Assembly: GCF_000003605.2 (NCBI RefSeq)
Contig: NW_003122908.1
Coordinates: forward strand, 202,691 to 266,690
Length of the DNA stretch: 64,000 nucleotides
Direction: 5' to 3'
DNA from: Saccoglossus kowalevskii
Lineage: Eukaryota; Hemichordata; Enteropneusta; Harrimaniidae
The number at the start of each line of letters is the position of its first letter. Positions within the stretch are counted from its first letter, which is position 1. A program made the translations under genes and the position numbers. Positions 1-64,000 of the stretch are shown here, in pieces. The notes under the pieces are model-generated. The model was not told the origin of the DNA and did not search any database. It saw only the letters and a program-made list of their open reading frames with translations.

Positions 1-812
1 TATGTTTCACAAAGCGGTGTGTTACAGAAATGTTAGTTTTTGAAAACAAACGAAACTTCCATATGACCTTAGCAATATTGTAACTATATTACAAAAGAAT
101 AGTGTTTCAGTTTGGACTATGAGTGAAAAATACCCATCAACCCACTAGAAATGACACAAGAAACTGTTATGCGTGAAAAGTAGGGGGATTGAGAGTCTCA
201 GCGGGCAAGCGTCAACATCATGGCAAGGACGACGCGGTACTTGAGTGAGGGCGCCACCTAAGGGGACTCTGTGTGTAGGCGTCATTTAGGCCTACATGTA
301 TGTCCTGCTTCCAACTCATCTCGGGGACAAAGGCGATGTGTTGCCCAAACAGAGTATGGTTCCCTGTGTGACAATCCCCCCTCCCCCCTAGCTGTATTTA
401 TTGATAGATAAATGAGACATGAGTACAGGGGGAAAAAAAATCAAAATGACAAAGCAAATGAACGATGCTCACTGTGTGAATGCAGGAACTGAATGATGCG
501 ATGATGATAACAGCTGTGTACCAAGTAGACAACTTGGCGGGCCATGCAAGTTGTATTTCCCATCACACAATGGTGCAATCTCAAGGATTGTGGAGCCATG
601 GTTCAAGTTTTATTGGTGTAGAAGAACTCAAAAAACAGATATGATTTACTAGTCTGTTCATATGCCTAGATTCATGGACAAACAATGTTATCACCAGTAT
701 TATTTAAATTTTCATTGTTTGTTTATCTAGGTTTGTCACCTACTATGTAAATATTTTAATTTCACAAATTTGTCAAGGAAACAATGAGTTTGTTGTTATT
801 TTACATAATTTA

Positions 813-1012
813 GTGTAAAATACTTTATTTTTGCTTGGAATTAATTTTTGCTGAGGGGATGATTCAGTGAAAATAAAATCCAGTGAATATACCTTTTATC
901 TTGTTAAAAACTTTTTAACTTTATAAAAATCAGTGAAAATAAATTCCATACAAAACACTCAAAAAGTCTTTTCAGCGAAAATTAATTCCAGCTAAAATAA
1001 AGTATTTTACAG
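813..1012. mobile_element. TA-flanked MITE with inverted repeats of about 40 bp
   Basis: The left end reads GTGTAAAATACTTTATTTTT and continues through a GGAATTAATTTT block to GCTGA. The right end, reverse complemented, reads CTGTAAAATACTTTATTTTA and continues through the same block. TA lies directly outside both ends. The arms match over about 40 bp with few mismatches, and there is no coding capacity. The interior repeats the motif CAGTGAAAATAAA. The TA flanks fit a Tc1/mariner-superfamily non-autonomous element, but no matching transposase is visible nearby. Confidence 0.75.
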
Positions 1013-1920
1013 TAGTGAACTTTACTTATCAGTGAAATTAAAACCCAGTGAACTATTAATGCATTTACCGTACAAATTTATTCCGAACGCAAAATTTTGT
1101 AGTCATGTTTTCAAGGAATAAAGTACAATTCTAAAATAGTGAAAATTTGCACTGAAAACATTTTACATCACTCAAGGTTGCAAGACTGGGCTGTTTAGCA
1201 GTATCAAAGCTTGGTAATTATATATGTGCCATGGTACATCACTTAAAAAGTACATCTGATTGTTCAATTAGCTCTGCTGCCTACCATAGTCTCTCCACCA
1301 AATTTTTAAAATGTTATTGGACACGCGGTTTTGTGTTCAATTTTTGTGACTTTTTCCACCATTCTGTATTTTCAGGAAAAATGTCAAAATCATACAAATC
1401 TTTATCCACTCACCTAATTTTGTATGTATAAGTAGTGGACACTGTCCATGTGCATTAAAGTTCAATTAGATTGGTCTTATCAGTTTGCTGCCATATTGGA
1501 CCAATATCGGGAGTTAATTAAATATTACTAGAAAGCAATATATTATTTTCTGATACCCTGGTGGCTCATTCAACTATTGTTTTTGTAATTGGAGTTTATT
1601 ATATTTTAAATTATATTTGTAATTAAATATTTGTCTTAGATGATATTTAATCACATTTTGTAACTTCTATGTTGTTAGTTATGGCATCTTAATGTATTTT
1701 TTGTCACTTTTGTATTGTAAAAGTTTGTAACCATAGCGATCATGTCATTACTTCAGATGTCTGAGATTGTTGTTGAAAGAATACCTGAGCATGCTGGTCA
1801 ATAACCGCTATGTCAACTTAAACATAATTTTTCATAATTACTATTAGTTTTGTTTATTTATTAAGCTTCATCCAAAGGGAAAGTACAAAGGATAGGTTGA
1901 ATGAATCAGGTTTTGTACTT

Positions 1921-2051
1921 TTAAAGGACGGTGGTCGTTGTGCAGTTCGCATTCAAATTTCATATAAATAAACAATGTATATTACATGCATTGTATATGT
2001 CGTTGTGAGTCCCATATCGAACAGGACGCGGCGTGATGATAGTCTGATTTT
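1921..2051 (+). mobile_element. MITE-2 copy
   Basis: Starts TTAAAGGACGGTGGTCGTTG and shares with the copies at 26.7, 28.5, 38.1 and 51.3 kb a core that includes ACAATGTAT, a GTCGTTGTGAGTCCCATAT stretch and AACAGGACGCGGCG. The right end is degraded. Unlike the CpG-rich copy at 28.5 kb, this copy shows many CG-to-TG or CA changes (GTTGTGC for GTCGTGC), as expected of an older, methylation-decayed copy. Confidence 0.7.
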
Positions 2052-3546
2052 GCTGCCATTCTGCGTAAGTGTTTTATAAAAAGGGGACTTTCATCTTTTT
2101 GGTTGTGTAATATGTGTATATAAACACATGTGACTGATGTGACTGGTTTGAGTTTACTAAATACAAATTATGTAAATCATTTCAAACATTGTATTGTGGC
2201 CTTTATTCAAACCCAATTATCCAATGTATTGCCACATTGTTTGTTTAGTATTCATGTGATTGGTCTAATTCTTTATCTAACATGGAATAATGAAATCACA
2301 ACCATTAGACCAATTAAGATGCTTTCGTTTATTGAATCGCTGTGACACTTCCATCTCAATTGAAATTAAATGATGTACCGGTAACTATTATTTAATGTCC
2401 TGTTATTATCAAAAGTCAGGTTGACAAAAGGTAACGTTTCTATATGATATTGTCTGAATATAACATGGCAAAGTTATTTATAATTTTGAGTTGAAATGAT
2501 ATACCCAATGAATATTCATCAGCATGTAGCATATTGCCGAAGTTATTAATAATGCGGTTGATATCGTATGCTCCACCTATATTATTAATGGTTGAATGTC
2601 CTGTAATTAACAGTTAATAATTAACAAATAATTAAGTCAAGTCAATAAAACTCAACTTCATTCAACTTTACATAATATATTCTGAATGTGATGGTATGGT
2701 TGTTTTAACTTTCAGGTCTTGCTTTTCGCTTATGATTTTTTTGCCCAAAATTAACAAAGAAGTTTATTAGAAATTCAAAAAAAACGTTGTAAAATGTTGC
2801 AGCGAAATATCCGCAAGAAAATTGATGGCGAACATATTGTGGAATCCATATTGTAAACCATGCTGTTAATTATTAGATACTGCACGTTCTGTTTATAGAG
2901 GGACTGCAGTCACCAGATGTTAAATTTAAATACACATTTTTTTTGCTGCAAAATGTGATTCTGAAATTCAGTCATAACCAGGAGACCTGAGAAATGTAAT
3001 ATAATTATAAACTCATAAATGAATAATTATTATAAACAATTTAAATTTGAATGTCTGAAAAATATGAATTGTGTAAAATCTGATCCACTGTGTATTTTTT
3101 TTGGAGAAACAAACTCAGTGAAAATTCGCAACGTTTTGTAGCAGCCAAAGTTTCTCAGATCCTACCACATTGGATATCAGTGACAGTCACAAAATTTTCC
3201 GTTCATGAATGCCATAAAATTCGGATATTACAAAAAATTCCACCTGGGAAAAATTACTGTAAATGTATTAATTATTCATTGGGTTTTAATTTTAATTTTG
3301 TTATTTTTTAAATTCCGCTAAATTAAATCTACGAGAAACAGGTAAAATAACAATAAAACTTGTTTCCTTCACAAATTTGTGAAATTAAAACACAGTGAAT
3401 ATTCTCAAAACATCAAATTAGTAAAATTAAATGTCAGTGAAAATAAATGGTTTTACAGTAAAAATTTTGCAGTGTATTGCTGACTATTAGGTCATACTTG
3501 TATGCATAATAAAGCAGATTATCCTTGCTCCTACGAAAATAAAATA

Positions 3547-4209
3547 CAGTGACCCCTCGCTTATTTCCACCCCAGCAAATTGCAATATCACGGATAATTA
3601 GATGGCTAACAACAAATTGTAGATGTACCAGATGTCAAGTGGTACTTATGACAAATCAATACGCGATTTTCCAATATATTATTGCGTATATATAACCTTT
3701 CAATAGATCATTTCCCATTCCTTGCCAGATCCTACTCGAATGAAAAAAAACAAGACAAACAAAGAGCACAGCGTTCTAGTGGCGTTGAAACATCGCGTGG
3801 AATTCTATGGGACAAATGGGAAACTATTTTTTGAGGTTTTTCCCCACTAAATAATGTGCTATACACATTTTATGATGGAAAATTTTGATGAGGTAAAGGT
3901 ATCTCAATGCCATATTGCTCTCTGAAAGAGGCATTTCAAAATAAAACAAATCAGACTTTCACATCTTTCACGTATTGCGGTACGCGAGATCTCACAATGA
4001 ACGGAAAATCAACTATTAACTTTTAGTTTTAGAATTTATTAATCATGATCTTGATGTTTTTCAATAAGCAAAACATACATGTAAATTAATATGTGTGTTA
4101 TTTATACATTTGCAATGCAATTCTCGATGCCCCTTGATAAGTTGCAACCCGTAATAAGTCACCTTATTTGCTTTGATCTCAATATTTACGACTTAGCGAG
4201 GGGTCACTG
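3547..4209. mobile_element. pogo/Tigger-like non-autonomous element
   Basis: Left end CAGTGACCCCTCGCTTA and right end (reverse complement) CAGTGACCCCTCGCTAA form an inverted repeat of about 16 bp. TA is present immediately outside both ends (3545-3546 and 4210-4211). The 663-bp interior has no long reading frame. A terminus beginning CAG with CTCGC inside, plus a TA duplication, resembles pogo/Tigger-type ends. The assignment rests on termini only. Confidence 0.72.
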
Positions 4210-5456
4210 TACTTTTTAGATACATTATATATAAAATATGTTTTTGAAATGCAGTTGGTCACCATGAAAACACAAGAGCAAAATGACTTGATTTCCAAGA
4301 ACACAGGGTGTTTGCATCAGACTTTGACAATACGCTATTATTTTACTTCTTCTTCAAAAATGCTACTCCAATTGCTTTCAATGATTCTTTGATACCCTAC
4401 CCAAACTTTAATTGTTTTGAGCCACAGACTCAATGTGAATCATGACTCCACTGGCCAAGATTCATCTACTAATGAATGCGAATTTTAGTAAATTTGGTTA
4501 AGATTCGTGGGAGCTTGTTTCCAACCGGGCTTGGTTGACACCAGCAATAGAAAGATGATCAAGCAGCCCTGTCACGTAGTCTCAAACTGAATATGCTCTC
4601 TCTGGAAAAATGCACTATATGTCAGAATGGACACTTGCAAATTAAACAGGAGAGACAACAGTGACATTCAATGTATGAAACAAAAATATATTTAAAAAAA
4701 ACAACACTTAAGTAGAATGTAATCAAAGCCAAGGTTATTTATTTACCCATTTTTTATTGCAAGACTTTGCTTTGCTGAAACAGCAGAGCTATTTGGACCA
4801 TCATGTAAATAAGATAGTTCATGTACCAAGGTCGCAATTGAATACAGGATTGTTGTATAGATAGTAAAAATGGATTGTAATGTCCTTCAAGACATAAATG
4901 CAAATTTCAATGAAATGGGTATGCTTGAAAAACAAATTGAAAATCCTTGGTTCACGAATAATCCTTGCTGTGTTCAAGAATTACATTCTAAAAACGTTAG
5001 CTAAATATGTGTTGTTCATGTTTTTATTTTTGCATTATCTTTGTTTGTTTTACATAATTAATGAATAAGGCCTTACAAGAAATATGCACATACTGTTAGT
5101 TGGATACAGTCTTGGAAGGGTCTCGTATTGTTAACTTTCAACAAACAAACAAACAATCAGTACATTTATTCTTGTAGCTGTTAGACCACTTAAAAATTTG
5201 CTACAGTCACTTTGACATAAGTGCTGTGTATGCAAATTAGCTGTTATCCTTTTTTATCATTTTGTGCGAGTCTTGCAAATGTTTTGAAATAGTCACACTT
5301 TGTTGTCAATATGTCACTTAAACTTACTGGGTTGATGTCATTTGTTATCATAAATAGAACAACATCTAGTAAATGCTTGGTATGATCTTTTTCCCCCCCT
5401 TGATTTCCCCCTTCTGTTTTATTATTCATCATAAATAATTGTTTCTTTCTTAACAG

Positions 5457-5522
5457 TGCCCTGCATTAAAGTGGCCATCAGCAAAGGTCTTGGTATGGGC
5501 ATTATTGTTGGTTCAGTCATAG
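5457..5522 (+). CDS. MPDU1: MPDU1 exon (first visible), dolichol-phosphate-mannose utilisation protein
   Basis: MPDU1 (Lec35) is a small multi-spanning ER membrane protein with PQ-loop repeats. It is required for use of dolichol-phosphate-mannose and dolichol-phosphate-glucose in N-glycosylation, GPI-anchor synthesis and O-/C-mannosylation. This exon follows the acceptor TTCTTTCTTAACAG and ends before GTAAGT. With one base from a missing upstream exon it encodes VPCIKVAISKGLGMGIIVGS and then VI, matching the conserved start of the first membrane region of the family. Introns on both sides are phase 1. Joined with exons at 6729, 9827 and 11755 it gives 208 residues without a stop; the human protein has 247, so only the short N-terminal segment is missing. 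Confidence 0.92.
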   Translation, partial: CPALKWPSAKVLVWALLLVQS

Positions 5523-6728
5523 GTAAGTGACTTGGTACAGTAAAATATTATTTCTGGACTCCAATCGCAGTCAAATTATCGACATAAATGATGTCGCACA
5601 CGTGCACATTCATTTTGTTTTATTAAATACTTTCTCAGATTTTGTTTTAATTTGATGCAAAGGAAAGGCCTATATCTGTTGTATGGTCTCTCGGGTATTT
5701 TTGAATTTCCAAAAAAATGAAACCGACTGGTGGCCATTTTTCATAAGAGAAAAAGAAAATCCCAAAGTTTTATTGTGTCATCCACCGATTCTCAAATGTA
5801 TCCGAGTAGATTTATTAGTATGAACATTACACATGATGAGTTATTCATGCACACCAGTTTGTTTTATGATTTGATTCAAAATGGCTGACTTGTGGCTATG
5901 TTGGTTTTATTTTTGCGTGTTTTTAACCAATTCTTGGACATGCTTTGGCCGATTTTGTTCAAAGTTGGTAAAAGACAAGACATGAGAGCGTGCTGATGTG
6001 AATTGTTCCAACATGTTATCGACCATTTCTTTGGTGTGCCTGGCTACTGATTTACATCATTTATTTTCAAGATTTGACTTAAAATTGGTGCATTCCACCC
6101 ATTTCAGACAGGCAAGACGTAATGGTGTGAATATTTCTTGTGATCAAATTCAATGTGATACATCCACATCTCCTCCAATATTTGAATGCATCGCATTCAC
6201 TGGGCAAATTCCATATGAATGAATCACATTCTTCCAGTGATACAATACAATCAAACATATCCACATTATTTAATTTTCATGGCATTTATGGCCATGTATT
6301 TTTTTTTATCAACGATTCAGACTGACATTTATGTCTCTTCTTTAAAGTAAAATGTCGTTCTGATTTCGAACATTTCAGGACTTATTGTGTTTACACTTTC
6401 ACATATCATGTATACATGTGCACGTAAATTTCTATTACAATGTAGCTGTCATAGATCAAAATTAAGTTTTTATGGATTGAGACACACCTACAAGGTTTGC
6501 CAGAACCATATCCTGCTGTATTCCTTGACTGATTATATTTGCCGTCTCTACAATTAGGTTCTTATAATATTACCAATACAAAAAAATGAATTATTTAATT
6601 TCATACCAATAACTTTCACTGATGTTTTTTTTTTCCCCCAGAACAAATTAATCATTGTACGAGACCAATTTCTTTAGGAAAAAAGACAATAATGCTACTT
6701 CTGTTGTTGTATTTTTATGTTTTTTCAG
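5523..6728 (+). other. MPDU1: MPDU1 intron
   Basis: Intron of about 1.2 kb with a GTAAGT donor and a TTTTTCAG acceptor. It is AT-rich; I see no second gene or clear repeat in it. Confidence 0.8.
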
Positions 6729-6861
6729 TTAAATTACCTCAGATTTTAAAGATTCTTGCGGCTCAAAGTGGAGAAGGCATCAGTTTCATAAGTGTAGTGT
6801 TGGAATTGGTTGCAATCTCAGCTACATGGTCTTACAGTGTGGCAAGTGGATTTCCATTTGT
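6729..6861 (+). CDS. MPDU1: MPDU1 exon with first PQ-loop motif
   Basis: Acceptor TTTTTCAG, donor GTGAGT. It enters in phase 1 and leaves in phase 2. It encodes VKLPQILKIL, where the Pro-Gln pair is the PQ-loop signature, then AQSGEGISFISVVLELVAIS, matching the family's serine/glycine-rich turn and second membrane helix, and ends at SGFPF. The residues around the PQ motif are those most conserved between animals. The next intron contains the 999-N gap, but the reading phase carries across it cleanly to 9827. Confidence 0.95.
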
Positions 6862-7324
6862 GTGAGTAATGAGACTAATATTTTAATTTTATTCAATTAC
6901 ACAGAACCTATATAGTGAATCTGATGCAGCATCATGCCAATTCTAACACTCAAGACTTATTTTGATGAACATCCAATCACTCATGGTGTGCATGTCATTT
7001 GAATAAATTACAATACCGTATTTGTCACTTGCCATGTATTGTTTACAAATTACTTGTATATGCTAAACTTGTGTTTTGTCATTACTGTGTTGGTAAAAGT
7101 TTAATATTGTATTTCCTAACCCGAGAAGACACAACAAACTAGTTAGCACTGTTGTGCTTTCACTGGTACACAGGTGGATAGGAATGTCCGTTGTGACTTC
7201 CTTTCAGCTGATGTGCATCACGGAGGAATTGATTCCACTATACTGGTATTCTTGCTTTGGTATCTTTTTTCACATCTCCAAGTGAGCATCCACCAAGGAT
7301 TTACCATTTAAGATAGACAATGTG

Positions 7325-8905
7325 CATTCAACAGGTGGTTATGTCAATTTCTGACATAAAAAAAATAATTCAGCAGGTGAATGTCAATTTCTGGCAAACA
7401 TTTCGTTCATCAGGTGATTGTGTCAATTTGTGACATAAAAGTTTCATTCAACAGATGGCTATTTCAAATTTTGACAAAAGAATAATTCAACAGGTGGCTA
7501 TGCCATTCAATAAGCCATTTTCCGCAAGTTGCAAGATCGTTGGACGATGAAACGCCAAATTTACGGAGAAAGTCTTCGATTTAGCGCCATTTTGAATCAA
7601 AACTTGACCTTTATCACATGANNNNNNNNNNNNNNNNNNNNNNNNNNNNNNNNNNNNNNNNNNNNNNNNNNNNNNNNNNNNNNNNNNNNNNNNNNNNNNN
7701 NNNNNNNNNNNNNNNNNNNNNNNNNNNNNNNNNNNNNNNNNNNNNNNNNNNNNNNNNNNNNNNNNNNNNNNNNNNNNNNNNNNNNNNNNNNNNNNNNNNN
7801 NNNNNNNNNNNNNNNNNNNNNNNNNNNNNNNNNNNNNNNNNNNNNNNNNNNNNNNNNNNNNNNNNNNNNNNNNNNNNNNNNNNNNNNNNNNNNNNNNNNN
7901 NNNNNNNNNNNNNNNNNNNNNNNNNNNNNNNNNNNNNNNNNNNNNNNNNNNNNNNNNNNNNNNNNNNNNNNNNNNNNNNNNNNNNNNNNNNNNNNNNNNN
8001 NNNNNNNNNNNNNNNNNNNNNNNNNNNNNNNNNNNNNNNNNNNNNNNNNNNNNNNNNNNNNNNNNNNNNNNNNNNNNNNNNNNNNNNNNNNNNNNNNNNN
8101 NNNNNNNNNNNNNNNNNNNNNNNNNNNNNNNNNNNNNNNNNNNNNNNNNNNNNNNNNNNNNNNNNNNNNNNNNNNNNNNNNNNNNNNNNNNNNNNNNNNN
8201 NNNNNNNNNNNNNNNNNNNNNNNNNNNNNNNNNNNNNNNNNNNNNNNNNNNNNNNNNNNNNNNNNNNNNNNNNNNNNNNNNNNNNNNNNNNNNNNNNNNN
8301 NNNNNNNNNNNNNNNNNNNNNNNNNNNNNNNNNNNNNNNNNNNNNNNNNNNNNNNNNNNNNNNNNNNNNNNNNNNNNNNNNNNNNNNNNNNNNNNNNNNN
8401 NNNNNNNNNNNNNNNNNNNNNNNNNNNNNNNNNNNNNNNNNNNNNNNNNNNNNNNNNNNNNNNNNNNNNNNNNNNNNNNNNNNNNNNNNNNNNNNNNNNN
8501 NNNNNNNNNNNNNNNNNNNNNNNNNNNNNNNNNNNNNNNNNNNNNNNNNNNNNNNNNNNNNNNNNNNNNNNNNNNNNNNNNNNNNNNNNNNNNNNNNNNN
8601 NNNNNNNNNNNNNNNNNNNNAAAATTCTGACATCAAATTCATTCAATAGGTGGTTATGTCAAATTCTGACATCAAATTCATTCAATAGGTGGTTATGTCA
8701 AATTCTGATATCAAAGATTAATTCAACAGGTGTTATGTCAGTCAATTTCTGATATAAAATTCATTCAACAGGTGGTTAGGTAAAAATTCTTTGATGAAAG
8801 TTTCATTCAACAGGTGGTCATGTCAAATTTTTACATATAATAATTTAACAAGCGATTATGTCAAATTTTGATATAAAAAATAATTCAACAGGCAATCATG
8901 TCAGA
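7325..8905. repeat. Minisatellite of about 39 bp interrupted by an assembly gap
   Basis: To the left of the gap (7325-7515) and to the right (8621-8905) the same unit recurs, built on ATTCAACAGGTGGTTATGTC followed by AAATTCTGACATAAAATTC. Right after the gap two units are nearly identical and exactly 39 bp apart (8622-8660 and 8661-8699). Outer units are more diverged and differ in length. Each unit contains a small palindrome, ATGTCA-N5-TGACAT. Because the array flanks the gap on both sides, the missing sequence is most simply more of the same array. Confidence 0.88.
7622..8620. other. Assembly gap, 999 N
   Basis: Run of undetermined bases inside an MPDU1 intron and inside a tandem array. 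Any apparent open frame through it is an artefact. Confidence 1.
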
Positions 8906-9041
8906 AAGAGTTGATGGTTGATTGTCTTGTATTGCCTCTATGCCATGTACCGGTATATAAATGTTCAGACAATGAGTAAAAGCATATACTAGTATACAAT
9001 CTGGAATGTGATGTGTCAAAAATACCTATACAAACAAGCTG

Positions 9042-9110
9042 CTCTCTGATTGGTCTGACTGTTATGTGTTAGGGTCAGGTAGCCAATCAGGCACAATCTT
9101 GTAAGTATTG
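9042..9110. repeat. Dispersed repeat with inverted CCAAT boxes, copy 1
   Basis: Shares with 22600-22668 the sequence GCTCTCTGATTGG, a GACT block, and a right half containing CCAATCAG then TCTTGTA. ATTGG and CCAAT sit in inverted positions about 35 bp apart, so the unit can fold into a hairpin. The family is unknown; the two copies are roughly 75-80% alike by eye. Confidence 0.6.
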
Positions 9111-9826
9111 ACCCTATACTGTGGCAAAAAGGCAGTCCAATGGGAGTTTTGAGGTTAAGTTCAAGTTTGGGTTTCCGAAGTTTTTCAGTGCCAAAAGTAT
9201 TTATGAAATATGAAATATTGACAAACTCAATGTTCAAACATGAAACTGTGAGAATGTATGTAACCTTTCAAAGCTAACATGGATTCTGTCACTATCAGAT
9301 TAGTATCACACCATGCAAAATACACGCCCAACAATAATGGCGAGAACGCCTCTGCCCTGCCACTCTCAAAGATTGACTAATGTCTACATTTACTAACCCA
9401 CAGTTCCGCTAATTACCTGCAGTGCCTCGCCTCAATACCATTTGCTGAAAACTCTGACTTCAACCACCACTCTACATAGCTACCACTCCGTAATCTAAGC
9501 TCCCACCTGTCTATATCCATTCTGCCACAGAGGGCGCACATCGAAAAATCACATATGCAATTGAAATAAAGATAAATAATAAGAATTCACGACAGATTCT
9601 CTTTTGCAACTTTTTGCTTACTGGTATTCTAAACTCTGACACAACAAAAATAGAACGATTTGAAATGTGATCTCTAACGGTTTAGTAATTCGCAACTTCA
9701 CAAAAACAAATTACCGAAACATGGTGGTGCTATTTGATACAGTGATATGTGGATACAACTGACGTACATTTCTATAATGTGTCATCGCAGATCATTTAAA
9801 TACTGATTTTTTTCTCTAATTTCCAG

Positions 9827-10031
9827 CGCATGGGGTGAAAGTTTTTTCCTGGCTGTGCAGAGCATCACCATCGGCATACTGGTTCTATACTACAGTGGCA
9901 AAAGTGGAGCGGCTTTAATTTTCCTTAGTCTGTACTCTGTGATGATGTACACTCTATTGTCGGGTTTAGTATCCATTCAGTTTCTGGCATTTCTACAGTC
10001 TATGAATATTGTAATGATTGTTATAAGCAGG
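9827..10031 (+). CDS. MPDU1: MPDU1 exon with central membrane helices
   Basis: Acceptor TTTCCAG, donor GTAAGT. It enters in phase 2 and leaves in phase 0. It encodes AWGESFFLAVQSITIGILVL, then YYSGKSGAALIFLSLY, a Leu/Ser/Met-rich helix, and QFLAFLQSMNIVMIVISR. The WGE-FL-Q-ITI pattern and the short YYSGK loop match the corresponding region of other MPDU1 proteins. Two to three membrane-spanning segments are visible. Confidence 0.95.
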
Positions 10032-11754
10032 GTAAGTTAGCACATATCTGTTGGTTGTGTGCCATCACTGTTGTGAGAGGTTAGAACTACATGTAAATTG
10101 CCATTAAATACATATTTAGTTTCGGTTTCTCTGTATTTTTGGTAATTCTGAAATTTGAGTTATTCGTGAATGATAAATTTGATTGCCCGAAAAATATAAA
10201 CCGTGTAAAATCAACCTATCTCAATATCCTTGTGAGAGACCGACTCAGCTCTGTACCATTGTACACATTCTAGCTGACTATTGGACACACCCAGTAATTA
10301 TAAATACTGTCATTAAGTTGCACCCTCCCCTTTTATACTTTTTAAATTTGATCATTGTTTTTATACAAATATATTTTTTTCAAAAAAAAACAAAATATGA
10401 AAATCACAGACCCGGCACTGTAATAGCTGCTGATTTGTAGCAATTCATCATAATATCAGAATGACTATATTTCAGTAGTATTTTAGTTGTGTTGCTGTGC
10501 ACATAAAGGTAAAGCGGCTCTTTAATGTTCCATGTGATGTGAAATTGTGTGCATATGTGATCACCATAAGCATATTGCAACGTATAATACCAAGAAAGTT
10601 TATTGATTGTTGTAACGACCAATGAGCAACAAAGGTTGATGCAATTCCCTAATGTCTGGGTGCAGTATTATGTTGATGATTATACATCTTTTTTGTACTT
10701 CAGTAAAACATAACAGCCGGAATTCGTGACAAAAACACATTTTGCAAAAGTATACAATCTGTCATGCATTATATACTATTCTCATCTTAGCATCCATGTT
10801 CATCATGGTTTTTTGAGAGGGGATGCTTAGTGAAGCACATCTTTAAAAATTATCCAAATTACGAATTTTCGTTCACAATGCCAGATTAAGGGGAATATAG
10901 TCTTTTTTTGAAAAACTAAATTGTTAAATGTGTTGTCGTCATTCATTTCCACGTTTACATAGAAAATAAATGCTCACTAAAAATATGCACATAATATTTA
11001 CGTAACATTTACAGTGTAAAAATTACAGCGTCAAAGTTGAGAGATTTATCTTGGTTGTTGAATGTATTCAACTGTATTTATAATTTCTGCCATGATGTTT
11101 CTCTGCACAATTTGAGCTCCAACCCACGCCCTCTGAACTGACTGGTCATGTCTGTTATAAACCAGTTGTGGAATATACCTGTATATGATGGAATTTTTTC
11201 ACAATGCACTGCAGAAGTGAATTATTGATATTTAAATACGGCCTGTTGGCATGGATTTCAATGAAACAAAGACAAGATTATTTTTTGTTGTAATTCACAA
11301 TTTTTGAAAGGTAAACTGAATGTGGAAAAAACCTTTCACAAACATAAACATCCTATTCACCATAATTATTCAGGAGAGTAAAAAAAACGTTCAATGACCG
11401 AGTTTCGTAACTTGACGGTTACATTTTGTGGGCGCTAAGTCAAACATGACCCCCAAAACAGATATACCATACCCACTTAGTCAAGCGTGGGAGCAAGGTC
11501 GGACGAGTGGTTGTGTGGAAATGTTTGAATGTGCCATCAATAATCTTGAATGCGTCAATGTTTGAGATATAGTTTAACCAATCAAAGGGTGAATTTAAAC
11601 GTGTAAATCTGTTATGGAGCGGATGTGCTTTTATTTGAAATGGAACAGTAAAATTTGATTGTTTTCGGTGTTAGATGCATAATAATGTTGCGTATCTCAT
11701 TCTAGGACTGTCATCGATACCAACATCGCTAAAACTTGTCTGTTTTCTCCACAG
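10032..11754 (+). other. MPDU1: Last MPDU1 intron
   Basis: Intron of about 1.7 kb with a GTAAGT donor and a TTTTCTCCACAG acceptor. AT-rich, with no recognisable gene or element. Confidence 0.8.
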
Positions 11755-11976
11755 CTGATGCAAGTGGTGGCAAACCTCAGAAACGGTCACACAGGTCAGC
11801 TGTCCTTCATTACCTACCTCATGTTGTTTCTGGGATCCATCGCTCGTATTTTCACGTCAATCCAAGAAACTGGTGATCCTACCATGATAGCTACCTACAT
11901 TGTATCAACGACATGTAACTGCGTTATAGTATCGCAGATTCTCTACTATTCCAGCGTTAAACCTAAGAAGGAATGA
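11755..11976 (+). CDS. MPDU1: MPDU1 terminal coding exon
   Basis: Phase 0 entry. It encodes LMQVVANLRNGHTGQLSFIT, a membrane helix, GSIARIFTSIQETGDPTMIA, the last helix (ending QILYYSS) and the lysine-rich tail VKPKKE before TGA. The NGHTGQLS and ARIFTSIQETGDP stretches are hallmark conserved segments of MPDU1 (second PQ-loop region). A dilysine-type tail, KKE at the extreme end, is compatible with ER residence; that last point is inference. Confidence 0.97.
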   Translation: MMQVVANLRNGHTGQLSFITYLMLFLGSIARIFTSIQETGDPTMIATYIVSTTCNCVIVSQILYYSSVKPKKE

Positions 11977-12187
11977 GTTTGTCTAATTAGTGTTTTAAAT
12001 TGAGTATTTGACTTGTATTTAGCATTTCGAATTTGTATGTAAATTTGTACATTTGACTTTTGATGTCTGCCAATAATAATAAGATGTACTAACATCAAAT
12101 TTCAATACGAGTTTTTGACACGAATGTTATTTACATAAGTCGTCCATTATACTATCTCCAACACTTGGTGTGGCAGCCCCATATAAA

Positions 12188-12193
12188 AATAAA
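12188..12193 (+). promoter_or_regulatory. Candidate poly(A) signal of MPDU1
   Basis: AATAAA lies about 210 bases after the MPDU1 stop codon, the first canonical hexamer downstream. A second candidate is near 13050. Which one is used cannot be told from sequence. Confidence 0.45.
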
Positions 12194-14896
12194 AACACCC
12201 CTCCCCTCAATTAATTTTTTAGTACACACTTGATTAGCATACCCCCTCCCCTAATCAACTTAGGGTGCTCTCACCTAGAGTGGCATGATAGTTAGAATAT
12301 CTTCCATGGCTTGGGATATCTCACAGGGTATAACCAGTAATTCAAGGAGACCATTTATGTATATGCAAATTATCTAACAGTATGAAAGTATACTATTAAA
12401 GATATGCATATGAATTTTATTTCATTGTTTTTTTTTAATTGTATATTTGTAATTAGTTATAAAAAATTCATCATTTCTCTCATAATTTGCATATTCAAAT
12501 TTGTGTTATGTGTTTCTTGTTCTCAGTGCTGAAGAGTGTTTAATACGGTGATGTATACAATGTATGTAAAATTCATCTCTAACGTGGTGACTGTTGAAGT
12601 AACCATACACAAATTCAGAGAAGAACATCTTGAACTACTTTTTCAGCTAGTACACGTGATGACATGCCATGTAATTTCACTGGGTGGCGACTATATTTTT
12701 CCAACTTCGGAAAATGTAACATTTCATGCAAGTAAACAGGACTACAGCGGTGTCAAAAAAATACCTAGAATTTTACAAATGCAAAAAATTGTTTCAATTT
12801 TAATATCCGATACACATTGGATGGTAAATTTTGATGAAGTTCAATTTCGACATTGAACTATAAAAAAAGAAATTGAAGTTCCAAATCAAATTTGATTTTA
12901 GCCGCAGATGTTTAATTCCACATTTCAGACATTACGTGAAATCTTGCAGTGAAAAGAAAATCCACTTTCATAATACATGAACATCTGACCCTGATCCACA
13001 CTGATTTCATAAATCACACACATTTTTTACAGTACCGTAACTTTAATGCAGAATAAAAATACAACGCCAACATTACAAACTATGTACATATATATATATA
13101 TATATCATTACAAGCACCACGTCAACTGAAATCACGCACGAAAAACATCACCAACTTTTCCACTTACGAACATTGATCAATTGTACGTGTTATCACATAC
13201 ATCAACTCGGGGTTCATTTACTACAGTGGATTAGTTGCTCGAAAGCTTAAGTAAATATGCCACAGGTTTTTAATATCTCTGCATCCCATCCGAATGCCGA
13301 AAATTCAAAGAAAGTCAACAGTTGAAATCATCCACTTAAAAGTAACGGAACTTTTCTTGACACAAACTGATGCTTATGAGTGCTCATCCATCCTACCCCC
13401 CCCCCCACGTTACCACACTCCATCTTTCCCAATGTCCCACTATGGTTCATGTTGAAAGAAAGGAATCCACAGTGAGGCCAAAAATGAGACATTTTAAACA
13501 TTTTTCCAATCACATTCAAATAGACAGGTGAAAGGGAAAGAGACGAATGAAGGCACTATGTTCTTTACAAGTTTGTTCACATTTTAAAACTTTTATGACA
13601 GTCCGGTGACCTTTGACCTCCATCTGGATGGAATATAAATTTAAATACAACATTAAATATACATGTAATTGCAGCAATGCTTATATACTAGAAGGCGTGA
13701 ATACTTACTAATTATGATAATATCAAAGCTGATATGTAAATGAGTTGTGGAGAAGGCAGAAACCAGACATTCGGAAGTTTGCCATACTCTGTAAACCTAG
13801 TTTGGTAATTTTCAACATGTCTCAAGACGCAGAATAAATTGTAAACCATTATTCGTTATCTTAGAAATGTGATGATTGCTATAAATTTATGTTAAACGTC
13901 GCGGTCGTTTTAATTTTGCGAAATTAAATGTCAGGTGTCTCGAAAGGAAAATTGTGATGTATGGATTTTGGTGGCAATTTGGTTATTCTATTTTTAGAAT
14001 ATGTCAGAACTTCTTTGGAATCTGCCTTTTCCAGTGCTTATAACGGCCAAGAAGATTTGTTTTCTCCATTTCTTTCTGTCCCGAATATTGCACTTTTTAA
14101 TATTATTACGCATGTGACGAATTCAGATCATTTGCCTCTATGCAGTTACTAAAACATCATATACCGGTAAGCGTGATTAAAAGCAGAAACGAACAAGCAC
14201 ATTTTATTAAATTAAATTATTGACTGAGTAAACGAGTGCACACACACGCATGCGCACACGTATATATGGGGAAAGCCTGGCATTTCTGTTGCATGATGGT
14301 TGCAGTACCGAACAGTAAAATACTGCTTTTATCATCCAACGGATCTGACGTGATGTTATTTTAACGCTGCCATTTTCTTCCTCGTATATTTTGAATCTGG
14401 GCGGATGACAGCAGCAGGGTTGAAATGAAACTGGGTGTTTCTGTTTTGTATATCACCAAACTCGCTTGTTTTATTTTACCAAACCACAAGGGAATCCTCT
14501 AATATAATCTTGAACAGAGAAACAAATTACCTACATCAACTTAAGATCAAATCACAATCGTGGAAGGCCCGGGAACGTGAATATTCATGTTAGTGGTGGT
14601 CGTGTCACAATTATACACACTGGAATGGAGAATTTCGTTCTAAGTGTGCCCCCTCGATCTATGATGAATCGGTCAAGACAGGAGCATGAGATAGGAGGTG
14701 AGCAACTGGAGATCACAACGATTTTAAAACGCTGTAAACACGGAAACTACAAAAAGATAATGCTGGGACCGCTGCTCCACGAGATTAAATTTCTATATCG
14801 AATCAAATTAAGTAATATTTCAAGAAACTTACATCTAATGTGCTCGTAAAATACAGGAAATGCAAGAACATCTACAAACAACTGCATTGTGGGTTG

Positions 14897-14995
14897 AAGT
14901 GCCAGATAAGAGTGCATTCCATATTTGGAATAATATTTCCTTATTTGGGATAATATATTTTCTTAATTAGAATATTGTATTCCTTATTTGGCACT
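14897..14995. repeat. Small inverted-repeat (foldback) element
   Basis: The left end has AAGTGCCAGATAAG then GTGCATTCC, and the right end reverse complemented has CAGTGCCAAATAAGGAATAC. The arms are about 28 bp with gaps, around an AT-rich centre that repeats TTATTTGG-type motifs. It may be a very short MITE; no target-site duplication is clear. Confidence 0.5.
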
Positions 14996-16785
14996 GCTGG
15001 GTGTCTCAAAAAGCTTGGCTATATAGTGACGAATTTTCCTAAAGAACAAATTATTATTTTAGTTTGTGCAAATTTGATATTACGTATATTATGATTAACA
15101 CCAAAAAATGTGATTAACAGGTCAGAAATTACAGTTAAAAAATATTTTGAAGAATAAAATACAATTCTGACATCAATTTTTTTTTTCATTTCACCAGTTA
15201 AAGTTCAGTTATGCACCATTGCGAAAACAGTCAACTTTCAAAAGGCACTGAACAAACTCTCAGAATGCCTCGTCCTCATCCATGGAAACATTTCACGCAC
15301 GATCACCGCCATTTCACGTAAGGAAAAATACAAGTTGAAAAGTTAAAGCAGCAGCGCCCTCAATGTTGATGTACTGAAACATTTCAGAGTTCGTCGTTGG
15401 TGGCGCCAACACCACTAACTTCTGTTCACTCCGCAAACATTCACAAGCAACAGATTGAACGGACAAAAACAAAACAAAATTTACAATTGTCTGCAAACAA
15501 GTAGAAATTGAAGGCGTAAAATAAACAGCAGTTTAGTTCATTGCGGTTTATAGAACGATATGTAATCACCTAAAATTAAGTACAGAATCAAAGTTAAATA
15601 ATAAACAGGATTTTCACCGCAAGTGTTCACACATTCACCATAAAGAAGTGGTTGTTTGGATGAAACCATGGACACCGTTGTTGTGGTGATGCAAATTCAT
15701 CAGCAACCACAAGCCATCTAGCAATGATGACGCCACATGTCGCCCAGAATTCAAATCGTCGATTCGTTGATCAAATCTGCAATGATAATAATACAAACCC
15801 ATGAAAGCAATCACATTTTACGACGATATTGGACTGGAAGAAAGTAAATCTAATCACGCGAATTGCTACTTTGTATGGAATGTTGTGATGGTAGTTTTAC
15901 TAGATAATTGAGAACTGATTGTATATGAATGCGGTCAGGTATATAGGGTTACCGGTAGGCACTGTATTTCTACGAAACAAAAAAAAAAAAAAAAAAAACG
16001 GGCTGAGATTCAATTCACGACACGTACGTAAGCAAGGCCTCGAGTCCCCATACATCTTAGTGTCAATATCAGATTTATACATATTCACTTTAAGTCGGCG
16101 TATTTTCGATACCGTTGACAATCCCACGTATGATACGTTATTAACTTAGTTACGAAACATTTGGCGTGCGCTATCGTATGTCAAAATCGTTCACGTCCCC
16201 ATATATCATACAGTTGACAGCGTAATATCACAGCGTCGATAACTTTCGCTTCCCACAGCATCAAACCTTTTATAACTTTTCGCGCGCACGTGAAACTGGA
16301 CAGGTTGTACATATTATTTTGTGTTCTTCTTATTCTCATTAATAAATGTTTATTAAAAAAATGTAATATTGAAATGCGTTCGCGTAATGCATATCGGAGA
16401 CGGAGAAGAAAGCCATGTAATGATGTCATATAAGCATGGAAAGGTTAATGCGAGGATGGAAATTAAGTGAATTCTTTTAATATCTGTGACAATTAAGTCA
16501 ATCATTGCGAAATAGGGGAAATCCTATAAAACCGGCAATCATTAAAATAATGTACAATGTTTTAATCCGGATGTAATTCCCCATTTCAGTCACATACCGT
16601 CTAATACGACGATTTCATGATTGCGGCAATCAGTGCAATGAAGTTAATTTACTAGCCGGGTGGGCTTTATCGGGTTCACCGTGCACAAACATCCGCTCTT
16701 CTTCAGTGCATTACGCCGGTTAACTTACTTGCAAATCAAAATGAATAGATCGAGCGACTTCTGACAGTTGCGCGCCTAACATTGC

Positions 16786-16870
16786 GTTTGCGAAAGCGTC
16801 GCAGTCGTAACGCGGTGCGTTCTTATTGTGTGTATTTTACACGCGCTGTGTGCGTCCCATTCTCCCTCTC
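16786..16870 (+). mobile_element. MITE-2 fragment
   Basis: Contains CGCAGTCGTAACGCGGTGCG, then TGTATTTTACACGCG and GTGCGTCCCAT, in the same order as the MITE-2 copies at 26.7 and 28.5 kb. The right end is lost at CTCCCTCTCAG. Confidence 0.5.
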
Positions 16871-17650
16871 AGTGGTAGAGATACATTCATAAAAATAGAA
16901 CTCTGTGTGGGAGATTGATTGGACGCAAACACCACGTGGCGAGACACTTAAACGCTGAGATTATGGACAACAATGTAAGTATTCCCTGAATTGCTAAATA
17001 TTACAACTAATACTGTACGTAATATTTATGCCATGAAAAATACACCAACTAAAAAGATCTTCCCGGAAAATGTTCTAACTGTATGGAAATATACATAAAG
17101 TATACATATGCAAGAAAGAAATTCCATAAAGACAACGTGGATTGAACTCCGTTTAAAATTTTTTTTTTTTATTTAATGACCATTCGTTTCGGATTTGCTG
17201 AAATTAGCATTCATTTTATTATTTTGAACTTTTATCAAAATGTTGAGCGTTTTTCTCCCTGTGCACATATAGATTTCTCATACAGATTGTGTTGAAACAC
17301 GCTGACTAAAAAAATATAATAAAAGTTAGCTCTGCTTGAAACGTTCAAGCACGGAGCAAACACAAAATATATAATGTATGGGGCCTCAAATGACATCATT
17401 TAATACCAAATGTAAAATAAAAACGAGCACCCACTGACCTCGAACAGTTTAAATATCTGGTACAACAAAAACAATCATTATTTCTTGTCTGGACTAGGAC
17501 ATTATTTTCAGGTTAAATAACAAATCGTATTAATTCAAAGGCGGTATAGCAACCAAGGTTACCACGAATCAATGTTTAATATAATCTTATATTTCCCCGG
17601 CAGCTGCGCGCATGCAAATCAGCCACGTGGCGACTAGTATAAACACTGTG

Positions 17651-17675
17651 TTAAAGGATGGAAGTCGTCGTACCA
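17651..17675 (+). mobile_element. Single MITE-2-type terminus
   Basis: TTAAAGGATGGAAGTCGTCG closely matches the TTAAAGGACGGCAGTCGTCG terminus of the copy at 28450, but the rest of the element is absent. It is a solo end or truncated copy. Confidence 0.5.
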
Positions 17676-17935
17676 GGACAGTGTGAGATAATGGTACCTT
17701 TACTAAAGATGGCGATTCGATTGTTACGTAGATCAACGCGTAAAAAGGGACATTGAGGACAATCTCGAAGGACATTAAGGAGTCAAAGTCGGTATTTCAG
17801 CGCAAAACGGGACCAAATAAGAATGTGTATTCATCTTTGCCAGAGAGAAACAAATCTCGCACATGCGTGGCGCGACAACCTCCACCCTTTAAGAGTGGAA
17901 AGAAGGGCGAGTGACGCTTACCTGTAAAATTGTTA

Positions 17936-18139
17936 TTATTCGTAGAGGGCGTTGAGAACACAGCGATTCCGACAAACGAAATCGAGATATGGGTTGTTTT
18001 CTGGGACGTCTCTTAACTGCGCTACCTTTAAAAAGTATTCGGCTCGCATTAAGCACGCTGCACTGTCTTCACAGATTTCAGTCATCTCGCCGTAAAAAAC
18101 TTTATCGCAAAGAGTCTCCGAGAGTTGATACGTGTCACT
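17936..18139 (-). CDS. Orphan exon encoding a five-cysteine C-terminal segment
   Basis: On the minus strand, a pyrimidine-rich tract ending TTTTTTTCGCAG leads into a 67-codon open frame in phase 0, beginning SDTYQLSETLCDKVFYGEMT, continuing EICEDSAACLMRAEYFLKVA, and ending CRNRCVLNALYE before TAA. The five cysteines are spaced roughly C-x13-C-x5-C-x29-C-x3-C. The composition is balanced and protein-like, quite unlike the AT-rich chance frames around it. A strong donor, TTTACAG then GTAAGC (GT at 17920-17921), begins 14 bases after the stop, so the 3' UTR may be interrupted by an intron. I do not recognise the domain. It lies downstream, on the same strand, of the acidic-protein gene, but the main exon ends of that gene are phase 1 and do not fit, so I treat it as a separate or alternatively spliced exon. 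Confidence 0.55.
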   Translation of the reverse strand, partial: SDTYQLSETLCDKVFYGEMTEICEDSAACLMRAEYFLKVAQLRDVPENNPYLDFVCRNRCVLNALYE

Positions 18140-18226
18140 CTGCGAAAAAAACAAAACAACACATAAATACAATCCCGTTAAATAATTGACCGAAAATCTG
18201 AGAATTCCCGAAAATGTATCATATAT

Positions 18227-18394
18227 TTAATTGAAGCTGGGGAGTCATCACCTGCGCATGCGTTATATGCCCATAGCGTGTCATTGTTTACAAACAAGCG
18301 TCTACCCATGAGCCTTTGCGTTTTGGCGTAAGTTGTTAACAACGCTTGGGACTCCATTCCCGCGCGTGCGCAGGTGACGACCCTCCCGCTTTAA
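18227..18394 (+). mobile_element. MITE-1 copy A
   Basis: About 165 bp between two TTAA sites. The right end, GACCCTCCCGCTTTAA, is intact; the left end is altered (TTAATTGAAGCTGGGGAGTC). The core, with CATTGTTTACAAACAAGCGT and GCTTGGGACTC, is shared with all other copies. It lies 90 bp upstream of the orphan Cys exon acceptor. Confidence 0.88.
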
Positions 18395-18678
18395 TGTTGA
18401 TCTATATCAGTATACTTGTCAATAACACATATTGAAGCTACAAAACATGAAATGTAATATCAGCGATTACAATAGTTACTAAGTCTGCAAACAAACGAAC
18501 AACATCGGAACTTCAATGCAACAAAAGACAGATGGAGAACAGGAGCTGATTCAGAATGATCGATGGAGGGGTACATTTACAATGACGTCATTACCGCATT
18601 GAACTATGGGATATATGTGTAGGAGCAACAAGGTCTTAGGGGGGCGCGCGCCGCCCCCGCTTCTCTCTACCCCATGAA

Positions 18679-18728
18679 NNNNNNNNNNNNNNNNNNNNNN
18701 NNNNNNNNNNNNNNNNNNNNNNNNNNNN
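18679..18728. other. Assembly gap, 50 N
   Basis: Fifty undetermined bases. The left flank is an unusually GC-rich palindromic stretch (GGGGGCGCGCGCCGCCCCCG near 18641-18660), a likely cause of the sequencing break. Confidence 1.
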
Positions 18729-21660
18729 ACAAGTATTTAAATAGATGTTCGCAAAAGGTCGCGAAGACGAAGGCACAGCACGTATAAACAGGAAGATGTA
18801 CTGCCAGGCAACCAAGACGTTGCTAAGTAACCAGTGATGAAGGACATGAATAATTCAAGGCAGTTGAGCATTACTAATTTATCTTAGCAGCAAGACACCG
18901 ATCCGTTATGCTATTGTCCAATGTGCCGAAGGGGAATAAAATTTGGATTATTGTTCATTTTCGGAGTTTTTTTTTTCTCATAAAATTACGTAGGATGAAT
19001 AATGAAGCTATTCGTATAATAAACACGTTGACGCCATCATTGACGTCATCATTAATACCGTGTCCACGTTGTCACGACGAATGCTAGCCTCTCCCTGTGA
19101 GGAAAATGAAAACACACTACGTCTTGTTCTATTTAGAATATTTAAATAACTCCACGAACAGTTTGATTTGCGTGTCATAATGAGTGAATGACTTGTAATA
19201 ATTTTAATTCTTTAAAACGACAGGTGTCAAGAATTAAATTATCAGTCATAATTTAAAATGAAGCTTTTTAAAAATAACGAACTGACCGTGAAAAATAATG
19301 AGATATGGCGAACTAACGAAGTACAAAATGTATGATATTATTATTTTTTTTAGAAAAATTGTACAACGGCGGCGTGCCAAACACGATATTAGGCCGCCCG
19401 ATTGTAAGGAGAATGGGGCGAACTACATATAACACGATAATACTGTATGCCTATTAAATTATATTGTAATATTGCTGTTTCCAGAATGATGGGCATCCTT
19501 TGTTCAATATATGAGTGTATTAATGTTAATAAAACAAACAGTGATCTATATTGTAAATGGTAGCCATGGTTATCGCAAATAGCGCAATGTTAAATTGGAT
19601 GTGTATGTGTAATGCATTCGAAACACGTCATAAACCGCAAAGTGCAACATGGAACTGCTCACTGTCGTTCACCGTGCCTCGTATTCGTAAACAGACCGTG
19701 ACCAATGAATCTGTGTCAACACAGACTAACGTAAGCGGTAAATGCCTAGACGTTAATGAAATGCGTCGTGTGCACTTCTGACATCAATTCTCATGATACA
19801 CACCAGGATAACCTGACATGACTTCAATTTATCAGTGCGGGATAAAATGAATGAATTAGCAAGCCAATCAATCATGTAAGATGACATGTAGGATGTCACA
19901 TTTCTAACTCCAATAAACAGTTTTAATAAAAGTAACATTTCAAGTTTAGGAGGTACTGAAAAACACTTTTCATGTAGCAATAAGTAGTGAGTAGAGTAGT
20001 GATCCAACATCAGAATGTCTCAACTGCTCGTTCACGACACAGATTATATTATTGTATATCAATAAGTAGTCGCCACGGCAGCTAATTACTACTCGGTGTG
20101 TCGGATGTTGCAGATGATACTGTTTGTATTTATCCATCTAATGTATCTCTATTTGGATGATCAGTACAGTGGCAAAACTGAAACTTACAACTAAGAGACA
20201 ACGAGAAAATTCACATGATGGCGCAATACTTTGTCTTTGTACGCTCTTCCAGCCTGCGACACAGGTGCATGTTATGTTAATATTGGCAAAATTGAAATCC
20301 TGTCATGGGCAAACAGAGTTGCCGCTATAATTGCCCATACATGAAGCATTTCGCCGAGAACATCCACAATTACAAGCTTGTGAACGACAACATCGCTATA
20401 ACACACGTTATGGCTTAATCTAGCACCACTAGATCCAATACGTGATAGTTGGCTCCACAAAATATCGGATGCCGATAATAACATCTGACGATATGGCGAT
20501 TGCCCCTGTACATGACTATACCATGCCTTGTATATGTAAGCATGTGTGGTTACGTAACTGCCATGTACTGTATTCGATGGATATCATACGGACGCCTCGG
20601 GTACAGAAATGAGAGATATAATGGCATATGTTCTTGAGAATTTTCAAATTTTCTACCAGTGACAATAATAAAACAGCAGTTCATCGAATCGTGTGTCGAA
20701 AATGTGTGCTGTGTCAGATATATTATGGCTGTTAATTTATTCCATTAGTTATATTTTCCAAGTACATTGCCCAGGGTGATGTCATGATCATGATCGCCGT
20801 GGATCCATATACAGTTTGCAAGAATTGAACACAAAAATTTAAAGTATGATATTATGGCAGCCATCTTGAATTAGTGAAAATAAAGAATATTTATGCAAAT
20901 ATCGAATGCGTTTTAAATCACTAACATTAATATTAATTAGAGGTGGGAATATATTTTTCAATGGTATTATGACGGTAATTTTGAATGTATGCAAATTAGC
21001 AAAATTTTCCAAGGGATGACATCATGTCATCGTGCAGACTTTCAAGTGTATAGCCTTAGAGAACAAAGGCCATCAAAACATTTTGTATAGACTCCGAATC
21101 CAGGTCTTGTCTATTGCACTAAAAGCTTTCCTGAAATAGAGCCGAATTACATGTATTACGACTATGAATAATGTCTTGATGCGAGACGTCATCGAGCATA
21201 CTGAAGCAAAACAAATGCCAATCAATTATTCAACGTCTTAGTATTTTGTCAAGCCGACGATAACGTCAGCATATCAAATGAACGCATTTCCAACACCTTG
21301 TACCTCCCAAAGACATTATGCGCACTGTTGCCCAATACGTCACATATATAGGTGATGGGAATCCAGGCGGAAATAGTATTCCATTTAAAGATTATTTTGT
21401 GTTAAGTGGTTGTGGTCGATATTTGATACTGACTTGCATATTGATCTGTTGTAAAATAACACTGTTGTTTTTTTGTAGCACACATAGAAGAGTATGAAAA
21501 CTACTGAACTAGACGAAAACATACGCGCCTTGAATTAAAAACGTACCAGTAATTCAACACGTGTTAGTTAGATTACAACACGACTATCAGCGCAACATTA
21601 CATCAGGAGAACACTATTCAGCGCGCGACCCACACCAGCTTTTAGTTTTAGGATAAATCC

Positions 21661-21662
<2 letters not shown>

Positions 21663-21736
<74 letters not shown>
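21663..21736. repeat. (TA)n microsatellite, about 37 units
   Basis: An uninterrupted TA run of about 74 bp. Frames across it encode only an Ile-Tyr repeat and are not genes. Confidence 0.98.
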
Positions 21737-21739
<3 letters not shown>

Positions 21740-22355
21740 TATCAACATACGTCTGTGTAATCATATGTAGTAACATCTCATTAAATGATATACTAGTATA
21801 AGAAGGTCCCATGCACGAAACGTCTATATTTTGAATAGTTACACAAGACAACGATTACCAAATATTATCTATTGTATATCGTTTTTTTATAGTATTATTA
21901 GTCCCTCCCCAAACAGGCTGAATAGTTCCGTGTAGCGTCGAACAAATTAAAAATGACATTACGTGACCATATTATGCATTATGTCACGTACTACACACTT
22001 TACAACAAATCGAAATGGACACATACTGATTAACCGGATAGTCAGGATATATATAGATATTTTCCGATTATAATTCCTGATGTGGCAAAAATCAAATATT
22101 TAAAAATCTAGTGACTTATCATTATATACCCAGTATTTTTATATGACGTTCAACAACTTGAAAGTAATTAAAGAAAAAAATCAATCAGGTTCTATTTAGC
22201 TACTGGAATACCATTTGTTGAATATCGGTTGTGAGCAAGAATTGTGAAAGTTGGGTTAGATGATATTGGTATACATGTTTCCGCCAACAGCATAAACGCA
22301 TATGCGTTTTTTTTTGTAACAAATATATTTACAAATTTGACCAGAACTGCCATAT

Positions 22356-22520
22356 TTAAAGCGGGGGAGTCGTCACCTGCGCATGCGTCAGATGGCCATA
22401 GCATGTCATTGTTTACAAACAAGCGTCTACCCATAAGCCTTTGCGGTGTTAGTGTGTGTTGTTATCGTCGCTTGGGACTCAATTCCCGCGCGTGCGTAGG
22501 TGACGACCCTCCCGCTTTAA
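22356..22520 (+). mobile_element. MITE-1 copy B (best preserved)
   Basis: Begins TTAAAGCGGGGGAGTCGTCA and ends GACGACCCTCCCGCTTTAA. The inverted repeats run about 28 bp and include CACCTGCGCATGCG. TTAA lies at both edges, consistent with a TTAA target duplication of the piggyBac type, though a TA duplication cannot be ruled out. No coding function; short frames crossing it recur in every copy and are chance. Confidence 0.92.
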
Positions 22521-22599
22521 GCTTTTGCAAGAAGACGTAGTTAGATCGCAAGCACATATACAAGACAGAATTTGACACATCGAACAAAAATTGTCAACA

Positions 22600-22668
22600 A
22601 GCTCTCTGATTGGCCGGACTTTTAGTTGTTGGGTTTGGGTACCCAATCAGGTACGGTCTTGTATGTAG
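22600..22668. repeat. Dispersed repeat with inverted CCAAT boxes, copy 2
   Basis: AAGCTCTCTGATTGGCCGGA and later CCCAATCAGGTACGGTCTTG match the copy at 9042-9110 in the same orientation. Confidence 0.6.
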
Positions 22669-25109
22669 CTTCGCATGACTCGGAAGACGCGGCCTTCCAT
22701 GAATTGAAAAACTCACGACTTCTGTCAAAACTCTTCATGGCAAGAAGACTACAATTTCTCGACGATAAGGGAACATTTAATTGTCACGTGATGCTAAGCT
22801 TTCTCAATCTATGCGTTTACAAAACGACCAAGAAAAGTGGAATTTTGCGAAAATACACATACTTACACAAATATAACAAAGTTGGTGTCGATTACACGGC
22901 CCCGTGAACGCCTCTCTATATCCATTGTCACCGAGGCCCTCGTAAAGGTCAATTACTTCACAATTATCAACCACATAATCAAGTATTTGGCACTCTTCTG
23001 AGTCTATTGAAATAAAAAGAGAAGAAAATGTGACGTCATATTAAAAAGAATGATCCTCAAAGCATAGGAGTTAGACAATTATTTAAACCGTTTCTGGAGA
23101 TTCGAAGGGAGTAGGTCTATAATTGGTTTAATTATTATAGGCCATGTAAACTAAGGTTTATGCTGTAATAATATTGTAGTGGTGTTTTATTCTGGAAATT
23201 CCTTGCAAATATCATCGACACGTGGCGTGTAGTTACTCCAAGTTGTAAGGAGATGGCGTTAACGCGAGAGGCAAGCGTATTCCAATAACGCGAGATGAAA
23301 TTTCATCGTAAATATCAACATGTCCCCATGACGCATTACGATCAACGAGAAAAATGTCACGAACGTGTAGTTTTCGCGAGATGTGATAGCTTTACGTAAA
23401 GTTACTTGAGATTACGCGAGACTAAAATATTTACACAAAAAAAAGTAATAAAAAAAAAGTCTCTCTTAACAGCGTCAGACATATTGATGACCCTAGATCA
23501 TCACTGCCAAGCACGTCAAACCGATTAATCAGGCGATACACCTTTATTTTGTCGCGGCGATGGAATATGGTAAATGGGTTTACAGTTAGTACAAAAATAG
23601 TACAATCTTCGTTTATAGAAACAACCGATAGCCTACTAGGAGAAGAATATATATAGTCGGAATAACAATTACTTCTTTTTAATTGCATATGTCATTTGAG
23701 AAAGAAACTGGATCTGTCTATACGCCTATAGGAACATGGTGAAATATACGCCTTCTCCCGAAACGAACTATAACGATGAAGGAAATGAACGCTCATTAAT
23801 TGAAACACCTGTACATACTAACATTCAAGTAATATGTGTATTAAGTTCAGTTGCACATCGAGTCCCCGAATTAGTGGACAAATACACTTTGTTACCCCCG
23901 GCATCTTCGGGGTCATTCGAAGAGTGCAACGTTGAGTAGTTCAAACATTTGTCGTTCGTTCCGTCTCGGTGGTTTCGATAAAATACACTGTGACGGTTCC
24001 TTATTTCCCATTGTGTCTTATGTCATCATCATTACCGGCCTGGGGTTTTAAGCTTTTATCGACTTCCTCTTGAATGCACTAGTAACCCGACGAGGGCTCT
24101 TAACTATTAACCGCATGTCGTATTCAACTACACGAGTCGTGCTGGCCAACCAAAATGTCCAATAACCGTCCGACCGTTAGACGAGCCTAATGAGAGTGCG
24201 GATTAATGAGATCTGTCAACGAGGATCAAAACCACCGGCTATTGTAATATAGACCGACAGCAAATACATTTTTTTCATCGAAGAAGATCGTCGATATTAA
24301 TAGTACACGGTTAACATGTCAAGTACAATGATCACATTTCGTATGGGTACTTAAGCTAACTCTAATTTGGCAATATTGACATCGGGGGCGCCAATTTACT
24401 TCTCGTACACTATGATGTTTTTGATAGACATTCAAACGATATGACCAGGAGTAGCTTCGAAGAACTTCAATTACAGCGCCAGCCAATTATCTGTCATAAA
24501 ACGTGCTCATCACAAAAAAACAAAAACGGTCAAGCGTTAATATCATCGCTTATATACTTCAATCCAAAATATGAAGGGGATTCACATACGTACACTCGGT
24601 AACAGAATTATTGCGATACCCAGGAGACGCGAAGCCCATCGCATGCTGGTCCCCTGGTGATAAATGTCAATTGCGAGATCACCCCAAAATACAACCGCGT
24701 TCATCAAGTAAATTGGCGTGTTTATTTTTACGATCGAAGACCCCGGCTAAGAACACACAGAGTCGGGATTATAGCGAACAGCCATGATACATGCATCGTT
24801 CCAGTCATACTAGACATGCATCACATTCAATCATCGATCATCGCTAAGATCGTATCTACATAAACACGCATTTGGCGAGATTTGACCGACGTTTATTTTG
24901 AATTACAATTGATGTTGATGCATTTACGGTAGCAATTGATTTAGAGACACAAATCTGGGAAATTGCATTCAACCATTACGTTGTTGTTACGTGACTTGCC
25001 TTCGTTTTAACCGCGCATGCGTTGTCCGCCCACCACTCGTGGGAATATTCACCAGCCATATTGTTGGAGGATAATGCTGGTTAAAAACAAAAAACAAAAC
25101 AAAAACACG

Positions 25110-25115
25110 TTTATT
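25110..25115 (-). promoter_or_regulatory. Candidate poly(A) signal of the acidic-protein gene
   Basis: AATAAA on the minus strand, 35 bases after the stop codon at 25150-25152 and followed by a GT/T-rich stretch. This supports the exon above it being the 3' terminal exon with a very short 3' UTR. Confidence 0.6.
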
Positions 25116-25149
25116 ACAAAAAAAATGTACTTCGCATGCGTTTTTGAAT

Positions 25150-25355
25150 TTACCCACCATATTGCTCCGCGAGTCGTTCCCTTTCTGCTTCCGCCACCGC
25201 CTCCTCCTCCGCCTCCTCCTGCTCCTCTCTTTCTTCTTCCCGGACGAGACTAAGTAGCATCTCGTCTACCATCTTCCGGGCGGTATCAGCGGCCTCGTCT
25301 TCAAGCTCTTTAACAGCCTCTGCAACTACCTCCTCGTACATTTCTTCGTACGCGT
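25150..25355 (-). CDS. Acidic secreted protein, exon 4 (terminal)
   Basis: Acceptor GGTTAATTAG, entered in phase 1, running to TAA. It encodes residues 424-491 of the predicted protein: an opening DAYEEMYEEVVAEAVKELED, a mixed helical part (AADTARKMVDEMLLSLVREE), a Glu/Ala/Arg-rich stretch and the end RERLAEQYGG. It is charged and heptad-like, consistent with a long helix or coiled coil. Its opening resembles that of exon 3 (EEV, AE, KE and D at matching positions), suggesting exon duplication. An internal GAG-GTAGTT could act as a weak phase-0 donor at 25330. Confidence 0.75.
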
Positions 25356-27804
25356 CTAATTAACCAATAAGAAAACATATAGGAAATTAACTGGGAGGGA
25401 AAACGTAGCTGGAACGTATTTTGTAATTTTGTAATATCACACACATACATGCAAGCAAACATAGACAATAGGCTTTAATTTCCCCGTGTCAGATTTGCTC
25501 CGACACGTTTTTCGGTCTTTGCATAGATAATATGCTAATTCGCGTCTACCGTGGCGCGTCTGCGTTTGGAAAGTACACACATTCATACAAATACGCTGTC
25601 TTATTGTTCGGTCAACTGCTGTGCACATTATGTGACGATTATTGTGGAACTTGAATACAGACATTTCTATATATTCTGTAACGTATGTATAAGGGGCAAC
25701 AGGCGCCAACATGCAATGTACAAGTATACCTAACAACGAGGCGCCGGGCACTGATTGGACAAACCCCATTCGACAATCATCCACGCGAATCATTTGGCGT
25801 ATTTAATGATGACTTCTACCTAATCCTATCCAAGTATTTCGACTTTCTGTGATTGAAACAAATGTAAGTGAGCTCTAAGGGATCATCTCGTTAGTTCAAC
25901 TGTCCCGGAGATTTGAGTTTACAGCATCTTTATTCATGGTGCATCTCACCGATGAAGATTTGATATGAGACGTACCAAAACAGGACTACGCGACGAATGT
26001 GTGAAAATGTAAATGAAAAAAAGAAAAAAAATACCAATGTGAAATGATATGTTTTACAGTTTTTGAAAAACAAAAACAAATATTCAATCAATTCAAATTG
26101 ATTCAATCTTTAAAAATAACACACACGTATATATATATAAACAGGAAGCGCGCCAGTCAAATGTTTTGAGACGATCCCTAAACATCCCCTGTAGCACAAC
26201 ACATTAGAGAAATAATTAAGACGAATTATCGAGTACAATGTACGGGTGATGGTTAAATTGGATGACTATGGTGAATCAATCCGACGGCAGAGACAGTTAT
26301 TTTTATCGTTATCATCAGTATAGAGATACTTCAGTAAATATTGCTCGAAAACAATCGGGGGAAGGGGGCGAGCGACCGAACGTAGTTTTCGTTGTCATTT
26401 GAATAACGTTTGCATTTATGGTTGACTTATTGCCAGGATATTCAGACGGTGTAATTGATATCGCTGGCTAAGACAAATATCTGTAGCTTGGAGTCCCTTG
26501 TTATCGTTAATGTATGACAAAGACATGGCGTTTAAACAAGGTAATCGACCCAATGACGCCATAGTTAATGACTTCTTATCAGAGAACGTAAACGCTCCCC
26601 AGTGCATCTCACTGATTAGCCCATGCCTTCTAATGTAAGACGCATTAGAAAGTACCGTGTGCAAGGTTCAAAGCACCGCAGTCTCGGATCGCAGCAGATC
26701 GCGATGAAATCTCGCGTAAACAAACAGTGTATTTTACACGCGTTGTATACGCACGTCTCATGGGCTCCATATCGAACATGACGTGGCGCAACGTCTGCGG
26801 CGTCTCACACTCTACTGAATTAATCGAATATAAACTGAGACATGAACCTAACCCAGTAGTTACGGGTTAAAATATGCGTATCGGAACCTAAATGATTTAT
26901 TTGTTATTTCGACAACCTAAAATCCTCTGTCATACAACAAATTTCGGAACCTGTTTTGGAGCATGCTCAACCCTAAGGTCCGAGTGACCGTGCTCAATCA
27001 AACAAACAATTAAACAAACCTAGTACGAAATGTACCCTGTTCGAGGTTGGCTAGGGTGTAGTATCAACAGATATTCTGACCCGGATGACATTTTCGACAA
27101 TTGTTGCGTTTGATATATGGCATATACCAATTCATACATATCCGATGGCATTTAAAGCAGTGGACGCAATGGCGGCAGAGAATGCAAAAAAGTCGGGGTA
27201 GGGTGGTGGATAATAGTCATAGACAAGTCGCACGGCTCTCGCTCTCAACGAGAACGCCTAAACCGGAAGAGAACGTGACGTATCCTCAGGCTCTGCAGGA
27301 AACCTCGAACATTGGTTTTCACATTATTTATTATGTAAATGTACGACAAGAGCCATAATAAGTATGATGTTTGTGCGATTCGATGCCTGAATAAGACTTT
27401 ATGTTGGGTTTGACAGAAGAATACCTCTATGATTAACGCGAAACTATTTTATGAATCAGCACAAAATATGCATACGTCATTTTAATACGTGACATTTTCG
27501 ATGTGGTGGACCGTTGAAGGCGAGGATGATCTTAGAGGGCGTCATTCAACAATTCGCATTCCATGTAGGCCATCATCTGACAAGTAAATCTAGCACCCTG
27601 TTATTTGTTATTTCAGTTACGTGGCACCAAAACTACCAATGATGTACCTCTTTCTCTCGAACAACGGCGTCAGTACATATATCTATTACATATGCTATAT
27701 ATGTTCGATACTCCGTACTGTAGACCAAATTAGACATTCTCGTTTTTATTTCATCTTAAAAACACTACTAGCATATAATTTCATCATAGTTGCACTCGAC
27801 GTAC
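25356..27804 (-). other. Intron 3 of the acidic-protein gene
   Basis: Intron of about 2.4 kb, phase 1, with a GTACGT donor and a TTAATTAG acceptor. It carries a MITE-2 copy near 26.7 kb. No other coding exon was recognised, though a small phase 1-1 exon could be missed. Confidence 0.65.
26690..26812 (+). mobile_element. MITE-2 copy (diverged ends)
   Basis: Carries AAACAAACAGTGTATTTTAC, ACGCGTTGTATACG, CTCCATATCGAACATGACG and TGGCGCAACG in MITE-2 order. Both outer ends have decayed and the boundaries are approximate. Confidence 0.6.
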
Positions 27805-28410
27805 CTTCTCCCTGTGTACTGTAATCATAATCCGACTCCTCTTCTTCATTATCTTCCTCGACCCGGTAACTTTCATCGTCAAATTCCGAATCCTCCAAAT
27901 AGATTCCGTTGGCAATCTCGTTGCTAACGTCCTCGTCCGAATCGTATTTAATCAATTCCTGTTTGACATTGTCCAAATATGGTCCGTATAAATATTGTAA
28001 TGCCTTCCACGTGACGTCATTTTCATCACCAACGTTATCATCATCATAATCATCGCCTTCTTCTTCCATGTCATTCAGAACCTCAACCTCGTTGATTTGA
28101 TCTACATTTCTGTCCTCGTTCGCGGAATCTTCCCAGGCACCGAATGCGTATTCCTCGTCACGTTTATCTGGCACCTTCTCTTCTTCAGACTGGCTCGCTT
28201 CCCAGAATTCTTGCAAATAGTCTTCATCAGTCTCGCTTTCGCTTCCTTCTTCCTGACCAAACGCTTCGTCGATGTCGTTAAATCCAATTTCTCCGTTCTT
28301 GAGCTCTTCTACAACTTGCGCCGTGACCTCATCTGTCAAATCTGTAATAGCATCTTCGGCGATTTTACCAATTTCTTTGCCTATTTCTGCTCTTACCTCC
28401 TCCATTATTT
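27805..28410 (-). CDS. Acidic secreted protein, exon 3 (largest)
   Basis: Acceptor TATAATTTGACAG, donor GTACGT, phase 1 on both sides, 606 bases. It encodes residues 222-423. It opens with a helical stretch (EIMEEVRAEIGKEIGKIAED), followed by a disordered, extremely acidic region with runs such as EEGDDYDDD and EEDNEEEESDYDYS, and tyrosines and tryptophans spaced between acidic clusters. There is no cysteine. One dibasic site, VPDKRDEEYAF, could be cut by a proprotein convertase if the protein enters the regulated secretory route; that is inference. Within the first 14 bases lies GAG-GTAAGA, itself a good donor in phase 0. Confidence 0.88.
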
Positions 28411-28449
28411 CTGTCAAATTATAAAAAATTGTTAATCATCAATTGATAA

Positions 28450-28583
28450 TTAAAGGACGGCAGTCGTCGTGCCGCGTCCTGTTCGATATGGGACTCATAG
28501 CGACGTATACAACGCGTGTAAAAATACATTGTTTATTTACATGAAATTCAAACACGCGCTGCGCGACGACCACCGCGCTTTAC
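28450..28583 (-). mobile_element. MITE-2 copy (best preserved)
   Basis: Begins TTAAAGGACGGCAGTCGTCG and ends GCGACGACCACCGCGCTTTA. The inverted ends contain GTCGTCG and agree over about 20 bp. The core has GACTCATAGCGACG and ACAACGCGTGTAAAAATACA. It lies 40 bp upstream (in gene direction) of exon 3, so it overlaps the likely branch-point zone flank of that intron. Confidence 0.8.
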
Positions 28584-29177
28584 ATAGCGAATACATGAAT
28601 GCAAATCCAGTGCTATATTGGTGCTTGTAACCAGTAGCTTGACGTACGGTGATTTATATTTCTAAATTGTTCAGGAATAGTGGCAAATTCGGAATATATG
28701 CGAATGTCAAACACGGGTCTATAACAGATGCGGTGGTTTGTCAAATATAGTGCATGTTATTATATTGCTCTGTAGTGATGGATTTCATTGGTTCTGGCGT
28801 CTTCATCAAAATTGCACTGGTAGCTAAAGTCACGGCGAAGATCTGGCATTATACATGTCAACGTCTGTTTCTGAATTATATCAACGTTTGTTTCTTAGCG
28901 TGACGATGGCTAGTTTTGAACAGTACATCACTTTTTGTGTTACATATATGTGTGTGTATGTATGGTGATGTACATTACATGGAGATCAGTTCAATATTAG
29001 AAACAGGCGTGTTTTCTCTGTAACATTAAGTGTCGTGTGCACCAAGACAACAAAGCGATCGGCCGTGTTAGTGTCACAGCGAAAAGAGTCAGCGAGATTT
29101 AAATTTTCCGATCCCGATGTAGAATTTCGACTGGTGAACATGGTGGCATATTAATCTGAAAAAGAGCAAGCGCAGTT

Positions 29178-29222
29178 GATTAAACCATAGACAGTATCCT
29201 ACTATACTGTCTATGATTAAAC
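29178..29222. repeat. 30-bp perfect hairpin flanked by 8-bp direct repeats
   Basis: CATAGACAGTAT and ATACTGTCTATG are perfectly complementary 12-base arms around CCTACT (29186-29215). GATTAAAC occurs directly at each side (29178-29185 and 29215-29222, the last G of the arm shared). The form is that of a tiny foldback insertion with a target duplication. Confidence 0.7.
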
Positions 29223-32100
29223 AATGCCAATGAACCCGGGTAGCGATTTCTAAAAGAACGATGACATCGACAATGGTTAGTGAATTTATGGATGGATATT
29301 TCTGTTGAAATTAAACTACAAGTCACGTAGCAAGAAAGACCCACGGGGATCAACTCGACAATAACTCTATCGTTATTGGCTTGCGATGGAAACAACAACA
29401 TCCATATATTTTTTTTATAGCTATTAATTGTGTATATAATCCATCATGCTCTTGTCTAATGCGTAACAGCGGGGTTGACTGGAGGGGGTCTCTCTAGATT
29501 TCCATCAAATTATATCTTGGTGGATCTAGATGTGTATTAAGAATTATGACTGTCAAGAAGTAATAAATGGTCACAAGTTGAAATAAATTATCCGTTTTCC
29601 AACAATTCCCGCACACAACGTGAATTAGTAATAGGGCAGTCATTTGTTGCGCACGGCGAGTGTTTCCACTCAGGCTGCATCAGGGTGATTTGTAACGATT
29701 CACACATTCTCAGTGGCTGACGAACTTGTAATTCTAAATGTCACATGTCCATTTCTTTCTACAAAATGAAATTTATCATCATCATCATCACCGTCAATTG
29801 CATGCTATGTTTTATTTACCTGGTTTATGATTTCAGGGAAAGGACAACTGAAACAAAGGGTTAATTGTCACTGTTGACGGGTAAAGGTGGACCATGGACG
29901 AAGGTACGGGTGGACTTAACAACGAACAAGTTTTTTTTTCTAAATATACATTAATATTTACTGTTTGATTTTCACGATAACGATGGGGCACACATGGGAT
30001 AGTAAATCATGAGTTTTTTTCCCGTCACTAATTGCCTCGAGCAAATATCTTTTAAACGTCACATCTGAGCATTGATGCCGTGTGAATAAATACATCCATG
30101 CATCACTCATTTATAAACGATTTTTTTTACATGCTAATGACTTTGAAATACATTTTTTAAAGAAATTGATATTCATAAATGAAGAAGAATTTTACGCCAG
30201 CGCTCATGAAAGGTGTTTTTTGTAACGTTTTATGAATAAAATATGAACGAAGTGGCTACTTAACGTGGAGTAAGTAAATGCACTGGCAGGAGAAACAAAA
30301 TTGAGTCAGAAAAACAGGAAAATTCGTTTTTCAATCCACAGGAGTGTTTTTTTCCTAATACGATAGTAATTAATTGAGAGGAAGCCATAGAACATAAAGG
30401 TACCTGTCCAAAAAATCAGTTGATTTGTAACCTACTTGTTTGACATACCCCCCCCCCCCAAATTTTATGGTGGAGTATTAAACGGTTAACTGTACGGCAC
30501 CACCAATACCGAAAGCAACCTTGCGAAATAGAAGAGGATTCCAGGAACGATAAAAAAAATATCAACGTAGTTGATCTTTCATTCAAACCATCAAACCGTC
30601 AACGAACCACTAAGTATATACCTGCGCTGTTTCATTTTAATGACGACTTGGAGATTGATTGACCTGTCGTATACGTATATCATGATACACAAAGCACGTG
30701 ACTTGGGTATCAAATCGAGGCATAAATAAATATATACACTAGTACATGGAAAGCGAGTACTAGATCGCTGTTTTATAAGCATGGGCGTTACAATTCACAT
30801 TGTATACACATTTCTGACACGATAAATCATATCCCATACGCCCTTAATTGTTCCGCTCCAAAATGGCGATGCTTTTCAAAATAATCATTCTTGTCCTCAA
30901 ATGAGATATGCCGATGTAAAAACGATAATATAATGCAATAGTAATTTTCTTTCTGCCACTGGTCGTATTTTTTTGCATAATTTCTTTTACAGTGCACCGC
31001 TTTAGAAAAAGATAAATATTACAACTGGATGGGGTGATTTTGTATATGCCCTAGGACGTTCGTTGTCAGCAACGGAGTTCTGACTCGACGATGAAACGGT
31101 TACCATGCCTTGGAAGTATGAAAAGTATGAATTCAAAGGTGGAATGTTGAAAAGCGGGGTAGAGATTTCAATTTCGCTTATTGATCAAGAACAGTCTTCA
31201 AATCTGAAATCAAACCCCGGTTTACGTATGTCACGGGTTCTAGCGCCGTTGAATCGTTCAATTCATTAATTTATTCACGGCGACATGTCCTCGAGACGAA
31301 GTCATTACTTGAGCATAGCTGCAAACGATTATCGATGATATCAATTTCAATTTAATTCATCATCATCTTCTTGGTTGTATTGTAAATACAATGCAGATCG
31401 GAGGTGTGTTAAAACAATCAGACGAATGTTTATTGCTGGCATCGGATATTGAAATGTTGGGTTTTACTTGAGAGACAGGAAATGTCACTATCGGCAACGA
31501 GATTTACAGAAACGTAAATTTATATGTTTCCTCTACTGGCAACTTTACTCTCGGCTAGGACTGACACCTGCAATTTTTTTTATAAAGAGCCATATTTGTG
31601 TTTATTTATTTGGAATATAATTGTTGTTTTTAAAATCACTTCTGACCTAAATGTATTACAGAATGACACCGACAGACTTTTTTAAAAATTATTTTCTAAT
31701 ATTATTTCATACTATTTTGTAGTTAGTGTTATTTTATACTACAATTTTTGAGCAAGTATTTCAAATGCTGCAGTAGTTTTTGTCTTTCAATTAAAATTAT
31801 CCTTATTAAATTTGTTTATTAATAGTTCCCTGGTGAATGGTACCGTTCCTGCGGTTTTATTCTATTGCAAAATTGTGTCAAGAACGGTTCGTCGCCTGCA
31901 CTCGACGAATCGTATGCACAATTTAATCAAGATTTGCCCTATTATTACAGAATACTGAGTATAAACCAGTAACAAGAAGCGGTGCACTGTATTCTACAGG
32001 CTATAGTAGTTATACCACAGCATAAACATGGTCAATAGTTCGGATAAATACTGAACGCATTGGTATACACATGCGAAATAGAAAAAAAAACACACACACA

Positions 32101-32582
32101 TACTTGTATTGCTATATGTTCCGAGGACTTCATTGGATTAACTTTTAATATAGTTGAATTAACTTTTAATATAGTTGCGATATGAACTCGATTAAAACGC
32201 GTTCCTATATAGGGTTGCGTTTTAATTGGAGTTTAATTAAACTCAATTACAATGCAATACAATGGAGAATTGCATTTTAATTAATTAAGTATAATTAAAA
32301 AAGAGTTGAATATCCCATGACTGAACATAGAAATGTTTGCGAAGCTTAGGTTTAGTATCGGGGTAAGGTATGGTACAATTATATTAATATTAATATAACG
32401 TGAACCATACTTTCCCCCGATACTAAACCTAAGCTACGCAAAACGTATTAATAATCGAATTAACTATTAATATAAATTATGTTTTCCGAGGACTATGAAA
32501 AAGGTCCTCGGAAGGTGTGTATGTCCTTGGAAGTAGCTATATATCTGTATTTTTGTCCTCGCAACATATAGCAATCCAAGTA
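32101..32582. mobile_element. 482-bp inverted-repeat element with a nested hairpin
   Basis: The outer ends are inverted repeats: left TACTTGTATTGCTATATGTT then CCGAGGAC, right end reverse complemented TACTTGGATTGCTATATGTT then GCGAGGAC (26 of 28 match). Inside, 32339-32376 and 32401-32439 form a second inverted pair with arms of about 38 bp (GCTTAGGTTTAGTATCGGGG at the core) around an AT loop. Further TTCCGAGGACT-type copies lie inside. No coding capacity. A diverged relative is at 54990-55245. Confidence 0.8.
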
Positions 32583-32666
32583 CACACAGACTCTGATGAC
32601 ATCAGGAAGGCTGGATAATACAATCACTAGACACTAAAGGTATACATAGCCATGTATTCATATTAC

Positions 32667-32670
<4 letters not shown>

Positions 32671-32705
<35 letters not shown>
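32671..32705. repeat. (AT)n microsatellite
   Basis: About 17 uninterrupted AT units, 90 bp outside the inverted-repeat element. Confidence 0.95.
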
Positions 32706-32707
<2 letters not shown>

Positions 32708-34949
32708 AATACTTTTTTTGGTGGTCCATAGTGCTTAGTGCATGGCTGAGATGTTGGAATATGCATCATGATGACATCATATGGATGGACACGGATATAG
32801 TAAATGCGTTAATGTTATCATGTGTCACTTTATCCCGGGGGTGATGACACGTTTTAGAAAACCAATTACGATTTAATGAGTCACCATTAATTGACAACTA
32901 GAACGGATACATTAATAACGATTTTACTGTAGACAACGTTGTTGGAGAAAAAATAAGATGTATGCATTATCATGGCGCCCTGCGTTGGCTAGTTCAGTAA
33001 GTAAGGGTATGTTTGAGTGGATTGTAGGAGGTTAAAAAGCAGAATATCTGCAATGTATATATATATTAGTGGACTGTTCAAATATCGATGGGAAAACGGC
33101 ACACGTAAGTGTCAGTCAGTCCAAGATCTGCAATTGAATTTATGCGATGGTTATTGCATGCTGACATTCTCGTTTCTCATTCTGAGTGCGTTCCCCGCCC
33201 ACGCAGGAGGTGATCGAGTAACCGCAAAAAGAGCATTACTACTTTGCAGATTCGGCATATTGAATGACAGTGTGCATATTACACAAGTGACAAGGAGATA
33301 CAATGTTAACTCTGTTAGTTCTTGGCGCATACAATGAAGTGATATCCCTTATTCATTGTATTATCAGTTGTGCGTATAAATCGACCATGCATCTGGGAGC
33401 AGCTGCCAAGATATGCAGTCGTTACCATAGAAACAAAAGTTTAGGGTATCGAACATATTAATTTATTTAATTTCACAATAATATCGAGTATTTCAAATAT
33501 AGCAAATCGATTTTCTCTCACAGTATACATCGTACGTTTAGGGCTTTGCTTTGCCTACGACTATATTAATATTTATATTCGATGTCAAAAAAACAGAAAT
33601 GAACCTACGCGATGATGACCATTTTGTATCATTCATGCATTCGCATGCATGTATTTCGGAACTATTAAAATTAAAATACGTGGACGAATAAAGTCAAAAG
33701 CTTTGATTTGAGGACTGAAGATTCTTAACTACTTCTGTTGTGCTATTACAACGACATTTTATGTAATTCGTGTCTGATATCATCAGTCAAGCACTTCACA
33801 CGCCGAAGTAGGATATGATCACGTTGTACCCACTCAACAGAATTCTAGATAGTTTTCTATATTTTTGGAACTAAGATAAATTCATTTCACGACCGCCCTC
33901 TTCAATGTATGTGGACATTGAGGCAAAATGTAAATGGTGTAAATCCCCGCGTTAACTGGTAATCTTATTATAAAATCAGTAGTTCGGAAATCTATACTTC
34001 GACGTGGCCGGAAATTCATACTCCGGAAATTACGGAACTTTTTAAAAAAAATAATAACACAAATCACTGCTATCTCGGTATCAATAATATCAAACTCAGA
34101 GTTTTTGATGAGGTGAGTATTTTCTTTCGTTTTTTTTTTCTATAGACATTTTGTGTTCTCGTATGTTATAATCGGCGGTTGCCATACACATCACATGGTT
34201 AAATCACGATGACAGACTTGAGGCGCCCTGTTACGTGATACCTGATTCTTTCGAGTAATCTTTTACACACAGGATGTAGTGTAGTCATAGTTACGTTAAC
34301 AGCATTTTAATTTCTTTACGCCGATGGATTTAACATTTTGTGTAAGTTCACATCGTATTGTTCCTTTTTCGAGTAAGGTATTCAACCTTACTAAAAAAAA
34401 GATACGATTTATACTTTTTGAAGAACCAGAATTGTTTCGTTTTACTTATTTTTTTATTTAGTTTTTATGTGAAAAATGAGAGTTAACGATCTTTTTTTCA
34501 AGTTAAATAATTACACCTATTTGTATTTAAACAATCCCTACTTTTGTGAGCTTTTAGATAATTTAGAAATACAAATTCCCTTAACTGAGCTACTTGATAT
34601 TAACAAATACACTCTCGCCATTCACCACCGAATATCGATTACAGAAACCAAAGCTGATTTTTGCGGTCGGGCCATCGGATTATATTTCAGGACACGAAAG
34701 CGATTTAGGACAATTATTCCAAATAATGCATTTCAGTATTCAAGTTCAAAACACGAGACTGCAGGGGAAGTCTTAGTGAAAATAGCTTTTCGTGAATAAT
34801 TTTCTGCTCATTTATTTCAGAGCCCAGGGATTATTATCTTAATAAAGGTATACTAAAGACCGAAAGTCAATTTAATTAGACTTAATATCTTAATATTTTA
34901 TTTTAATTCAATTTAATTCTTTACCATTTCAATTCAACTCTATAATTAC

Positions 34950-35204
34950 CTTCTGTCAACTGTTCCAGCATAGCCTCCTCTTCACTAGTTGGTTCGTCGT
35001 TGACTTCGTCTACGATCGATTCTTCGAATTCTTGCTCGGACGATTCTGGCTCGAGTTCGAAGTCATCGATCTCGTCGACACTGTCTTGCGGTTCAAAATC
35101 TCCCAGCATTCCTTCATCCATAGCAACCTGCATCATCTTTTCCAGCGTTTCCTTATCGATGTCAAATACACTGGCCGGTGGCTCCTCGTCAAATTCCTCA
35201 ACAC
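34950..35204 (-). CDS. Acidic secreted protein, exon 2
   Basis: Acceptor TTGTTACTTGTAG, donor GTAATT, phase 1 on both sides, 255 bases. It encodes residues 137-221: VEEFDEEPPASVFDIDKETL, then EKMMQVAMDEGMLGDFEPQD, then a nearly pure acidic tail rich in Ser and Glu (ESSEQEFEESIVDEVNDEPT) to MLEQLTE. The joined frame with exon 1 (split Ser codon) and exon 3 (split Glu codon) is open. The opposite strand also has open frames here, rich in Ser, which are antisense shadows of Glu/Asp codons. Confidence 0.85.
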
Positions 35205-35303
35205 CTACAAGTAACAAATTGCGGAGACGTCGATGAATTCGGACAATATGAGGGAGTAGTTTACACAAATGGTGTATTCAAACATACATGGTATTAAAAA
35301 CCG

Positions 35304-35468
35304 TTAAAGCGGGTGGGTCGTCACCTGCGCCCGAGCGGGAATGGAGTCACAAGCGACGATAACAACACACAATAAAAACGCAAAGGCTCATGGGTAGACG
35401 CTTGTTTGTAAACAATGACACGCTATGGTCACCTGACGCATGCGTAGGTGACGATTCCCCCGCTTTAA
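35304..35468 (-). mobile_element. MITE-1 copy C
   Basis: TTAAAGCGGGTGGGTCGTCA at the left and GATTCCCCCGCTTTAA at the right, with TTAA at both edges. Inverted relative to copies A, B and D. It ends 100 bp before the exon 2 acceptor in the gene direction. Confidence 0.9.
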
Positions 35469-36262
35469 AGTGCGATTCATTTTCATACATGGCGGCTGTC
35501 ATGTCTGATCATCACCGTGTTAGCCAGTCACGTTTTATTCCCCTGCGATCACGAAAGCACATGAGAACAATTCCATAAAAATTGCAAGATCGCTCGAAAC
35601 ACTTTCCGACTAATCTGATTACACACATCAAAGATTAGGATATGTATTTATTTGTGGATTTATTATTATTATTTATTCGTTTTAGTCATGAATAGCATCA
35701 GAAAAATTTTATGTGTTTCATGACACAAACTATCTGGAGATTTTACGTCCCGTGAATACGTAGTTCCATCTATCTCTGCCCCTAGAGATCAGAAACTCAT
35801 TGACATAATCATGAGTGCCATTATCTATAACTTCGTTTGAGGATACCCCGGGGAGAAACCACGTTGCCGGAGCAACCGGGATCATTATTGATGAAGATCC
35901 CATGACAAAATGTATCACCATCGGGCGCTGTTATTTTTCTTGTCTCATTAAAAGTGAAACAGCGAGGTTGAAGTGGTTATTTAAAGATGCTATGGCTTGT
36001 AAAAAATGGCGTTGCCTCAAAATATGCTTACACACTGCTGTTCCATCTCCCTGCTGTTCAATATAAATTTGACTTCTTGTTATGATTTATTTACAATTAT
36101 TTAACTTATTTTTTAAAAAAAACATAAATATCATTAGCCATTTCAACTGAGCCGTTAGATTTGCATACTTTATTGTTCGTTTCTCTTCATTCTTCATTAA
36201 ACATTTCGTCTCAACTTGCCCGTATTGGGTAGCTAATGGAACTGACCTTATAGTTAATATCC

Positions 36263-36265
<3 letters not shown>

Positions 36266-36293
<28 letters not shown>
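36266..36293. repeat. (AT)n microsatellite
   Basis: About 14 AT units within intron 1 of the acidic-protein gene. Confidence 0.95.
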
Positions 36294-36297
<4 letters not shown>

Positions 36298-37863
36298 CGA
36301 ATAAACAAGGTTGTTAGAATTATAGTTACATGTTGTTCACAATAATTATTAATCGATGGATTAACCTTTAATTAGACAATTCGGGTTAACGGGACTGGCT
36401 AAAACACTGTTCTATCATTCATTCATTTTATTTCATTTCATTCCAGTGTAGCCTACTTAAGTTTTAACGAATGAGTTTGGCCATGGGTCAAATAATATGT
36501 AATATTTTGAATTGGTCTAACTGTCACAGCCTTGTGATACTGGTCACGTGACTGGGTCATACAGGCAGTCAAACTAATTTAAACGTGTTAGTTATGGCTG
36601 TAAGAAGACCGAGCCTCTGGGTTAGATATGCGGAAAACACTGCTACACGATTAAACAGATAATCAAAATCGATGAGTATATCGAGTCAAGTGTGTGCTTC
36701 ACGGGCGACAACAAATGTACGCCCCCAAGCATTAAAAAACAGAAGAAAAAAAAACAATTTCCGGTTCGCATGTGTCATGGGAGAGAGCTCTCATGAGTTG
36801 ATTGATTGCGAAGCTCTAGCAAGACATGCGTTTTTGGTGCCGCATGATAAAACTACTATGATAATCCGGTATGTTAGTGTACTCTTTAGTTACTCCACAG
36901 AATGGAACATCTGAAGGAAAAACCACACTTACAATTTGAGTTGTAGATTGTGAACAATTTTACCATCCGTTTTTTTCGATAACACCTTTAACGATGCAAT
37001 ATGGACGAAAAGATATTTTGTTTAATGTTGTTGGATATTCCATACTCTGGACGAAGTCGAATTTTCATTTATCATAACCTAAACGTGTTTGCATGACATA
37101 CAACAGTGTTCGTTAGCTGAAAAATAAGAACAAACAATGCGCATGTGCAGTGATTGTAACTGGCCGTACCAAAACAACCAGTGCGCATGCGTCATATGTA
37201 AATTTCATTGTTTCATTGAACGAATACTCATTGTGTTTACAAGAACAGCGTTTTCATTTCATGATAAAACATAATTTAATGTATCCATCGATATACATTA
37301 TCAAAGAAAAATACTAAAAATTCACAATCGCGTTCATATTGCAACTTTAAAATGTGTAGTAAATCATAAATCGCATGACAATGTTCATTGATTTATTATG
37401 TACAATCATAGAGCTATATTCCCGTCACATACCAAAATATCATGTTTTTCATGTGTGACGGTGACGTTTACTTAGGAACTTGTTCCAGTATTATTTTTCA
37501 AACAATTATATTTTTATAACAATCCCATAGAACACAACAAAAAAATTATGTTAAAGAAAAATAACAGTTTTTAACATTTTTTTAAAACCCAGATTTTTTA
37601 AATAATTCAGGACAACAATAAGTACCCCATCGTTATCAATATTAAATATTTATTAATTTCAGCCTGTCACCAGTCTATATTTCATGATGTGGCATATTAT
37701 CCCTGCTACAGGAATCTATTGTAAAAGGGTTATAATACTGCCAACCATTTTCTCGAAAATTAAGCTGATGCCATACATTTTTTAGTTTTGAGTTAATATC
37801 CTTATATTGACCTGAAGAACATTTTATTGCAAACTAGATAAATTCTGGGTAATATATGTTCAG

Positions 37864-38031
37864 TTAAAGCGGGCGACTGAGTCGTTACCTGCGCATGCGT
37901 CAGATGGCCATAGTGTGTCATTGTTTACAAACAAGCGTCTACCAATGAGCCTTTGCGTTTTAGCGTGTGTTGTTATCGTCGCTTGGGACTCAATTCCCAC
38001 GCGTGCGCAGGTGACGACCCTCCCGCTTTAA
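37864..38031 (+). mobile_element. MITE-1 copy D
   Basis: TTAAAGCGGGCGACTGAGTC at the left, GACCCTCCCGCTTTAA at the right, TTAA at both edges. It abuts the MITE-2-related block on its right and forms one end of the block duplicated at 51.03-51.53 kb. Confidence 0.92.
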
Positions 38032-38035
38032 GAGT

Positions 38036-38168
38036 AGGCTGCTATCCTGAAGCGACACAGTCGTCGCTCAGCGCATGTCGTGGAAACAATGTATTTTACT
38101 CGTGTTTCATAGGTCACTATGGGTCCCATATTATATCTAACGGAACGCGGAGCGATGATTGTGTGCAA
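38036..38168 (+). mobile_element. MITE-2-related block next to exon 1
   Basis: Contains ACAGTCGTCGCTCAGCGC, AACAATGTATTTTACTCGTG, CACTATGGGTCCCATAT and GGAACGCGGAGCGATGATTG in MITE-2 order. It starts about 20 bases into the intron, directly behind the exon 1 splice donor. Confidence 0.65.
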
Positions 38169-38187
38169 TAATTAAATATATACTCAC

Positions 38188-38596
38188 TTTCTACGACCTC
38201 GTTCACGGGTAGAATGTTGGTGAATTCTGACTCAATCTCATATGCAGGATATGCGCCTCCAATAGGGAAGCGCTCAGCCTCGTTCATATACTCCCATTTC
38301 CCCACATTATTAAAAGGGGGTTCTTTAATCGGTGGACCCGGATGAAGATTAATTTCAGGCGCCTCCTCTGGCCAATGTTCTTCTATGTATGTCTCGTAAT
38401 CGTCTACGCCCGTTTCTTCTAACTGGTCGTTTTCAAAAACACTTTCTTCCGACACTTCCTGCTCCTGCATTGCTTTCTCGACATATTCCAGGGCATCTAA
38501 CAATGCCTTTTGTTTTTCTAATTGTTTGTAATTAGCGTTGGCTTGGACAGAAAGTCCGACCGCCAGCAAAATTCCCAGCAACAACGTTGACGTCAT
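38188..38596 (-). CDS. Acidic secreted protein, coding exon 1 with signal peptide
   Basis: The start codon at 38596 opens MTSTLLLGILLAVGLSVQANA-type sequence: a short hydrophobic core ending in small residues, a clear signal peptide with likely cleavage after ANA (residue 21). Then follow a helical charged stretch (NYKQLEKQKALLDALEYVEK), an acidic stretch, a proline-containing linker (INLHPGPPIKEPPFNNVG) and KWEYMNEAERFPIGGAYPAY. The exon ends in phase 1 before GTGAGT. Exons at 35204, 28410 and 25355 continue the frame; total coding length is 1476 bases, 491 residues. No known family is recognised. A secreted, Cys-free, Glu/Asp-rich, probably calcium-binding or matrix/granule protein is the cautious reading. 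Confidence 0.87.
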
Positions 38597-38640
38597 TTCC
38601 GCTTCGGAAATCTACATACACGTAGCTAGAAGAGAATAAA
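38597..38640 (-). promoter_or_regulatory. 5' UTR segment and acceptor of an upstream non-coding exon
   Basis: In the minus direction a long T-rich tract followed by TATTCTCTTCTAG ends at 38626, 29 bases before the start codon. It has the form of a strong 3' splice site, so coding exon 1 probably follows an intron in the 5' UTR, and the promoter lies at a higher coordinate. The untranslated part of the exon would be 38597-38625. Confidence 0.6.
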
Positions 38641-40435
38641 AAAACAAAAAAAAAACGTTAGGCGTGTTACTATTTGGGTTGTGTTGGACTATGCGAACAT
38701 GCCTCTAACGGACGGTGCTTGATGTTCACGGTAAACCTAAATAAAGCAAAGACAGTCAGATTGCCATCATGTCTATTTGAACTCGTTGTCGGCATGGATA
38801 AAAGGGGTAATGTCGTCTACTATAAAAGTGCGCCACTGAAACAAACCAATCATGAAATATATTGATTGATTGAGAACAAAGTTTAATCTCTATTTTTTCA
38901 CATACGTCTATACTACCCAAATCGAAAGAGATGCATAGTAAGAAACGCATGCGTAGACGGACAAAATCCCGGCATTCAATCTGGGGTCGTTTTATGCGGG
39001 GATTCTTAGCATCCGTATACATATGACTAAGATCTATTTCGGTGTGTTGTCTGAACTTTCCAGTACGATACGAACAAGGTAATCTTCAGACACCCACAAA
39101 CATTATGAAGATGCCCGATACATATTTAATGACGTCACGTTAGACCGTGCCCTTGACAACCGCCACGGTAGAAAAGCCGATATAATAAATATGAAGCTCT
39201 AACATTCGAGTTGATCGGAACAGCATCGTGTATGACGTCATACGACACTCAGTTTGACCCCCCGTGTCAGAATCGTGCAGAAAGTATGAGTACGGTCTCC
39301 CGCCCAGAATAGTGTAAGCACTCATTCTATTATTATTACGTAATGTAAGGTACATATGAGAAGAATATTGAGAGTTGACGAAATAATTACACCCGGCTAC
39401 GTAATGAAACTGTATTGTGTACGATTTATAACGAGTCTAATTAGATTGGAATCAAATCAGCTGCGCCGGACTGATGTACCCGTGCGTGCTACGTAACAAG
39501 GCGAGTACATAAAGGTTGATTAACTACATCTGCAATCGAGGGCTGTATGTACCATCAATTAATGTCTAGAGATGTTCTTTAGTCATTATTGTCATTTGTA
39601 TAGTAACGATATATTTAAATGGAATTAGAACGAGGATATATTCTCCAGAAAGTGCACATACTGGGATGATTTCATTGTAGTTGTATTAACTGCCGATCCA
39701 CCGCCACCCGTTAAACACATTTTAGTACAACTGGTTATATTCACCGTACTAAGTTATCCGTTTTGTAAAGGGGCGTCGGCGCTGCATTGCACTACGTTAC
39801 GCTCCGTTTGTGTTCTATGGTACATGTACATTCTGTGACTTCTTTCTTGTGCACTCACATCGCTACAATCTCCACTGGCCAGCACCAGCAGTACGTCGCA
39901 TCCTCCGTAATAACATTCAGAGCTGGTCGGTAAGGCTTACTCTTGAAACCTTAATCTTTCACGTCAATTGCAGGATTCGTGCCGCATAGATGACTATTGA
40001 AGTTTGTCATACGACAAAGAACGTCGGGCGGCTTGTTTTAATCTAACGATTGTCGTAACAAAACTGATGTCGCAATTTAAAACGAGGCTTTTGAAACCCC
40101 TTGATATAGGGCCACACTCGAGGCATACACGTGTTGCACTCAGTAATACAAATCCTCGTTATCAGACCAGATCATCCGAAATTAGCTCGAAGATATAATG
40201 TCGGGTTTTGTATCTTACTTCCTAGAACTGCCAAGAATAAAACACGATGACACGATGTATGATTCGCCTCTTCTAAACGCAATAACACCGGTATTTAGTC
40301 ACCTTTCACAAAGTTCATTTAAATAATCAATTAGGTAAAACCGAAACACGTACATACACAAATCACGCCAAAAGCATGTATTGCGCCACAGGCGTATCAA
40401 TGCGCAAGGTGCGTATAGCGGAGACAGGTATGCGT

Positions 40436-40621
40436 AGCGGCATTTACACCAAAGTAGCACCATTCCGTTTGGCGCCACTGAGGGTATTTTAGAATAATGA
40501 TAAAATAATTCTTCAGACCGATAATAAAATAGCGGCATTTACACCAAAGTAGCACCATTCCGTTTGGCGCCACTGAGGGTATTTTAGAATAATGATAAAA
40601 TAATTCTTCAGACCGATAATA
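40436..40621. repeat. Exact tandem duplication, 95-bp unit
   Basis: The unit beginning AGCGGCATTTACACCAAAGT at 40436 repeats at 40531 with no differences that I can see through GACCGATAATA. Two copies only. It is either a very recent duplication or an assembly stutter. Confidence 0.93.
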
Positions 40622-43047
40622 TGGGCACCTCGCCTGCGGCTCATACTACGACATGTTGCGCATAATCACCTCGCGCGGCCATAATGGCGCAATGTTAAAT
40701 TCATTATTTGTGTTGCCGACACACATTTGCCGAGTAATCATGATTTAATTGCTATCGTTTGTGGTAAAGTAGTAAGGATGACGCAATTATATGTTATTCC
40801 GTGTGCCTGATATTACGCATACTGGTTGCAATTTATCCATACGAGACTTATACCACAAAGTGATTCACTGGATGCTGATTGCGACGATGGTACCTTTATC
40901 ATAGCATTATGCGTCATCCCGATTTAGGTTGTGCACAGTTCTTGAGTATTTTGTTGCGTTCTCATCTCAGTGACCGACACGTAAATGTGAGACAATATCG
41001 ACTTGCATGATGATGGAGACTTTAGAAGAAGATGCCAGTGCAACCATAATGTCATCCTGAATTCAATTTATCTTTGCTTTCCTCGGCCACCGTATTCAAA
41101 GAAAGATGCTTGTTGCATACAAATTATAATAAAATTAACTCAATGCAGTGCTCGAATCTACTACGCCCGCCACAAACAAATATTGTCTAATATTTGGCTA
41201 TCGTTACGGTGTCAAAATATACATCCATCAAATGAAACAGACGCCCCCCTCCCTCAAGTCTATATCACGTCGTTAATATCATCTGGTTCCAGTTCTACGG
41301 AGAGGCGCGTGTGCGCATCATGTATTCATTCATTGGTTGAGTTCACACGTTATGGTTAGTGAGAATGCATATTTGAGTATCGTCTTTGCAAATATACCAT
41401 GTGATCACACACACCTGCGTTTCGAATTTTATCGACTCCGTTAATTTAGTGCTTTTGGCGATCTGAACAACGTGATTCAATACCACCATTCCAAGGTTCT
41501 TTTAATCATTTTTTTTCTCATACAACTCGAATTCATATCGCGGATGTGGCCTTTTAACGTCTCACATTAATGATATAATTTTATCGCGGCGTAATTGGCG
41601 TTCGTTATATGAAAATCACTGTAACGACCTGCGATTTGGGATATTGCAATTGACCAGACGTCATTCACTTTCAGGGTGAGTCAAGTTGAATAAAATATCA
41701 TGCTATATTCAGCCAGGCATCACTTTTCCCGTAGCCGCTCGATTCACGTATTCATCACTGCGACGGTTACTCATTTCAACCTCTCGATATTTCGATTTAT
41801 GAATGACCGGGTTGGCTAGTAATATTCCCCAGTGAACTCTATGAAATGTGAAGCTCGTGTACAACGGAGATTGAAAAACTGACAATTTAATTGGAGTGGA
41901 ATTGAAAAATTACTTTTTTTTAAAAGATATCATGATTTAACATTGGTGCTTATACGGCAATTTTCATTTTGAATGAACGGCGTGGATTAAAATCACATAA
42001 CGATGTACTGAATTAACTTTGCAGTAGCGTCAATTTCTCTAGCATATAGTGTATTGTACATCAAAAGAAAGGCTGGTGTTTTTCGATTATTGTTACGGAA
42101 CCAATACTTGTATTGCGATATGAAACACGGCGTCCACACACAGTTACACACTTACGTGATGAAACCTGACACGGCGTAATACTCCAGCCTTTATTCGTTA
42201 CAAATTTGGCAGCATATGTTGTCAGGGATACACTTAATTGTAATTTGATATAATTATATCGCGTCTGTTGCTTCGAATGACAGGAGATTTGAGCCAGTAC
42301 ATCGCACAATGAACACGGGCTTACTCATGCAAATCCACGGACAAAGCGCTGAGTACACCGATGTGGTTTATTTTAATAAATTGATACCAAATATATTAAA
42401 TATTTCAACGCATATTAATACTTAGAAAGTCGAATTACTCTAGTATCAATAAATCCAAATAGGAATGTCATTCTCCTGTTATCAGTCTGTGTACGGAAGA
42501 GAATTAATTAAGTCAGCAGATCACGTAAAACCGAGATTTCGTTCGCCAGTTACTGAGATGCATGAAGATCACGATATATGCTTAGTACGATGGCTTTGAT
42601 TCAGTATCGATCGTTGGCAAGAGAAAGTATTTTAGGCCTACAGATGGTCGTTAGTCTCCATCGATTTACAGAAGATATGTTTAGGTGAGCCAAAATAAAA
42701 AGCAAAATACCGGGCCATTTGGTTGATGACTTGTACTTCGCACTCTACGCCGCCTAGAACCACTGATAGTCGTAGGATCGATGATGTCGAAAGGTCCGCG
42801 ATATTTATAATAGTTTTTCCCCGAGGAGACTGAGACCTCATAGTATTATTACATTGTCACCAAGTCACGTTTTTTTCTTTTTTTAATTTATGGGATGAGA
42901 TACACAGGACTTTCTATGTTTTGTTTTTATCTTGACATGCAAATAGAAAGGAGAAAACAGCAGTCCCAAATCTGTGGATATTTCTGTATTGATTTTTTTA
43001 TATTAGTTTAATCACCATTTATTCAATGGTCTGTGTTATAGAGTATG

Positions 43048-43074
43048 ACTCTCTCTCTCTCTCTTTCTCTCTCT
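43048..43074. repeat. (CT)n microsatellite
   Basis: CTCTCTCT run with a single TTT interruption. Confidence 0.85.
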
Positions 43075-46000
43075 TGCCTTATTCGCCACAGATAGTACCT
43101 CTACTGGAACTTGGGCTCGTTCAGTTTTAAGAGCGAATCTGATCCTTTAGTGGCATTTCGCATATGTGGATTAGATGCATGAAAGCAGAATGGTTTAGTT
43201 ACCATGTGCTTAGAATAGTTAAATGAACAAAATCCAAGACGTACGGCTGCGATGCCATCTCTTTGGAATTATGTTGATGGGGTCGCAAAAATAAAATACA
43301 ACGCATACCCCTCATAAAGTTGGCTGTATGATATAATCGCGTCGCCATGATGGGTCCCCTGAAAAAAAAAAACCGTTAACTTGTTTTTTTCAGGCAATCA
43401 AGTGACCAGTTTCCTCGTCGGCGCTGTGAGTCGCGTTGCCCAATGAAAACCCTGACATTTGCACATGCGCACAACCACATTTCACCTTAGCTTCGAACTA
43501 GAATGACATCTTGCTTTAGCTTGATGTGAAAAGTAAAAACATTTCCGCATATTGTACATCGCGCGAAGCGTTGAACCATGATCTGTGTCAATAAGCAATT
43601 CGTTCCTTTTCTTAAAATGCAGGACATTTTTGTTGACTTCTGTTACCATTATAGTTTACAGAAGAAGCGATTGTAGACACGTGGGCACACAAGTTACTCC
43701 AATATTATTCTCCACAAGGGTGTACATTATGACGTAATCTAAGCATCATATGATTTTATATATCGTAAACAGATACCATACAATCAAAGTCACCGGTACA
43801 AGCAGCCTACGATGGCAGTTGAGTGTATTTGAGAAGGTGGGCGTGAGTGGAATCGATAATCATCATGTCTATAAGTTGTTGTCTTGACGTAGGTATTTAC
43901 CCAAAGCCACACCAACACGTGACCGGAAGTCTAAGTAATAAACCGTATGACGACATTGCTCAAGAAGAACTACTTGTGAGTGGGTGAGAATGTAACAAAC
44001 ACGTAGAGGTGTACGTGCATATCGTACGCGCGTTCTATATTTAAACATACACATTTATAGACATTGTACAAGCTAGCATATTTTCTCACATTGCATCTAA
44101 ATGAATGTATTTTCAAACAGAACCAAGAAGGCCGACAAAAAGGTGCGACTGCATGAAGTAAATACATCTAATGCATTAAAATCACTTAAAATTTTTATGA
44201 ATCATAATATCTCTTTTGAATTCGTGGTTATAAATTTGGAGCTGCACAGGTTGCATTAGTCTTCTCACAATCTGCGCATTGAAACGCGGAGTCATTGAAA
44301 ATGTCCAGGTTGAATAATGCAATTGTGATCTATATGATTTTGCACATACCTTTCATGTAACATATTTATTTCGCTTATGAGTTCAAGCACCAAAACAAGT
44401 TTATACAAATTATTTCATTTTGTTTATTTTTACCTTGACAGGCTGTGTTAAATTATATTTGCTCTTTTGGTCAATGGTATATACAAGCCTTTTTTTGTAA
44501 TAAAATAAAATAAACATAAACGTCTTTACTTGATATTTAGAAAGAAGAAATCTTGTATATTTAGTCCGAAAATAAAATTAAAAAAAATAAATATGTAAAA
44601 ATGCGGAATTAAAATCATGGCGGGAACAAATAAGTGTAACATGTGAACCACAATTCTGAGATTATTAAACATACAAGTAGATGAACTCAGTATTAATAGT
44701 GCGTCTGTTTGCTATCCCCGTTATTTTGCAGGGAATACTGCACATTCAACTCAAATCTATACCAAAAATTCAATTTATTGAAATCACTGAATGTCCATAT
44801 TACGTGATATACGCGGAAATCTAGGCACAACGTCTGTAATGTGTATTCATTGAGTCTAGCGGGAAGTTGCGGAGTAATTGCGGCATACAACAGTAATTGT
44901 GCGGGTTTTTTTAATTGAATAGTTTAATAAGAGTTAGTGCAATTTAATATGAGAATAATAACAGTGCAATTTGGGCATCTGTGATGAGGAGAACCATGGG
45001 AAATTCAGTAAGAGAACGAAAGCCCGCGTGGTTTTGAGTGCTAGTATTCTCTCATCGAACGAGGTTGATTGTGTAGTTCCCTGTACTCAATCGATGCAAA
45101 ATATTTTTCAAAATCTGTTCAAATGGTTTATTTCGAGAATTTCGAGGTCATTAATGATCCTAATAGAGAGTACGTGAAAATCCTGCCTTTTTGGTTTAAT
45201 TGATGATTATATAGAATAATATAATACAATAAAAAGTATATTTATATTTTACTAATAACCTTTTCCAGAAACACGTTTCCACTTAATACATCTTGTTTCA
45301 GATGAAAATTCATCGTCACAAACTGTATTAGTAGTACGTGGAAAATCCTGTTTTTCCATATGTTTCCACAGCAATGTTTCGCGGCTGATGAATTGCAAAT
45401 ATTAATAATATGGCTGTGCGTGACGTTTGTGGCTGTAGCATAGCTACTTGTTAAATAATGGGATACGGACATGCGCAAAAAGAAGATGCGCAACATAAAA
45501 TAAGGATGAAGAGAAAATTACAACAAATGATGTGATAAATATCCAAGTTGCTAATTACATCCTGTAGAAAACCATCAATGTCAATATCTTACCCATTTAT
45601 AGTAGTAACGTGTACGGCAATAGAGTATGCTCTTTTCATTTTAAAAATTGTCATGGATGTCATGGCACACAGGCAGTATTGGAGCATCACATAACTACGA
45701 CACCAGTCCTGGTTTTAATTCTAGAAAATTACAATTCCATGCGAACAAATAGACACAAATGTGCTGATGCTCACTTAGAACCATGAGTGGTTTCTGAATC
45801 GGTGAACTCCGAGACTGGTTGCTTGGCAACGTCGGTTTGAATGCGATGGCTCGTTTTTTTTTTTTTTTTTTTTTTTTTAATTAGGTAATTAGTCATTTCT
45901 GACAAAGTCATGTGACATTTACCGTCATCCCTCTGCTGAAATTTGGAGCACATAACAATAATTGGTCATACAACAAGCCTACATCACCGAGAACTTGTTA

Positions 46001-47549
46001 TTGATGTAATTTGTGTTTTCATCTCAAGGCGGGGATTAGACGCATTCCTCGTTGATATTAGCATATCATTATCCGTACCGCCAACCAAAATGAACGTCTT
46101 TAGAAATAACATGCACTTCCTGTTCACTGTAAAGAAGTTTTCTGACTGTGTGGATCGATATGAATAGGGGTTATTAAGAAATGAGTACATTTTACAGTCG
46201 ACAGAAAATTTCATGTTTGTTAATATGATATTACTATTGCAAAATTTGTTTATTTTTAAGTGTATATCAGTGACAGAAAGGATAATTGCTGCAACTAGTG
46301 ACGTAAAAACAGAATCATCTTTCAGATATGATATTCCATTTCTTTTGTTGATTCCAATTTTCAGATTTGTCCCAAAGGCTTTACGTTTGATTGATTCTAG
46401 ATTGTTTATGCGTTTGAATAACTCACAAAATATCGGCAATCGAATGAACGTTTTCCAGACACCGTGCAAACGCTCACACGGTATATTTGGCGCAACGGAG
46501 TGTCCTCGTTATAATATATTTTCAGAGTTACTTACACGTAGCACTTTTCCTGTCGTTACATTGAAATGCGATACAAAAAATGTACGCTAATATCGCCACG
46601 GGTATCTGCTAAATATCTTGGTGTGTGCGGGAAGAACAATTCCGGACTTTTTCCCATCTTCCGATAATACAGGAAGCTAGAAACTACAGGGGCGTCAAAT
46701 GACGTCAAATTAGTCATCGTGTTTGTCTTGTTATCGGGCTGCTCTGCCCGTCATGGCACGACAACACATCGTTGTATACATTAACACACAACAGGGTATC
46801 CAGAATTAATCATATACTTAAAAACATAAATATTTAACCGAATATGTCTATGACATCCAAATAAACGTAGTTCAAACAACTTCAAGATTAACGCTTTATT
46901 TTCATATTTTTAATTGGTAAACTCTATATGAAAATCTCTGTAAATTTAGCATAACTACCACAGCTTACCTAAGTATAGAATCACTATATCAGGTCTATTC
47001 AATATTTGAGAAAGATGGCCCACGAACCCCTAATAAAAATTGTACGTGGTGGCTTCTTTGAGCTATTGACTTAAAGACCCCCTTTCCAATATTATATATT
47101 ATTAAACTCCTGCATTTTAATCGATATTCATCTAATTAGCATAATCTACAATGAGGACAGGTGATCGTGGAAACGTTTCAAGGTTTAGAACACATTGCTT
47201 TGAAAAAAAATGGGTCTTAAAACAGAGGATTATCTTTTTGTTTGAAATAAAGTATAACTATTACGATCGATATAGCAACATCGCATGGACTCCAAGATTA
47301 ACATACGCCGGCGCACAACGTCATCATTACGTAGGAAGGGGGCGTTGATGGGCTGTTTAATCAAGGGGTCAATAAACTGGAGCAAATACACATCCGATTT
47401 GTTATTTGATATACAAAATCTACAAAAAGCTCTTTGTCAGGTTTTCTGCACCTCACATAAGGGCATATATTTTTTTTAATATAATTTTTCCAGCAACAAA
47501 ATAACACTACGTCGTATCCTGTTTGTTCCAATAAAACTATAACGCCATT

Positions 47550-48150
47550 GTGTGGGAGGCAATGCATGCTGGGAGAATTTGTTCCGGAGGCAGCTGATCA
47601 GACCACATCTGTTGGCCGCGTGATATCCACTGGCAGCATGAGTATGATTTCCTCTGCCTCTCTCTCTGTCTGTTTGCCGCCGTAGACCGGTGTGCCGGGT
47701 ATTACCTGAGTTCGCGGTTGCCATGGCGACAGTAAAAGATCGGCGCACTAGAACCAATAAACGTCAAATGATCGTTATTATGTTCGTAATACAGATTAAC
47801 ATCAATGATTTTCTCCGTCGTCGACAATCGTGCATTGAATGGACGGCTTGCGTAAATAACGTCTGTGACGTGCGTGCAGTATCACTTTGGTGGGCGGGTG
47901 GCTCCGCGGTGAAAAAACACAGACAGACAGACACACACACACAAACAAACAAACAACAATAACAACATCAGCGTCGGAACTGCCACGCTTGGAAAGACTG
48001 AAAATAAAATGCCAGCAAATTGCAACTCCCTGTGGAGCAAGGAAATGATGTGAAGAATATAGAACAATAAGTAAATATGGCGGCGTAGACTAACAGAGAC
48101 GGAGCACGCCTGAGTATGGTGTCCGAAGCAAATTATCTCATCACTTTGAG
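47550..48150. promoter_or_regulatory. CpG-rich promoter-like region
   Basis: Locally higher CpG and GC than its surroundings, with a GC-box-like GGGCGGG (47892-47898) and AAATATGGCGGC (48073-48084), which matches the YY1-type promoter motif. On the minus strand CGAACTCAG-GTAATAC at about 47705 is a possible donor of a first exon. It could drive the minus-strand acidic-protein gene from afar or an unseen plus-strand gene. No TATA box stands out. Confidence 0.3.
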
Positions 48151-48709
48151 CACAGTCGTCATTAACTAGACTCAATAAAAGCAGACAGCATTATTTAAAC
48201 GTGATATAGAATTAGAATACAGAACGAGTCGAATCAAATCGCAGATATACGGTATACATTCTGGTTCATTATCAAATATAACAGGCCATTAATATCATTA
48301 ACATGTACTTTCCATAATACGTATACGCATAATTAGGCTTCGTCAAGAAGCACAGCGAGCACAAATTATATTCGAGGCCAGTCTATTGTCCGGTAAGCTA
48401 AAATTGATTCGCGTATATTTGATGCGTAGCTACAGAATTGAATTATTGTTTTAATGTCTTCGATACTACACAAATGAAAGTAAAAAGAACAGACGCGTAT
48501 ACAATTTTTAAAAATAAATTTCTCGGATTTTTTTTTTAGCCGAACGCGTCTTCAATATATTCATGGCTCCTTCTACTACACAATGAACTCTCCGTGGAAC
48601 CGTATACTTGCATGAAGCACGTATCTCACCTCAGACTGTCGATGCTTTTTGAGGGGAGAAAATAAAACAATACAGAATAAAATAAAATAAAAACGTTTGT
48701 GAAGATTAC

Positions 48710-48900
48710 CTGGAATGAGATGGAACAATCAACACCTTCCACACGTCGGTGAAATCGTGGTACTAAAACTGTCCAATGGTAGCAACTACCGGCTAAGCCC
48801 TAGCAAAGGCAACAGCAACAGCAGAAGATCCGTCAGCGCTTGCACATACTACTGACTCGATTCAGAGAGAGGCAAACTGACTTGTAACATCTTAGCATAC
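48710..48900 (-). other. Possible 5' non-coding exon
   Basis: A good minus-strand donor (CTCATTCCAG then GTAATC, GT at 48708-48709) lies at the end of a stretch of more balanced composition. If it spliced to the acceptor at 38626 it would be the 5' UTR exon of the acidic-protein gene. This rests on splice-site form only. Confidence 0.2.
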
Positions 48901-51229
48901 GTAAATTGATTACACGGCGTCACGAATATGACCATTCCATTCAGAAGGAGGGGTGCTAGGATATGATTCAATCGGCAGGGAGTTGGACGCGATTCGCAAG
49001 GCTCTACCCGCAGTAATTATGTGAATATTTATTTCGTTTTAACAATTGATATATCAAGCAATTAATTGTAACGGTACACATTTCTACTCACAAATAATAA
49101 TGTTAGCATTTGGCTGTCGCTTTATGCGTTCACCTTCTTCTGCATCGGCTATAATAATTTCCACGCCGTGTTTTTAAAATTAACCCGTCAAACGTGGAGT
49201 ACTGCAACAGGGGACGCGCTTACATCCACACGCCCGACTCTACATCACAGCGGCTTCAAAGAGTGTATTAAGAAGGCCATTTTTACCTCTCCTCCCTCCC
49301 GAAAAGATAACAGTTGGTTCTATTTATTCACATTAATAACAATGACATCTTGGTTGAAACAAATATTCACAAATCACTGGCAGCGCAGAGGCGTACTAGT
49401 ACGTCGTAGAACACGCCAACGTTCGTGCACCCGACTTGGTGCCCCTGGCTTATATATACAGTGTTAGTTTAATAAATATGTATATTAATCATTATCCAAC
49501 GTCAATCACTTTTTTTTATTAATCAGATAAAGCGATACAATCTGATTGATACAATTACGCTTTTTGTCCCTGTTTATAATTTACTTTTAATGTTTATTCA
49601 TGACGCAACGCACCTGACAGCCATTATTATTTGTCCTAAGCACATAAACGTTTTTATATAAACCACAATTTTTAATTGAAGAAAATGTCATGTTCGTCCA
49701 ACTTTCATTATTATGGACCCAGAATACTGAGAATAAAAACAAACGCGCCACCGGGATTTTTTTTCGAGTCCGAAATGTCATAAAAAATGGCATTTTTTAC
49801 ACACTGGATTCTATAATGGTGAAATTATTGCTTCATTTATGATAATTAATACGAATTCCAATATTGTTTTTAAAACAATGATATACAATTTAGTGAGTTT
49901 CCAGTATGCAATTGAAAGTCCTCTCCAACAATGCATTGCATATATGCGCAGTAACTTGCTCAGTGGTGCAAAATTCGAATTCGGCTCAAATTCTTATAGT
50001 ATTCAATTAAAAATCAATTCCCCAGAATCTCTTCTAAAGCGATACATAGTTTCGTCTGCTATTTTATGCCGTCAATTGTAGAAAACAAAACACGCGAGCA
50101 GTGTTTTCAACTCATGAACATTTTTCATAAACTTAGTAATCAAGTTTACGCATATTTTTTTTCGTTGGCACGAAAGCAAATATCATAAAATAATTTTTGG
50201 CCGTAAACCACCGTCAGCACATATTTCCAATTCTCTCAAAAAAGCCGTGACTAAATGGTCGCTACACACTATTGAAGGAAAATAAATTTTGATATAATTA
50301 AAATATATATTTTTTGCCGTCTATGAACTGTTAACGTTACATAAAAATGCAAAGTGTGATTACACCATTTGTTCACCGTAGAAATCTCCAAACTGTCCTA
50401 TCTACCAACATTTTAACACAAGTAACAAATTTGATTTTACCAGGTATAATAGAATTAAATACGAAAAAAGTCACACAAGGTTACGTAATGTTATTTTATT
50501 TATAATTCACGACTCGGAAGAACCACGTATTAAACACAAACGAAAAAAACAACGATTTAGCAGTAACGGTAAAATACTTTCCATTAATTATTTTATGCCG
50601 ACACGGTATACAAGACGCTATGAGCATTGTTTTATTCCATATCGTATCCTTAGTTTCCCAATTTACTAATACGACCCTTTAAACGAAATTACGGAAAATC
50701 AATAAACAGATAACTTGCATATTCGCATTATTGTGTAAGTTTGAGCTGTGGTTATTTTTAATTTTTAATTTCGATTAGGTCACAATCTCTTGCGATATGT
50801 TTCCAGTGTTCCAATTTTGTTAAACCTAAAGTGTTGAAGTACATGACAGTTATTTGCAACATTTTATATTGGAGAATGTTTTGTTTTTTTCAGTTTTGGC
50901 CAATTAGTGATATTAGTAAATATCTATTTAAAAAACAGACCAATCGTACGCAGACGACGAAGATTCTGATTGATTTAGCCGCCATCGTTTTATACAGCGT
51001 ACCCCGGGATTTGTTCCACGCTAAGTTTAAAGCGCCTGAAATTAATCTTCATCCTGGTCCACCGATTAAAGAACCCCCTTTTAATAATGTGGGGATATGG
51101 GAATATATGAACGAGGCTGAGCGCTTCCCTATTGGAGGCGCATATCCTGCATATGAGAGTGAGTCAGAATTTACCAACATTTTACCCGTGGACGAGGTCG
51201 TAGAAAGTGAGTATATATTTAATTATTGC

Positions 51230-51358
51230 ACACATCCATCGCTCCGCGTCCCGTTAGATATAATATGGGACCCATAGTGACCTATGAAACACGAGTAAAA
51301 TACATTGTTTCCACGACATGCGCTTAGCGACGACTGTGTCACTTCAGGATAGCAGCCT
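51230..51358 (-). mobile_element. MITE-2-related block, copy inside the captured fragment
   Basis: Reverse complement of the block at 38036-38168 with only a few substitutions (for example CTGAGCG versus CTTAGCG). It moved as part of the larger duplicated unit. Confidence 0.75.
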
Positions 51359-51362
51359 ACTC

Positions 51363-51527
51363 TTAAAGCGGGAGGGTCGTCACCTGCGTACGCGCGGGAA
51401 TTGAGTCCTAAGCGACGACAACAACACACGCTAAAAATGCAAAGGCCCATGGATAGACGCTTGTTTGTAAACAATGACGTTCTATGGCCATCTGACGCAT
51501 GCGCAGGTGACGACTCCCCCGCTTTAA
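51363..51527 (-). mobile_element. MITE-1 copy E
   Basis: TTAAAGCGGGAGGGTCGTCA at the left, CGACTCCCCCGCTTTAA at the right. It is the duplicate of copy D and marks the right end of the captured unit. Its outer terminus is closer to the family consensus than that of copy D (which reads GACTCAGTCGCCCGC there). Confidence 0.92.
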
Positions 51528-52110
51528 AATACACATGTGATGTTCAACCACATTCCGCACATGACTCAAACTGAAGTATTTATTTCAACAATTATTTATG
51601 TTTCGCAGAAGCAGACACACTAATTAACGGGGGTTACATACACAGCAACATACATTTTATACAATCTGTCCATTCAGCGAGGTGTGATGACCACACACTC
51701 TCACATTCTCGCCTTGTTTTACGAGCGCCATTTTATTATGCAAATCAAGAAAATGTTACATCATTTGAGCGAGAATACGAGAACGTGGTGCAGTTCATCT
51801 TTCCACGGAGCTGCGCGTGCGTCATTCGAACATCATTCTGATCAATATCATTGGCAATATCTCATCTCAAAACCCCAACAAGCAACATGTTGTTCTTATC
51901 AGCCGCTAGTGAATGTTCAGTTTGAAAATGTATTTATGTAAGTATGTTGTTTCATTAAAAATGCACTACGAGAAAATGTCGCCATTTTATATAATAAGTC
52001 AAAAACACTGTGGAAAATTACATAGAACAGGAAACAGAAAGACTGCAGCACATTGTCACACCAGCAACGGTATTCTAGCGTTCGATTTTGGAACGGTGAG
52101 TCCACAGATG

Positions 52111-52246
52111 CTCGGGGGAGTAGTTACCTGCGCGTGCGTCAGATGGCCATAGCGTGTCATTGTTTAAAAACAAGCGTCTACCCATGAGCCTTTGCATTTT
52201 AGCGTGTGTTGTTATCGTCGCTTGGGACTCAATTCTCGCGCTTTAA
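52111..52246 (+). mobile_element. MITE-1 copy F (truncated)
   Basis: CTCGGGGGAGTAGTTACCTG at the left without a preceding TTAA, the full core, then GGGACTCAATTCTCGCGCTTTAA. About 25 bases of the right inverted repeat (the GTGCGCAGGTGACGACCC part) are missing, so this copy has lost one subterminal arm. Confidence 0.85.
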
Positions 52247-54360
52247 GTTAGTCTCGTGGAGTATTATACACACGCGGCTTACGTTACGAAGGGAACGTTT
52301 TTATTTCTGGATGAACGAGCCAGTGAAATAAGTTATATTACGTTGTTTGCCTAGCAAAAGGAGACAAAGAGCTTCATTGATGCGGGAAATATTTATATTT
52401 ATCTTTTGTCACCATGGACACCGGTCTACTAACGAATCCTCAGCGAGGTTTGGTACTATTCATTCGATAACAAGCGTTTTCAATATTTTCAAATTTCTTT
52501 AGAAATATTTTCATTCAATTTGAGTAACTTTGAATTAATTACTTTTAAATAATGAAAATATTAAAATGAAACGTGCTATTTGTCATGTAACAGTATCAGA
52601 AAAGTTGTTAGCTAGTTGTCAGACGTCTTGTTTTAAATCTCCACCACATGGGAGGAATGTTTCACGTCACAGGCGCAGAGAAGCGTTGAAATGCAAAAGG
52701 TCACCTTAATCTGAGAACAAACATGTCTGTCTTTAAGGATTACATTCAATTGTAGGTTAACGCACATCCAAGCCCGGAGACACGAATGACATGATAATAA
52801 GTTCATGTCCGTGGTATCTGTTAAACAATGTATTTGCTTGCTGAACCCCCGTTCTATCAACTTCGACACAAAAAAAAAAAAAAAACATTTTTTTTTCATA
52901 TTTTTTCTAATGAATATTGTAGACAATGACAAATTATATTCATTAGGGCAAAATGAACAAATACATAACAGACAAATTTACAAAATATTTGTTTAACATT
53001 GTAAGAAATATGTTGTAGCTAATGTTGCATGTCATGTGTGCACGAGTCTCTTCAAACAAAAGTGATGATGGCAGGTAAACTGAAAAAAAAAAAAATCCTG
53101 GCCCATACCGTATGCAATGCAGAAATATTCCTGGTATTCTTAATAGTCATTATTATACATCTGTCACCGTAACGCCATAACTTACAGCGTGCCGTAATTT
53201 TGCGTTATTTTACAGGGTATTTTCATCCTGCCATATTAGGAAATGCGGATTCCAAATTTGAAATGATTACGCTCGTACGCGTCTTCTAATAGTGAAAACA
53301 AACATGGCTGCCATCGGGGTTTGACCGGACTCCACACAACGAAGTTCGCTGATTTTGTTCTAAACAGACACCGTCAGTCGATACTCCCGTTGTACTGTCT
53401 CCTTGCATAATTTGTGGTATCCTCGTAATAACCTCATATTATTTTAATGATCAAGATACTGTTTCAGTTCTTGGTAGCAAATTCTATAACATAGATCAAC
53501 ATAGTACGTCGGAAGTAAGTAGCAGTAAAATCTATGAATCACCACTCGCATATGACTGTTGTCACCTTCTCACTCATATATATTTCAGCTGAATGTAGGA
53601 TTAAAGAAGAGTACAGAATCTTTTTCTTCTTATTCACATATTATTATATGTGACTCTAGGGCCTAACTTTTTATCAGAATAAATGAAAAAAAGAGATGTA
53701 TTATCTTTTCTACCATAAATATGCATTTTTTCCTACATATGCCCCGGTTGTAGTACATATGCATACTTTTTTTTAACAAGGCATCATCTTCTTTTTGTTG
53801 AATACAATAACACTGTTAAATAGATGTTCTCATTTGGCATCAATGTCATCTGTCTTATGTTTGCATCAGATTTCATACAAAATCCGTCTGATGTATGTGG
53901 CCACAGATGTCAAACTGTGAAATTATACCCAAGCTTGGCTGTAGTAACAACCCAGTGTATTCAACGTATTGATTTTTCCAATGCAACTGACATAACTTGT
54001 TTTTGCAATACAATATCATTGCACTGAATGATCACATATACCTGGCCCTGTGTTTCAATGAAATCAAAGTCAATCAACAAAAACTTAGAAAGAACTCCCG
54101 TGTGCTGAGGGTATGGGAAGATTGAAGTAGAAATTAGGAACACTGTATTCAATATATTAGAAACACATCTTCGAAACATGTAAAGCACAAATTGTATTTC
54201 TTGCATGCAAAATCATTAAAATATTTCTCATCTTGACTGTAGATGTCATTGTCATTTACATTTGAACTAATGTGCTTCTAATAGAGAAAATGCGGCATTT
54301 AAAAATAAAACTGCAAGAAATGATCAGCGAAGTTCCAACTAGCTATGGTATAATAACAAT

Positions 54361-54850
54361 TATACATATTTACTGAAATCATGACCATATATGATGATTT
54401 GATATTTAGATCATATAACTTGTCCGACAACAACATTATATTACTAGTTGCATGTCCTTATAACAGTACTTACAAATACGCACAATATTTAGGTCATTTC
54501 TAATACCTTCATTATAGCACTAGTTGTATGTCACCATCCACAGCAGTGCTTAATGCATTACGTTTATGAATATTAATCAAGTCACATGACCATATATGAT
54601 CACCTGATACGTTAGTCCTATTTCTCGTTCGATGTCTTCAAAATAGTACCAAATGCATATCACTGACTGCAACAGCGCTCGAAATATCATAGTTATGCAT
54701 AATAATTAGGTCACATGATTATATATTGCCATCTGATATGTCAGTCATATCTTTGCAAGGTTCCTCCATTGTAGCATTAGGTGCATGTCCCTATCTGCAA
54801 CAGTACTTGATATATTACAGTTATGCATATCAATGAGGTAACATGAATCC
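54361..54850. repeat. Diverged tandem repeat, unit about 125-130 bp
   Basis: Three to four units. Each has a GGTCACATGACCATATAT-like start, a TGATATGTTAGTC-like block, ATTGTAGCACTAGTTGCATG, a TGCAACAGTGCTTG-like block and TTATGCATAATAATT. Clear starts are at about 54580 and 54708; earlier units are more decayed. Confidence 0.75.
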
Positions 54851-54989
54851 GTTTATGCTAAGTAAGTAATTAATATGGATGGTTTCAACCCTGAAGTTAT
54901 CAGATATATGAGTTATCAAAAAGCACCTATGTGAAATACCTCTAAATTTGTTAGTTTATGCAAATTTAATTTACGTATATATCCCAGAG

Positions 54990-55245
54990 CACCTGTGGAT
55001 TAAGTTTCATAGAAATGTCTGCGAAGGGTTAGTAAAGAGGTAGGTGGGGTACACTTACCGTATATTAATTTTAATATAAACGGTACCATACACAACCCCT
55101 TTACTAGCCATAATCTGTGCAAACTTGAGTATAAGTTGAACTATTAATATAAATCATGTTTTCCGAGGACTATTAATAACGTCACTGTAAGAAGTGCATG
55201 TCCTGTATTTACACCCACGCTACATATAGTAATGCAAATACACGT
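54990..55245. mobile_element. Diverged relative of the 482-bp inverted-repeat element
   Basis: TTCATAGAAATGTCTGCGAAG, a nested inverted pair (GGTTAGTAAAGAGG and CCCCTTTACTAGCC), then GAACTATTAATATAAATCAT and GTTTTCCGAGGACTATTAAT align in order with 32325-32505. The right end ACATATAGTAATGCAAATAC resembles the other element's terminus. The left terminus was not found. Confidence 0.65.
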
Positions 55246-58200
55246 ACATCAACACATGCATCTATAAACACAGACGCACTAACCATACAGACTTCCATTG
55301 TGTGCTTCTATTCGTACGCAGGAGATAAACGTTAAATATGTTCTGGGTAATTTATTCATTTTCTTAGGATCCTGTTGCCTAACCTATTAATTTTATGAAC
55401 CACAATGTTTACATCATGAGTAAGATCTAGAAATAGTGTCCGTAGTATTAAGATTTTAAAACTATGTTGTCGATACAACAATATGTCTCGATGGCTCAGA
55501 TTTATCAACACTTTTGGAGTTTAATCTCCAACATGCCGTTCTTTTAACGCGTGATACAATCGGCATTGAAATGAAATTAAAATATTATGTTTATTATGTT
55601 TTATTTCTAATTTCCTTTGATAAAACGAGAAAATTAAAAGGCCAGCTATAATAAACTTATAACAATGTGGAGGGCTTCGTTTATTTACTGTGCAAAGACA
55701 AACAAATTAAACTGGAAACAATATGCAAATCTATATTCGATATGGGAATGATTCGATTGTTTTATGTAATCACATATAGACGACATACCAATTTCAGTGG
55801 ATTAATACCCCTTTTATTATAATATTTTGACAGCATGATATGCACTCAATTATTGTAAGAAGTCGTCTGGTCAATCTAACTGTACTATTTGGAACAACCC
55901 CGGCATTCGCAAACAAAATGATTTTACCGAAACCTTCCCAATAACAAGGTTTTTTGAATGTATGATTTTTTGTGCACAGTTTATGGATTTAGTATAATGT
56001 TACACTATATTTCATTCTATATATCGTGGTATCGTTTTCAGTTGTTAAACTTTATTGTAGAATATTTTGTTGTTGTGTTTAAATACTTATGACAAAATAG
56101 CAACAACAAAAACAGTTAATTTAAGTTAATATCAAATAAGCTTTAAAACTCATTAAAGCTCTGTCATATTGGGAGGGTATATATTTTCGTATAACAGATT
56201 TTTAAGCAGTATATTTTGCAGAAGGGAAATTGATTCGGTGTTTGAACATTCTGGCAGAAATTTGTTCTTTGTACCATTGATCAGTTGGGATGGAAAGTAG
56301 TTAAGATTACAGAAATATCTGTACGGGATACAAGTCTGATATCATGATTGAAGACTTAATTATTTTTGTAAAACGTTATGTCGACTATTGTCATCGGGGA
56401 CAGTTATCCATGGCTCTTACTGTATTTCCAAGCCCAAAAGCTAAACAGTGTGAAAGACTTATTGCCCATGCAAACACGAATTGGATAAACGTGCACCTGA
56501 ATAGAAAGAATAGTTTAATATGCCAGAGGTGTACGAGTAGTGCTGTTTTTGTCTCTACTGTCTCCCTTTTTGATTTCCGTTGAGTGTATTGTCTTAGCTC
56601 AGTGCATAAGAAGTGTATTTATTTCATTACAACTTAGTCCATATCGTTTCTACTCTGGCCATAATCCCCGCGAAATCAAAAGAAGCAATCACTTATTATT
56701 ATTACATTATTATTACATTATTTGTCATTCAGTGGTGTCAATCAGCAGTGCATAACATAGAGGGCCTCGGGTGAGCTGAGTTGAATACCGCCCGAACATA
56801 ACCTGTCGATAGTTAATGAGTTTTGGCGAGTATCAAATTATACGAAATAATATCCTTGTTATACCATAAATTATGCAATGTATATATGGTTTAACATGTT
56901 TGTTATTTTCCGAGTAGTATCAAACACAAGATCTGACCACTTTCGCCGTCTATGACGTCACCATCGGTGGTATTCAGTTAACAACGTTTTTATCTTCTTC
57001 TGAGTAGCAATGTTGAAAAAATATCAAGGTACTTTTAAAGGTCCCTTAGCATACTGATGTTCTGCAAATGCACTACGGATTTGCCTATTATTATAGGTGT
57101 CACAATGATTCATTTGACTGTCACATGTATTAATCATCAACGAACTGAGTCGAATCATGCTGTAAAGCTGCTAGAGATCCTGGAGACATGGAATTGGGTT
57201 AGATAACTCATAATGCAATAATATAATGACTTATTCGGTTTTTCGTAATATTTGAGTAATACTGACATATGCCTAACATTTTGTTTTTCATCAATATTTC
57301 AATTATGATGAAATGATTATTTTGTTGAAATGTTTTTAAATTCATATTACTTATCTTTCCGGTCCATTTATCATTCAAATTTATTGTTTAATATAGCAAA
57401 ACTACAATTACGCAACTAAAACTTGATAGGAATCGGCAGTAGGGGGTCTGAAACCTACATCATCAATGTAGCTGGCATTATCAAATATACATTTCTTCTG
57501 AAACTAAAGTGCCATGCATCATGACATTGAATGACTGACAGGCTAGGTGCCGTGGGGGCTCCCCAGTGCGATTGTGGTGATTGCATGTTTCAATGACCCA
57601 AACACACATGCATATTTTGTATTTCGCCCCAGAGAAGTCGTCAAGAATTGTATTTGCCCCGATTTAATCCATCCGTTTATCTATTCACCGACGACTGGTA
57701 ACAAATCATTATTTATATCACAATCAAGCATTCCATCTCAGGAATAGTATTACCTTTACATCACGAAACGTACGTGTGTGTTATTTTAAGTATACTAGTC
57801 GTACCTTATCATCCCAGTAACTAATCAACACGTGTGAGACATTTACATCCGATACATTAATGCTTTAGTAATTGATCTTTGATAACCCCCGCCCGCGAAT
57901 GAATCTCAATATTATAGTTTGGTAATCATTCGAGCAACAGTCAAAATATTACGAAAGCAAAGAATTGATTGCATCAAAACACAGAAGCGTTATCAAGTGG
58001 AACTGGAACATACGATTCTCATAAGGTGACACCCCCCCCAATACAATAGTTTTTCATTATTTAACAATTGATTTATTTGTCTATCAAAATTACAGACAGA
58101 AAGTCAAATCCAATGACGTTGTAGTGGTGTCAATTGTATGAGCGGTTGTGCGACGTGTATATTCAAATATGAAGGTTCAATGTACTCGTTGTGTGCTGTT

Positions 58201-61200
58201 GAACGGGTAACTAATTTTTTTAGTTCATTTGAACAGCCATTACCTGCGGTGGCACAATGATTGATTGTTTGTTTGCTTATGTGTGCCGTGAACTGCATAA
58301 TCGTGCAATGACTTTTCACCGACGCTCCCAAGTAACCCAATCCATATTATACATAAATCAGCTACTTCAAACATAACGTCTCAGATTTCCCACAACTTGT
58401 GTTTACGTAACAGTGGACCTGTGGTTGTGGTTTCGTTGCAGAGAAGGGAAAACAAGGAAGGGATTGTGAAGCTGTTACTTGGCCATCGGACGCAGTGTAG
58501 CATACTAGTATATCATCGCTATTGTAAATGTACTCATGTGTGATTCTTTCTATTCATGGATGACTTAAGTATATGTTTCCTGAAAAGCCTAAAAGCATTT
58601 TATTTTTACAAAACGAACAATATAAATTAAAGGCACATTATGAAAATAAATCATTTGCCAACAATTGATCACCTTGGTCAGTGTGCTCAGTGTCTACAAT
58701 ATTTAGTGAATACATCGCGTAGTCAAGAGCACGATACCGAGGCTACGGCATGTATATATCCAACCAGTAGGGGTGTACATTTTCAGACGATTGCTCTCTA
58801 CTCTATTAGGTCGTGTTATGTGCTGTGGAGAACGATCACGAGCTTGGTGAACAAAATAGTGCGTGTGTACATAATACACAGCAATGACGATATTGAAATG
58901 TATCAAGGTAATAGATTATACGTATCCTAATCCATGTTGTTTACCGGTCTTGTTATTAACCTCGAAGGAATTATGAATTTAAATTTTTGTATGAGGGTAT
59001 TTATATTATTATTTACTCTAACGTAAATGTCTATCAACTTCACATCGGTAAAAAGTTAGCACGAATCAAGTTTATGATATTGTTTGTATAGAATCTCATT
59101 AAACATCGATTGTTCTCCAGGGTATGAATTATGACAAGTATGTTCTCACTAACAATTTCCCGACGAACTCATATTCGATTCAATAAATCACAAAATACGA
59201 CCAACGCAGAAACATTCACTCTAGTGCAACACGAGTTAATATAGCACGTTATAGTGTAGTGTTTCTCATTAATTGCAACACAGTTTACGTCATTCGTCAT
59301 TCATTGATGCCGATAAAATAAAGAAACATGTCACACACACCTTGCATTTATACCAGTGGATCAGGAGGAAACTCTATCCACTCGGGAGTTTAAATTACAC
59401 TGGGTTTCGCTTGAAAACTGGAAATCTTCTATTTTAGCTCCCATGAATGATACATTATCAATAATTCATACATAAGACGGAACGCAGACCGCATACATCT
59501 GTTGTGAATAATATCTAGCGGTAGCGTATTGAGGCAACAATTGAAATGGACCTGGACAGGATCTCTATTAGAAATCATTTTGTCCAGTATGATTTCCTGT
59601 CTTAGTTTAGGGGCACTATCATGAGCCGTACTTTTTTTCATACTATCTGTAAGCTAAATTGGCAAAATTATATAAAAAAGTTCGGTTATTTTTAAAGACT
59701 CGTTGACGGTAATTGCTGTCTCAATCTGAATACCGCGTATTATGCCACGAACGGATCGGCTTTATGGGGTAGCTGATGCGATGGTAAGAATCAATTCCCA
59801 GAAGAGACACCAGCTAGGTATCCCCGGTACTTATTCTAAAGAAATCAATTTACAGAAGCAATTTCAGCAGTGCAGTGTGACCATGACCACCTCTACACAG
59901 ATCAATTTTCACACTGACAATGGCAACAAGCTAAATGTAAATGTATTGTCTGAAAATAATAAGCGTCGCGCTGAATAAGCAGAACTTTGCAATGATCAAA
60001 CTGTACTTCTAAACGTCGTTTTAGACGTGGTAACCCATGAAGCGCATGAAACACATGCGTTTCTTGATGTGCCCAGTCACATATAAACTGCCTTAAAGAT
60101 GCACAAAATCAGATGGAATGTATAAATTGATTTTTTTTTAAATTTAAATACGTTTCATATTGATTTGCATGATACATCGAGCTAGGTTTTTAAAGCACAA
60201 TAAACTTTGCACTGTCATTTTAATTTAGAAGACATGTTTGCAGTTTGATCATTTGAATATTACTACAAAACAGCAACGTGTATATAAACGTTACCTTCGT
60301 CTTTACATCGTCAATGAACATAGTTGGTATCAATCACTTAACCAGATGAATTTTGTATTTTTGACTGAATATAAGTTATATTAATCAATTAGTCAATAAT
60401 AAGCATTGAGTGGCAGGGGCAAGGTCGCTGTTATTAGACAGCATAATGCCTCACTTAATATAGTGTCATAATATACAGATAGATATGTGCGGTTGTCTAT
60501 TATAATGATGATTATCGTTCTTTAGAACAGAGTTTACATGGATTTCAGTGTGGTTGGTATGGATACGGCCGAAGTTATGTATATTATTAAAAATCACACA
60601 CAATCTGATTTGGTTATCAGGAATAAATATCACGAACAAATTGAAGAATCATCTGTGTGTTTGTCTGTTTAAGACAATAGCATGGATCGTTTATCTTACA
60701 TATGATAGTTGATTGTCTTACTTTTTTTTATAAACTATACATGCGTTTTAAAACAAATCAAACAATGCGATCAATCCATCAATCCACATGTTCTTCCCTA
60801 GCCTTGTCACATCACATATTACTGCCAAATAACATGACCTCTGAAAATACTGTGGGTCTGCGCATAAGCCCAATAGCGCCACCGACTCTGCATACCAAGC
60901 GTAGCACAACGATATGTATTCACAAGTAAATCGATAAAAAACAGCGAAAGAAGATATTTAAATGTGGGATACCTAAATACACGTTGTGCTACGTTGTGTG
61001 TATTCTATATTTTTCAGAAACACTCATATGCATCTATATATTATGTTGGCTTTTTTCGATTCTCATATCAAGCCATACTTATCTACAACTTTTAGACGCG
61101 TTTTAGTTAGTGTTATAAGTATTATATATATCTGATAAATATATCATGTAACATTTTTTCAGAGAAGTTCATATGTACACAGACTGCGTAAACATATTAT

Positions 61201-61976
61201 CTCATAAAACCACCTGTCGTACACATATATATATATATATCGCGTTGTTCATGCACGAGGAAGAATTAAATCGAATTCCTTGACATTTATATCTCAGGAT
61301 CGCGGTATGTGTACAAGGACGTTACGGCTGGGCGAGTATGCGACTGACGTTTTCAATTTGACGGATTCAGTTCTACTTTAAGACGCAGAAGCTCGTAGAC
61401 TGTACACATACAGGGTTTTCCACTTATTATAATTTCTCCTGGTACAACTAGACAAATAATCAACCTACTTCAACAATGTTGCATGTCATGGTACGATCGT
61501 GCATTGGAAAGCGAATATGTTAAAACTTCTGTAAGCATTTTAATGGTTTTAATTTTTATCAGAAAAATACGTGGACGCAAAATGATGCCATGATCAAAAA
61601 CATAATCACCATTTTGTTTGTATGTACGGCCCTAGTAATGGATAACCGCACCCATTTATGATGGCATTTGGGTATGCAAATGAACACGTATTTAACCATA
61701 TGTAACTTCCGGAACGCACATTTGCGAACATGTATATTTAAATGAACGCACACACACATTGAGGTATCGTCCGATGTAATGTTTGAGGAGGAAAATAATG
61801 GCCCTGAATATTCTATGAGTTAAGCTGGGTTAAAAATGAATCCACTCCTGTAGAATGACGATTTGTTAGCAAACAAAATTCAAACAAACAATAGCAGGGA
61901 AAGCCAAACAGATCACGCACGTAAATTGAAATTGGAACGCATAGTACATGTATCGAGCGATCAAATATTTAACATA

Positions 61977-63130
61977 CGAGGGGGTGATCAATAAGTTCTC
62001 GGCCTCACCATGAAACAAGGGGCGGAACCCCTATTCTGGGGTATAATTTTATACTATAATGTCACTCCCTCTAGAAATGCAAATTTAGGTATTCATTAAT
62101 TAGCACATGGTGCACATCAGCAGGTGAGACGAAAATCACAAAACGGGTCAGACAGAAGCTCGTGCTGTGATCAAATGAAGGGGTGACTCCCAAAGAAATC
62201 CATGAAGACATAGTCGCGACGATTGGTGAGGACTCCCCTTCTTATTCCACTGTAAAGAAGAGGGTTGCTAACTTTAAGCGAGGCAAGGAGAGCACGAAAG
62301 ATGACCCAAGGTCTGGACGCCCAAGTTCTGCCACCACGGGCTGGTTGAGGCCATCCATCGCATGGTAATGAATGACAGACGTGTCACTATCCGACATATC
62401 AGGCATTCACTGGGCATTAGTTATGGCGCAGTTCACAACGTTTTGTCTAACATCTTTGGGATGAGCAAGCTGTCTGCAAGGTTGGTTCCCCGAATGTTGA
62501 ATCCACATCAAAAGTTCAACAGGTTGGAAGTTTCAAGGACGCCTTTGGTTTCCAGTCAAATCCTGGCAACTTCCTCAAGAGATCTGTGACCAAAGATGAG
62601 ACATGGGTTCACCACTTTGATCCAGAATCAAAAGAGCAGAGTAAACAATATACACACAAGAGTTCACATCCGCCAAAGAAGTTCAAGCGAGTTCAGTCGG
62701 CAAGGTGATGGCCTCTGTGTTCGGGGACAGCTAAGGAGTCATCATGATTGACTACTTGCAAAAAGGTCAAACAATCAATGGACAGTATTATGCTTCAGAA
62801 CTGCGACAGTTAAGAGCAGCAATCAAAGAGAAAATGAGAGGAAAGCTTCTAGCTGGTGTGTTGTTGCTCCAGGACAATGCACAGCACAGGTGGCTGTGGC
62901 AGCAGCAACCGAATGTGACTTTGAACTCTTACCTCACCCTTCCTACTCACCTGACCTGGCACCGTCGGATTTTTACCTGTTTCCTAAACTTTGTCCCACT
63001 TGCGTGGTCACCGTTTTGAGACTGACTGATGATGACGTCATCCAAGCTGTTTAGGCCTATCTAAAGGATCAAGATGAAACCTTCCTTCTTCAGGCACGGA
63101 TTAGAAAAACTGGAACTTATATGATGAAAG
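61977..63130 (+). pseudogene. Decayed mariner element (D,D34D transposase)
   Basis: The left end CGAGGGGGTGATCAATAAGT follows TA and matches the form of mariner termini. The transposase is recognisable in three frames: LTPKEIHEDIVATIG-type start and STVKKRVANFKRGKESTKDD with DPRSGRPSS (62183 on), VMNDRRVTIRHIRHSLGISY (62360 on), DETWVHHFDPESK with the first catalytic Asp at 62595, MIDYLQKGQTINGQYYASEL, LLLQDNA with the second Asp at 62873, and YSPDLAPSDFYLF with the third Asp at 62968. The last two Asp are 95 bases apart instead of 105, a 10-base deletion. Other frameshifts lie near 62175, 62350 and 62585, and a stop near 63050. The right terminal repeat was not found. It cannot encode an active enzyme. 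Confidence 0.93.
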
Positions 63131-64000
63131 CCGATTCATAACGGGCTTTCGGATAAGACTTGATAATAGACACAGTCAGTGACATTTAGAAACGATTCAT
63201 CTGATGCACAGTCTCGTTTATGAATATCCATGCACGGGTTCTTATCTCGTATTTCGCGTGACATTCACGTTGGCCGGCGGTGGCGGAATACGAATTGTGA
63301 TAATGGCGACGAATGTTACTTCTCATATTGCCCTTTGATACGACCATTATCGTATCCTTATCATCGAGTGAGAGTATTCGTAATGAATATTTTAGAGAAA
63401 TTCTAATTTTACATTGATAACATGCTCACGAATCGTTGAACAAAATGTCATATGTTTAATCTGTGTGTTGAACCCCACGCTCGAGATCTAAATATAACCT
63501 CTTCTAGACATTCTTATGAAGATTCGTTAATGTCAAACGTAGTACAAGAAACAAACAAAAACACTTCTGGTAAGCCTAATAACGATTTTATCATCAGTCT
63601 GCTTGATATTTGTAATCGTGCAAAAATGGACGCGATGACAAACAAATAATAAAACACTCACGCTCTCACACTCACGCTCTCAACGATATCTCGACGACCA
63701 TGTGCGTCAAAAGTATATAATTGATAACATCTTTAAACTTCATTAGGTGTATGTTTTATTTTCATTAATCGTAGACGGAAATTACACTAAACGTGATTTA
63801 GGCAATGGTCACAATCTCTGACAGTTACATTCATTATTTTAGTATAATACTACCTATATTACTACAATTTATGAACCGTATTCAAGGTAAAGATGTATGA
63901 AATGCATACATAATGTGTAATTATTCTCAGTGATAACTGTCACTGTGTAATATTTATTTTCGAAGAATTACATTAATATTGAGTCTATATTAATTACATG
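63131..64000. other. Stretch after the mariner element
   Basis: No gene supported. A hydrophilic frame of 65 codons (63452-63649) is present but has no recognisable homology or clear acceptor. Short CTCACGCTCTCA repeats lie at 63660-63685. Confidence 0.5.

Follow-up and report, generated by a model that had tools for sequence, protein, structure and literature searches.

Shuffling of gene pieces by break repair at resident elements is already known from animal genomes, and the locus described here would be a further instance. In the sections of the survey by Tan et al. (2021; PMC8277862) used here, 370 Pack-TIRs are reported from 100 animal genomes, and those present as a single copy are argued to come mostly from gap filling. 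According to the same sections, the parent lies less than 15 kb away in 160 out of 281 cases, microhomology is found at a breakpoint in 190 out of 281 (median 2 bp), and breakpoints are skewed to the interior of the element, terminal ones being expected for breaks made by excision. Its main text names neither piggyBac nor Kolobok.

Kolobok MITEs are described in the part of PMC9587614 used here as having a TTAA duplication and 5′-RR...YY-3′ termini, and the part of PMC2872659 used gives CC[C/T]T as the terminal motif of piggyBac, adjoining TTAA. Among the closest described counterparts of the family at issue here, MITE-1, are the Xenopus T2-MITE/XKol (PMC6004289) and KolobokP (PMC9587614), which in the available portions of both sources share with it the TTAA duplication and the AG terminus. 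The same portion of PMC6004289 gives left ends of XKol A1 that begin with AGCG, as does MITE-1.

The window, i.e., the whole stretch of 64,000 nucleotides analysed here from Saccoglossus kowalevskii (contig NW_003122908.1, positions 202,691 to 266,690), contains a target block, T (window 51032-51527, + strand), which is a copy of a source, S (38362-37864, - strand). T is most likely a Pack-TIR made by repair and not a mobilised unit. Similar to the Pack-TIRs presented in the sections of PMC8277862 used here, T holds non-TE sequence between parts of a TIR element (a full MITE-1 on the right and TTAAAGCG only on the left, which rests on reading these 8 bp as MITE). It is also a single copy with a parent at less than 15 kb (two places about 13 kb apart, among the best 40 of 1797 DNA candidates) and has a short microhomology (GCG, 3 bp) at its breakpoint. 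Unlike the Pack-TIRs of these sections, T has a template that adjoins another MITE-1 copy, so that the second junction consists of family homology, its left part is the terminal 8 bp alone, with a terminal and not an internal breakpoint, and the element involved, a MITE of 165 bp, has TTAA sites. The locus ties a miniature element to the duplication of host coding sequence, and its junctions help to separate transposition from break repair. No report of the T/S locus was found in the literature searched, and no wider claim is made.

Extent, copy number and coding potential of the block

In the pairwise alignment within the window, T and S are 94% identical over 500 columns, in inverted orientation and about 13 kb apart. 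The flanks outside both edges of T and S are unrelated and the alignment ends sharply (Table 1). The extent of the block, its edges, its two copies and the 3-bp overlap at its left junction are direct observations. The sequence-only reading had described a copied block with a TTAA-AGCG edge on the left and a true MITE-1 end on the right, in which 175 bp of coding exon, its donor and intron were copied in inverted orientation over about 13 kb, and all of this is borne out. Similarity reaching beyond either TTAA, which it named as evidence that would speak against it, was found at neither edge. It had also counted two MITEs in the block, whereas a single one is certainly MITE-1 (51363-51527) and the other segment, at 51244-51310 in T and present in the intron of S as well, derives from a different dispersed repeat. 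This short dispersed repeat, of which the copied intron holds a fragment, also occurs at window 28471-28582 and 1922-2032.

Table 1. Features of T, of S and of the neighbouring MITE-1, in window positions
Feature	Position	Strand	Remarks
Left edge TTAAAGCG	51027..51034	+	Putative leftover left terminus of a resident MITE-1; overlaps the copied exon by GCG (3 bp)
Copied coding-exon fragment, 175 bp	51032..51206	+	Frame open; aligned with S 38362-38188
Copied donor (GTGAGT) and intron	51207..51362	+	Holds the repeat fragment 51244-51310
T MITE-1, 165 bp, TTAA-AGCG...CGCT-TTAA	51363..51527	+	Left boundary common to S
S exon, ATG to donor	38188..38596	-	136 full codons and one base; frame unbroken
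MITE-1 in the S intron, putative homologous template	37864..38031	-	
Neighbouring damaged MITE-1 (W52)	52113..52246	-	Exact form once in the genome

The predicted product of the S exon has a signal-like start and an acidic middle (signal and donor were called by eye), and the acidic exons gave no Pfam match over the curated cut-off. Between T and S there are 7 substitutions in the 175 columns of the exon part and 5 in the 156 columns of the intron part. Comparison of the translations indicates that the seven changes in the T exon lead to three amino-acid changes. The claim that the copied frame is still open holds: it is open for 88 codons upstream of the junction (window 50762-51206), a length reached by 0.84% of random window codons. 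If the count starts at the acceptor-like TTTTTTTCAG near 50893, 44 open codons are left and, because 8% of random codons reach such a run, chance is a fair explanation. The segment at 50762-51206 could possibly be a chimeric exon, or be due to chance.

A search of the 572-Mb assembly with the exon and intron DNA gave 1797 candidates, and among the best 40, which were scored, T and S were the only places found; in the DNA search with the block, the remaining matches were MITE-1. A protein query of 137 codons, the last of which is split by the donor, gave two matches in the assembly, S over 1-137 and T over 76-137 at 90% identity, and a single complete copy of the full S exon was found in the genome. 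The idea that the exon piece belongs to a repeated element was rejected, since it occurs in two places only (best 40 of the 1797 DNA candidates, and protein search). T is a single fragment, with S as its likely source. The target flanks lie in one place in the assembly, 24 weaker matches covering query 268-407 alone, which corresponds to another repeat, and a search of the same assembly with these flanks found no empty site for T. Similarly, a joined-flank search for empty sites of other MITE-1 copies found none, one match being a tandem MITE pair.

MITE-1 and the left junction

MITE-1 is 165 bp long, and almost every one of 59 full-length copies carries TTAA at each end, many of these copies having been chosen by the TTAA motif itself. 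Its ends, TTAA/AG...CT/TTAA, fit the 5′-RR...YY-3′ termini of Kolobok elements, the duplication being deduced from occupied sites. Assignment to piggyBac by terminus was rejected, as the end is AGCGGG and not CC[C/T]T. A putative autonomous Kolobok-type partner of MITE-1 would bear AGCGGGAGGG ends. The PF13843 profile finds 37 piggyBac-type matches in the genome. In the window, open frames are present at 62305-63054; for the first there is a weak match of Tc1/mariner type (PF01498, below the cut-off) and for the second no Pfam match.

The right edge of the similarity between T and S, CGCTTTAA, is a true MITE-1 end. At the left edge, the last shared bases are GCGCCTG, the target reading TTTAAA/GCGCCTG and the source GAGGAG/GCGCCTG. 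Because S reads GAGGAGGCGCCTG at the exon edge, without TTAA and without an A before GCG, the TTAAA of the left edge of T does not come from S. MITE-1 starts with TTAAAGCGGGAGGG, and hence the left edge of T can be read as the terminus TTAAAGCG and the exon GCGCCTG overlapping by GCG. Accordingly, the junction TTAAA[GCG]CCTG fits a MITE end, TTAAAGCGG, followed by exon, GAGGCGCCTG, with a 3-bp overlap. An overlap of at least 3 bp was seen in 4.2% of random junctions simulated between the MITE end and the S locus.

In the window, TTAAAGCG occurs 11 times, compared with 1.9 expected, and this number was reached in 0 of 100 shuffles. By comparing their positions with those of the MITEs, nine of the sites were assigned to MITE-1 ends and the other two to the end of a damaged MITE-1 (52239-52246) and to the left edge of T. 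The five bases that the exon does not explain, TTAAA, are found at 0.33% of window positions and, consequently, the chance origin of the left junction that the sequence-only reading had allowed for is unlikely though possible. From these motif counts, TTAA-AGCG at the left edge is probably not a coincidence.

Divergence of the MITEs of T and S

If the block had been moved or copied whole, its MITE should match the S MITE as closely as the exon and intron do. In a family alignment of 43 MITE-1 members (6 from the window and 37 from elsewhere), the MITEs of T and S differ at 13 of 164 sites. Exon and intron together differ at 12 of 331, from which 5.9 MITE differences would be expected after a single copying event (p 0.049 by Fisher's test and 0.040 by a binomial test, the latter falling to 0.023 when 14 changes from the consensus are used). 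The pairwise alignment counts 17 substitutions in 164 plus 5 gap columns (p 0.004), but this number is raised locally by a 4-bp insertion in S; the CpG-free pairwise count, in which the MITE boundary was misplaced by 5 bp, gives p 0.019. The S MITE carries this 4-bp insertion, which shifts its right end, and a 1-bp deletion.

Random pairs among the 37 genome copies differ on average at 11.5 sites (5-95% 8-16), and 0.75% of the 666 pairs show at most 6 differences. Relative to the consensus, T has 9 substitutions and S has 5, none of which is shared; one MITE site is altered in both but to different bases, and no S-specific base was seen in the MITE of T. When the distances of the 42 other members (S included) to T were compared with that of S, 8 were closer, 10 tied and the remaining 23 further, with the reservation that the 37 genome copies are the best matches to the MITE of T, which biases distances to T low. 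A first MITE tree, built with 30-bp flanks, grouped T and S owing to their shared flank; both the flanks and the damaged copy were left out of the second tree and of the AU test. The sister relation of T and S was not rejected by the AU test (p 0.276), in a family that is star-like and with sequences that are short.

The excess divergence between the two MITEs lends modest support to a separate origin, and the MITE of T was likely already resident at the target, its body probably not coming from the S MITE. It is worth noting that the absence of shared changes says little if the S MITE stood near the consensus at the time of copying, and that a separate origin could be mimicked by later gene conversion of either MITE.

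Proposed break repair at a resident MITE-1 and its alternatives

With a probability of about 0.6, T is a single-copy MITE-associated duplication that arose through break repair of a resident MITE-1, with the S MITE as template. The break itself, the way it was repaired and the succession of steps are inferred, and may be set out as follows. The MITE-1 at 51.36-51.53 kb would have stood first, between TTAA duplications, and would have been broken near its left end. The right part of the broken element may then have paired with the homologous inverted MITE-1 in the S intron, about 13 kb off, and synthesis would have run leftwards through the TTAA of the S MITE, the intron and the splice donor before entering the exon for 175 bp. 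Finally, the GCG microhomology would have linked the new end to TTAAAGCG, the terminus that remained of the resident element, the route being either synthesis-dependent annealing or fork template switching. If a MITE was resident, other alleles or relatives are predicted to carry an unaltered MITE-1 between the same two TTAA. The more general suggestion of the earlier reading, a MITE-associated duplication of host coding sequence, is supported.

Because the left breakpoint is terminal, as the sections of PMC8277862 used here expect of breaks made by excision, a cut by a transposase is a possible source of the break. A bolder version, to which we would give little credence, is that recurrent cuts or half-cuts by a TTAA-specific transposase at the left end of MITE-1 leave TTAA-AGCG, and that inverted neighbours serve as templates, so that the members of a MITE-1 pair would copy the host DNA to the left of each other while the element stays immobile. 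If true, this would amount to exon shuffling by cut and copy, which here would have brought an exon and its donor into frame with the 44 open codons ahead of them that start at the acceptor-like site, giving a possible chimeric exon.

The sequence-only reading had favoured a mobilisation of the whole block via a cryptic exon terminus. This would be an end bypass, with a TTAA-specific transposase acting on the true right MITE end and on a cryptic left end in the exon, moving the 0.5-kb block in one piece and generating the TTAA pair at its flanks. We regard it as unlikely, although both edges carry TTAA, the left terminus is of the AG type and the AU test leaves the sister relation of the two MITEs standing. 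End bypass is also named as a model in the sections of PMC8277862 used here, and the P element end bypass or transduction known to us through them resembles T in placing the element and flanking DNA between target duplications. Applied to T, however, it needs a usable cut site at the exon edge and predicts a MITE that travels with the exon. The exon edge of S has neither TTAA nor the A, the source copy remains in place, and neither the best 40 of 1797 DNA candidates nor the protein search revealed a further copy of the unit. In addition, the two MITEs are about as divergent as random pairs, more so than exon and intron (p 0.02-0.05), and have no derived change in common. End bypass could still hold if, for example, TTAA-A was supplied by the target.

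Distinctly unlikely, too, is a plain inverted duplication, the right edge of which fell in the MITE homology and the left edge by a coincidental TTAAA. With 545 sites, TTAA is frequent in the window, and a similar copy at another locus, L069, has a far edge without TTAA, but TTAAA would stand at a given position by chance in about 0.33% of cases and TTAAAGCG is confined in the window to MITE-1 ends and the left edge of T. That the 51-kb sequence is older and the 38-kb gene gained part of its exon from there is highly improbable since, although two copies provide no polarising outgroup, the 38-kb frame is unbroken from its signal-like start to the donor and the similarity at 51 kb starts at a MITE-like junction.

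The preferred reading, break repair at a resident MITE-1, can be compared with other loci of the family. The assembly contains 551 exact normal MITE-1 ends. From the 100 places listed of these, 20 neighbourhoods of up to 10 kb each (one of 5.5 kb) were sampled, namely the first 22 listed less two already taken. One of the 20, L069, shows a one-sided flank copy like that of T/S, in which an inverted MITE-1 pair (2438-2619 and 4879-5160, about 2.5 kb apart) has 109 bp of left flank in common (98% identity) but right flanks that give no alignment. The far edge of the L069 flank copy lacks TTAA, a further point against mobilisation as a unit. The parallel is suggestive at most, as the shared flank looks repetitive and one of the MITEs is interrupted by an N run. 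In a comparison of 147 flanks, 14 of which repeat places included twice, and from which five window loci were left out, true one-sided sharing was found for T/S and the L069 pair alone. The matches in L076, between one MITE and another, were excluded from flank sharing, and the L064 insert and the L059 MITE, which contain N runs, were left out of the judgement. L076 holds a tandem MITE-1 pair with a gap of about 5 bp (4687-5014), and in L074 about 0.8 kb of other DNA lies within a MITE and looks, by eye, like a nested element.

The damaged MITE-1 next to T (52113-52246) consists of TTAAAGCG fused via GCG to internal MITE sequence, with 24 bp missing. It forms an inverted pair with the MITE of T, 0.6 kb apart, and has the same TTAAA[GCG] join as T. 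Given that the exact damaged form was found once and exact normal ends 551 times, it resembles a repair scar more than a subfamily able to transpose. Likewise rejected was the idea of a shortened MITE-1 subfamily whose TTAAAGCGC end, as a working terminus, would account for the left edge of T: a mismatch-free search, which diverged copies would escape, detected this pattern once, at the same damaged neighbour.

Elsewhere in the window, two identical 92-bp direct repeats lie almost adjacent to each other at 40435-40621, and a diverged repeat array surrounds a 999-bp N run at 7325-8903.
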